A program made the translations under genes and the position numbers. A DNA stretch of 48,471 nt from Candidatus Nomurabacteria bacterium GW2011_GWC2_42_20 (lineage in GTDB: Bacteria; Patescibacteriota; Minisyncoccia; Phycocordibacterales; UBA1550), in assembly GCA_000998425.1 (NCBI GenBank), contig LCDG01000005.1:1-48471 (forward strand). The letters are read 5' to 3'. Positions within the stretch are counted from its first letter, which is position 1. Every line of letters starts with the position of its first letter. Below the pieces are notes generated by a model. That model ran no database searches and was not told the origin of the DNA. It was given only the letters and a program-made list of their open reading frames with translations. Shown here piece after piece: positions 1 to 48,471 of this stretch.

Positions 1-148
1 CCGCTGTTTTAAAATTTAATAAAAATTTTGCGGTCATGCAAAATGGGCGATTAGCCGAATTAGCAAATTCGTGGCTCGGCCATAAACTTTGGTTGTATTT
101 AAGTCGTCTGATATTATTGAATTATTGTTGTAAATTAAAATTAAATAT

Positions 149-222
149 GGGCGATTAGCTCAGATGGTTAGAGCGTTACATTGACATTGTAAAGGTCGGA
201 GGTTCGATTCCCCCATCGCCCA
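149..222 (+). tRNA. tRNA-Val (anticodon GAC)
   Basis: GGGCGAT acceptor pairs with ATCGCCC; D arm GCTC/GAGC; anticodon loop TTGACAT; T loop TTCGATT; discriminator A. Confidence 0.95.
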
Positions 223-230
223 CAAACATT

Positions 231-263
231 AGGCAACAATGTGAAACATTGGGGCCTTTTTGT
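231..263 (+). terminator. Rho-independent terminator after tRNA-Val
   Basis: AGGC..AATGT-GAA-ACATT..GCCT followed by TTTTTG. Confidence 0.6.
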
Positions 264-390
264 TTGTGTGGATGATGGGTGAATCGAAAAGCGCAGGCGC
301 GACGGCGCCGAGCTGGGGTCGCGGAATTTTTCAGCAGAAAAATATCCGTGACCGATCCGAGAGCTAAGCGAACTTCCCCCATCGCCCACA

Positions 391-430
391 AAATAAAAGA
401 GCGTAGATTTCTCCACGCTCTTATTTTTAT
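391..430. terminator. Bidirectional terminator
   Basis: AAATAAAAGAGCGT - loop - ACGCTCTTATTTTT. Confidence 0.65.
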
Positions 431-452
431 AAACAATAATTTCTGGCTTACA

Positions 453-866
453 CTACTCGCATGTTCCGTGGTAGCCACACCAGTACGCACGGTCTATGGC
501 GCGACGTTGCTCCTCGCGCATACGATCGGCTTTCCCGCGCGCCTTTGCCGCCTCTACATCCATTCCATACATCGAGTATGAAGGTTGCTGGTAGGAGTAG
601 GAATAGCTGTAAGGATAGTAGTATGTTGGCTGCCCTATACCATATTGTCCAAATTGACGGTTGGACATTCTATCACCAAGGACCGCGCCGATTGATGCAC
701 AGTAACCAATAGCGACCGATCGCCCAACTCCTTGCCCAACATTACTGCAAATTATCCCTCCAGTAAGGCCACCGATCAATGCCCCCTCATCACTTGCATA
801 AACATATGATGGCGTCCCCATTAGAGCAATTACAGTACATGCAAGGCAAATTATTTGCTTTTTCAT
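453..866 (-). CDS. Exported glycine-zipper protein (17 kDa antigen/SlyB-like zipper), Tyr-rich middle
   Basis: ORF start reassigned to MKKQIICLACTVIALMGTPSYVYA (signal peptide) after AAGGAG SD; GALIGGLTGGIICSNVGQGVG..GAVLG glycine-zipper pattern. Confidence 0.65.
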   Translation of the reverse strand: MKKQIICLACTVIALMGTPSYVYASDEGALIGGLTGGIICSNVGQGVGRSVAIGYCASIGAVLGDRMSNRQFGQYGIGQPTYYYPYSYSYSYQQPSYSMYGMDVEAAKARGKADRMREEQRRAIDRAYWCGYHGTCE

Positions 867-1151
867 GATAATTCTCCTTAAATTATCATTGAGCGGGTGC
901 TCAATGTGAAGTGAATCATATTTCAAATTTCTTATTACATCATGCCAAGAATACCTTGGTTTTGTCAAGTGTTCGAATGGAGCATGATTACTGTGCACAC
1001 AGTTGTTATATATTTATGGATACTCTATAATGACATATAGTTTTGAGTTGCTCACGCTATTCGAAATATTTGAAACAATAGTATTGTGAGTAGTGCGGGG
1101 AGTTTTAGTATGTGCATATTAATAATTTATTAGCAAAATATATTTTATAAA

Positions 1152-3449
1152 ATGGATAGTCAAAATTACGAGAAGGATAGTGTTAGTAATGTCCTTAAAT
1201 GGATATTGCTTGGTGTTGCGGTAGTCTCATTCGCTATTCTCGGATGGGCCGCAAAGGTTACATACAGTACAGTGCCTCCGCAGCCTGAAAAGTTTCTCAC
1301 TGAGTTTGGTGAGACTCTCATAACAGGAGATGATATTGTAGCCGGAAAGGGTGGCTTCCAAAAAGCTGGCCTCATGGACTACGGCAGTCTATATGGAATG
1401 GGGTCATACTTTGGTATCGACTACACTGCAGAATATCTGAAGCAGCTTGGTCTAAGGACTTCGGAGAACATAGCAATGCTTCGTTTTGGCCAGCCATATT
1501 CAGTACTTTCAGAGGACAACCAGGAATCGATAAAGAGGGAGATGCGAAGAATGCTCAAAGGTGTCGACCTTACAAAGAGCGAGGTTATTCTTCCTGTTCC
1601 GCTTGCTGATGCTGTTAAAACTATCAGACAGGATATCGTTACATTCCTGCTTACTGACAATCCTGAGATTGGATGGTCGAGAGCACGCGCTCTAAACAAT
1701 GAGACAGCTTTGGAGACCGCCAACTTCTTAATTTATTCATCAATAACAACAGTAGCGCTACGCCCAGATGGTTCTGCTTCATGGACACAGAATTGGCCAT
1801 ATGAACCTCTAGTGGGAAACGCACCTACAACTAGCGCGTTCAACTGGACGTGGATTAGCTACACATTCACATTCCTACTCTTTGGAGCCGTGATTTTTAT
1901 CTACGAACACTGGCTCAATCATCGCGATAATTCTCCTAGAGAGTATAAGATGATCGATTTCCGCCCACTAACACCAAGTCAGCGCAAGGTTGGTAAATAT
2001 TTTATCGTTGTCGGCGCGGTGTTCCTTACCCAGCTTGCGGTTGGTGTACTCATGGCGCACTACTACTCAGAACGTACCAGCTTCTATGGATTTGATATCG
2101 GCGAATACTTGCCATTTAATTTCCTTAGGTCGTTGCACATTCAGACTCCTATCGTTTGGATAGGCCTGTCATGGATCGGTGCTGCCCTCTTCCTTGCCCC
2201 AGTAATGAGCAAGAGAGAAGCAAAGGGTCAAGGTTTCCTGGTTGACCTATTGTTCTGGGTAACACTCTTTGTAGTTGCTGGAGGTATTATCGGTAACTAC
2301 TTGGGTAACATCAATGTAATCGACAAGAACTGGTTCTGGTTTGGCAACCAAGGGTTGTCGTACATTGAGCTTGGGCGCTTCTGGCAGATTGGCTTCTTTG
2401 TTGGACTAGTATCGTGGAGCATTTTAGTGTTCCGTGCATTGTGGCCAGAAAAAGGACTCGCTATGAAGGCTATTCGTGAATTCATTACTGGTAATATTTA
2501 CCTCGAACACCTCCTATGGGCAGCGACACTCAACATCGCTCTCCTATACGCAGCAGGAATGATTCCACTCACTGGAATCGCAAGCTCCTTCTCAATTACA
2601 GACTTTTGGAGATGGTGGGTTGTGCATTTGTGGGTAGAGCAGTCATTTGAGTTCTTCACAGTAGCGGTGAGCGCGTACCTCCTTATGGAGACTGGGTTGG
2701 TTTCTCGTACACTTGCAGAACGCGCAGTATACTTTGAGCTTATTCTCATATTCTTGGGTGGAGTCCTCGGTACTGGACATCACCTATACTGGGTTGGTGC
2801 TGGCTCTATGTGGATTCCTATCGGAAGCATGTTCTCGTTTATCGAGGTCATCCCTCTTGTTCTCTTGGTTATTGAGTCTATCCAGCAGTATCGTCTTATT
2901 CAAGGCACTGGCGGCACATTCAAATACAACCTTGCCTACCTCTTTATTATCGGCGCGGCATTCTGGAACTTCGTAGGCGCTGGTGTATTTGGTGGCGGTC
3001 TAATCAATGCTCCCCTTGTAAACTACTATGAGCACGGTACATTCCTAACTCTCAACCACGCTCACCTCGCACTCTTTGGAGCATTTGGATTGCTAGCAAT
3101 TGGTCTCATCTACTACTGTCTACGTTATGCTGCAGGTGACCACACTCATTTCGATGAAAAGACTGGGTATTGGGCATTCTGGTTGTACAACCTCGGCCTT
3201 GTACTCTGGATGGTTCTAAACTTCCTTCCAATCGGCTTCCCTCAGCTTGCTGCAGTATACGAGCACGGATATGCATTTGCGCGCAGTCTGGAATTCTACA
3301 ACACTACATTACTATGGCAGTGGATGCGAGTCCCTGGTGACGTAGTGTTTGGCGTAGCTGCACTTCTTATGGTTTGGGACTTCTTCAAGAAATTAAAGCC
3401 TGTCTTTAAGGCGCCAGAGCAGACACAAAACGAAGGTTCAACCAACTAA
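1152..3449 (+). CDS. norB: Quinol-dependent nitric oxide reductase, large single-subunit type (qNOR)
   Basis: 765 aa multi-TM heme-copper oxidase superfamily protein; HLWVE, GTGHHLYW, FSFIEVIPL and LNHAHLALFG motifs; N-terminal qNOR-type domain lacking CxxCH. Confidence 0.93.
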   Translation: MDSQNYEKDSVSNVLKWILLGVAVVSFAILGWAAKVTYSTVPPQPEKFLTEFGETLITGDDIVAGKGGFQKAGLMDYGSLYGMGSYFGIDYTAEYLKQLGLRTSENIAMLRFGQPYSVLSEDNQESIKREMRRMLKGVDLTKSEVILPVPLADAVKTIRQDIVTFLLTDNPEIGWSRARALNNETALETANFLIYSSITTVALRPDGSASWTQNWPYEPLVGNAPTTSAFNWTWISYTFTFLLFGAVIFIYEHWLNHRDNSPREYKMIDFRPLTPSQRKVGKYFIVVGAVFLTQLAVGVLMAHYYSERTSFYGFDIGEYLPFNFLRSLHIQTPIVWIGLSWIGAALFLAPVMSKREAKGQGFLVDLLFWVTLFVVAGGIIGNYLGNINVIDKNWFWFGNQGLSYIELGRFWQIGFFVGLVSWSILVFRALWPEKGLAMKAIREFITGNIYLEHLLWAATLNIALLYAAGMIPLTGIASSFSITDFWRWWVVHLWVEQSFEFFTVAVSAYLLMETGLVSRTLAERAVYFELILIFLGGVLGTGHHLYWVGAGSMWIPIGSMFSFIEVIPLVLLVIESIQQYRLIQGTGGTFKYNLAYLFIIGAAFWNFVGAGVFGGGLINAPLVNYYEHGTFLTLNHAHLALFGAFGLLAIGLIYYCLRYAAGDHTHFDEKTGYWAFWLYNLGLVLWMVLNFLPIGFPQLAAVYEHGYAFARSLEFYNTTLLWQWMRVPGDVVFGVAALLMVWDFFKKLKPVFKAPEQTQNEGSTN

Positions 3450-3460
3450 CCGCGTAATAC

Positions 3461-3520
3461 AACGCAATAAAAAAACATCCAGCCTCCATCAAGGGAGGCT
3501 GGATGTTTTTTTATTGCGTT
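3461..3520. terminator. Long-arm terminator after norB
   Basis: Perfect 27-bp arms AACGCAATAAAAAAACATCCAGCCTCC / GGAGGCTGGATGTTTTTTTATTGCGTT, 6-nt loop. Confidence 0.85.
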
Positions 3521-3537
3521 AGCTGTATAATGATCAT

Positions 3538-3951
3538 ATGGAAAAAGACAACATACAATCGTCGCCTGCCACAAAGCACCCCCACTACTACGGGAATTTG
3601 ATCAGAAAGCAACTCTTTTTTGCGGCATTTGTAATAATGATTGCAGCGCTTATCGACAGCGAGCTTCGAAACTTTTATCTTTTTATAGGGCTTTTTGGGG
3701 TAGTTGGATTTACGATACTTGCTGGACTCACTAGTCCACAGAAAAGAGGGATTATGTTCACAGATGTGCTTGTGTCTTCATTCATGTTTCTAATCTTCGA
3801 ATACTTTGCAATCAGCGCATTTATTCGATATGAGGATTTTTCGGATCCAGTATTTTTCTTTCGACAATTGATAGCTGTTATTTATCTCGTTATATTGTAT
3901 TACAGCACAAAGACACTTCGATACTATGATGATGCAGAGGGCCACAAATAA
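3538..3951 (+). CDS. Hypothetical multi-TM membrane protein
   Basis: 137 aa ORF with about four hydrophobic segments. Confidence 0.7.
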   Translation: MEKDNIQSSPATKHPHYYGNLIRKQLFFAAFVIMIAALIDSELRNFYLFIGLFGVVGFTILAGLTSPQKRGIMFTDVLVSSFMFLIFEYFAISAFIRYEDFSDPVFFFRQLIAVIYLVILYYSTKTLRYYDDAEGHK

Positions 3952-3952
3952 A

Positions 3953-4381
3953 ATGCGTAAAGGAGAAGATTACATTGGGATTGCAGTTACATTTTTATGT
4001 CACGATGGAAATGGAAATTTCTTATTCAACAAACGTGGAGTGAACTGTCGTGATGAAAATGGAAGATGGGATCACGGAAGCGGAGCTATGGAGCTTGGAG
4101 ACACAATAGAAGATACTTTGCGAAAAGAGGTTTCTGAGGAATACTGCACGGATATTTTAGAATACGAATCTCTTGGATACCGAGATGTTCATCGCGAACA
4201 TAATGGAAAAAAAACACATTGGATTGGAATTGATTTTAAGGTTCTTGTGGATAGAAGTAAGGTGAAAAACGGCGAACCACATAAGCTGGACGAAATAGGT
4301 TGGTTTACTTTGGACAATCTCCCAGAGCCTCTTCAGTCGCAAGTCCCTACATTCTTAAAATTATATAAAGACAAAATTTAG
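3953..4381 (+). CDS. NUDIX hydrolase
   Basis: GAMELGDTIEDTLRKEVSEEY Nudix-box-like motif; start chosen at MRKGED. Confidence 0.8.
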   Translation: MRKGEDYIGIAVTFLCHDGNGNFLFNKRGVNCRDENGRWDHGSGAMELGDTIEDTLRKEVSEEYCTDILEYESLGYRDVHREHNGKKTHWIGIDFKVLVDRSKVKNGEPHKLDEIGWFTLDNLPEPLQSQVPTFLKLYKDKI

Positions 4382-4414
4382 ACAGTCTATTTGCTTTCTG
4401 GTATAGTCCCACAT

Positions 4415-5650
4415 ATGAGAATTCTCGCTATTGAAACCAGCTGTGACGAGACAGGAATTGCAATCCTAGAAACAACGGGTGCCCTCGGCGCCATTTCTCC
4501 ACGTGCGCAGATAAAAGTCCTTGCTGATGTGCTTGTTTCGCAGGCAAGCATCCACGCCGAATTTGGCGGTGTCTTCCCTGCTCTAGCGCGACGCGAGCAC
4601 GCAAAAAACATGATGCCACTCATCATTAGGGCACTCAGTGAAGCAGATCTTTTGCGACCACAACAAAGCGTGCGCATTCTTCACACAAAGGAAAAAGAGA
4701 CCCTCGAAAAAATTTTTTACAAGGAACCAGAACTTTTTGAGGCATTTAAAACAGCACTTCTAGACATCAGCATCCCTGACATTGATGCTATTGCGGTGAC
4801 TTCTGGTCCTGGACTCGAGCCAGCTCTTTGGGTCGGCATCAACACTGCCGAGGCTCTTGGCACACTGTGGGGCGTCCCAGTCATACCGGTGAATCACATG
4901 GAGGGACATATCGTCGCTTCGCTACTTACACACAAGTCTACAACAGACGGCAAGAAAAATTTTGCGCTGGCATCGCTCCACTACCCTGCTCTCACGCTCC
5001 TCATTTCTGGTGGGCATACGGAGCTTGTACTCATGGCGCGGGCAGGAACCTATGAAGTCCTAGGGCAAACACGCGATGACGCAGTTGGAGAGGCATTCGA
5101 TAAAGTTGCGCGCATGCTCGGCCTAGCCTACCCTGGTGGGCCAGAAATTTCGAAGCTTGCTGAGCAGGTACCTACAGGTAAAAAACTTATAGACCCACTC
5201 CCACGTCCCATGCTCTCCTCTAAAAACTTTGATTTTTCATTTTCAGGACTCAAAACTTCTGTGCTATACGCAATCAAAAAAATTCCATCCATTACTCCTG
5301 AAATGAAGGCTATCATCGCTAAGGATTTTGAGGATTCTGTTACAGAAGTCCTTGTTGCAAAAACCCTCGCCGCAGCAAAGAAATACAATGTATATGAAAT
5401 CATATTAGGCGGCGGGGTAAGCGCCAACAAGAAGATTCGTGCGGCCTTCATCAATGCCGTTCGCCGCGAGCTCCCTGGTGTCACACTTTTCCTACCTGAC
5501 CAAAAACTTTCCACGGACAATGGCCTCATGATTGGCGTAGCGGGACTTTTACGCTCAAGCAAAGTCGCAAAGAAAATAATTGCCGAGGGTCATCTCTGCC
5601 TCTCTCAAAATTCCAGACCAACACTTGCGGAACTGAGGAAGAGGAAGTAA
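4415..5650 (+). CDS. tsaD: tRNA N6-adenosine threonylcarbamoyltransferase
   Basis: MRILAIETSCDETGIAIL, HMEGHI, ISGGHTELV, GGGVSAN motifs; insertion after about residue 75. Confidence 0.95.
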   Translation: MRILAIETSCDETGIAILETTGALGAISPRAQIKVLADVLVSQASIHAEFGGVFPALARREHAKNMMPLIIRALSEADLLRPQQSVRILHTKEKETLEKIFYKEPELFEAFKTALLDISIPDIDAIAVTSGPGLEPALWVGINTAEALGTLWGVPVIPVNHMEGHIVASLLTHKSTTDGKKNFALASLHYPALTLLISGGHTELVLMARAGTYEVLGQTRDDAVGEAFDKVARMLGLAYPGGPEISKLAEQVPTGKKLIDPLPRPMLSSKNFDFSFSGLKTSVLYAIKKIPSITPEMKAIIAKDFEDSVTEVLVAKTLAAAKKYNVYEIILGGGVSANKKIRAAFINAVRRELPGVTLFLPDQKLSTDNGLMIGVAGLLRSSKVAKKIIAEGHLCLSQNSRPTLAELRKRK

Positions 5651-5857
5651 TTCAATTTTATACCAACTGAACTTGTATCCCAAAGGCCGGTGCAACCCAT
5701 ACGAGCAATGACTGATTGTGGTATCTTTGCTTTTTTAGCAAAAGTTTTCTGAGAAATATCAAATCTTAACCTTGATATTTAATTCAAACAACTCGTCTCT
5801 CTACTCAAGATACTTGATATTGGTCGTCCTATAAAATTATGATAAAATAAGCCCACA

Positions 5858-8002
5858 ATGACAACTATTCCTGAAAAACTTACGAAACCCTACGAGCCGG
5901 CAAATACCGAGTCTCGCATATATAAACTCTGGGAAGAGAGCGGTTTTTTTAATCCAGACAACCTTCCCGAGAGGCATAAGGAACCTTTCACTATTATTAT
6001 GCCACCGCCAAATGCGAACGGACGTCTCCACGCAGGTCACGGGCTCACAATAGCACTAGAGGATATTATGACTCGCTACCAACGCATGCAGGGCAAAAAA
6101 GCCCTCTGGGTACCAGGAGCAGACCATGCGGGTTTTGAAACACAGGTAGTATACGAAAAGAAACTTGAAAAAGAAGGGCGCTCGCGTTTCAAGATGGATC
6201 GCAAGGAACTCTACGATGAAATTATGGCATTTACGCTTGAGAGTAAAAAACATATGGAGGCAGATGTGAAGGCTCTCGGCGCATCGTGTGACTGGTCGCG
6301 CGAAAAATTCACACTGGATCCAAATGTTGTTTCTGAAGTTCAGGAAACATTTCGCAAGCTCTATCGTGACGGACTTGTGTACCGCGGTTATCGCACCGTA
6401 AACTGGTGTACAAAACACCAGACATCACTTTCTGACGTTGAGACGGAGAATGTAGAAAAAGCTGACAAGCTGTATTACATAAAATACGGGCCGTTCGTCG
6501 TTGCCACTGTGCGCCCTGAAACTATTTTTGGTGATGTAGCGATTGCTGTCAATCCTAGTGATGCGCGCTATAAAAATTTCATTGGGCAAACAATAGAAGT
6601 ACAGCATCCGGAAAATAAATTATCACTCATTGTTATTGGGGATGAAGAAGTAGACCCAGAATTTGGCACCGGCGCGCTCAAAATTACTCCTGCACACGAC
6701 CACAATGACTTCCGTATGTCAGAAACGCACAAGCTACCTCGCATAGAGGTCATTGACCAATTTGGAAAGCTTAATGAAAAAACTGGAAAGTACGCCGGAA
6801 TGAAAATTGCAGATGCTCGTACTAAAGTGGTAGAGGATTTGCAAGCGCTCGGACTTATTGAAAAAATTGAAGACTACACGCACACTGTACCAACATGCTA
6901 CAAATGTAGTACGACGATTGAACCTCGCGTGATGCCACAGTGGTTTGTAAAAATGGCGCCTCTCGCAAAACTTGCAGGAGACGCCGTACGTGATGGAAAA
7001 GTTAAATTCATTCCCGACAACTTTGAGAAGATATTTTTGTACTGGATGGACAATACGATAGACTGGAACATCTCGCGCCAGATTGTGTGGGGTATTCAAA
7101 TTCCCGCGCTCATTTGCGCTCATTGCAACGCTGGAGCGCTGGACACAGAGCACAAAGAAGGTGGCGCATGCCCTACCTGTGGCAAGCCTTTGAGTACAGA
7201 AACGGACACCTTTGATACTTGGTTTTCATCTGGTCAGTGGCCACTTTTGGCTTTAGGATACCCTGAGAAGGCTGATTTGGGCTTCTACCCAACAGATGTT
7301 ATGGAAACCGGCCGAGACCTTATTTTCAAATGGGTGCCTCGTATGGTCATTTTTGGGCTTTACATAGCCAAGCAGGTTCCTTTTCATAATGTGTACATGC
7401 ACGGCATGGTGAACGACAAGCTTGGTAAAAAAATGTCTAAAAGCAAGGGGAATGTTGTCTCCCCTATTGAGCTCACCGACAAATACGGCGCCGATGCGCT
7501 CCGTATTGGGCTCGTGATTGGCAACACTCCAGGAAATGATATCGCTCTAGCCGAAGACAAAATAAAAGGATACAAGCATTTCTGTAATAAAATTTGGAAC
7601 GCGACACGTTTTGTTCTCACCAATATTGGCGACACAACTCTCGACACACCTAGACCTGCGCTAATCCCACGCGACGAGGAAATTCTTGCGGAATTTAACA
7701 CCGCACTCACAAGCATCACCTCACACTATGAAAACTTCCGCTTCCACCTCGCCGGGGAGGAACTCTACCATTACTTCTGGAATACGTTCGCTGACATAAT
7801 TATTGAAGAGATGAAGCCGCGTCTAGTTGGCAACGACCAAACCTCAAGAAATGGAGCGCAGTGGGTGCTTCTTCAAATTCTCTCTGCAAACATAAAAATG
7901 TTACACCCTTTCATCCCATTCATTACTGAGGAAATTTGGGGCATACTACCAAGAGAACAGAAATCACTTCTCATTATAGAACCATGGCCGAAACCATTTT
8001 AA
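5858..8002 (+). CDS. valS: Valyl-tRNA synthetase
   Basis: PPPNANGRLHAGHGL, GADHAGFETQ, Zn-finger CxxC pair, KMSKSKGNV; ends without the usual C-terminal coiled coil. Confidence 0.95.
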   Translation: MTTIPEKLTKPYEPANTESRIYKLWEESGFFNPDNLPERHKEPFTIIMPPPNANGRLHAGHGLTIALEDIMTRYQRMQGKKALWVPGADHAGFETQVVYEKKLEKEGRSRFKMDRKELYDEIMAFTLESKKHMEADVKALGASCDWSREKFTLDPNVVSEVQETFRKLYRDGLVYRGYRTVNWCTKHQTSLSDVETENVEKADKLYYIKYGPFVVATVRPETIFGDVAIAVNPSDARYKNFIGQTIEVQHPENKLSLIVIGDEEVDPEFGTGALKITPAHDHNDFRMSETHKLPRIEVIDQFGKLNEKTGKYAGMKIADARTKVVEDLQALGLIEKIEDYTHTVPTCYKCSTTIEPRVMPQWFVKMAPLAKLAGDAVRDGKVKFIPDNFEKIFLYWMDNTIDWNISRQIVWGIQIPALICAHCNAGALDTEHKEGGACPTCGKPLSTETDTFDTWFSSGQWPLLALGYPEKADLGFYPTDVMETGRDLIFKWVPRMVIFGLYIAKQVPFHNVYMHGMVNDKLGKKMSKSKGNVVSPIELTDKYGADALRIGLVIGNTPGNDIALAEDKIKGYKHFCNKIWNATRFVLTNIGDTTLDTPRPALIPRDEEILAEFNTALTSITSHYENFRFHLAGEELYHYFWNTFADIIIEEMKPRLVGNDQTSRNGAQWVLLQILSANIKMLHPFIPFITEEIWGILPREQKSLLIIEPWPKPF

Positions 8003-8748
8003 ACTGGGAACCTGTTGCTATCGCAGTTCTCGGAGGAGTGATTCCTTCGCTCGTGTGGCTTTGGTTTTGGTTGAAACAAGATAAACACTACCCTGAGCCA
8101 ACTGGGCTTATTGCTTTATCTTTTTTTGCTGGTATGGCAATAGTATATTTTGTTCTACCATTGCAAAAATTAGTGGTTGCATCGATAGCGCCGATTATGA
8201 ATGTAGCTGATTTGCTTGCGCAAAAATTCTCTTTAATTCCAGCAAGCGAGCAGACAATAAAAATAACCCTTTGGGCTTTCATTGAGGAATTTGCAAAATA
8301 CACCACGGTATTTTTGATCGCCTTCAAGAGTAAGCATTTTGACGAGCCAATAGACGCTGTTGTATACCTTATCACTGCAGCTCTCGGTTTTGCCGCAATG
8401 GAAAACACTCTCTATATACTCAAGGATATTGCAGACAAAGAAACTCTGGAAATGCTCGTTAATGGGAACATGCGCTTCATTGGCGCCACAATCGTGCATA
8501 TCGTATCTTCTGCAATCGTTGGTATAGCAATAGCATTCTCATTTTACGCTCCCCGCTTTATCAAATTTATAGCAGTCGCAATAGGAATCCTAGTTGCTTC
8601 AATGTTGCATGCGTACTTTAATTTATCTATAATGGATAGTGACGGTACGCTGAATACACTCATTGTATTTTCCAAATTTTGGGCAGCGATCATCGGAATC
8701 ATTATCCTACTTGCACTAGTAAAACGTGTATCACAACCAGCAAATTAA
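7984..8748 (+). CDS. PrsW family intramembrane metalloprotease
   Basis: IEEFAKY, AAMENTLYIL and HIVSSAIVG motifs; multi-TM; start MAETILNWEP overlaps valS end. Confidence 0.85.
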   Translation: MAETILNWEPVAIAVLGGVIPSLVWLWFWLKQDKHYPEPTGLIALSFFAGMAIVYFVLPLQKLVVASIAPIMNVADLLAQKFSLIPASEQTIKITLWAFIEEFAKYTTVFLIAFKSKHFDEPIDAVVYLITAALGFAAMENTLYILKDIADKETLEMLVNGNMRFIGATIVHIVSSAIVGIAIAFSFYAPRFIKFIAVAIGILVASMLHAYFNLSIMDSDGTLNTLIVFSKFWAAIIGIIILLALVKRVSQPAN

Positions 8749-8754
8749 ATTATC

Positions 8755-9219
8755 ATGAAACAATCCTTTTTTGAAAAAATCACTGGCACTATTTCGCTCA
8801 AAGGTCGCTCATCAGATTTTGAGGAAGAGGTCATCGTAGAACAACCCAAACAAGAGTCTTTTGGCCAATGGGAAACAGATGAACAAGCCGATGGCGAGCT
8901 GGCTGTAGACGTATACCAGACAAATGATTCTATTGTAATTCAGGCTATGGTCGCTGGAGTGGCCTCTGACGAGCTCTCTGTATCAGTCACGCGTGAAATG
9001 GTTACCATTAAAGGCAAGCGTGAGGCGCCAAAAAATGTTTCTCCAGAAAATTATTTCTACCAGGAGCTATACTGGGGCGCATTTTCTCGTACGATCCTAC
9101 TCCCCGCTGAAGTCGAGACTGAAGAAGTAGAGGCAACCGAAAAACACGGATTACTTACAATAAAGCTCCCAAAAATAGACAAGGAGCGCAAGCAGACTAT
9201 CAAGATAAAGTCACTGTAG
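8755..9219 (+). CDS. Hsp20/alpha-crystallin small heat-shock protein
   Basis: DVYQTNDSIVIQAMVAGV..LTIKLPK alpha-crystallin domain. Confidence 0.88.
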   Translation: MKQSFFEKITGTISLKGRSSDFEEEVIVEQPKQESFGQWETDEQADGELAVDVYQTNDSIVIQAMVAGVASDELSVSVTREMVTIKGKREAPKNVSPENYFYQELYWGAFSRTILLPAEVETEEVEATEKHGLLTIKLPKIDKERKQTIKIKSL

Positions 9220-9220
9220 G

Positions 9221-9439
9221 GGGGAAGAAAACTAAAGTATACCACGCTCTGCGTGATGCGTTCTAGTTTTGACCAGGGCGGACACAAGTCACTAAGTATA
9301 TTACCTCGCCGTACTCACAATCTGCGTAAGTGCTTGCGGCCTCCGAGCCCAAGACACAGCTCTGGTGACCCGTCGCTATTTCGCCAGATGACGAAATATA
9401 GCTGTGGTCTTCAACCCTTTAATCTGCTTCGCAGATTAC
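9221..9439. ncRNA. Candidate structured non-coding RNA region, unknown family
   Basis: No credible CDS; successive stems AAAACTA/TAGTTTT, CACGC/GCGTG, CTTGcGGC/GCCCAAG, AAGACACAGCT/AGCTGTGGTCTT, AATCTGC/GCAGATT, followed by a terminator. Confidence 0.4.
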
Positions 9440-9499
9440 CCTCGGCACAATAAAAATAAAAGCACCCAATTGGGTGCTTTTATTTTTATTGTGCCGAGG
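9440..9499. terminator. 60-bp perfect palindrome / bidirectional terminator abutting tRNA-Phe
   Basis: 30-bp arms CCTCGGCACAATAAAAATAAAAGCACCCAA / exact reverse complement, no spacer; core AAAAGCACCCAATTGGGTGCTTTT plus T tract. Confidence 0.85.
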
Positions 9500-9564
9500 A
9501 CCAGGGTTGAACTGGTGACCCCTCGCTCTTCAGGCGAATGCTCTACCAACTGAGCTACCTCGGC
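9492..9564 (-). tRNA. tRNA-Phe (anticodon GAA)
   Basis: GCCGAGG/CCTCGGC acceptor, anticodon loop CTGAAGA, T loop TTCAACC. Confidence 0.95.
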
Positions 9565-9655
9565 ATTTCACAATTTATAAAGTAAAAATTAGAGATATGT
9601 TTGTATTCGTATTCTGCTTTATAAACTTGGCGGACTTTAAAAGCCTTCGACTCGT

Positions 9656-9943
9656 TTACCTCCCTATCAAATTCTTGACTGCTTGCAAATCTGTAGGAAT
9701 TGAACCAGCAGATTTTTCAAAATTTTGAATGATACCAACAGAAGTTTGTATTGTCCTCATATACTTCTGAATCGTTGGTTGAAAATAATAGTAAACTCCA
9801 AAAATTGACCCTAGGATCACAGCCCAATACACAAGCCTAAAAAGAGAGGTCCATCGCTGAGCGCGACGCATTCCACGGAGAATTTCATTGTTCTCGCGAG
9901 AGACCTCCAAAAGCTCGTCAAGCTTGCGGGCATCCAAATCCAT
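9656..9943 (-). CDS. Hypothetical single-TM protein
   Basis: 95 aa; N-terminal helix, TM LVYWAVILGSIFGVYYYF. Confidence 0.65.
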   Translation of the reverse strand: MDLDARKLDELLEVSRENNEILRGMRRAQRWTSLFRLVYWAVILGSIFGVYYYFQPTIQKYMRTIQTSVGIIQNFEKSAGSIPTDLQAVKNLIGR

Positions 9944-10038
9944 CAGACAAATATAACAGATTTTCGCAAAAAATCAATAGAATAAAACCGGGAACAACAA
10001 AAAGTTGTATCCCGGTTTATGTTGGTTGTGGTATTGTT

Positions 10039-10476
10039 TTATGTTGCCGATGATGCAAACGCTGGCATTCGCATTGTCGGCGCCTTTGCAAATGGGGCAT
10101 TTTTGCCGACCACCGGTTGTGGCTTAAACTGCTCGACAAAACTGTCCGCGACCGTGTACAACTTTTTCACGCCACCGCACGAACAGACGATTTTGTAAGA
10201 AAAGCCGTTTGTCGTAGTTTCCTTGCGAGCCACAATTTCGACGGCAACCTTGTCGCCAATTTTTAGGCATTCATCGCAAAGATTACGCAACTCCTTGTGA
10301 TTTGGATCGACGAGCTGACGCCTCATTCTTGCCTGTCTTTCTGCGAGTAAATCAAACAGACTACGTATGTTGAGCCACACCATTTTCGGCTTCACAATAG
10401 TGAAACCATCTGGTGTTTTTTCCCCAACATCGGAATAGTCAACACCACCAATTACAACCCTCTTTTTCTCCTTCAT
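10039..10476 (-). CDS. Hypothetical protein with cysteine pairs
   Basis: Start MKEKKRVVIGG after AAGGGGG SD; CDEC and CSCGG motifs. Confidence 0.65.
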   Translation of the reverse strand: MKEKKRVVIGGVDYSDVGEKTPDGFTIVKPKMVWLNIRSLFDLLAERQARMRRQLVDPNHKELRNLCDECLKIGDKVAVEIVARKETTTNGFSYKIVCSCGGVKKLYTVADSFVEQFKPQPVVGKNAPFAKAPTMRMPAFASSAT

Positions 10477-10629
10477 GATAAAACCCCCTTGAAATGTAAA
10501 AAACAAAAAAACGGGAACAATTCCCGATTAAAAGTATACCATCTTTTGTAAACAGAAGTCAACAAAAAAGGAGCTGTTTTGCATAAAAAGAAAAAGGCTT
10601 CCAAGGAAGCCTTTTGTTTATATTTACTA

Positions 10630-10950
10630 CTAGCGACACTGCCTCCACACAACATCGTTCTTATTATTAAGATAGAACTCCATACAAGTATCCATCGGAT
10701 GTGGTGGTGTAACAGCATGTGGAGACCATACAAAATTTTCGTATGGTGTTCCATCTTGGGTCACCGAAAACAAGCCGCGTTTATTGGCCATACATTCCTG
10801 GTAACCTCCAGTCTTTAGCTTCGACTCGCACAGTGCATGCGATTGCTCAAGAGTGTAACCGCCAGGGAGGCCTGCTCGCTCTGCCGCTTTTGCAGAACCG
10901 ATGAAACAAAACCCAAAGACAACCATTATAACAACAAACGATTTTCCCAT
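10630..10950 (-). CDS. Small exported Cys-containing hypothetical protein
   Basis: Signal peptide MGKSFVVIMVVFGFCFIGSAKAAE; SD AAAGGA; four Cys in mature part. Confidence 0.65.
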   Translation of the reverse strand: MGKSFVVIMVVFGFCFIGSAKAAERAGLPGGYTLEQSHALCESKLKTGGYQECMANKRGLFSVTQDGTPYENFVWSPHAVTPPHPMDTCMEFYLNNKNDVVWRQCR

Positions 10951-11060
10951 GATAAAATCCTTTTAATATTGGAAGGAACAGCAATTGTGTGGAATTTACC
11001 TCTTTTACAAGGTTATCCTTTTTTTAAGACGTGTGTTTAGTAGAAATCTTACAGGACTGG

Positions 11061-11132
11061 TGCCCTCGGCAGGAATTGAACCTACATCTACTCCTTAGGA
11101 CGGAACTGTTCTATCCGTTGAACTACGAGGGC
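11061..11132 (-). tRNA. tRNA-Arg (anticodon CCU)
   Basis: GCCCTCG/CGAGGGC acceptor, anticodon loop GTCCTAA, T loop TTCAATT. Confidence 0.95.
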
Positions 11133-11136
11133 ATTG

Positions 11137-11172
11137 TTGTACGAAAGGCGGCTATGGCCGCCTTTCGTACAA
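11137..11172. terminator. Hairpin adjacent to tRNA-Arg, possibly the glutaredoxin gene terminator
   Basis: Perfect 16-bp arms TTGTACGAAAGGCGGC / GCCGCCTTTCGTACAA. Confidence 0.5.
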
Positions 11173-11191
11173 AACCTTCTCTGCTTTAAAA

Positions 11192-11425
11192 TTAAAGACT
11201 GAGAAGACTGGAAAGCTTTGCTTTATCAAACCCAACAGTCATTTCATCCCCTACAAAGATTACTGGTACGCCCATTTGCCCACTTCTTTCGATCATCTCC
11301 TTACGTTTCTCAAGATCAGCGCCAACATCATAATCCTTATACTGAACATTGTTTGCATCAAAAAATTCTTTAGCCATTTTACAATACCCGCAAGTCTGTG
11401 TCGTGTAAATTATTACTTCTTTCAT
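11192..11425 (-). CDS. Glutaredoxin-like protein
   Basis: 77 aa; TCGYC active site, GVPVIFVGDEMTVGFD. Confidence 0.9.
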   Translation of the reverse strand: MKEVIIYTTQTCGYCKMAKEFFDANNVQYKDYDVGADLEKRKEMIERSGQMGVPVIFVGDEMTVGFDKAKLSSLLSL

Positions 11426-11541
11426 AAGGTTAAAAGTTAAAATTCTATCAATTATTGGATTCCCGAGGAGTTAATGCTCCTTTTGCCAGAACTTTTTCAT
11501 TTTACCATAGACTACTACGAGACGCTAGTTCACATTGTGTG

Positions 11542-11612
11542 TGCGGGTACCGGGAATCGAACCCGGGTCTCAACCTTGGGAAGGTCGCATCATGCCACTA
11601 AACTATACCCGC
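11542..11612 (-). tRNA. tRNA-Gly (anticodon CCC)
   Basis: GCGGGTA/TACCCGC acceptor, anticodon loop TTCCCAA, T loop TTCGATT. Confidence 0.95.
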
Positions 11613-11711
11613 AAGTGAGCGACAAAACGAATATGTATTATACATAATTCATTTTTCGCGAGCGCTACGGTATATGTAATCATATAACCGCGAGCTCATT
11701 GATAGAAGTTA

Positions 11712-12095
11712 TTACTCTATAAAGAAATCAACGATGTGTTGCCATAAACTTTTTTTATTTACAACCTCACTATTCTTACCTTTTTTTACATCGTCGTCAA
11801 CTATCTTTATTATTTCCTCTCCAGAAAGCGCCACATCAAATTTTTGTCGTACCTCTTCTTCTATCCCGCTGTCACTCTTAAAATGCTCCAAACTTGCCCG
11901 CACCTCGGAATTTCGGGTCTCTAACTGGGTTATGTATCGCAAGGCAATATCTCTATCCGAACGCGCAATTTCAGCTTTTTTATGAACATTCCACGCGCCC
12001 TTTCCCACAACGAGCAAAATAACAAAAAGTATCAAAAGTGAGACTTTTGAATACATAATTTTTCTTATTTTTTTCCGCTCTTGAAATGGAATCAT
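11712..12095 (-). CDS. FtsB/DivIC-like septum formation initiator
   Basis: N-terminal TM plus coiled coil, about 127 aa. Confidence 0.65.
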   Translation of the reverse strand: MIPFQERKKIRKIMYSKVSLLILFVILLVVGKGAWNVHKKAEIARSDRDIALRYITQLETRNSEVRASLEHFKSDSGIEEEVRQKFDVALSGEEIIKIVDDDVKKGKNSEVVNKKSLWQHIVDFFIE

Positions 12096-12207
12096 CTATT
12101 GAAACCTCCTCAAAGTCTAACCGCAGAGATTCACGACCTGGGGATTAGACTTTATTTAGGCTATGATGTATTATAGACGAATATTAATTAACTTTACAGC
12201 TCAGATT

Positions 12208-12321
12208 ATGATGTTCGACAAAAAATACAAGAAGTACTGGAACACCTTTGGGGTCGTTGTTGCTCTATTGGTCATAGTAAGCATGGTGCTTTTGTACGCT
12301 GCCCCATCGCTCTCAAACTAA
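12208..12321 (+). CDS. 37-aa single-TM small protein
   Basis: MMFDKKYKKYWNTFGVVVALLVIVSMVLLYAAPSLSN; own downstream terminator; missed by ORF track. Confidence 0.55.
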   Translation: MMFDKKYKKYWNTFGVVVALLVIVSMVLLYAAPSLSN

Positions 12322-12339
12322 AGTATAAGTTGAATCAAA

Positions 12340-12387
12340 AATATAGAAAACAGGTGCCATATAAAGATGGCACCTGTTTTCTATATT
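12340..12387. terminator. Bidirectional long-arm terminator
   Basis: Perfect 21-bp arms AATATAGAAAACAGGTGCCAT / ATGGCACCTGTTTTCTATATT. Confidence 0.8.
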
Positions 12388-12402
12388 CGGAACAATTTGT
12401 CT

Positions 12403-14208
12403 CTAATTTTCTCCACCACGAACCATTTTCAAGAACACCTCGTGAGGAATATCTACGGTGCCACGCGCCTGCATTTTTTTCTTTCCACGTTTTTGCTTTT
12501 CCCACAATTTCTTTTTACGAGAAATGTCCCCGCCGTACAAATATCCTGTTACATCTTTTTTCATAGCTGTAAGCGACCGTGATGAAATGATGCGTCCAAG
12601 CCCCTGTCCTTGAATCTTTACATTGAAAAGCTGGCGTGGCAAAATACCATGAAGTTTTTCCACCATATCCTCTGCCTCACGTTCAATGCGACGCCTTGAA
12701 ACAACTTTTGAAAATGCTGGAACTATCTCCTCCGCAACCAAAATATCAAGTCGCGCCACGTCTGCCTCCCGAAGACCAGTAATCTCATACGCAAGCGAAG
12801 CAAAGCCTGACGAAGCACTCTTAAGGTCGTCAAAAAAGTTTCGCATGAGTTCTCGAAGAGGCATGTCTACCTCTATAACTGTGCGATTATCACCAAAGAG
12901 CTCCGTAGCGCCAACTACTGCTTCGTGCTCGTACAATAGAGTCATAATTGGACTTACAAAATTTGGAGGTGTGATTATTTTCACATTTACCCACTGTTCA
13001 AAAATCTTACTTGTTGAGCCATAGTCAGGGAAAAGGTGCGCTGAGTAAATAACTTTTCTTTCTCCACTGTTCCTCATTTCAACCTCGTAAGTAATAGAAG
13101 GTGTTGTAACAATAATCTCAAGAGTAAATTCACGACGAAGACGCTCAGTCACGATTTCCATATGAAGCATTCCCAAGAACCCACAACGAAAACCTCGTCC
13201 AAGCACACCGGAAACCTCTTCTTCAAATGAGAGTGACGAGTCAGAGAGCTGAAGGATTTCTAGTGACTGCTTGAGTACAGTAAAGTCGTCTGCGCTTTCT
13301 GGATATACAGAAGCCCACACAACAGGACGTGGCTTCATGTACCCCTCGAGAGGGGCTGCTGGAGCTTTTTGTGTTGTAATCGTATCACCTACCGTAGCGA
13401 TACCTGGTTTCTTTATTCCTGTCAAAATATATCCAATCTCACCAGCTGAAATCGTATCGGTATCGACCATGTCAGGATGAAAAATACCGACACCAAGAGC
13501 GCCAAATTTTTCCCTAGCTTCTGCAAACAAAAGTGTATCATTTTTGCGAGCTTGCCCATCTAGCACGCGTATATACACAATAATTCCTTTGTGGCTCGAA
13601 TAACCAAAGTCAAACACTAGTGCGCGGAATTGACCATCTGCACCATTTTCTGACACAGGAGATTGTATACGATCAATTACTGCATCTAAAATTTCTGGTA
13701 CCCCCTGCCCTGTTTTTCCAGAAACTTCAAGAACCTCACTCGAATCAATATCTAGAAGTTTTGAGAGTTCCTCTTTTATATCATGTACGCGTGCAATAGG
13801 TGAATCAACTTTTGAGACAGCTGGAATAATAACGAGTCCTGCTTCACGCGCCATAGCGAGCACCGAAAGTGTCTGCGCTTGCACTCCTTGAGTAGAGTCA
13901 ACGAGAAGAATTGCTCCTTCCACAGCCTTCATAGCGCGCGATACCTCGTATGCAAAATCTATGTGCCCCGGAGTATCAATGAGATTAAGAACGTACTTTT
14001 CTCCCTTGTATGTATGCTCCATGCGCACCGGCTGCATCTTTATAGTGATGCCACGCTCACGCTCAAGCTCCATTGAATCAAGGACTTGTTCTTTCATTTT
14101 TCGAGCCTCTACAGTGCCTGTCACCTCGAGCATGCGGTCTGCAAGTGTAGACTTACCGTGGTCAATATGTGCAATAATAGAAAAATTTCGGAGGTGCTTT
14201 AAGTCCAT
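12403..14208 (-). CDS. lepA: Elongation factor 4
   Basis: NFSIIAHIDHGKSTLADRMLE GTPase; LepA C-terminal GDISRKKKLWEKQKRGKKKM. Confidence 0.97.
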   Translation of the reverse strand: MDLKHLRNFSIIAHIDHGKSTLADRMLEVTGTVEARKMKEQVLDSMELERERGITIKMQPVRMEHTYKGEKYVLNLIDTPGHIDFAYEVSRAMKAVEGAILLVDSTQGVQAQTLSVLAMAREAGLVIIPAVSKVDSPIARVHDIKEELSKLLDIDSSEVLEVSGKTGQGVPEILDAVIDRIQSPVSENGADGQFRALVFDFGYSSHKGIIVYIRVLDGQARKNDTLLFAEAREKFGALGVGIFHPDMVDTDTISAGEIGYILTGIKKPGIATVGDTITTQKAPAAPLEGYMKPRPVVWASVYPESADDFTVLKQSLEILQLSDSSLSFEEEVSGVLGRGFRCGFLGMLHMEIVTERLRREFTLEIIVTTPSITYEVEMRNSGERKVIYSAHLFPDYGSTSKIFEQWVNVKIITPPNFVSPIMTLLYEHEAVVGATELFGDNRTVIEVDMPLRELMRNFFDDLKSASSGFASLAYEITGLREADVARLDILVAEEIVPAFSKVVSRRRIEREAEDMVEKLHGILPRQLFNVKIQGQGLGRIISSRSLTAMKKDVTGYLYGGDISRKKKLWEKQKRGKKKMQARGTVDIPHEVFLKMVRGGEN

Positions 14209-14264
14209 AGTCTACGCAATATACCACAAAATCCTTGAAAATCAAAGGGATTTGGGGCGGGATA

Positions 14265-14355
14265 TGGAATCCAGGATTTAGGATTAAGTGAGAAATTAAT
14301 AAGTTTTGTACTTGTGCAAAACTTATTTTCCATATTCTATATCCAATATCCCGGC
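14265..14355. repeat. GAAT/ATTC-decorated terminator element, copy 1
   Basis: GGGATATGGAAT.. AATAAGTTTTG/CAAAACTTATT ..TTCCATATTCTATATCCAATATCCC. Confidence 0.5.
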
Positions 14356-14362
14356 TTCCACC

Positions 14363-16039
14363 CTATATCTCTTCTTTGTCTGGAATCACAACTCCTGCCT
14401 TCCAGAATTTGCGATGGAGAGAGGTGCGAACATCTCGGATCTCCTCGTTACCAATAAGCTCTAAAATAAGCCACCATGTAAGGAGCCCTGCAATCCCAGA
14501 AACAAACCCCTGCGTAAAAATTCCCATAAATGTATTTAGATCGAGGTAAAGCCCAAAAATTTCGAGAAACTCATATGCGACCAGACCAGCAATTAGTGCT
14601 GAGAAGGAGCCGTGCATCAAAGTATCCTTAACGGGTGAAAGAAATCTACCAAAACGACGCCGGAAAAAATAGACAAGCAAGATTGTGTTGAGAAGCATCC
14701 CGACAGAATACGCTAGCGCCAACATAAGCACCGAGGCGCCCACTAGCCCATCTACACGGAGAAGTGACCCAACAAAATCTTGAATAAAAATTGAGCTTGC
14801 ATACAAAGAAAGAAAATAATATCCAGTGATCACTATAACTATTGACGATAGCACATTCACACCAAGCGGGATGTTATTGTTCCCTGTCGCATAAAACCCT
14901 CGAGCAAAGAGTAGCCCCACAGACTGCGCAACTACTGACACTGTAAATATTGCGAGACATGCAGCGGTAAGCTTTGTAGCCGTCCAATCAAAAGAACCTG
15001 ACCCAAGTATTGTGCGCACAATTTGCGCGCGAAGTACAATCATGAGTACAAGTACTGGAAGTGACCAAAAAACAATATGTCTTGCAGCAGTTAATATTTT
15101 TTCTAGAAATTTCTTCACCTCATCATCTGCAAAATGCTTTGAAAGTCCTGGAAAAGCCGCAGTAGCGTAACTTACTCCAATGACAGCGAGAGGTACGGAT
15201 TGAAGATTGAATGCAAAATTAAAAACAGTAATAGAGCCCTGTGGAAGTGTTGCCGCAAAAGCGACTAATGCAAATAGTGCAATCTGGTTTGCAGAAAGAC
15301 CAATAGTTCTTGGTAATGAAACCTTGATGACATCCCAAATATCTGAAAAAGCTGGAAAAACCGAAACACTCAAAGTAAAACCACTGCGCGAGCTAACGAA
15401 AAAGTGTACAAAAAAGTGCAAAAAAGCGCCGAGTACAACACCCCAAGCAAGGCCTATTGCTCCAAATGTAGGATAGAAAAAATATGCGCCAGAAATAATA
15501 CCGATATTATACAAAACAGGCGCAACTGCAAATGCAAAAAATTTATGTAACATTTGTGTTACACTGCCAAGCAAATTTGAAAGACCGAGAAGGATTGGCG
15601 ACAATAAAAGAAGCCGTGACATTGATACAAGCTCATTATATGTATCACCAGAAAATGATGGGAAGAGACTATGCACAATAGAGGGTGTGGCTATATATAT
15701 TCCAATGGATGCCACAACAAGAAGTGTAAAAAATACAGTAAATGTGTCGTTCAAAAACTTCTGCGCGCGAGCGTCACTCTCCCCAGCTCTCCTTGTTAGT
15801 ATAGGTATAAGCACAAGAGCTGACATAAATGAAGCTATTCCTGCAAAAACAAAGTCAGGAATACGAAATGCTGCGTAATAAATATCGAGCGTCTGCGAGG
15901 CTCCAAAAAGATGTGCGAGCAACCTGTCGCGGAAAAGGGCGAGGAATTGTGAAAGTATTGCAAAAATCCCGAGAAGTAGTGCAGCTTCATGAAGTCCGTT
16001 CCATTCGCGCGAAAAAAGTGAGAGAAGTTTTTTTACCAT
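14363..16039 (-). CDS. murJ: Lipid II flippase MurJ (MviN)
   Basis: 558 aa polytopic MATE-like protein; SQFLALFRDRLLAHLFG start region. Confidence 0.93.
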   Translation of the reverse strand: MVKKLLSLFSREWNGLHEAALLLGIFAILSQFLALFRDRLLAHLFGASQTLDIYYAAFRIPDFVFAGIASFMSALVLIPILTRRAGESDARAQKFLNDTFTVFFTLLVVASIGIYIATPSIVHSLFPSFSGDTYNELVSMSRLLLLSPILLGLSNLLGSVTQMLHKFFAFAVAPVLYNIGIISGAYFFYPTFGAIGLAWGVVLGAFLHFFVHFFVSSRSGFTLSVSVFPAFSDIWDVIKVSLPRTIGLSANQIALFALVAFAATLPQGSITVFNFAFNLQSVPLAVIGVSYATAAFPGLSKHFADDEVKKFLEKILTAARHIVFWSLPVLVLMIVLRAQIVRTILGSGSFDWTATKLTAACLAIFTVSVVAQSVGLLFARGFYATGNNNIPLGVNVLSSIVIVITGYYFLSLYASSIFIQDFVGSLLRVDGLVGASVLMLALAYSVGMLLNTILLVYFFRRRFGRFLSPVKDTLMHGSFSALIAGLVAYEFLEIFGLYLDLNTFMGIFTQGFVSGIAGLLTWWLILELIGNEEIRDVRTSLHRKFWKAGVVIPDKEEI

Positions 16040-16167
16040 AGTATCTTATAGAGTATACTCAAATGATGGATAGAAGTAAAAGTTTATAAAAACTTTTACT
16101 TCTGAACGACTACATAGTATATTGTCCCCAGTTATATACTCGCAAGCACCACCAAATGTAAAAATCA

Positions 16168-16211
16168 GCTATACAGATACTTTACCCTATAGGATAAAGT
16201 ATGTGTATAGC
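16168..16211. repeat. 44-nt imperfect palindrome
   Basis: GCTATACAGATACTTTACCCTA|TAGGATAAAGTATGTGTATAGC; 20 of 22 pairs match. Confidence 0.7.
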
Positions 16212-16252
16212 GAGATCATTCGTAGCTGCAAAATTACGGATATTGGCAAAAG

Positions 16253-16280
16253 AAAAACCACGGTGGAAACCGTAGTTTTT
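16253..16280 (-). terminator. Terminator after rnpB
   Basis: AAAAACtACGG / CCGTGGTTTTT hairpin with T tract on minus strand. Confidence 0.75.
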
Positions 16281-16287
16281 CATGTAT

Positions 16288-16615
16288 CCATATCGATAAG
16301 CCGAATTCTGTCCCACTGAAGTGGTGATGATCATTTATCTGGGAATGCGATTACTCGCACCCTCGAGCGGCACTTCGCGCTTGCACGCGACACGGCCTTG
16401 CACCCAGGTAAGGATTTAGCCGTTTCACCTCTCATATTGCTACAAGAGCTCACCCACATGGGGTGCTTCTTTCTTTCGTTAGAAGCGTCTCTGCTCGCAC
16501 CTCTGAAATTACTTTCGACGGGCGTTACCCGCTACCCTGCTGCCCAACTTTCGTCAAGCGAGTGTTCGGACTTTCCTCCCCGAAGGTTACCCAACGGAGC
16601 GACCATCTGATATGG
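16288..16615 (-). ncRNA. rnpB: RNase P RNA, bacterial type A-like
   Basis: Minus strand GGAGGAAAGTCCGAACACTCG and terminal ACAGAATTCGGCTTATCG; P1 CCATATC/GATATGG. Confidence 0.93.
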
Positions 16616-16662
16616 GTAAACGCAACAATAACACACATTTCAAAAAAAGAAAATGTGTAATT

Positions 16663-17181
16663 TTACCAACATGCACCACCAGAACTAGAGACCTTCCACG
16701 ACCACAGCGCGCCCCCCTCATAAACACATGGATTTGAACCACTATCTCTTGTTGGGTCTATAAAAGTGGGTTTACTTACGTAGCTAAAACCTGGATCCAC
16801 AATCGCATAGTCAATGAGTGCATAATCTGTACCATTCGACAAATAAAGATAACACGAGGTGTTATCTGTTTTGTTCATAGATGGATCGCTTGGGAAACTT
16901 GGTAAATATGTCGGGATTAGTCCAGGGATAACATCGTTAGCAGCAAACCCTCCCCATGCATTACACTCGCTTCGCCATGCCCATCCAGGATTTGAATACG
17001 ACCCATTGTCATGGTAATACATTTCAAGAGCAGTTCTAATTTGAGTCAAATTAGAAACTCGTTGCGCATCTCGAGCTTTTTGCCGCGCGGAATTAAGAGA
17101 CGATAAAACTACACTTGAAAGAATTCCGATAATAGCAATCACAACAAGTAACTCGATTAATGTGAAGCCTTTTTTATTCAT
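16663..17181 (-). CDS. Type IV pilin / pseudopilin-like protein
   Basis: MNKKGFTLIELLVVIAIIGILSSVV prepilin motif. Confidence 0.92.
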   Translation of the reverse strand: MNKKGFTLIELLVVIAIIGILSSVVLSSLNSARQKARDAQRVSNLTQIRTALEMYYHDNGSYSNPGWAWRSECNAWGGFAANDVIPGLIPTYLPSFPSDPSMNKTDNTSCYLYLSNGTDYALIDYAIVDPGFSYVSKPTFIDPTRDSGSNPCVYEGGALWSWKVSSSGGACW

Positions 17182-17447
17182 CTTGTTGAAGGGGTTACAG
17201 GAGGCAATGTCATAGTTCGAAGAATCTCTTGTTGTGAGGGCTGATACGGCATTTTCTCTGAACCAAAAAACAGGAATAGTGAAATAATTAGTGCGAGTAC
17301 TGCAACCCCAAGTAAAATATAATTTGCCTGAGTTTCATCCACTCGACCACCAGACAATTTAATAACCACTTTTACGAGTTTCGAGCCCTGGCGTCTATAC
17401 TCTGGACGCTGTTCTTCATCAAAATTAAACTGGATTCCGCTTTGCAT
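17178..17447 (-). CDS. Hypothetical single-TM protein
   Basis: 89 aa; start of pilin ORF overlaps its end. Confidence 0.65.
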   Translation of the reverse strand: MQSGIQFNFDEEQRPEYRRQGSKLVKVVIKLSGGRVDETQANYILLGVAVLALIISLFLFFGSEKMPYQPSQQEILRTMTLPPVTPSTR

Positions 17448-17508
17448 GAGATAAGTATAAACTACAGCAAAAAAAAAGAAAGGTTGACCTTTCTTTTTTC
17501 AGAGCTAT

Positions 17509-17571
17509 CTATTTTTTTGCAGCCTTTTTTGGCTTCTTTTTCTCTTTATGCGCGTCTCTACCTTTTGCCAT
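17509..17571 (-). CDS. 20-aa Lys-rich micropeptide
   Basis: MAKGRDAHKEKKKPKKAAKK*, 23 nt after the RNR stop; followed by AAAGGTCAACCTTT hairpin. Confidence 0.5.
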   Translation of the reverse strand: MAKGRDAHKEKKKPKKAAKK

Positions 17572-17594
17572 AATATTTTTTATAATTAAAATTA

Positions 17595-19892
17595 TTAAAC
17601 AATCTCACACACACCTGCTACACATGCGAGCTCCTTCGATCCTTGAGTCTGGTCCTCGCGTTCATAGCTCACGATCTTTGAGAAATCAATGTCAGGGAAT
17701 TTTTTTACCATCGCTTCGTACTGCTCTTTTGTAATCTCCTCGTACGGAGCAAGTCGATATACATGGTTTGAACGAGGGAGAAACGATAACCCACCAATCA
17801 TATCCCAATTCTTGTACAACCAATTTACAACAGTAATCCATTCATCATCCCCTACTGAAATGGTAACCGATGGATTATGTTCTGTAAAGCTTTCCTTTAC
17901 CATCTTCCAATATTCAAGTTGCTCAATCGCAGTTTGGTCATTTTTGAAAATTGACTTCTCTGGCGCCTTAACAGGAAACTCGAGGACGTAAGTCACCGCA
18001 CCCTCCATTGATTGCCCAACCTCTGGCTGATACGATACACCTTGGTCCTTCATCATCTTAAAGAGACTGTCGGTTGCCGAGATACGAATACGACGAATAT
18101 AATATGCCGCATGCCTAGGGTGCATCCCTGATGACGCATCAACGAGTTGCGAAACTGTCCCAGACGGCTTCACTGCGGTCACCGCCGATGAAGAATTGAT
18201 ACCAAAGCGCTTTGCATATTCTTTATTGACCTTAACAGCCTCATCACGAATTTTTGACATTATATTTGGGTCACGCACAACCTTACAATCCCATTGCCCG
18301 GTAATAGATACCCCGAGTAGGCGCTCCTCCTCACAATTTTTCTTCCACGCTTTTGATAGATAGCCGAAGTTTGTAAGCGATGATTGATATGTCCCAAGAA
18401 TTGCCGCAAGGCGCGCTTTTTTCAAGAGTGTTGCTTCAGTGTCATCTGCGCGAGCAACAACCTCGGAAAGATTGCAGAATTGTTTTGATTTTAGAATAAT
18501 CTCACCGCACGGATTCGTTCCACAGGTATCAAAATCTTTTTCAAGAGTTTTCCATCTTCGCACTGGAACCTGTTTTGATATACCACCACGATTAAAGATT
18601 CCTCTCTCGCCGGATGCGCCTTTTATCAAAGAAACCCATTCATCGAGGAGTTCTGTGCTAGATGGTTTTTGCCAATAGACCGCAGAGTTGTTTGCCATCA
18701 TACGCTGTGGGTCAGTAAGATAAAACTGTCCATCTTTTGCACATCGCATATCATGGTCATCAAGATCAGAAAGTGAAATAAGTGCGCTTCTACGTACTCC
18801 GCCTGAAACTACAACCTCCCCAATCTTGCAAATAATGTCGTGCAGGTCGAGATTTGAGAGACGGCGTCCTTGTTTCCTTAAAATACGCTCACGGGAGAAA
18901 TCTATGAGAGAAACGAGTGGTTCTGGCCCAGAACTACGCCCTCCCATTGTAATGAGTCGCGCCCCAGCAGGACGAAGTTTTGAATAATCAAACTTAATAT
19001 CAGCTCCACTAAACCATGTATTCATACCAAGCACGTACGCATCGGCCCAACCCTCTTTACTATCAACGACTGTATGTGTTGGCAAAATTTTACCAGTCTG
19101 TTTCTTGATCAATGGAAACATTTGCGCATTCTGACTCTCAATAGAATACCCTACACCAGTGCCACACATAAGCAAATACATTATCTCCCCCAAGTCTTGC
19201 GTACAAGATGGGGCGATGAATGAGCAATTGTAACCCGTTACATTTGTCTTACGCGCCGCATCTCCAGCGCTCCACAGGAGCCGCATTGACGGCATTACCT
19301 CTTGCTTTAAAATAGCCTCGCGTATTTCACCGTATTCCTTTTCAGAAAGCTTTGTTCCAAGATTTTCCTTCATAAACGACACATAGCGTTCTACTGTTTC
19401 GATCCACGTCTCACGGCGGCCATCGCTTGGCAACCAACGCGAATATGTGCGATAGTAGACAAACTCTGACATAGGATTACGGAAGTATTTCTTACCTTCT
19501 GCCACAAGTTTTTTGACCTCCTCCGGAATATCCCCCATTTCTTCGCGTGAACGAGCGCGTTCCTCACGATACAATATGTATGCCTTTGCAGTTTTAACAA
19601 ATTCTTCCAAAATAAGTTCCTTTTCAACGATATCCTGAATCCCCTCCACTGTTGGAACAAAATCTTTTACCAATTTCGATATTCTTTTAAGCTCGGATTC
19701 TACCTTACGAGCAATATACTCTGCCTCCTTTCGTTCGCCTTCGCCTGTTGAACGCATCGCCTTAAAAACGGCGTTTACAATATGTTCAATATCATATGGA
19801 GACACACTACCATCACGCTTGCGAACATTTACAATGGGGTTTTTCTTTATTTCCGTGTTGGTTTTTTTTGCTTGTTTGGTACTCTTTTGCAT
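17595..19892 (-). CDS. Adenosylcobalamin-dependent (class II) ribonucleotide reductase
   Basis: ATP-cone N-terminus, YNCSF, GTGVGYS, NPCGEI, KPSGTVSQL motifs; C-terminal CVAGVC. Confidence 0.93.
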   Translation of the reverse strand: MQKSTKQAKKTNTEIKKNPIVNVRKRDGSVSPYDIEHIVNAVFKAMRSTGEGERKEAEYIARKVESELKRISKLVKDFVPTVEGIQDIVEKELILEEFVKTAKAYILYREERARSREEMGDIPEEVKKLVAEGKKYFRNPMSEFVYYRTYSRWLPSDGRRETWIETVERYVSFMKENLGTKLSEKEYGEIREAILKQEVMPSMRLLWSAGDAARKTNVTGYNCSFIAPSCTQDLGEIMYLLMCGTGVGYSIESQNAQMFPLIKKQTGKILPTHTVVDSKEGWADAYVLGMNTWFSGADIKFDYSKLRPAGARLITMGGRSSGPEPLVSLIDFSRERILRKQGRRLSNLDLHDIICKIGEVVVSGGVRRSALISLSDLDDHDMRCAKDGQFYLTDPQRMMANNSAVYWQKPSSTELLDEWVSLIKGASGERGIFNRGGISKQVPVRRWKTLEKDFDTCGTNPCGEIILKSKQFCNLSEVVARADDTEATLLKKARLAAILGTYQSSLTNFGYLSKAWKKNCEEERLLGVSITGQWDCKVVRDPNIMSKIRDEAVKVNKEYAKRFGINSSSAVTAVKPSGTVSQLVDASSGMHPRHAAYYIRRIRISATDSLFKMMKDQGVSYQPEVGQSMEGAVTYVLEFPVKAPEKSIFKNDQTAIEQLEYWKMVKESFTEHNPSVTISVGDDEWITVVNWLYKNWDMIGGLSFLPRSNHVYRLAPYEEITKEQYEAMVKKFPDIDFSKIVSYEREDQTQGSKELACVAGVCEIV

Positions 19893-20038
19893 ACAATAAC
19901 TATTGAAATTAATAAATTGATAAATTACAACATCTTTGTTGGTTTATTGTACTCTAAAAAAATTTTTTTCAATAGATAAACAACACCCCAAAAACATAAA
20001 TTGCAGAATGTAAACCCGCACTCTATGAAACAGCGAAT

Positions 20039-20506
20039 TTATCTGGCAATTTTGATTATGTTTCCCATTTTTAGATTATGTTCTGAAAAAAATCCTGCAG
20101 AAACCTCTAGTACAAACTTTGCTTTTAAGCTCGGAATATATACCATTGGATACGAATCTGGTGATGCTCTTTCCCAAACATCAACAATCTGATAATTTTC
20201 GTTAAACCATATCATGTCTATTGGAAAGTACATATCTTTCATCCAAAAACCATGTTGGCTAGGTTCCTCAAAGATAAATAACATACCTTCATCACTATCA
20301 AGGCTTTTTTGCCCACTCAATCCTTTTGCTCGGAGTATTTCAGTATCTGCAATAACAACTGAGATTTCTTCACCATCTATAAAGACCTTTGATTCATAGG
20401 GAGTTTTTGTATATACAGAAAGCATCGCAGTGGCCAAAATAGCCACTGCGATGCTTGTATACAGCGCAGACAACAAGATTTTACCTAATAATGACCCTTG
20501 TGCCAT
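20039..20506 (-). CDS. DUF192 family protein
   Basis: ILRAKGLSGQKSLDSDEGMLFIFEEPSQHGFWMKDMYFPIDMIW. Confidence 0.9.
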   Translation of the reverse strand: MAQGSLLGKILLSALYTSIAVAILATAMLSVYTKTPYESKVFIDGEEISVVIADTEILRAKGLSGQKSLDSDEGMLFIFEEPSQHGFWMKDMYFPIDMIWFNENYQIVDVWERASPDSYPMVYIPSLKAKFVLEVSAGFFSEHNLKMGNIIKIAR

Positions 20507-20514
20507 CAGAAAGT

Positions 20515-21543
20515 TTATCTGTCAAAATCTTGCATCATCATCTCCCCCATCTTAATTTCCTGTTCTAAGTTATCAATATCCGAATCATCAATATCATCAT
20601 TCTCATTATCATCGTCATTGATACCCATCATTGCAGGAGTACCAATTACTTCTGACCGAAAGTCGTCATTCAGCTCTCGAGCATTTTCAAAAACACGCTC
20701 AGCTTCTCTAGACATCATTTTTGCTGCGTCAAAATCTCCGCGCATCATAGCCTCCTCTACTTGTCTCATAAATTGCTCTGACCCCTGTGGTGGTACCTGC
20801 CCACCAACATTCTCGAGGTCTACGCGAAGTCGCATTGCTTTCTCAAAATGCTTCTCTGCTGACATTTCCTTGCCCATTATTTCTTCAAAAATCTCTCGCT
20901 CATCCTGAAGTTCTATATCAAGGTCATTCTCTTCTTTATTTGCTTCCTGTTTTTCTTTTGTTATAGCGCTCAGTGCCTCAAGTAACCCCTTAAGCTGCGG
21001 CGCTTCCGCGTCTGTGAGGCTACCTAGTTTTGCTTGAATCACCTCCTCTGCTCTAGAAGACTTCTCCTTGTGCGCCTTTAAGACATTCTTTAATGCATCG
21101 CGAGAAGCATCAAGTTCATCATCGAGCTCACGAGCGAGACCTGCTACATCTGAACCACTTTCTTTTTCACTCTTTACTAGCATTGCTGCCTTAGCAATGC
21201 GCTTGTCAAAATCAGCTTTGGCATCTGCTACGTCATCAAGTTTTGCTTCTGGCTTTTTTAGGACATCGCTCATTTCTGCGATACGCTCCTTAGCGTATTC
21301 GATATGCTTACGAGCCTTTTTTTCCTTATTAAATGTGAACGCCACATTAAATGCTTCACTAAAACGATCAATGAAATAGAAGAAGTCTCCAGGAGCAAAG
21401 CCTGCGTCAGCAACTGGTGGCACCAGTGTTGGTGTGGTAGTAGATGTTGGTACAACGGCAACTGTTTCAGTTGCCGTTGTTTGCGCAAAAGAAACAAATG
21501 GTGCAATTGCAAACATCATTCCTATAATAATTATTTTTTTCAT
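20515..21543 (-). CDS. Exported DUF5667-like helical protein
   Basis: Signal peptide; PGDFFYFIDRFSEAFNVAFTFNKEKKARKHIEYAKERIAEM. Confidence 0.8.
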   Translation of the reverse strand: MKKIIIIGMMFAIAPFVSFAQTTATETVAVVPTSTTTPTLVPPVADAGFAPGDFFYFIDRFSEAFNVAFTFNKEKKARKHIEYAKERIAEMSDVLKKPEAKLDDVADAKADFDKRIAKAAMLVKSEKESGSDVAGLARELDDELDASRDALKNVLKAHKEKSSRAEEVIQAKLGSLTDAEAPQLKGLLEALSAITKEKQEANKEENDLDIELQDEREIFEEIMGKEMSAEKHFEKAMRLRVDLENVGGQVPPQGSEQFMRQVEEAMMRGDFDAAKMMSREAERVFENARELNDDFRSEVIGTPAMMGINDDDNENDDIDDSDIDNLEQEIKMGEMMMQDFDR

Positions 21544-21646
21544 ATTAAATTAAATTATAAACTATTAAACCTATTATCTTGTGTTTAATTGTAACACTAG
21601 GGTGAACCCCTTACAATAGAAGACTGTCTGCAGTGAAAAATCTTAC

Positions 21647-21705
21647 AACTAGCCTAACAATAAAAAAACCGCTCAACGAGCGGTTTTTTTATTGTTAGGC
21701 TAGTT
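21647..21705. terminator. Long-arm bidirectional terminator overlapping the RRM gene stop
   Basis: Perfect 28-bp arms AACTAGCCTAACAATAAAAAAACCGCTC / GAGCGGTTTTTTTATTGTTAGGCTAGTT, 3-nt loop. Confidence 0.85.
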
Positions 21706-22002
21706 ACCCATACGGCGGTTTCCACCACCAAACTCACCACGGGGTGCGCGCGCCTCAAGGGGACGTGCTTCATTTACCGTAAGTGTGCGACCCTGGAAAT
21801 CCTTGCCATTCATTTCTGAGACTGCTTTGTCAGCGTCAGCATCATTAGCCATTTCAATGAAACCAAAACCTTTTGAGCGCCCAGTCATCTTGTCGATGAT
21901 GATTGCGGAGGAAGTAACGGGGCCAATTTCTGCAAACGCTGCCTTGAGATCATCCTCGGTTGTTGAGTAAGGAATCCCTCCTACATACAATTTCTTTGCC
22001 AT
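21700..22002 (-). CDS. RRM RNA-binding protein
   Basis: KLYVGGIPYS and KGFGFIEM RNP motifs. Confidence 0.93.
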   Translation of the reverse strand: MAKKLYVGGIPYSTTEDDLKAAFAEIGPVTSSAIIIDKMTGRSKGFGFIEMANDADADKAVSEMNGKDFQGRTLTVNEARPLEARAPRGEFGGGNRRMGN

Positions 22003-22181
22003 AATACTACTTATTTTTTTGCTTAATTCTAATGTGTAAGATGACCTGTTTCCCTCGCCCTCTCACCTCAGCTAGAACTAAGCAGTCGAGCAAGCACTGA
22101 GTGAAAACTTCTTACCAAATAAGAGTACCACGCGGACAGCAAAAGTACAATAATTTGCGGAATTGGCTGTGGATAACCGAT

Positions 22182-22288
22182 GGGAAGAATATTGAATGTG
22201 GAATATTGAATTTTGAATAAATACAGACAGAGGCTTTTGCCTTTGGCAAAAGCCTCTGTCTCCACATTCTACATTCTATATTCTGCCC
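22182..22288. repeat. GAAT/ATTC-decorated terminator element, copy 2
   Basis: GAATATTGAATGTGGAATATTGAATTTTGAAT + AGACAGAGGCTTTTGCC/GGCAAAAGCCTCTGTCT + CCACATTCTACATTCTATATTC. Confidence 0.65.
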
Positions 22289-22289
22289 C

Positions 22290-24074
22290 CTAATTCTTCC
22301 TAAACGCTTTCACTCGATCGGCATCAGTTAAAAACTGCTTGCGGAGACGCACTGATTTTGGAGTAATTTCCAAATATTCCTCCTCGGTCATTGTCTCGAG
22401 TCCACGTTCGATAGTAAGGTCAAACGGTGGTGTGAGAGTGATAGCCTCATCAGTACCAGACGAACGCATGTTTGAGAGTTGCTTCCCTTTGGTAGGATTT
22501 ACTGTCATCTCATCTCCCTTTGAGGTGTTACCAATAACCTGACCCTCATACACCTCGACAGCAGGCCCAATGTAGAGCGTACCGCGATCTTGAAGATTGT
22601 AAAGTGAAAAACCGAGCGCTTTACCTGAGGCCATTGAAACCATTGACCCAGATGCTCGCTTTACAATCTCTCCCGCATGCTCACGAAACTCAACAAAACG
22701 GCTAGAAAGAATGCCGTCGCCCTTAGTATCTACTACGAATTGTCCGCGATATCCAAGAAGTCCGCGTGTAGGTATATCAAACGTAAGGCGAGTGATACCG
22801 TTCTCATCTTTCATGTTGGTCATCATAGCTTTGCGCTTGTTAAGCTTTTCAATAACACCTCCAGAGAGTTCAGATGGTACGTCAATAATGAGCTCCTCAT
22901 ACGGCTCAAGTTTCTTGCCATTTTCTTCCTTGACAATAACCTGTGGCTGTGACACCTGAAGTTCAAAACCTTCGCGACGCATTTGTTCGAGAAGAATAGC
23001 AATGTGCATTTCTCCGCGGCCGTACACTTTAAATGAATCCATCGCAGAGAAGTCCACACGAAGACCCACATTTACTTCAAGCTCTCGTTCAAGACGGTCA
23101 CGAATTTGGCGAATCGTTACAAACTTACCTTCGCGCCCAGCAAACGGCGAGTCGTTTACGAAAAAGTTTAGAGAGATTGTAGGCTCGTCAACCTTGATTG
23201 CAGGAAGTGGCTCCTGGTCTGCATTTTTGCAAAGTGTCTCTCCAATATAAACATCAGGAAGTCCTGCAACCATCACAATATCTCCAGCGACAGCTTCTTC
23301 CACTTCTTTGCGCTCAGTACCTTCAAATGTACAGAGCTTTGTGATTTTACCTGATCGAGAAGTACCATCGACATTTTTAATAATGATACTCTCTCCAGCA
23401 CGAAGAGTCCCCTCGTAGATGCGTCCAATAGCGAGACGTCCAAGGAAGTTGTCGTACCCAAGGTTAAATGGTTGCATTCGCACAGGAGCGGTAGCATCTG
23501 CCTTCACAGCAGGAACTTTTTCTAAAATGATATCTAGGAGTGGCATTAAATCCTTCGAGTCATCATCGAGTGTACGCTTTGCAATACCCTGGCGACCAAT
23601 GGCGTACACCGTCGTAAAGTCGAGTTGTTCATCAGTAGCACCAAGCTCAAAGAAAAGCTCAAATACTTCATCGTGTACTTCCTGTGGGCGCGCAGCAGGC
23701 TTGTCTATTTTATTTAAGACAACAATTGGCTTGAGTCCGAGCTCTAGCGACTTCTTGAGTACGAAACGAGTCTGTGGCATCGGGCCTTCTTGCGCATCTA
23801 CAAGTAGGAGCACTGTATCAATAGAACGAAGCACGCGCTCGACCTCTGATCCAAAGTCTGCGTGACCAGGTGTGTCTACAATGTTGATTTTTGTGTCTTT
23901 GTAAAAAACTGAGGTATTTTTTGCATAAATAGTAATACCACGCTCAAGCTCAAGTGCGTTTGAGTCCATCGTTACGCCCTCTTTTGTCATACCAGTCTGG
24001 CGCATCAAAGCGTCGGTCAAGGTTGTCTTGCCGTGGTCAACGTGAGCGATAATAGCGATATTTCTAATTTCCAT
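22290..24074 (-). CDS. typA: Ribosome-associated GTPase TypA/BipA
   Basis: NIAIIAHVDHGKTTLTDALMRQTG; TypA C-terminal region. Confidence 0.97.
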   Translation of the reverse strand: MEIRNIAIIAHVDHGKTTLTDALMRQTGMTKEGVTMDSNALELERGITIYAKNTSVFYKDTKINIVDTPGHADFGSEVERVLRSIDTVLLLVDAQEGPMPQTRFVLKKSLELGLKPIVVLNKIDKPAARPQEVHDEVFELFFELGATDEQLDFTTVYAIGRQGIAKRTLDDDSKDLMPLLDIILEKVPAVKADATAPVRMQPFNLGYDNFLGRLAIGRIYEGTLRAGESIIIKNVDGTSRSGKITKLCTFEGTERKEVEEAVAGDIVMVAGLPDVYIGETLCKNADQEPLPAIKVDEPTISLNFFVNDSPFAGREGKFVTIRQIRDRLERELEVNVGLRVDFSAMDSFKVYGRGEMHIAILLEQMRREGFELQVSQPQVIVKEENGKKLEPYEELIIDVPSELSGGVIEKLNKRKAMMTNMKDENGITRLTFDIPTRGLLGYRGQFVVDTKGDGILSSRFVEFREHAGEIVKRASGSMVSMASGKALGFSLYNLQDRGTLYIGPAVEVYEGQVIGNTSKGDEMTVNPTKGKQLSNMRSSGTDEAITLTPPFDLTIERGLETMTEEEYLEITPKSVRLRKQFLTDADRVKAFRKN

Positions 24075-24199
24075 AGTGTTTTATTAAACAAAAAATCCGC
24101 AACTGCGGGGCTTATATGTCGGCAACTATACCAAAAATCACTTTATAAGTCAATTTTACTGGCTATTTTCAACGGTAATTAATAGACTAGCTATCGTTT

Positions 24200-25651
24200 C
24201 TACGCACTAGAACACCCAACATGATAAATATCACCTTTTCGCTGGTCTGCAATATTCGTACCCTCAAGTATGTCTATATTTTTTTGATATTTCAATGCCA
24301 GACACATCACATCATCGCCATAAAATTGCAAACTTTTTTTGTTTACATTTCCGCACCCTGCCAAATAACACATAGCTGAAATAAATTCAGAACGGGATGT
24401 TTTTTTATCAGCGCCAGAGTCTGCAAGATAGATAGCGGATGCCATAAATGCGTCCTTTGGGTCCCATGGGTTTGGGGGGAAATTGCCGGTAAGTTTACCT
24501 ACGCGGTCTTTGTTCTGCTGGTACTCCCATGGGCCGTCCCATGAACCGTCTGCATTCTTACTGCACTTTCCAGTCGTTGTGTTTATATACCCGCTAAAAC
24601 ACGCCCAAGTAGACGGAATAAATTGAGCAGGTCCCATTGCTCCTCCATACCCATACCAGACTTTTTTTGATACTGGCATACTGTCTGGATTAAGACCGAG
24701 CAGAGAGGTCAAATATTTAAACACTGGCACATCACGCGTCTTATGCATATCTACCGTCCATGTACCTTTTCCAACATTTTGCCCCAGGTTTGACTCTTCA
24801 GCAATAATACCTAGAATAACCGCTGGTCTAACTCCAGTTTTTTCAGCGGCTGCTCTTGCATACGCCAGCGCCTTCTCAAATGAAATTGCAGTAGATCCAC
24901 TCAAGGAAAACAATTCTGCGCGAATTTGCGCCGCACTTTGCTGTTTTTCTTTAAGAATCTTCTGGTAAGCAATCTCCTGTCCTTTTGTTATTTTGAGAAT
25001 GTTTTTCTTTTCTGCTTCCCTTGCCTCTATTCTTTTTTTCTCGAGTTCCTGAACCTTGCGCAGATCAGTTTCTTCGGCCTTTTTTTCCTCAAGAATCTTC
25101 TTTTCTTCTTCTGTGTTCTTTTTTGCTACACCCACTTCCTCAAGCGAAATTCTTATTGAATCTTCTACATATTGAAAATTATCCAGATCAACAAAGAATT
25201 CTGAAAAATCCTTGTCAGAAAGCGCCACCTCCACAAGCGAGTATGAATCAAGCTCGTTTGTGCGGCGGACTAACCCAGAGAGAGACTCACGCTCGCGATC
25301 GATTTTTGCGGAATACTTTTCAATCGTACGATTCTTTGTTCCAATATCTTCAACAAGTCCTGCAATCGATAAATTCCTTGCCCTGATCGATAGTTTTGCC
25401 TTTTGAATTTGAGCGTTTAGAATCGCTACATCACGCTCCAGTGACACGCCTTCTTTTTGTTTTTGTTCGAGGACATTTTTCTGATCATTTATTTCTTTAT
25501 CGATAATAGCAAGCTCTGCCTCAAGCTTTGCGCGTCGCGCAACTACATCCTCGGCAACTTCCTGTGCGCTTGCGACCATAGAAACACCTTCAAACGCAAG
25601 AATTGAAAATATCACCAATGCGAACATTTTTTTAATAAAACTCTTGAGCAT
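24200..25651 (-). CDS. Exported coiled-coil protein with C-terminal lytic transglycosylase domain
   Basis: Signal peptide, long EnvC/PcsB-like coiled coil, then IIAEESNLGQN..GAMGPAQFIPSTW. Confidence 0.85.
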   Translation of the reverse strand: MLKSFIKKMFALVIFSILAFEGVSMVASAQEVAEDVVARRAKLEAELAIIDKEINDQKNVLEQKQKEGVSLERDVAILNAQIQKAKLSIRARNLSIAGLVEDIGTKNRTIEKYSAKIDRERESLSGLVRRTNELDSYSLVEVALSDKDFSEFFVDLDNFQYVEDSIRISLEEVGVAKKNTEEEKKILEEKKAEETDLRKVQELEKKRIEAREAEKKNILKITKGQEIAYQKILKEKQQSAAQIRAELFSLSGSTAISFEKALAYARAAAEKTGVRPAVILGIIAEESNLGQNVGKGTWTVDMHKTRDVPVFKYLTSLLGLNPDSMPVSKKVWYGYGGAMGPAQFIPSTWACFSGYINTTTGKCSKNADGSWDGPWEYQQNKDRVGKLTGNFPPNPWDPKDAFMASAIYLADSGADKKTSRSEFISAMCYLAGCGNVNKKSLQFYGDDVMCLALKYQKNIDILEGTNIADQRKGDIYHVGCSSA

Positions 25652-25672
25652 AGATATCGTCCATTATAACAA

Positions 25673-25707
25673 AAAAACAGCCGAGGGCGTAGCCCTCGGC
25701 TGTTTTT
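25673..25707. terminator. Bidirectional terminator
   Basis: AAAAACAGCCGAGGGC-GTA-GCCCTCGGCTGTTTTT. Confidence 0.85.
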
Positions 25708-25812
25708 AATACCTTGTTTCTGTTTGGATGCTTTAGTAAAAGCATCCTAGGGATGAATCTGCTAAACGATCCGTGATGCAACTAGCTACCTTTTGCACAG
25801 CATTACAAAAAA

Positions 25813-26448
25813 CTACTTGTCTTCTACTGGCTCCTCTTCTTTCTTACCTTTCTTTTCTACCTCAATAGAAGCGATGTCCATTACTGGAGCCTCCACTTCC
25901 TCTTTTGCAACAGCAATAGCTGCAACAACATCTCCAGCACCTGTCACTAATGTAATGCCTTTTGGAAGAACGATGCTATCTGCAAGGATTTGACTATCAA
26001 GCGTTACAAGTGGAGAAATATCAATAACAAAATTGTGTGGAAGATTTTCTGGCTGACCTTTTACTTCAACTTCGTGGAGAACCTTTACAAGCGCGCCGCC
26101 AAGATCTTTTACCGCGACAGATACGCCAGTAAACTCTAGCGGAATGTTCACAGTAACTTCCTGACCTTTCTCAAGAGCGTAAAAGTCAACATGGATTGGC
26201 TGACCTTTTACAGGATCAACCTGAACTTCGTGTATAAGGGCTGAAACATTACCTTTTGGCATTTCAAGTGTCACCACAGTCGATTCACCTGCTACCTTCC
26301 AAGCCTTCTTGAAAGCGATCATTGGAAAAACACATGGTGTTGCTACCTCTTTATGTCCGTAGTAAACTCCAGGAACAAAACCTTCTGCACGAATCGCAGA
26401 AAGTTTCTTTTTTGGATCTCTTATTTCTCCTTTTAGTATGATGTTCAT
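25813..26448 (-). CDS. 50S ribosomal protein L25/general stress protein Ctc
   Basis: VPGVYYGHK, VDPVKGQPIHVDFYAL. Confidence 0.92.
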   Translation of the reverse strand: MNIILKGEIRDPKKKLSAIRAEGFVPGVYYGHKEVATPCVFPMIAFKKAWKVAGESTVVTLEMPKGNVSALIHEVQVDPVKGQPIHVDFYALEKGQEVTVNIPLEFTGVSVAVKDLGGALVKVLHEVEVKGQPENLPHNFVIDISPLVTLDSQILADSIVLPKGITLVTGAGDVVAAIAVAKEEVEAPVMDIASIEVEKKGKKEEEPVEDK

Positions 26449-26489
26449 ATTGCGCTAGTATACGGATTTTAAAGATAAAAGCAACCCCC

Positions 26490-27365
26490 TTAGCGTCCAG
26501 AAAAGAGTCTGAGGCGTGCTTCAATAACCTTTTGCATTGCTTCTGTTGGTTCTTTCATCACTTTATATGGCGCAACCTCGTCTGGGTGCGCAACAAGATA
26601 TTCAGCGAGAGTTTTTACAAAAGCGACGCGAATTTCAGTGTTGATATGAACAAGGCTAATACCTGCTTTGATTGCCTCACGAAAATCCTCATCTGATGTG
26701 CCAGAGCCACCATGAAGCACGAGTGGTACACCTGCTGCCTCTCGCACTTTACTAATACGCTCAATATCCAGGCGTGGTTCAGGTGCATTTCTTAGCATGC
26801 CATGCATATTCCCTACTGCAGGCGCAAACAAATCCACTCCTGTCTCTCGCACAAATCTTTCTGCTTGCTCTGGCGATGTAAGTGTTGAATCGTCAAACTT
26901 TACACCCTCAGGAATCTCGTCGAGAACTTTTGATGAAGTACCAATGTACCCCACCTCAGCCTCCACGAGCACATCCCTCCCTGATGCGCGCGCATAATCC
27001 ACACACTCTTTTGCCTTCGCGATGTTTTCTTCAAGAGTTAATTTTGCGCCATCAAAAATTACTGCATCGAATCCTGCATCGATTGCCTCTTTCACACGCT
27101 CTACAGAATATGTATGATCTGCATTTATAAAGATTGGGTATTGATATTCCTCACGAATACTTTTTACGATGGCGACCGCCTGGCGCACGCCTACAAAATC
27201 ACGCTCGCCCTCTGAGAGTCCAACAATTACAGGGAGATTGAGTGATCTTGCGGCGCGAAAAATCGCCCAAAGGCCTTCAATGTTTGAAATATTAAAATGT
27301 CCGACTGCGTTTTTTTTTGCCTCTGCGTCAGCGATAACCTCGCGCAATGTTGGTATTGTATTCAT
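26490..27365 (-). CDS. Class II fructose-bisphosphate aldolase family
   Basis: GHFNISN, NADHTYS, VEAEVGYIG, LHGGSGT, INTEIR motifs; start chosen at MNTIPTL. Confidence 0.88.
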   Translation of the reverse strand: MNTIPTLREVIADAEAKKNAVGHFNISNIEGLWAIFRAARSLNLPVIVGLSEGERDFVGVRQAVAIVKSIREEYQYPIFINADHTYSVERVKEAIDAGFDAVIFDGAKLTLEENIAKAKECVDYARASGRDVLVEAEVGYIGTSSKVLDEIPEGVKFDDSTLTSPEQAERFVRETGVDLFAPAVGNMHGMLRNAPEPRLDIERISKVREAAGVPLVLHGGSGTSDEDFREAIKAGISLVHINTEIRVAFVKTLAEYLVAHPDEVAPYKVMKEPTEAMQKVIEARLRLFSGR

Positions 27366-27448
27366 ATTTTTGTAATTATACTCTACATTGTAGCATAACG
27401 ACGTAATGATGGTACAATGGTAGTACTTAATCGATAATTGATAATAAT

Positions 27449-28453
27449 ATGGAAAACCAGTTAGACTTTGTAGGTATTGGAGACACAGTGGTCGATGCAT
27501 TTATTCGTCTTAAAGAGGATCATGCTCACACAACATGCCGGATAGACACTGACGCATGTGAACTTTGTATGCCGTTTGGAGCAAAGGTGCCGTTTGATTT
27601 TGTGAAAGTAGCATACGCGGTTGGCAACAGTGCCAATGCATGCGTTTCTGCATCTCGACTCGGACTCAAGAGTGCTCTCATTACAAATCTCGGCAAAGAC
27701 GATGACGGAGAAAAATGTCTTGCGTCACTAAAAAATGATGGTGTTAGCACACAATACATCAAACAGTACGATGGCATAAAAACAAACTATCATTACGTAC
27801 TCTGGTATAACAGCGAGCGCACTATTCTAATTAAACACGAGGATTTTCCTTATACATTGCCACTAGGAGATGTTGGGCCACGATGGCTCTATCTATCGTC
27901 CCTAAATGAGAAATCTCTTGCTTTTCACCACGAAATTGCTGCATATCTCGCAAAACATCCTGAAACAAAGCTTTCATTCCAGCCCGGTGGATTTCAAATC
28001 AAACTTGGCATCGAAGCTCTAAAGGATTTATACGCTCACACAGAAGTTTTCTTTTGTAATGTGGAAGAAGCTCGTCAAATTTTGATGGACAAGGAATCAG
28101 AACCAAAAGAGTTGGCAAAGCTGGTTGCAGCACTTGGACCCAAAATTGTTGTTATCACAGATGGGCCAAAAGGCGCATACGTATATGACGGCGCAGAATC
28201 GTGGTTTATGCCAATATATCCAGATCCACTACCACCATACGAACGCACTGGTGCCGGAGATTCATTTGCTTCAACATTTATATCCGCGCTTGCTCTTGGA
28301 AAAACTCCGAGTGAAGCAATCGCATGGGCTCCAATCAACTCAATGTCTGTAGTACAAAAAGTCGGCGCTCAAGAAGGTCTTCTCACACGCGAAGCGCTTG
28401 AAAAGTTTCTCGCTGAGGCTCCAACAGAATACAAAGCAGTGAGGTTAGACTAG
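27449..28453 (+). CDS. PfkB family carbohydrate kinase
   Basis: GNSANACVSASRLG and RTGAGDSFASTF motifs. Confidence 0.9.
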   Translation: MENQLDFVGIGDTVVDAFIRLKEDHAHTTCRIDTDACELCMPFGAKVPFDFVKVAYAVGNSANACVSASRLGLKSALITNLGKDDDGEKCLASLKNDGVSTQYIKQYDGIKTNYHYVLWYNSERTILIKHEDFPYTLPLGDVGPRWLYLSSLNEKSLAFHHEIAAYLAKHPETKLSFQPGGFQIKLGIEALKDLYAHTEVFFCNVEEARQILMDKESEPKELAKLVAALGPKIVVITDGPKGAYVYDGAESWFMPIYPDPLPPYERTGAGDSFASTFISALALGKTPSEAIAWAPINSMSVVQKVGAQEGLLTREALEKFLAEAPTEYKAVRLD

Positions 28454-28474
28454 TAATTAACAACAGAAAACCAC

Positions 28475-28494
28475 ACTAACTATATATAGTTAGT
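28475..28494. repeat. 20-bp perfect palindrome
   Basis: ACTAACTATATATAGTTAGT. Confidence 0.8.
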
Positions 28495-28496
28495 TT

Positions 28497-28538
28497 AAAA
28501 GACCCTATTTACATAAATGAATGTAAATAGGGTCTTTT
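28497..28538. terminator. Long-arm bidirectional terminator
   Basis: AAAAGACCCTATTTACAT-AAATGA-ATGTAAATAGGGTCTTTT. Confidence 0.85.
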
Positions 28539-28555
28539 TAATTTAATTCCTTTTA

Positions 28556-29530
28556 TTACGGTATAAGTTTCCTCACTGCATTCTTTATCGAATCCTTGTC
28601 CATGCCATAATGCCTTACAAGCTCCTCTGGTGTTCCTGATTGTCCAAATTTGTCATGTACACCTACGAACACCATTTTTGTTGGGTGCTCTGCTGATAGA
28701 ACCTCTGCAACAGCGGAACCCATACCACCAGCGACCTGATGCTCTTCTACGGTAACAATCGCACTGCATTCCTTTGCTAGAGCAATCACAGACTCCCGGT
28801 CAATCGGCTTCACTGTGCCAATATTCAAAACTACTGTACCTATTCCCTCTCCTTCAAGCTCCTTTGCAGCCATGAGAGCATTGTAGACAAGGGAGCCACA
28901 CGCAACAATGCCGACTTTTGGCGCGCTCGCTGAACGGAAAAATTCTTGCGCTTTCCCAATTTCAAATGGTGTGTCTTCGGTCGTGATGATTGGCGTTTTT
29001 TCACGAGCAAGACGAATGTAGGTTGGAGAATTTGTCTTTGCCATTGCTAGTGTTGCTTTACGCGCCTCTATACTGTCGCAGGGCGTAATGACTGTCATGT
29101 TTGGCATCACGCGTGTAATAGCAATGTCCTCAATCGCTTGATGCGTGCCACCGTCGGGACCGACAGAAACTCCTGCGTGAGAGCCAGCAATTTTTACAGG
29201 TCTGTCGTTATAACAAATATTCGTGCGAATCTGCTCCCAGTTTCTCCCAGGAGAAAACATTGCGTACGACGAAACAAAAGGAATTTTGCCCATTGCTGCC
29301 ATTCCAGATGCTACCGATGCCGACGACTGCTCCATAATCCCCATTTCAAAAAATCGTTTTGGAAATTCTTTTGCGAAGGCATCCATTTTTGTGGACTCGG
29401 TGAGATCGCAACACATCGCCACCACACGCTCGTCGGCGCGCCCTGCGAGTACGAGCCCCTCACCAAAGCCCTGGCGAATCGGCGCCTGCTCTACATCTGT
29501 ATCAAAAAGTTTTGGATTTAATGGAATCAT
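28556..29530 (-). CDS. Transketolase C-terminal section
   Basis: GMAAMGKIPFVSSYAMFSPGRNWEQIR; EEHQVAGGMGSAVAE. Confidence 0.92.
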   Translation of the reverse strand: MIPLNPKLFDTDVEQAPIRQGFGEGLVLAGRADERVVAMCCDLTESTKMDAFAKEFPKRFFEMGIMEQSSASVASGMAAMGKIPFVSSYAMFSPGRNWEQIRTNICYNDRPVKIAGSHAGVSVGPDGGTHQAIEDIAITRVMPNMTVITPCDSIEARKATLAMAKTNSPTYIRLAREKTPIITTEDTPFEIGKAQEFFRSASAPKVGIVACGSLVYNALMAAKELEGEGIGTVVLNIGTVKPIDRESVIALAKECSAIVTVEEHQVAGGMGSAVAEVLSAEHPTKMVFVGVHDKFGQSGTPEELVRHYGMDKDSIKNAVRKLIP

Positions 29531-29537
29531 AATTTTT

Positions 29538-30407
29538 TTATTCGTGCTCGCTTTGAATCTGTCCCCCGAGTGTGCGAAGCTCTGCCATCGCGTTTACTCC
29601 CTGTTCTTTGTTTGGCGGATTACCGTGCCACTTGTAATCATGCTCAAACATTTCCACACCCTTGCCAGGAATTGTGTGCGCAATGATGACAGATGGCTTT
29701 TCAAAAATTGCGCGAGCAGTGTCAACAGCGTCTACAATGGCCGACATGTTGTGTCCGTCAATCTCTAGCACATGCCAGCCAAATGCTGCCCATTTGAGAG
29801 CAAGCGGTTCGAGTGGCATCACATCCTCAGTGAAACCGTCAATTTGAATATTGTTTCGATCTACTATTGCAACAAGGTTGTGCAATTTTTCGCGCCCTGC
29901 AAGCATTGCCGCTTCCCATATTTGACCCTCATTGAGCTCACCGTCGCCAAGGAAGCAGTAGGTGGTGCGGTTAGAATTGTGCCCACGGTCTAGGCGATCT
30001 ATGATAGCCATCCCCACAGCTTGCGAGAGCCCCTGCCCAAGCGGACCCGAGCTCGTTTCAAGCATTGGCAAGTACTCACGGTGTGGGTGACCCTGTAGTC
30101 GAGTGCCAAACTTGCGGAGCGTTTTTAATTCTTCAACTGGGAAATATCCCACATGCGCCATCGTCGCGTAAAGCACAGGACATATGTGTCCATTTGAAAG
30201 CACAACTCGGTCGCGATCCTCCCATGTTGGATTTTTTGGGTCATGTTTTAAAATATGAAAATAGAAAGCTGTAAAAATATCTGCCATACCAAGAGGCCCG
30301 GCAGTATGTCCAGACTTTGCCTCAACAAGCGACTCTATAATCGACTTGCGAATCTCTAGCGCCTTCTCCTCAAGAAATTTTATTTTGTCGTCGTGAAGAT
30401 GTGTCAT
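29538..30407 (-). CDS. Transketolase N-terminal section
   Basis: KSGHTAGPLGMADI, GDGELNEGQIWEAAM TPP motif. Confidence 0.92.
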   Translation of the reverse strand: MTHLHDDKIKFLEEKALEIRKSIIESLVEAKSGHTAGPLGMADIFTAFYFHILKHDPKNPTWEDRDRVVLSNGHICPVLYATMAHVGYFPVEELKTLRKFGTRLQGHPHREYLPMLETSSGPLGQGLSQAVGMAIIDRLDRGHNSNRTTYCFLGDGELNEGQIWEAAMLAGREKLHNLVAIVDRNNIQIDGFTEDVMPLEPLALKWAAFGWHVLEIDGHNMSAIVDAVDTARAIFEKPSVIIAHTIPGKGVEMFEHDYKWHGNPPNKEQGVNAMAELRTLGGQIQSEHE

Positions 30408-30411
30408 AAGA

Positions 30412-31095
30412 CTATGATACTAAATTTTTCATCTCTGCGATAGCAGAAACAAAATTGTCTGCCTCAAGAATAGCTGACCCAGACACAAGCCGCGTTGCCC
30501 CTGCTTCTACAAGTCGTTGAGCTGTATCAAAATTTACCGAGCCATCGATGCTAATTGGTAGGTCAGTATTTGATGAGCGAAGTGCGCGCACGTGCTCAAG
30601 GACACGCTCATCAAACGCTTCTCCCTGAAATCCTATTCGTGCGATCCCCATACACTGAACAAAGTCAACCCTATCTACATATTGTTCAATTACTGAAAGT
30701 GGTGTCGTTGTATTTATCGCAAGACCAAGCTCAATCAACCCTACAGGAACCGAGGCGCGAATTTTTTCAAAATCCTCCATACCATTTTTCATACTTTCAA
30801 CATGCACAATTATACGTTGCGCTCCTGCACTCACCCACTTTGGCACCACGAGCACCGGATTCTCTATCATCAAATCTACCTCAAAATCAATATCTTCCCA
30901 AGACGGCATTCCATCTTCTTCGGCAACTATAGCATCGAAATGTGCGTCACGCGGATACGGCCATGTACGCGCTGGTACGAACTTTCCGTCCATAATATCT
31001 AGCTGCACGAGTGGCACAACACCAACAAAAAGACTCATCTTTTCGTCGAGATCGTCATAACTCTGTGGCATTATTGCGGGAATAATTTCAATCAT
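30412..31095 (-). CDS. rpe: Ribulose-phosphate 3-epimerase family
   Basis: IIPAIMPQS, QLDIMDGKFVP, ISIDGSVNFDTAQRLVEAGATRLVSGSAI. Confidence 0.88.
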   Translation of the reverse strand: MIEIIPAIMPQSYDDLDEKMSLFVGVVPLVQLDIMDGKFVPARTWPYPRDAHFDAIVAEEDGMPSWEDIDFEVDLMIENPVLVVPKWVSAGAQRIIVHVESMKNGMEDFEKIRASVPVGLIELGLAINTTTPLSVIEQYVDRVDFVQCMGIARIGFQGEAFDERVLEHVRALRSSNTDLPISIDGSVNFDTAQRLVEAGATRLVSGSAILEADNFVSAIAEMKNLVS

Positions 31096-31270
31096 GTTTT
31101 TCAATTTGATCACTTAATCTCACAAATGCTCCACAAACCGCACCAGCAAATGAAAGTACTGAGAAAAGAATCAACACTTTTATTTCCGCGAAAACATACC
31201 CAGCTAAAGCAAACAATCCTAAAAAGACCAGAGAGTGTACAAAAATTTTACTCTTATATATTTCTCTCAT
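31088..31270 (-). CDS. Hypothetical two-TM protein
   Basis: 60 aa, overlaps rpe start. Confidence 0.6.
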   Translation of the reverse strand: MREIYKSKIFVHSLVFLGLFALAGYVFAEIKVLILFSVLSFAGAVCGAFVRLSDQIEKHD

Positions 31271-31276
31271 ATTATT

Positions 31277-31717
31277 TTATTTATCGAGCTTAGCAATTCT
31301 TCGCGCGTGTTTTTCTTCGCCGCCAAATGGCGTATCGAGCCACACACGCACTACCTCTTTCGCTTCATCCTCCTCAATAAAACGTGCGCCAAGTGAAAGA
31401 ATATTCGCATTATTGTGCTCACGAGAAAGCACCACGATATCAACAGCTCCACCATAGTACACAGCGGCGCGTACACCTTTTACACGATTCGCGCACATCG
31501 CTTCCCCTTGTCCAGAACCGCCGAGAATGATCCCACGCGCTTCTGTGTCGCGCGCGACAGCCTCTGCTACTGGGCGGATAAAGTCAGGATAGTCATCAAG
31601 TGCTTCGAAAGTATGCGCGCCAAGGTCCTCCACATCATGTCCTAGCTCGCGCAAAAAAGAAACTAGGGTTTCTTTGAGTTCGAATCCTGCATGGTCGGTG
31701 CCGATAAATATTTTCAT
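31277..31717 (-). CDS. rpiB: Ribose-5-phosphate isomerase B
   Basis: IGTDHAGFELKE; GSGQGEAMCANRVKGVRAA. Confidence 0.93.
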   Translation of the reverse strand: MKIFIGTDHAGFELKETLVSFLRELGHDVEDLGAHTFEALDDYPDFIRPVAEAVARDTEARGIILGGSGQGEAMCANRVKGVRAAVYYGGAVDIVVLSREHNNANILSLGARFIEEDEAKEVVRVWLDTPFGGEEKHARRIAKLDK

Positions 31718-31723
31718 GAAGTA

Positions 31724-32767
31724 TTACAGGTAGCTCGCAACTTTAACGACATGCTGCACAAGGGTATTTGTATAGCCCATCTCATTATCATACCAAGCCA
31801 TCACCTTCACAAGGTTGCCATCTACGACACGTGTCATTTCAAGGTCGGCAATAGAACCATAGAGCTCACCAACAATGTCCGATGAAACGATTGGCTCCTC
31901 ACTTACCTTAAAAACACCCTGCCAACGAGAATCGCGTGAGGCATCTCGAAGAATCTGATTCACCTCCTCCACCGTTGTGTTCCTTTTTGCTATAAACGTC
32001 ACGTCCGCTATTGAGCCAGCAATAACTGGCACACGCACAGCTATACCGTCAAATTTGCCCTTGAGGTCGCGTACGACCTCAGTAACCGAAATTGCAGCGC
32101 CTGTTGACGCTGGAACCATGTTTGCGGCTCCTGCGCGTCCACCACGAAGATCCTTACCGCCAGGTCCATCCACTATCCTTTGCGTGCCCGTATATGCATG
32201 CGTTGTATTCAATATTGCTTTTTCAATACCAATAGTCTCGTTCAAAATGCATACTACTGGGCTCGCCGCATTTGTAGTACAAGAAGCGTTTGAGGAAATT
32301 TTTGCATTCTCAAGCTCGCCGTCATTGATACCCATAAGAGCAGTCACGCATGGGACCTCGGGGAGCGACTCACCCTTTATCGGAGCTGTGATAACCACAC
32401 GCTTTGCTCCTTGATCAAGATGTATTTTTGCCTTGTCGGCGCTGGTGTAAAATCCGGTTGATTCAACCACAATATCAATATCATATTTCGCCCACGGTAA
32501 ATTTGTTGGCTCCTTTTCTTGCACAAGGATTACTTTTTGCCCCCCCACAATGAATCCGGGCTCCTCGCCACCGCCAGGAGCAACCACTGTAACGTCAAAA
32601 TCAGCACGTCCGTACGTCGTGTCGTACTTCAAAAGATATGCCATGTTCTCAGGGTCACCAAGGTCATTCACTGCCACAATCTCGATTTCTGGCCGTGTGC
32701 GCGCCAACTTATAAAATGCGCGTCCAATGCGTCCAAACCCGTTAATCGCTACTCGTACTTTTTTCAT
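31724..32767 (-). CDS. gap: Glyceraldehyde-3-phosphate dehydrogenase
   Basis: VAINGFGRIGRAF; SNASCTTNAASP active site. Confidence 0.97.
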   Translation of the reverse strand: MKKVRVAINGFGRIGRAFYKLARTRPEIEIVAVNDLGDPENMAYLLKYDTTYGRADFDVTVVAPGGGEEPGFIVGGQKVILVQEKEPTNLPWAKYDIDIVVESTGFYTSADKAKIHLDQGAKRVVITAPIKGESLPEVPCVTALMGINDGELENAKISSNASCTTNAASPVVCILNETIGIEKAILNTTHAYTGTQRIVDGPGGKDLRGGRAGAANMVPASTGAAISVTEVVRDLKGKFDGIAVRVPVIAGSIADVTFIAKRNTTVEEVNQILRDASRDSRWQGVFKVSEEPIVSSDIVGELYGSIADLEMTRVVDGNLVKVMAWYDNEMGYTNTLVQHVVKVASYL

Positions 32768-32823
32768 AATGCTTCCTGTGGTTATCAATTAGTAAATATG
32801 TTTATATTTTACCACACCCAACA

Positions 32824-32854
32824 AAAAAGAGCACCATAAGATGCTCTTTTTTGT
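32824..32854. terminator. Bidirectional terminator upstream of gap
   Basis: AAAAAAGAGCA / TGCTCTTTTTT. Confidence 0.7.
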
Positions 32855-32901
32855 GTTCCCATATGGCGGTCCTATTGGAAGATAAAGACTAAAAAATTAA
32901 T

Positions 32902-34317
32902 TTACTTTAACGCCTCCTCAAAAAGGGATTTCAGTGTCCCTGGATTTCCAGATCCTTTCGATGCCTTCATTCCTTGTCCCACAAAAAACTGAAGAAGTGC
33001 TGTTTTACCTGACTTATAATCCGCGACGACAGTTGGATTTGCAAAGATAACTTCATCAACTATTTTTTTGAGTGCTTCGATGTCATTTTTTTGAATAAAG
33101 CCATTTTTTTCTGCGATCTCGCGTGGCTCACCGCCTTCGGAATACATGAGAGCTAACGTGTCCTTTGCTCCACGTGAGGACAGGTCTCCTGCCTTGATCA
33201 TATTAATGAGGTCAGAAAGTGTATGCCCTGTCACCCCACCAACTGAATCAGAACCCTTCATCAAACCTACGAGGTCAGACGTAATATAGTTTTCTATTAG
33301 AGTAATCGATGGGCGGTCCACGCCAATAGCGATCACAGCATCTTCAAAAAGCCCACCGAGGACTTTGTCAGCGGTAAACACTTCTGCATTTTCTGGCTTC
33401 ACTCCATACTCACGCACAAGGCGCACACGTTTCTCCCAAGGTAGCTCAGGCATGGTCGCGCGCAAAACGTCACTTGAGAATTCTGGAATTTCAGAAAGCT
33501 TTAGCTTTGGTAAATCAGGATCAGGAAAATATCGATAATCGTGCGCACTCTCTTTTTTGCGCTGTGAAAATGTTTTCTGAGCACCCTCGTCCCATCCGCG
33601 CGTCTCCTGCACAATCTCACCCTGCCCGCCGTCCAGAATTTTTGTCATGCGTTCCACTTCATACGCAATCGCGCGCTCTACTGAGCGAAATGAGTTTAGA
33701 TTTTTCACTTCTACTTTTGTACCGAGTTCATCTGTCTTTGATATTGAAATATTTGCCTCTACACGCATCTCGCCTTTTTCCATATTTGCATCAGAAACAC
33801 CGAGCATGCGGAGAAGAAGCTGGAGCTCTCGCGCAAACGCACCGGCTTCTTCCGCTGTGTGAATGACTGGCTTTGTTACGAGCTCCATAAGTGGCACACC
33901 TGCGCGATTAAAATCCACAAGACTACCCTCGCTACCCTCGTGCGACGAGCTCGCTGTGTCCTCCTCAAGATGCACACGCTCAATAGCAACACCATTCAGA
34001 ATGCCATTTGAAACAAGCGGATATTTGTATTGGCTGATCTGATACCCTTTTGGAATATCTGGATAAAAATAATTTTTGCGGTCAAACTCGGTGAAGTCCG
34101 CAAGGTCACTTCCGAGTGCAGTACCAACACGAAGCACGTGATGCACCGCCTTCTTATTGATCACTGGTAAAGTCCCAGGATGAGCCATACACACAGGGCA
34201 AATATTCACATTCGGACGCACCTCATCAGGGTCATTTGCAGAACTGCAAAACATCTTTGTCTTTGTTTTTAGCTCAGCGTGGACTTCAAGTCCTACGGTT
34301 AGTTTGTATTCGCTCAT
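32902..34317 (-). CDS. gatB: Asp-tRNA(Asn)/Glu-tRNA(Gln) amidotransferase subunit B
   Basis: YKLTVGLEVHAELKTKTKMFC; VNICPVCMAHPGTLP; full length. Confidence 0.97.
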   Translation of the reverse strand: MSEYKLTVGLEVHAELKTKTKMFCSSANDPDEVRPNVNICPVCMAHPGTLPVINKKAVHHVLRVGTALGSDLADFTEFDRKNYFYPDIPKGYQISQYKYPLVSNGILNGVAIERVHLEEDTASSSHEGSEGSLVDFNRAGVPLMELVTKPVIHTAEEAGAFARELQLLLRMLGVSDANMEKGEMRVEANISISKTDELGTKVEVKNLNSFRSVERAIAYEVERMTKILDGGQGEIVQETRGWDEGAQKTFSQRKKESAHDYRYFPDPDLPKLKLSEIPEFSSDVLRATMPELPWEKRVRLVREYGVKPENAEVFTADKVLGGLFEDAVIAIGVDRPSITLIENYITSDLVGLMKGSDSVGGVTGHTLSDLINMIKAGDLSSRGAKDTLALMYSEGGEPREIAEKNGFIQKNDIEALKKIVDEVIFANPTVVADYKSGKTALLQFFVGQGMKASKGSGNPGTLKSLFEEALK

Positions 34318-34318
34318 A

Positions 34319-34558
34319 TTATGATTTTTTATTTAACCACAGTTCTTGTGGGATCCCAGACTGCATAATAACTGCTTTTAGTGTTCGTGGATGAATCGAC
34401 TTTTGTCCGTGGTACTGAATGTGTGTTTGTCTTACTTTTCCACCATAATGGCCAACATAGAAAAAATGGCTTCCAGTCGTATGTGAATGTTGAAATCCAT
34501 ACTCCTTCAAAAATTCAACGGTGCCTTTGAATGTCCAGTTGTTAAGACCGCGAGGCAT
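34319..34558 (-). CDS. hicA: HicA-like toxin
   Basis: FLKEYGFQHSHTTGSHFFYVG..KSIHPRTLKAVIMQSG. Confidence 0.85.
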   Translation of the reverse strand: MPRGLNNWTFKGTVEFLKEYGFQHSHTTGSHFFYVGHYGGKVRQTHIQYHGQKSIHPRTLKAVIMQSGIPQELWLNKKS

Positions 34559-34564
34559 AGTTCG

Positions 34565-34897
34565 TTACGCAAACGCAAGATTAAGCTGACCAGAACTCAA
34601 AACGTATGGAGATTTTGTCGATTGTGCAACGGGCTTTTTACCACATTGAATCTCTTTCCACATTTTTTCATACTCAGCATCAACCACCTGATTTAATACT
34701 TGTGGTCGCAATTTAAATTTGCGCGCTGACTCAAAGTACCCACGAACTGCTTCATTAAGGAGCACAATAGCTTCAATTTGTGACGCTCCCTCAACAACGA
34801 CATTAAACTCAAGCGCCACACCAAAAAAAGTGTCCTTTTCTTTAAAAATCACATATCGCACTGATCCTTTTTGTAGAGTGTTTTTGGAAGATTTCAT
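34565..34897 (-). CDS. hicB: HicB-like antitoxin
   Basis: Upstream of HicA; FGVALEFNVVVEGASQIEAIVLLNEAVRGY. Confidence 0.75.
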   Translation of the reverse strand: MKSSKNTLQKGSVRYVIFKEKDTFFGVALEFNVVVEGASQIEAIVLLNEAVRGYFESARKFKLRPQVLNQVVDAEYEKMWKEIQCGKKPVAQSTKSPYVLSSGQLNLAFA

Positions 34898-34934
34898 ATT
34901 GCTTATAGTACCTTACTAGATGGCGAAAAACAAA

Positions 34935-34989
34935 GATTTGTTTTCAACTCAGCACGAACCTCAAGCCCCACGGTTAGTTTGTAACTCAT
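34935..34989 (-). pseudogene. Remnant of a second gatB 5' end
   Basis: Minus strand reads MSYKLTVGLEVRAELKTN then diverges; intact gatB begins MSEYKLTVGLEVHAELKTK. Confidence 0.85.
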
Positions 34990-35029
34990 AAAGGAGATTG
35001 TAGCATAAAATACGAAGACTCAAAAAAAC

Positions 35030-36046
35030 CTATTGTGAGCGCATTTGTCGCATACGAGCTTTTTTTAGGGTTTCAAGGTGGAGCACCCCACTACTTTTAT
35101 CTGTGCCCATATTCCCAAGAACACGGAAACTTCCTTCGCCAAAAGTTTTCTCAACAAGGCGAGCAATATGCAAAAGCTGTCCAGTAAAATGCGATTTTAG
35201 AAACTCTTTAAATACTTCGTCTGAATTTTGATATTGCTCGGGGAACTGTTCTTGTATCTCCTTGCAAACAAGATCAAGAACCATTCTTTGTTTAGGATAA
35301 GATACAGTCTCCCAGTCTTCTTTATCTTTTTTACCAACCCAAATTATGTCATCCTCAGGGATTCCCTTTTTTTGAGATACATCTTTTTTTAAACTTTGTG
35401 CCTCATCTGATAAAAGCCACTTCCTTTCTTCTGACATCCATGGAGATTCTAAAAATTTAGTAAAAGATTTTTTCTCCTGGACAGATACAATGGCTTCGTG
35501 CAACCCTCTAAAGTGTTCGTGAAATTCTTGTCTTTTATCATATTCTTGTAGCGATAAAACTGACACACCATGACGGTATGGTGTTGTTTTTATTTTTTCT
35601 CCTCTTTCTTTAACCTCCAAAGATAAATGAGATTTCAAGTGAAGTGTCTCGTGAAGAGCGACAACACCAAAATGAGCGGGGTTGTCTCTAAAAACATCTC
35701 CATTAAAAAGTATCCCTTGTTGTCTAATAGTCGCAACAGCAACGCCACTACCTCTATACGCCTTTTTATATAACTCTGATGGAATAATATGAAAATTTTC
35801 CACAGGGATATCGTATGGCTCTATTCCTGCATCTTTCATAAGTTCATTAGTTTCCTTATTCGCAAAATCAATACAAGCAAGTTCTTTTTCTGTTTTTGGA
35901 TATTCAAATTCCTCTAGTTGGTTTCTCTCTTCTATGTTCAAAGAATCAAAATGAGAAAAAAGGCGCTGTAAAAACTCTTGCCTTGCTTTTTCTTTTTCCT
36001 CATGACTTGCATTGCCGATTGTTCTAATTTGCGGGCCGTTTTCCAT
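35030..36046 (-). CDS. Hypothetical protein with HExxH metalloprotease-like motif
   Basis: GVVALHETLHLKSHLSLE (HETLH), downstream GLHEAIVS. Confidence 0.6.
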   Translation of the reverse strand: MENGPQIRTIGNASHEEKEKARQEFLQRLFSHFDSLNIEERNQLEEFEYPKTEKELACIDFANKETNELMKDAGIEPYDIPVENFHIIPSELYKKAYRGSGVAVATIRQQGILFNGDVFRDNPAHFGVVALHETLHLKSHLSLEVKERGEKIKTTPYRHGVSVLSLQEYDKRQEFHEHFRGLHEAIVSVQEKKSFTKFLESPWMSEERKWLLSDEAQSLKKDVSQKKGIPEDDIIWVGKKDKEDWETVSYPKQRMVLDLVCKEIQEQFPEQYQNSDEVFKEFLKSHFTGQLLHIARLVEKTFGEGSFRVLGNMGTDKSSGVLHLETLKKARMRQMRSQ

Positions 36047-36067
36047 AAAAATACTATATCACAAAGC

Positions 36068-37048
36068 CTACTTTACTACTTTCAAAAGCTTCAGTAGGTC
36101 ATCCTGAAAATTTTTCATAACAGCATCATCAAGAATCGAAATGGTAAAGATTTCTGAGTTGGGACACTTTTTATTCATTTCCATCTCAACTTCATTCACG
36201 CGCTCTGGAGTTACCATGTCAGTTTTGGTAAGAACAATGATCTCGTGTTTTGCGGCGAGGTCTTTATCAAATGCTTCAAGCTCCTTGCGTACCGTCTCGT
36301 AGACAACAAGTGGGTCCTCATTTTCAAGCGACACCAAATGCGCAAGCATTTTTGTACGCTTTACATGGCGGAGGAATTTGTGCCCAAGCCCCTTCCCTTC
36401 GGATGCTCCTTCAATAAGCCCTGGAATATCTGCGATAATAAAACCATAACATTCCCCTAGGTTTGGCTCAAGTGTGGTAAATGCGTAGTCTGCAGTTTTT
36501 GCACTAGCGCGAGTGAGTGCATTGAGCAAACTCGACTTGCCAGCGTTTGGCAAACCAACGAGTCCTATGTCCGCAACAATCTGAAGTTCAACTTTGAAAT
36601 CTCCCTCCTGCCCCTTCATCCCTGGCACATGCTCTTTTGGTGTGCGGTTTGTTGATGTCTTGAAATGCTCATTACCAAAACCCCCGCGACCGCCTTTAAG
36701 AACTAAAATTTTTTGATCCTCATGAAGTAGTTCGTATGTTTCGCCTGTATCAATATTTGTCACAATGGAACCAATCGGCAAATCTAAAATAAAGTCATCA
36801 CCATTGCGACCGTGCATACTATCGTTGCCACCATCCTCTGCACGCTCGGCTGCATATTCTTTTTCGTGACGATACTTCACAAGGATATGCACATCTCGCA
36901 CAGCACGAATGTAAACATCTCCACCCTTTCCACCATCGCCACCAGAAGGACCGGCAAATTCTTTGCCTTTCTCGTGTTTCAAACGCATAACGCCGTTCCC
37001 GCCGTTACCCGCCTTCATATGCATCGTCATTTCATCAATAAAAGCCAT
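36068..37048 (-). CDS. obgE: Obg family GTPase
   Basis: AGNGGNGVMRLKHEKG glycine-rich domain; VGLPNAGKSSLLNALT. Confidence 0.97.
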   Translation of the reverse strand: MAFIDEMTMHMKAGNGGNGVMRLKHEKGKEFAGPSGGDGGKGGDVYIRAVRDVHILVKYRHEKEYAAERAEDGGNDSMHGRNGDDFILDLPIGSIVTNIDTGETYELLHEDQKILVLKGGRGGFGNEHFKTSTNRTPKEHVPGMKGQEGDFKVELQIVADIGLVGLPNAGKSSLLNALTRASAKTADYAFTTLEPNLGECYGFIIADIPGLIEGASEGKGLGHKFLRHVKRTKMLAHLVSLENEDPLVVYETVRKELEAFDKDLAAKHEIIVLTKTDMVTPERVNEVEMEMNKKCPNSEIFTISILDDAVMKNFQDDLLKLLKVVK

Positions 37049-37102
37049 AGTAAATTAGTTAAAGTTAATTATATCACAAAAATTACTTCGCGTCCACCAC
37101 AA

Positions 37103-37131
37103 GTTTTACATAGGTTTAACCTATGTAAAAC
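37103..37131. terminator. Hairpin after MYG1-like gene
   Basis: GTTTTACATAGG / CCTATGTAAAAC. Confidence 0.5.
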
Positions 37132-38034
37132 TCAGGCCTCTACGGCAATCTGCGCGAGTTTGAGTGCGCCTTCTTTTGACCCCGCTACAGCAATAAAAAG
37201 TTTGTTGTGACAAAACAGCGCGTCAGCAACCCCAGAAACTTCTGCAAGCTCAGCCCCAGTCTTTCCAGCCCATGCGCTTGGCAAATTTTTTCTATTTTTA
37301 AATGAGTGCACATCGCTTCGTACCGTCTCAATTTTCCATTTACCCATATTCCCACGATCTGGCTTTACCACAAAAAGCGGTTCAGGCTTGGTCCCGAGCG
37401 CTTCGTACCAAGGATAGTGATCATCCAAAACAACAATGCGCTTATCCTCTGCTTTTACATACGCTTCTTCTGCATGCCTCTTGCCTTCTTCTTCTGTTTT
37501 AGCGCGCATTATTTCGCGAGAAAGAATTTTTTCTGCAAAAGACACTGCTTCAAAGAAGCCCTCGTCTTCTGTGCGCTCCTCATTCCACCCTGGGCGAAAA
37601 GCGCTCACAACATCCTGAAGTAGGTACGGGGTCACTTCCCCTCGAACACCAAATGTTTCAAAACCGTTATCCCCAGCATCAACAGGTTGTGCTATTCGTT
37701 CATCAATAATACGAGCAACATATTGCGAGCCTGATATTTTTTCTCCAAACTCCTTCCAAACGAGACCAAAGGAAGAATACGGTGTTCCATTTTGTCGCAC
37801 GCCGGCACCGCCAATCTGATGATGGTCAAAACGTTTAGTCTCTATATTATATACACCACCCACATCTACTACATAATCCCCCGTTGCCCACACATCTTCG
37901 TCGCGACTACGGACGATTTCTACATTTCCATTGTTCAATATAGACAAAACAGCACAGGCAAAAACCTCGTCGGCATGAAAATTACCGCTATGTGTTATTA
38001 TCTTTTTCAAGTTTTTTGCGTTCGTATCGTTCAT
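37132..38034 (-). CDS. MYG1 family (UPF0160, DHH-like) protein
   Basis: THSGNFHADEVFACAVL; ETKRFDHHQIGG; PVDAGDNG. Confidence 0.92.
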   Translation of the reverse strand: MNDTNAKNLKKIITHSGNFHADEVFACAVLSILNNGNVEIVRSRDEDVWATGDYVVDVGGVYNIETKRFDHHQIGGAGVRQNGTPYSSFGLVWKEFGEKISGSQYVARIIDERIAQPVDAGDNGFETFGVRGEVTPYLLQDVVSAFRPGWNEERTEDEGFFEAVSFAEKILSREIMRAKTEEEGKRHAEEAYVKAEDKRIVVLDDHYPWYEALGTKPEPLFVVKPDRGNMGKWKIETVRSDVHSFKNRKNLPSAWAGKTGAELAEVSGVADALFCHNKLFIAVAGSKEGALKLAQIAVEA

Positions 38035-38608
38035 ATTTATGAGTAATAAGTTTTTGAATCAAAATGAATCCTACCATGAATGCTACCACTATCAAAACGA
38101 AGCGTGACGCATTGTGTGTGATATTGACCGCCGCATACCCAAAAAAATATCCGACAGAAAAGTATAGCGACACCCACAAAATCGACGCCAAAAACTCAGC
38201 TCTGAAAAAGAGATCGAAGTGGACACGCATTACGCCAGACATAATGACAGTTGCACGATTTGCGCCATAAATAAATTTTGAAAAGAATATTGACTTAAAT
38301 GGTTTTTCGCGAAAACGCGGCAAAAAGAAGACAACGGCCTTCTCCGCCCACCGAATCATTCTCTTTGATACTCCAGTGTCTTTAAGTCTTGACCCAAAGT
38401 AGTACCACATCACATTTCCCAAAACTACTCCGCAAAATGCTATCAACAATGTGTCTCCAATATCAAAAGCCTCTAGCGTTGCCAGCATCCCAGCTGCAAT
38501 TAGAAACATTTCGCCCTCAAAAACCATAGCAAAAAAAAGAATCGTGTATCCCCAAAATCTATGGTCCTGCACAAGCTGAACAAATACGTCGATAGACTGC
38601 TCAAACAT
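37988..38608 (-). CDS. DedA/SNARE-associated family membrane protein
   Basis: GEMFLIAAGMLA; SKFIYGANRATVIMSGVMRV. Confidence 0.85.
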   Translation of the reverse strand: MFEQSIDVFVQLVQDHRFWGYTILFFAMVFEGEMFLIAAGMLATLEAFDIGDTLLIAFCGVVLGNVMWYYFGSRLKDTGVSKRMIRWAEKAVVFFLPRFREKPFKSIFFSKFIYGANRATVIMSGVMRVHFDLFFRAEFLASILWVSLYFSVGYFFGYAAVNITHNASRFVLIVVAFMVGFILIQKLITHKYERYERKKLEKDNNT

Positions 38609-38610
38609 AC

Positions 38611-38961
38611 CTAGTTATTGGAAAGCAACTTATCAGAAATAAATGTTGTAACCGAAACAACAAGCGACCCAAGGAGAGCAGGGACAAACCCATCAACATG
38701 AAATCCTTCCATAAAGGAACCAACCCACCAAAAGAGGCCTGCATTTACTACAAATGAAAAAAGTCCGAGTGTAACGATAGTAATCGGGAATGCGATTAGT
38801 AAAATTATCGGCCTTACCACAGCATTCAAAATGCCAAAAAATAATGCCACGAGGAGCGCCGTGCCAAATGATGTTGACCCTATTTCAATTCCAGGAATAA
38901 AAGAAGGTAGTGATAAAATCACCAAAGCAACGAGCACCCATGTAGCGAGAATCTTCATCAT
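38611..38961 (-). CDS. Phage holin family 4-like membrane protein
   Basis: 116 aa, four TM; FGILNAVVRPIILLIAFPITIVTLGLFSFVVNAGLFWWVG. Confidence 0.88.
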   Translation of the reverse strand: MMKILATWVLVALVILSLPSFIPGIEIGSTSFGTALLVALFFGILNAVVRPIILLIAFPITIVTLGLFSFVVNAGLFWWVGSFMEGFHVDGFVPALLGSLVVSVTTFISDKLLSNN

Positions 38962-38964
38962 ATT

Positions 38965-39939
38965 TTAGGCAACAATGTTTGGCGCTGTGCGGCCTTCCAA
39001 TGTTTCAATAATATTTGTTGCGACCATTTCTGCCATTTTTGTACGTGTTTCTTCTGTTGCAGATGCCAAATGCGGATTTACTACGACATTTGGAATTTCC
39101 AAAAGCTCTTGTGTTACTTTGGGTTCAAACTCAAACACATCGAGCGCAGCACCACGAATCACACCATTTTTTAATGCCTGCGCGAGCGCCGCCTCGTCCA
39201 CCACAGGTCCACGAGACGTGTTTACAAGAAGTGCTGTTTTTTTCATAATTGCAAGACGTTCCGCATTTATCAAATGATGTGTCGTTGGCAAAAGTGGCAC
39301 ATGGATGCTCACAATATCAGCCTCCTTTAGCACATCCTCGTGCATAGAATAAAACCCTGCATTACATGAGGATTTAAGCGCTTCATTTTCTTTCATATCG
39401 CAGTAAATGACCCTCATATCAAAACCTCTGTGTAAAATATTCGCAACCTCAAAACCGATACGTCCTGCACCAATGAGCCCGAGTGTTTTACCTTTTATAT
39501 CCGTACCGAGAAGTAGTAACGGGTCCCACCCTACGAATTTACCTTCGCGAATAAATCTATCCCCCTCAGCGATGCGCGAAGCAAGCGTCAAAATAAGAGC
39601 GACGGTATGTTCTGCAACGGTCGACGTAAGAACCTCTGGCGTGTTTGTCACTACTATCCCGCGCTCGTGTGCCTTTGAGACATCAATATTATTGAAACCA
39701 ACCGCATAGTTGGCAATGATTTTTACAGACTCTGGCATCCCAGTAATCATATCCGCATCAATAGCATCAGTAAGTAGCGAAGCAACAGCATCATATTGCT
39801 TCTCGGCGAGCGCCAACTTCAATTCATCACTTGTAAGCACTCCGTCTTTTGTGCTTACAGTCACCTCGTATCCAGCACCGCGAAGCATTTCTTCAGCGCG
39901 AGCAGGAATTCTCCTCGTCATAAATATTTTTTTACTCAT
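38965..39939 (-). CDS. D-2-hydroxyacid dehydrogenase (glyoxylate/hydroxypyruvate reductase-like)
   Basis: LGLIGAGRIGFEVANIL; HVPLLPTTHHLINAERL; NTSRGPVVDEAAL. Confidence 0.93.
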   Translation of the reverse strand: MSKKIFMTRRIPARAEEMLRGAGYEVTVSTKDGVLTSDELKLALAEKQYDAVASLLTDAIDADMITGMPESVKIIANYAVGFNNIDVSKAHERGIVVTNTPEVLTSTVAEHTVALILTLASRIAEGDRFIREGKFVGWDPLLLLGTDIKGKTLGLIGAGRIGFEVANILHRGFDMRVIYCDMKENEALKSSCNAGFYSMHEDVLKEADIVSIHVPLLPTTHHLINAERLAIMKKTALLVNTSRGPVVDEAALAQALKNGVIRGAALDVFEFEPKVTQELLEIPNVVVNPHLASATEETRTKMAEMVATNIIETLEGRTAPNIVA

Positions 39940-40075
39940 ATTACAAAACATCATACCATATACACACTCATAGTCTATGATTGCAAATGTTCATCTACAA
40001 GCCATTGCTATACTGCCTAATATACGATATAATGTGTGTGAAAAAACAGTCCGCACAAGCGGGCTATTTTCAATC

Positions 40076-41320
40076 ATGATAGAATCTTTTTTCAACACAA
40101 TTCTATATATATTTCTATTTTTTTCGCTTTATCTCGAAGTGTTTTTCATGATCACTTTTTTTGAAGAAAGAGAGAATATGAAGGCTGGAAAACCAGCGCA
40201 AAAAAAACTCAGCTATTACCCTTCGACGACAATTATTGTCCCATGCTGGAACGAGGAAAAAACTGTCTCTGGAACCGTTGAATCACTCCTAGCCATCAAC
40301 TATCCAAAAAACAAACTAAACGTCATCATTATCGACGACGGCTCAACAGACAACACGTGGCATGTCATACAAAAGTTTAAAAATAATCCACAAATCTCTT
40401 TGATAAAAAAAGAGAATGGCGGCAAGCATACCGCGGTAAACCTCGGCATACAGGAGTCTACTTCTGAGATCATAGGTTGCCTTGATGCTGACTCGTTTGT
40501 AGAAAAAAATGCCCTTCTCGAAATAGCAGAGGCCTTCAACGAAGACCAAGATATGATGGCGGCAACACCCATGCTCATAGTGCATGAACCAAAAACAATA
40601 CTCCAAAAAATGCAAAAGACTGAGTATCACGCTGGCGCATTTTTAAAACGCATCCTTTCGCCACTCGATGCAATATATGTCACACCTGGACCTTTCTCTA
40701 TATTCAGGCGTACTGTATTCGAAAAAATAGGCCTTTATAAACACGCGCACAACACAGAGGACATGGAGTTTGCGCTTCGTATGCAAACGCATCATATGCG
40801 CATACGAAACATTCATACTGCGCACGTGCACACGACGACACCAGACACATTGTACAAGCTTTATCGTCAGCGTCTCCGCTGGGCGTATGGCATTATGAAA
40901 AACACGCTAGATTATCGATTCATACTCTTTAGGCGCGAGTACGGCATACTTGGGATGATTGCGCTACCACTATCATTCTTTGGAGTCTTTGTATTCCTCT
41001 ATAACTTTGGTTTTATTCTGTTCCATACAATACGTTCTTCATTTTCAAAGATAATCGAGATATCTATCAAGGGAACCTCGGCGCTGGTCCCCAACTTTGA
41101 TTCATTCTACATAAACACGGATTTCATTGTGTTGCTCGCATATGTGCTTTTTGGCATCGGGCTCGTTATTATTTGGAATGGAGTCAAACTTGCAGAAGGC
41201 CGCTTCAGTCCATCAATGAGCATTTTGTATTTTATTGTTCTTTATGGATTTATTGCTCCCCTATGGTTTACCAGAGCAGTTTTTAATGTCGCCCTTTCCA
41301 AAGGAACAAAATGGCGGTAG
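40076..41320 (+). CDS. Family 2 glycosyltransferase, membrane-bound
   Basis: TIIVPCWNEEKTVSGTVESLL; DDGSTDNT; RQRLRWAYG; start chosen at MIESFF. Confidence 0.9.
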   Translation: MIESFFNTILYIFLFFSLYLEVFFMITFFEERENMKAGKPAQKKLSYYPSTTIIVPCWNEEKTVSGTVESLLAINYPKNKLNVIIIDDGSTDNTWHVIQKFKNNPQISLIKKENGGKHTAVNLGIQESTSEIIGCLDADSFVEKNALLEIAEAFNEDQDMMAATPMLIVHEPKTILQKMQKTEYHAGAFLKRILSPLDAIYVTPGPFSIFRRTVFEKIGLYKHAHNTEDMEFALRMQTHHMRIRNIHTAHVHTTTPDTLYKLYRQRLRWAYGIMKNTLDYRFILFRREYGILGMIALPLSFFGVFVFLYNFGFILFHTIRSSFSKIIEISIKGTSALVPNFDSFYINTDFIVLLAYVLFGIGLVIIWNGVKLAEGRFSPSMSILYFIVLYGFIAPLWFTRAVFNVALSKGTKWR

Positions 41321-42045
41321 TATTTAGTCTAATGCGTAAAACTATTGATTCAAAAAAATATATACTTGCGCTTGCTATCACAGTAGCGGTTTTTGTTGGC
41401 GCGCTAATTATTAGCAACAAATTTTCTGCGCAACGTATTGCTGAAATAAAGGCTATCGAGAGCAATATATCGATGGACATACTTTCATCAGAAACACAGT
41501 TTGCTCTCTTAAAGGAATCCTCGTGTAAAGCGGTTGACCACTCATCAGCATTTTCTGAGGAACTAAACGAGCTTGCACAAAAACTCTCCTACATGGAGGA
41601 CAGTCTTGGGGCTAAAAACTCTGAAGTAATTAGTCTAAAAAAATACTACTCGTTGCTTCAGGTCAAGGACTACTTGCTAGTAAAACAAGTGCAGGAGAAG
41701 TGTGGAGTCAAACCAATCACAATTATTTATTTTTATTCAAATACTGGAGACTGTGAAGAGTGCGTTCGTGAAGGATACGTGCTCACGAGGCTCCGTCAGG
41801 AATTTCCAGAACTACGTATTTATGCTTTTGACTACAACCTAGACCTTTCAGTTGTGAACACAATGAAATCGATTTACGGCGTACGTGACACGCTTCCAGC
41901 ACTGAATATTTGGGAAGAAAACTACTATGGGTTCAAGAGCGCAGAGGAGATAGAGATAATCATTCCTCAGCTTAAAAAATTACGTGCAGCACGAGAAAAA
42001 GCAGAGGCAGAGGCGAAAGAGACCGCAACGAGTACAAAAAAGTAA
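41311..42045 (+). CDS. Membrane-anchored thioredoxin-fold-like protein
   Basis: N-terminal TM, coiled region, IIYFYSNTGDCEECVREGYVL. Confidence 0.65.
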   Translation: MAVVFSLMRKTIDSKKYILALAITVAVFVGALIISNKFSAQRIAEIKAIESNISMDILSSETQFALLKESSCKAVDHSSAFSEELNELAQKLSYMEDSLGAKNSEVISLKKYYSLLQVKDYLLVKQVQEKCGVKPITIIYFYSNTGDCEECVREGYVLTRLRQEFPELRIYAFDYNLDLSVVNTMKSIYGVRDTLPALNIWEENYYGFKSAEEIEIIIPQLKKLRAAREKAEAEAKETATSTKK

Positions 42046-42061
42046 CGAGCCTATGAATATA

Positions 42062-42152
42062 AAAGTTAGAATATGGAATAACGCACAATAAAAAATCTGC
42101 CAAAAGGCAGATTTTTTATTTATTCTACATTCAAAATTCGATATTCTCCACC
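42062..42152. repeat. GAAT/ATTC-decorated terminator element, copy 3
   Basis: GTTAGAATATGGAAT + AATAAAAAATCTGCC/GGCAGATTTTTTATT + TATTCTACATTCAAAATTCGATATTC. Confidence 0.65.
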
Positions 42153-42683
42153 TTACTTCCCCATTTCAATTAATTCCATAAATTCAAGAATCTCTGTTGT
42201 ATAAGTTGGTATCACAGATGTATTATAGTGCCAGAGCTTTTCTACCGTTGTTTTGTCTTTATAGTAACGCTCAGTTCTAGGATTGCTGCCACCAAGATTC
42301 ATAGCAACCACAGTTATAGCTTCATCAAAAGATTTAAACTTGATCTTACATGACCCCCAACCAAATGGGTTATTATTGCAAGAGAATTTACCACCTGTTG
42401 ATTCCTTTATAGCGATTGCCGGCAAAAGTCGCCAGTCGAGATTATTGTCCTCGGCTGCCTTTGCTAACTTTGCACCATACCCCTCGAGTGGCATGTTGCG
42501 CTTTGCAAAATATGCATCAATCTTTTCGGCATGATCTGCTTGTTCGTCCAAAACAGATATAGTTGCCACCTCGGCATAACTCCTAAAGATAAAATCGTTA
42601 TTAAATATCGCGAGCGGTGATCCTGTGGTCAAAAATGGCATGAGCACAAGCCCGCGGGCGAACTGAATTGTTTGTTTTTTCAT
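42153..42683 (-). CDS. Lysozyme/glucosaminidase-domain exported protein
   Basis: LPAIAIKESTGGKFSCNNNPFGWG. Confidence 0.75.
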   Translation of the reverse strand: MKKQTIQFARGLVLMPFLTTGSPLAIFNNDFIFRSYAEVATISVLDEQADHAEKIDAYFAKRNMPLEGYGAKLAKAAEDNNLDWRLLPAIAIKESTGGKFSCNNNPFGWGSCKIKFKSFDEAITVVAMNLGGSNPRTERYYKDKTTVEKLWHYNTSVIPTYTTEILEFMELIEMGK

Positions 42684-42957
42684 AATTGAGCGGTATATGC
42701 TCCGCCAACGCCGTGTCTGCCCTAGTTAAAAAAAAGCACCTAACTAAAGGTGCATTTGAGCTTAACTGAAGATATGAAAAGCGTATCATACCCAGCCCAA
42801 AAAGTCAAGGATTTTTATTAGGTTTTCGTGCGGTTTCTAAGGCAAAATTTCTAATATATCCTTATTTTTCAATGGTTTTTTTACAATACGCTTTACGCCT
42901 TGTCAAACCTGTTTTTTCGTTACTTTTCCGCTTGACCATTGAAAACGGAGCTTTTGT

Positions 42958-42978
42958 CCCCGAGGACCGTCCTCGGGG
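42958..42978. repeat. REP-like palindrome, copy A
   Basis: CCCCGAGGAC-C-GTCCTCGGGG, 3' of RAYT gene. Confidence 0.8.
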
Positions 42979-42993
42979 GAAACTTGGAGAGAA

Positions 42994-43686
42994 TTAATCT
43001 TTCGAAAGACTCAACCATTCGAATATCTCATTTTTAACAGCAGCTTTGCTGGCAAAATACTCCGGAAAATCTTGTAAACTTATAATTAAATTCTCATTTC
43101 GATTGACACCTGCATGATCTTTATAACTACTCCACTGGTATCCTTCGAGATATTTAACTGCGTGAGGAATATTTTTTATTCCATTGTCTTTCCACTTAGC
43201 ATCAATTAGTTTCACTGGGTTAAGGTGGATATACGAAAATAAATATTTAGCATGTATATCACCGCTTACATGCGTTGCCTTAAACCTTCCTTCAAAAAGG
43301 GACCCTGTGCGATTATACTTTTTATTAAAATAACTTGAATATCCAGTAGAAAGCTTTCTCATAAACTCTGTTATGGTTGACTCGTCTCCCCTAGGACGGT
43401 CCTCGGGGAGACTCTTTGAGGTTACATAAATGTGAAAATGGTTAGGCATGAGGACCCATGCACCAATAGATACAATCGCTCGCTCCCTATTAAAATCCCA
43501 GACATCAATCGCCTTATCAACAATATCATCTCGAAAATTTACACCCCTTTCTGAGTTACAAAGATACAAAAGTTTTACAAAGCGGTCCCGATCTTCATTG
43601 TCAAGAAAAATATTCTGTTTACTGTTGCCCCTATTATAAACGTGATAATATTCACCTTCAATGAGTGGAGTCTTACGATATCCCAT
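42994..43686 (-). CDS. REP-associated tyrosine transposase (RAYT, Y1/IS200-like HUH)
   Basis: EYYHVYNRGNSKQNIF; VLMPNHFHIYV (HUH); GYSSYFNKKYNRTGSLFEGRFKA. Confidence 0.93.
   Translation of the reverse strand: MGYRKTPLIEGEYYHVYNRGNSKQNIFLDNEDRDRFVKLLYLCNSERGVNFRDDIVDKAIDVWDFNRERAIVSIGAWVLMPNHFHIYVTSKSLPEDRPRGDESTITEFMRKLSTGYSSYFNKKYNRTGSLFEGRFKATHVSGDIHAKYLFSYIHLNPVKLIDAKWKDNGIKNIPHAVKYLEGYQWSSYKDHAGVNRNENLIISLQDFPEYFASKAAVKNEIFEWLSLSKD
43384..43412. repeat. REP-like palindrome, copy B inside the RAYT ORF
   Basis: GTCTCCCCTAGGAC-G-GTCCTCGGGGAGAC, one mismatch. Confidence 0.8.
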
Positions 43687-43724
43687 GTTGTTATCAGTAT
43701 ACCACTTTTACCACATATTCCATT

Positions 43725-43742
43725 CCCCGAGGACGATCAGGG
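43725..43742. repeat. REP-like palindrome, degenerate copy C 5' of RAYT
   Basis: CCCCGAGGACGATCAGGG. Confidence 0.6.
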
Positions 43743-44045
43743 TTATGATTCGTCTAGAATGATGCGTTTCTCAAAACCACCTCTTTCCTCCCTCTTTTTT
43801 GTCTGCTCCACCAAAAGAGCCTCCTTGGTAAATCCTTTATGTATCAAAACAGCATCCAGCACCTCGGCAATATCAGCAAGTTCTTCAATATTTTCAGCCA
43901 AAAGAAACTCGTTCACTTCTTCCTGCAGTTTCTCTTTTAGTTTCGTCCAATATTCCGCCTCATCGGCAACGTGGAAAACCGCCTTCTCCCCTTTTGCCTC
44001 AATCCGCTCAATGATTTTGTCCCGAACGAGTTTGTTATATTTCAT
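43743..44045 (-). CDS. MazG-like/phosphoribosyl-ATP pyrophosphohydrolase-like protein
   Basis: [48 protein letters not shown]. Confidence 0.88.
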
Positions 44046-44047
44046 AT

Positions 44048-46510
44048 TTATGCTCCGCAACACTTTTTGTACTTTTTGCCGCTTCCACACGTGCATGCGT
44101 CATTTCTCCCTGTTTTGTCAGAGTGAATAGGTGAAGCGGTTGATGCCTCGTCCTCACCGCCACCGATCTCGATAGCATTTTTTACAATCTCGCGCGCCTT
44201 TTCTTCCTCTTTTACAAACGCGCCAGCGCCAATAGCAGGCACAAGGCGAAGGACTTCGTTTTGTACAGACTCCTTCATCTCGCGGAAAAGACGCAACCCC
44301 TCCTTTTTGTATTCAACGAGTGGATCGCGCTGACCATACGCGCGAAGGTTCACCGATGACTTCAAATACTCCATCGAGTCCAAATGTTCCATCCACATCA
44401 TATCAACGACCTGCAAAATCAAACGCTTTACTGCATTGTAAAATTCAACTTCCCCGAGTCCGGCAACTTTCTCAGAAAGAATTTGCTCGAGAGCAGGATC
44501 TCCTGCAACAATTTCTGTAAGATATGTTTTTGCTCCCTCTGTTCCACCCATTAAAACATTTCGTCTCATACCATACACATATTGACGCTGTTTGGTCATC
44601 ACGTCGTCGTACGAAAGCACATGCTTGCGTGAGTCAAAATGAAAACCCTCTATCTTTTGCTGAGCAGTCTCAAGCGAACGCGATATCATTTTATTTTGAA
44701 TTGCCTCATCTTCGGGTATGCCAAGCTTGCCCATCATATTTTTTACAACATCCGATGCAAACACACGCATCAAGCTATCCTCCATCGATACAAAAAACTG
44801 CGTCTCACCTGGGTCCCCCTGTCGACCTGCGCGACCGCGTAGCTGATTGTCTATACGGCGAGCTTCGTGGCGCTCTGTTCCAAGCACAAAAAGTCCACCA
44901 AGAGATTTGATCTCCTCGTAAAGCTCGGGTGTCGTTGGATTACCGCCAAGCTTGATGTCCACACCGCGACCTGCCATGTTCGTAGCAATAACCACGCTAC
45001 CCTTGCGACCCGCTTGCGCAACGACCTCGCCTTCTCGCTCGTGATTTTTTGCGTTCAAAACCTCATGTGGTACGCCCTCGCGCTTCAAGTACTCTGACAA
45101 AAGTTCGTTCTTTTCAATAGACACTGTACCAATGAGAACTGGTTGACCTTTTGCATTAAGCTCTTTTACTTTTCTCGCGATAGCCTTAAACTTGCCATTC
45201 TCAGTTTGAAAAATGAGGTCTGTGCGGTCGATACGCGCTACTTTACGATTAGTTGGTATTTGAGAAACCTCAAGGCCGTACACTTTATAAAATTCTTCAC
45301 TCGATGTCTCGGCAGTTCCTGTCATTCCAGCAAGCTTGCCATACAAACGAAAATAATTCTGAAAAGTGATCGACGCAAATGTGCGTGATTCTTGTTGTAT
45401 CTTGACACCCTCTTTTGCTTCGACAGCTTGATGCAAACCCTCTGACCATCGACGCCCAGGCTGCAAGCGCCCAGTAAATTCATCCACAATTATAACTTCG
45501 TCACCTTGAACAACATATTCCTTGTCACGCATAAATAGTGCTTGCGCGCGCACAGCTGTCTCTAAATGATGCACATATTTTACTCCACGCTCAGTATAAA
45601 TATTATCAACTCCCAAGATCTCCTCCGCTCGAGTTATGCCTGCATCGGTAAGTTGTATAGCCTTCAATTTCTCATCAACAGTGTAGTGCTCTGGCGCCTT
45701 GAGTTTTGATGCTATCCCCGCAAATACGGTATATAGATTTTCAGCATCTCCAGATGGAGCAGAAATAATAAGCGGCGTACGCGCTTCGTCTATAAGAATA
45801 GAGTCGATTTCATCCACTATCGCAAAGTTGTAATCTCTCTGCGAGAGGTCGGAAGGGTTATACGCAACATTGTCACGCAAATAATCAAAACCGAATTCAT
45901 TGTTTGTTCCGTATGTAATATCCGCGCGGTATGCTTCCTGCTTTGAACATGGACGCATAAATTCATGAATTACTTTGAAAGACCCCATTTCATCACGCTC
46001 GGTATCAAGCTCTTGATGATTTGGGTCATAGAGATAGGAGACACTATGATTTAGCACACCCACAGAGAGACCGAGGAATGAATAGATTTGCCCCATCCAT
46101 GTGGCGTCACGGCGTGAAAGATAATCATTCACCGTCACCACATGCACACCTTTGCCAGACAGAGCGTTTAGATATGCTGGGAGTGTTGCAACAAGAGTCT
46201 TCCCTTCTCCGGTCATCATCTCAGCTATTTTGCCGTTATGAAGCACGATACCACCCAAAAGCTGCACGTCGTAATGGCGTTGACCAAGAGTCCTCCTAGA
46301 CGCCTCGCGCACTACAGCAAAAGCCTCAGGCAAAATATCGTCCAAAGACACGCCAGATGCCAAAAGCGCACGAAACTCAGCGGTTTTGCCTTGTAGAGCC
46401 TCGTCAGAAAGGGCCTGCAACGAAATCTCAAAACCGTTGATTTTTTTGACGATTGGCGCGTATTTGCCAGCTACCCCACTACCAATAAAGATATTTTTTA
46501 AAAATGACAT
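44048..46510 (-). CDS. secA: Preprotein translocase subunit SecA
   Basis: [35 protein letters not shown]-terminal [18 protein letters not shown] motif. Confidence 0.98.
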
Positions 46511-46616
46511 TTAGTTACTTTAGCATAAAAAACGCTTCACCTAAAGCGCTCTTACGTGCAATCAAAGACTAAAAAGCAAAATCCCCCTTGCGGGGGATTT
46601 TGTGAAAGCGTATGTA

Positions 46617-46706
46617 TTACACGCGCTTTGCAGTCTTCTTCTTTGCTACTTTCTTTGCTACCTTCTTCTTTGCTACTTTCTTTGCTACCTTTTTCTTTGC
46701 TGCCAT
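46617..46706 (-). CDS. 29-aa histone H1-like Lys/Ala repeat peptide
   Basis: MAAKKKVAKKVAKKKVAKKVAKKKTAKRV*; ORF-track call on + strand (46612..46794) is antisense artefact. Confidence 0.65.
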   Translation of the reverse strand: MAAKKKVAKKVAKKKVAKKVAKKKTAKRV

Positions 46707-46970
46707 ATTATTTTTTGTGTTTACGAATACAGTGACGTACCGCAAACATATTATGCAAATTATTATCTACAATAATATTCGACCTGATGTGTAAAATATT
46801 TCATCACTCATCACGTATGATTATTGGATCGTTCCTTGTGTAAAATTTCTTTCACACGATGTACTGTGATCTACTACTATTATCTCTCACATGAAAAACA
46901 AACACAATAGTTTTTTAAAAGAAAACTGTGGATAACTTTTTTTCATACAAAAGAAAAATTTTTCAAAAAA

Positions 46971-47954
46971 TTACTTAGCAATGATGACAACCTCTTCTTC
47001 TATATCAACATTTGTTTTTTGTTTGATATCTTTTTTTATTTCTTCCGCGAGAGATAAAATTTCTTTTGCTGTTGCGCTCCCATAGTTCACCAATATGAGG
47101 GCTTGCTTTTCATGCACACCAGCGTCTCCACGTCGCACTCCACGCCATCCACCCACATGGTCGATGAGCCACGCTGCAGAAAGCTTTACTGTATTATCTC
47201 CTTGTAGATAGGACTTTATTTCAGGAAATTGCTTTTTTAACGATTCATATTGAGGCATATGAACGACAGGGTTTTTAAAGAATGACCCAGCAGTTCCAAT
47301 CGGATGTCTTGGCATCTTTGCTGTACGAATAGCAACTATTGCTTCACGAATTTCTATCAACGAAGGAGTGTTGATAATATGCTCATAAAAATATTTTTTT
47401 ACATCTTCATAATCAATGTTTGGCGCACCACTTGCAGTAAGCTCAAAAGTTGCGCTTACAACGATCAAATTTTTATTCTTTTTAAAAATACTTTCTCTGT
47501 AACCAAATTCGCATTCATCACGCAAAAAAGTTTTTATTTGCATTGTTTCTGTATCAAATGCATCAACGGAAAAAATTGTTTCTTTTACCTCCACTCCATA
47601 CGCTCCGATATTTTGCACGACAGCGAGATTTTCTAATCCCCATAAATTTCGCTCAGTAACATTGCCAACAAATTCATCCCAGACTTCACCAGCCTGTGCC
47701 TTAACGCGAGTGCCATCATAATCAATTCCATTGATTTCTATTTTAATAACAAGACCAGAATATTCTGCTTCCCCAAAAAGTGTGTTCGAGCCACCGCCGA
47801 GGACAAAAACAGGTATGGTTTTTGCGCGCGCAAAAAGTACCGCTTCTCGCAGGTCCTCCACGCTGGTAATGCGTGTAAAAAAGCGCGCATTGCCCCCCAC
47901 ATGCATAGTGGTAAGTGGCGCAAGTGCTATGTATTCTTCGATATGAATAGCCAT
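46971..47954 (-). CDS. murB: UDP-N-acetylenolpyruvoylglucosamine reductase
   Basis: TTMHVGGNARFF; VLGGGSNTLFGE; GTAGSFFKNPV. Confidence 0.96.
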   Translation of the reverse strand: MAIHIEEYIALAPLTTMHVGGNARFFTRITSVEDLREAVLFARAKTIPVFVLGGGSNTLFGEAEYSGLVIKIEINGIDYDGTRVKAQAGEVWDEFVGNVTERNLWGLENLAVVQNIGAYGVEVKETIFSVDAFDTETMQIKTFLRDECEFGYRESIFKKNKNLIVVSATFELTASGAPNIDYEDVKKYFYEHIINTPSLIEIREAIVAIRTAKMPRHPIGTAGSFFKNPVVHMPQYESLKKQFPEIKSYLQGDNTVKLSAAWLIDHVGGWRGVRRGDAGVHEKQALILVNYGSATAKEILSLAEEIKKDIKQKTNVDIEEEVVIIAK

Positions 47955-47966
47955 AAGTACGAAAAA

Positions 47967-48053
47967 ACTCCTGTACTCTTTTGGCCAGCGGGTACGAGCT
48001 CCAACAAATGTCTAATATGTGAGTGCAGCCGCTAGCCAGAGGAATACAGGAGT
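47967..48053 (-). promoter_or_regulatory. Long structured leader / candidate small RNA immediately upstream of murB
   Basis: ACTCCTGTATTCCTCTGGCTAGCGG pairs over 25 positions with CCGCTGGCCAAAAGAGTACAGGAGT (two C-A mismatches), then TTTTT before murB ATG. Confidence 0.5.
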
Positions 48054-48195
48054 GCCCTCGGCCCCAATAGTATAAAAGATTTTTCCTAAAAAATCACCCC
48101 TTATTTATACACATCAGCCAAATCATAACAATTCTGTGCTATCGTTTGGAATTGCTACGATGTGGTAAGAAATGATAGTTAAACATATAGAAACA

Positions 48196-48222
48196 AAAAG
48201 CCCCGCTTTCGCGGGGATTTTT
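48196..48222. terminator. Bidirectional terminator
   Basis: AAAAAGCCCCGC-TTTC-GCGGGGATTTTT. Confidence 0.8.
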
Positions 48223-48344
48223 GCAGACATTCGTTTGTTGAATTCACACAAAGAAATCTTTACAGATTCCCTCCTGCGCACTCACATAAGATAAGTATAG
48301 CAGATTCAAAGAATAAAGTCAAGCATTTTTACCAAATCTCAAAG

Positions 48345-48471
48345 CTAGTTGGTTGACTGTACCCCCATGATCTTCTCGGCTTCAACTCTCTTGCCGCTCG
48401 CCATCAAGACCTGCGCATAATATTTCTGCGCCATATCATATTTTGGCTCAAGCTCGTATGCTCGCTTAAAT
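48345..48471 (-). CDS. C-terminal end of a TPR-like protein, truncated by window
   Basis: FKRAYELEPKYDMAQKYYAQVLMASGKRVEAEKIMGVQSTN*. Confidence 0.6.
   Translation of the reverse strand, partial: FKRAYELEPKYDMAQKYYAQVLMASGKRVEAEKIMGVQSTN

Follow-up and report, generated by a model that had tools for sequence, protein, structure and literature searches.

The window, that is, the whole stretch of 48,471 nucleotides analysed here, is contig C5 of a 678,769 bp assembly rated 92.6% complete. Beyond the window, this assembly was covered by family searches and by selected stretches. An open reading frame at 1152-3449 (+), which starts with ATG and encodes 765 aa, was found to be a complete gene for a quinol-dependent NO reductase (qNOR/NorZ), and is called norZ below. 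The features of the locus are as follows:

149..223, + strand: tRNA-Val(gac), in the tRNA cluster bordering the norZ insertion site in relatives
1002..1151, + strand: non-coding norZ leader, alignable with orthologues, with a conserved TATAAT/TATACT-like box as putative promoter
1152..3449, + strand: norZ
1284..1802, + strand: qNOR N-terminal domain, cytochrome-c-like and periplasmic (PF22085); no CxxCH; from Pfam and motif scan
3538..3951, + strand: conserved 4-TM membrane protein, family unassigned, directly 3′ of norZ
4391..5650, + strand: TsaD-like housekeeping gene, named by inspection, syntenic flank
5858..8002, + strand: valyl-tRNA synthetase-like housekeeping gene, named by inspection, syntenic flank

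A partly conserved part of the leader (1040-1110) carries short inverted CTCAC/GTGAG elements together with the TATAAT-like box and may be a regulatory site; a search of the leader for regulator sites identified none. Between tRNA-Val and norZ, a small glycine-zipper protein (Rick_17kDa_Anti-like) is encoded at 453-998 (-), and among the loci compared it was seen in this genome only.

The norZ product matched COX1 (2e-56, residues 280-732) and NorB_cytochrome_c-like PF22085 (3e-34, residues 45-217) in Pfam, and has a one-chain design with an N-terminal cytochrome-c-like domain fused to a NorB-type HCO core; the NCBIfam search gave no match. When the PDB was searched by sequence, the best match was Geobacillus stearothermophilus qNOR (GsqNOR; 3ayf, E 1e-140, residues 10-758), with an alignment of 749 residues, and the qNORs of N. 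meningitidis (NmqNOR) and A. xylosoxidans (AxqNOR) scored about 1e-115. Matches to cNOR, at 1e-31 to 1e-35, were more than 80 orders of magnitude weaker than those to qNOR. The protein holds no CxxCH heme-c motif and a single Cys, at 656. Given the fused N-domain without CxxCH and the far weaker cNOR matches, a cNOR (NorBC) was rejected. A simple hydropathy scan gave 13 segments, versus the 14 transmembrane helices of qNOR. A full-length qNOR with a long N-terminal domain and no heme-c CxxCH had been proposed in the sequence-only reading, and Pfam, the PDB alignment and the motif scan agree with it, indicating that the norZ product is an intact qNOR as far as its sequence tells.

Residues were mapped through alignment to 3ayf together with structural papers (PMC6713497, PMC10256718, PMC3413370), and the corresponding columns were counted in orthologues and relatives. 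The motifs noted earlier were all found, HLWVE at residues 492-496, GHH at 542-544, IEVIPL at 564-569 and NHAHLALFG at 635-643, and are invariant in six Yonathbacteria orthologues. The mapped segments are:

2058..2084, + strand: quinol-site segment with H303 (Gs H328), E307 (Gs E332) and F311 (Gs F336); 3ayf alignment, PMC3413370, PMC10256718
2625..2651, + strand: FeB-site segment HLWVEQSFE with FeB ligand H492, E496 (Gs E512) and E500 (Ax E494, proton path); alignment, PMC6713497
2778..2783, + strand: FeB ligands H543-H544 (Gs H559/H560); alignment
2844..2846, + strand: catalytic-site glutamate E565 (Gs E581, Ax E559); alignment
3057..3065, + strand: heme b3 ligand H636 and heme b ligand H638; alignment
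3327..3341, + strand: quinol-site R726 (Gs R742) and D730 (Gs D746); alignment, PMC10256718

H329, a further heme ligand, is kept beside H636 and H638. The three FeB histidines, the heme b/b3 histidines and the equivalents of Gs E512/E581 and Ax E494 did not vary among the 6 CPR and 72 further sequences compared. Loss of an essential FeB or heme ligand, named in the sequence-only reading as an outcome that would refute it, was not seen on alignment, the ligand and glutamate residues being all kept. At the quinol site, H303, E307, F311, R726 and D730 are kept as well, with Asp in place of E307 in two of the six CPR orthologues and the rest invariant. The single-chain architecture, FeB/heme ligands, catalytic glutamates, quinol-site H/E/R/D and Ca-site G/Y/E are common to GsqNOR (3ayf/3ayg), NmqNOR (6l3h), AxqNOR (8bgw) and the norZ product, whereas the latter differs in having HLWVEQ for HLWVEG, Phe645 at the position of Ax Tyr638 and Asp484 at that of Ax Glu478. 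These three differences are common to essentially all 72 proteobacterial relatives, indicating that they are subfamily traits and not CPR changes or decay. Because NO dismutases (Nods), enzymes that form N2 and O2 and need no quinol, are closely paralogous to qNOR and share its architecture, the norZ product could be taken for one. However, in Nods one coordinating His is replaced by Asn, the catalytic Glu by Gln, and the quinol site is lost (PMC3413370), and at all these diagnostic positions the norZ product is of the qNOR type, with His, Glu and quinol site intact, which makes a Nod extremely improbable.

The relatives carrying orthologues are named Candidatus Yonathbacteria and Parcubacteria GW2011_GWA1_47_8 (Parcubacteria group); these names, together with the size and completeness of the source assembly, bear out its earlier description as CPR-like, and the bearer of norZ is probably a tiny, host-dependent bacterium. 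qNOR was found in 7 of the 16 genus genomes (the source and six other species), with orthologues 80-91% identical; 84 genomes sampled from the order's other genera had none. An even sample of the phylum yielded the qNOR N-domain in 2 of 389 genomes, both of the present genus. From these counts, qNOR appears nearly absent from other CPR outside the genus. Pairwise dN/dS of norZ orthologues ranged from 0.035 to 0.09, about 0.05, in pairs with unsaturated dS, indicating that norZ is under strong purifying selection in the genus.

The inheritance of norZ was read from a tree built on the top 80 loci that two peptide patterns retrieved; this tree held no reference sequences of eNOR or other NOR families. 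The CPR sequences formed one clade (SH-aLRT 100) and all other members were Pseudomonadota, the level to which the donor group was resolved; the highest non-CPR identity to the norZ product was 67%, over the full length. The nesting of the CPR clade among Pseudomonadota indicates that norZ was gained by old horizontal transfer, and this phylogeny, together with the dN/dS values, argues that it is an old, selected acquisition from that phylum. The common ancestor of a Candidatus Yonathbacteria clade would have gained the gene at a tRNA-flanked site, and purifying selection would then have kept it.

Conserved synteny was observed around norZ. The downstream order norZ - 4-TM (TM137) - TsaD - ValS is common to five relatives, whose MAGs were assembled independently (UBA11698, RIFCSPHIGHO2, CG17, NC_groundwater and G003); the G011 copy lies on a short contig and is flanked differently. 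The upstream flank in G005 and G009 reads FtsZ - TrxR - PrmC - tRNA-Val/Ser/Glu - norZ. The counterparts in the source genome (tRNA-Ser, tRNA-Glu, PrmC, TrxR and FtsZ) are on contig C17, and the C17 end bearing tRNA-Ser, tRNA-Glu and PrmC would adjoin the tRNA-Val at the window start; compared with relatives, the tRNA group is locally inverted. On C17, the thioredoxin reductase ORF (L030:2526-3141) is interrupted by a stretch of Ns, either masked bases or a gap. G014 lacks norZ but shows these flanks too; between its tRNA-Glu and its 4-TM gene lie genes for a YgjP-like protease and for an ABC transporter. This indicates that norZ occupies a variable site beside tRNA genes. The 4-TM gene occurs without norZ in both G014 and G008, which marks it as a native neighbour that norZ does not require; with its absence from norZ-bearing G011, this ruled it out as a dedicated, obligatory NOR partner.

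The closest non-CPR relatives of the norZ product are Pseudomonadota and the contig starts only about 1.1 kb from norZ, as might be the case if contamination or misassembly had joined a proteobacterial fragment to a CPR contig. However, six other Yonathbacteria genomes carry an orthologue, five of them with the TM137-TsaD-ValS flank in independent assemblies. The CPR clade is also deep, with a stem branch of 0.53, the full SH-aLRT support given above and ≤67% identity to any proteobacterial copy, and the left end of the window would abut C17 as in relatives, local inversion aside. Because the synteny is conserved, the chimera reading is refuted and keeps practically no probability. Origin of norZ in a different organism, raised in the sequence-only reading as a possible objection, fails with it, the norZ locus recurring in independently assembled species.

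The NO reductase had been described as stand-alone, which proved incorrect: the source genome also encodes, elsewhere (L028:7878-12589), a cyoABCDE operon for a bo3-type quinol oxidase, and this oxidase co-occurs with qNOR across the genus. CyoB scored 1101.8 bits, above the NCBIfam equivalog cut-off of 1020.4; CyoE was above the heme o synthase cut-off, cyoC and cyoD were above their Pfam cut-offs, and CyoA (263.6) was just below its cut-off of 266.2. The best PDB match of CyoB was E. coli cytochrome bo3 (1fft, 8f68), full length, at E 1e-292. The cyoABCDE order of E. coli is kept in the source genome, whereas cyoA and cyoB are split in G002, G005 and G011. Gene content placed norZ and cyoB together in 6 genomes, norZ only in 1 (G009), cyoB only in 1 (G002) and neither in 8 (Fisher p = 0.009, n=16 genus genomes, the test treating related genomes as independent).

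Several observations were made around the cyo loci. The splits in G002, G005 and G011 consist of large unrelated genes between cyoA and cyoB (L150:1160-6169, L152:8589-13701 and L148:4854-8889), an unusual insertion; the one in G005 includes a gene with NosD/beta-helix and C39-peptidase-like domains, and that in G002 a gene with a weak NHL-repeat match. A DoxX-family membrane protein is encoded directly upstream of cyoA in the source genome only (L028:7357-7824), and was rejected as the missing quinone reductase because it precedes cyoA in this genome alone among the cyo loci compared. At a Yonathbacteria contig end in G009 (G009:C12:21260-22400; L154:7264-8399), a CtaB-like gene and a COX15/CtaA fragment represent heme A pathway genes otherwise unseen in the genus, and the contig end is possibly misjoined. 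This CtaB-like gene also resembles CyoE but shares only 34% identity with the CyoE of the genus; given this and its place beside the CtaA fragment at the contig end, it was not taken as proof of a cyo operon in G009. CueO/CopA-like multicopper oxidases were seen in L140 and L141 (G010:C2 and G002:C23), with cyo on the same contigs. NirK (TIGR02376, above cut-off) was found in G001, G011 and G013, and NirK-like sequences were recognised by inspection in G007 and G008; G011 and G013 encode NirK, qNOR and Cyo. A check of the source genome for NirK gave no match to Cu-oxidase_3.

Cofactor genes were sought with marker families, two for heme and one for quinone prenyltransferase. Ferrochelatase and HemB had no match in any of the 16 genus genomes (16/16), one of which, UBA11698, is rated 100% complete. 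UbiA-family matches were confined to the seven cyo genomes, in or near the cyo locus (that of the source genome scored as heme O synthase), and to G009, where the match adjoins the CtaA fragment. A quinone prenyltransferase was not recognised, the UbiA homologues in genus genomes being only of the heme O synthase type. NDH-2 was not recognised either: the Pyr_redox_2 matches in the examined genomes, sorted by family match or size, were thioredoxin reductase or HI0933-like, with a few sub-threshold. Family matches ruled out the HI0933-like flavoprotein on contig C8 and the thioredoxin reductase on C17 as NDH-2. The NADH-to-quinone link is likewise without known route in UBA1550 (PMC12931201). 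With no heme synthesis, quinone synthesis or NDH-2 recognised, scavenging of heme and quinol is probable, as had been suggested earlier, and on these gene absences heme b and quinol(s) would most likely be taken from the host or neighbours.

Sequence shows what the enzyme is, which residues it keeps, how it was inherited, that it co-occurs with cyo and which cofactor genes are absent; we infer the activity of norZ, the scavenging of its cofactors and its physiological role as follows. Electrons from quinol would enter the membrane qNOR at the H303/E307/R726/D730 site and travel via heme b to the heme b3-FeB centre, where 2 NO would be converted to N2O. qNOR and bo3 (cyoABCDE) would act as two alternative quinol oxidases, for NO and O2, respectively; the likely benefit of qNOR would be NO removal and reductant disposal, and cyo would contribute proton pumping whenever there is O2. 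A working qNOR that runs on scavenged heme and quinol and is paired with the bo3 oxidase for these ends is the reading that we consider likely. On the other hand, the main role of qNOR might be to shield a host or partner (e.g. comammox Nitrospira) from NO, rather than to serve energy or redox balance in the cell itself. A UBA1550-Nitrospira network association and co-expression were reported (PMC12931201), and the norZ cell presumably relies on its host for heme and quinol. However, the reported link is one of association, some norZ genomes were recovered from groundwater, where no host was identified, and a benefit to the epibiont itself accounts equally well for the retention of norZ; host protection as the main role is therefore rather doubtful. 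It is much less probable still that, lacking quinol or heme, the cell produces an apoprotein with little activity and keeps it for another purpose, such as NO or heme binding; heme and quinone synthesis and an NDH-2-type NADH:quinone oxidoreductase were indeed not recognised, but the catalytic and quinol-site residues are all conserved, dN/dS is about 0.05, and qNOR is retained together with a second quinol oxidase and the heme O synthase of that oxidase.

qNOR was reported together with CyoABCD in 19 genomes of the Patescibacteriota genus UBA1550 (PMC12931201, Adv Sci, December 2025). The predicted structure of that qNOR has a TM-score of 0.955 to 8BGW, and Patescibacteriota norB was co-expressed with comammox genes in metatranscriptomes (PMC12931201). 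As here, the genus described there belongs to the Paceibacteria, encodes CyoABCD and lacks a classical electron transport chain, and norB was enriched in it alone; a role for comammox Nitrospira was proposed in the same paper. The bo3 oxidase was also found in UBA1550 single-cell genomes (PMC12361377). The central finding, qNOR with Cyo, is already in print for UBA1550, which is almost certainly the same genus as here, judging from a combination of traits that only these two share, and the novelty implied by the first reading was overstated. Moreover, an NO reductase was described in a Parcubacterium in 2017 (PMC5220378), alike in being a heme-copper superfamily NO reductase in a CPR genome; that organism differs in also having NDH-2, complex II, a cytochrome b-Rieske complex and multiheme cytochromes, and the figure legend there names NorBC. 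The qNOR trait is real and unusual for such bacteria, and the present work confirms a recently published trait. New here are the transfer origin, the tRNA-flanked insertion site, the genus-wide gaps in cofactor genes and NirK in two qNOR-bearing relatives.

NirK and qNOR would carry nitrite to N2O in these two relatives, and qNOR would make norZ-bearing cells N2O producers. Tentatively, and with less confidence than in a working qNOR, an ultra-reduced CPR epibiont may have a minimal respiration composed of just two alternative quinol oxidases, bo3 (O2) and qNOR (NO), in effect tapping the quinol pool of a host that supplies all of its heme and quinol. With an NO reductase kept in cells in which no synthesis of heme or quinone and no quinone reductase could be recognised, the sharing of cofactors and electrons by CPR bacteria and their hosts becomes open to direct test.
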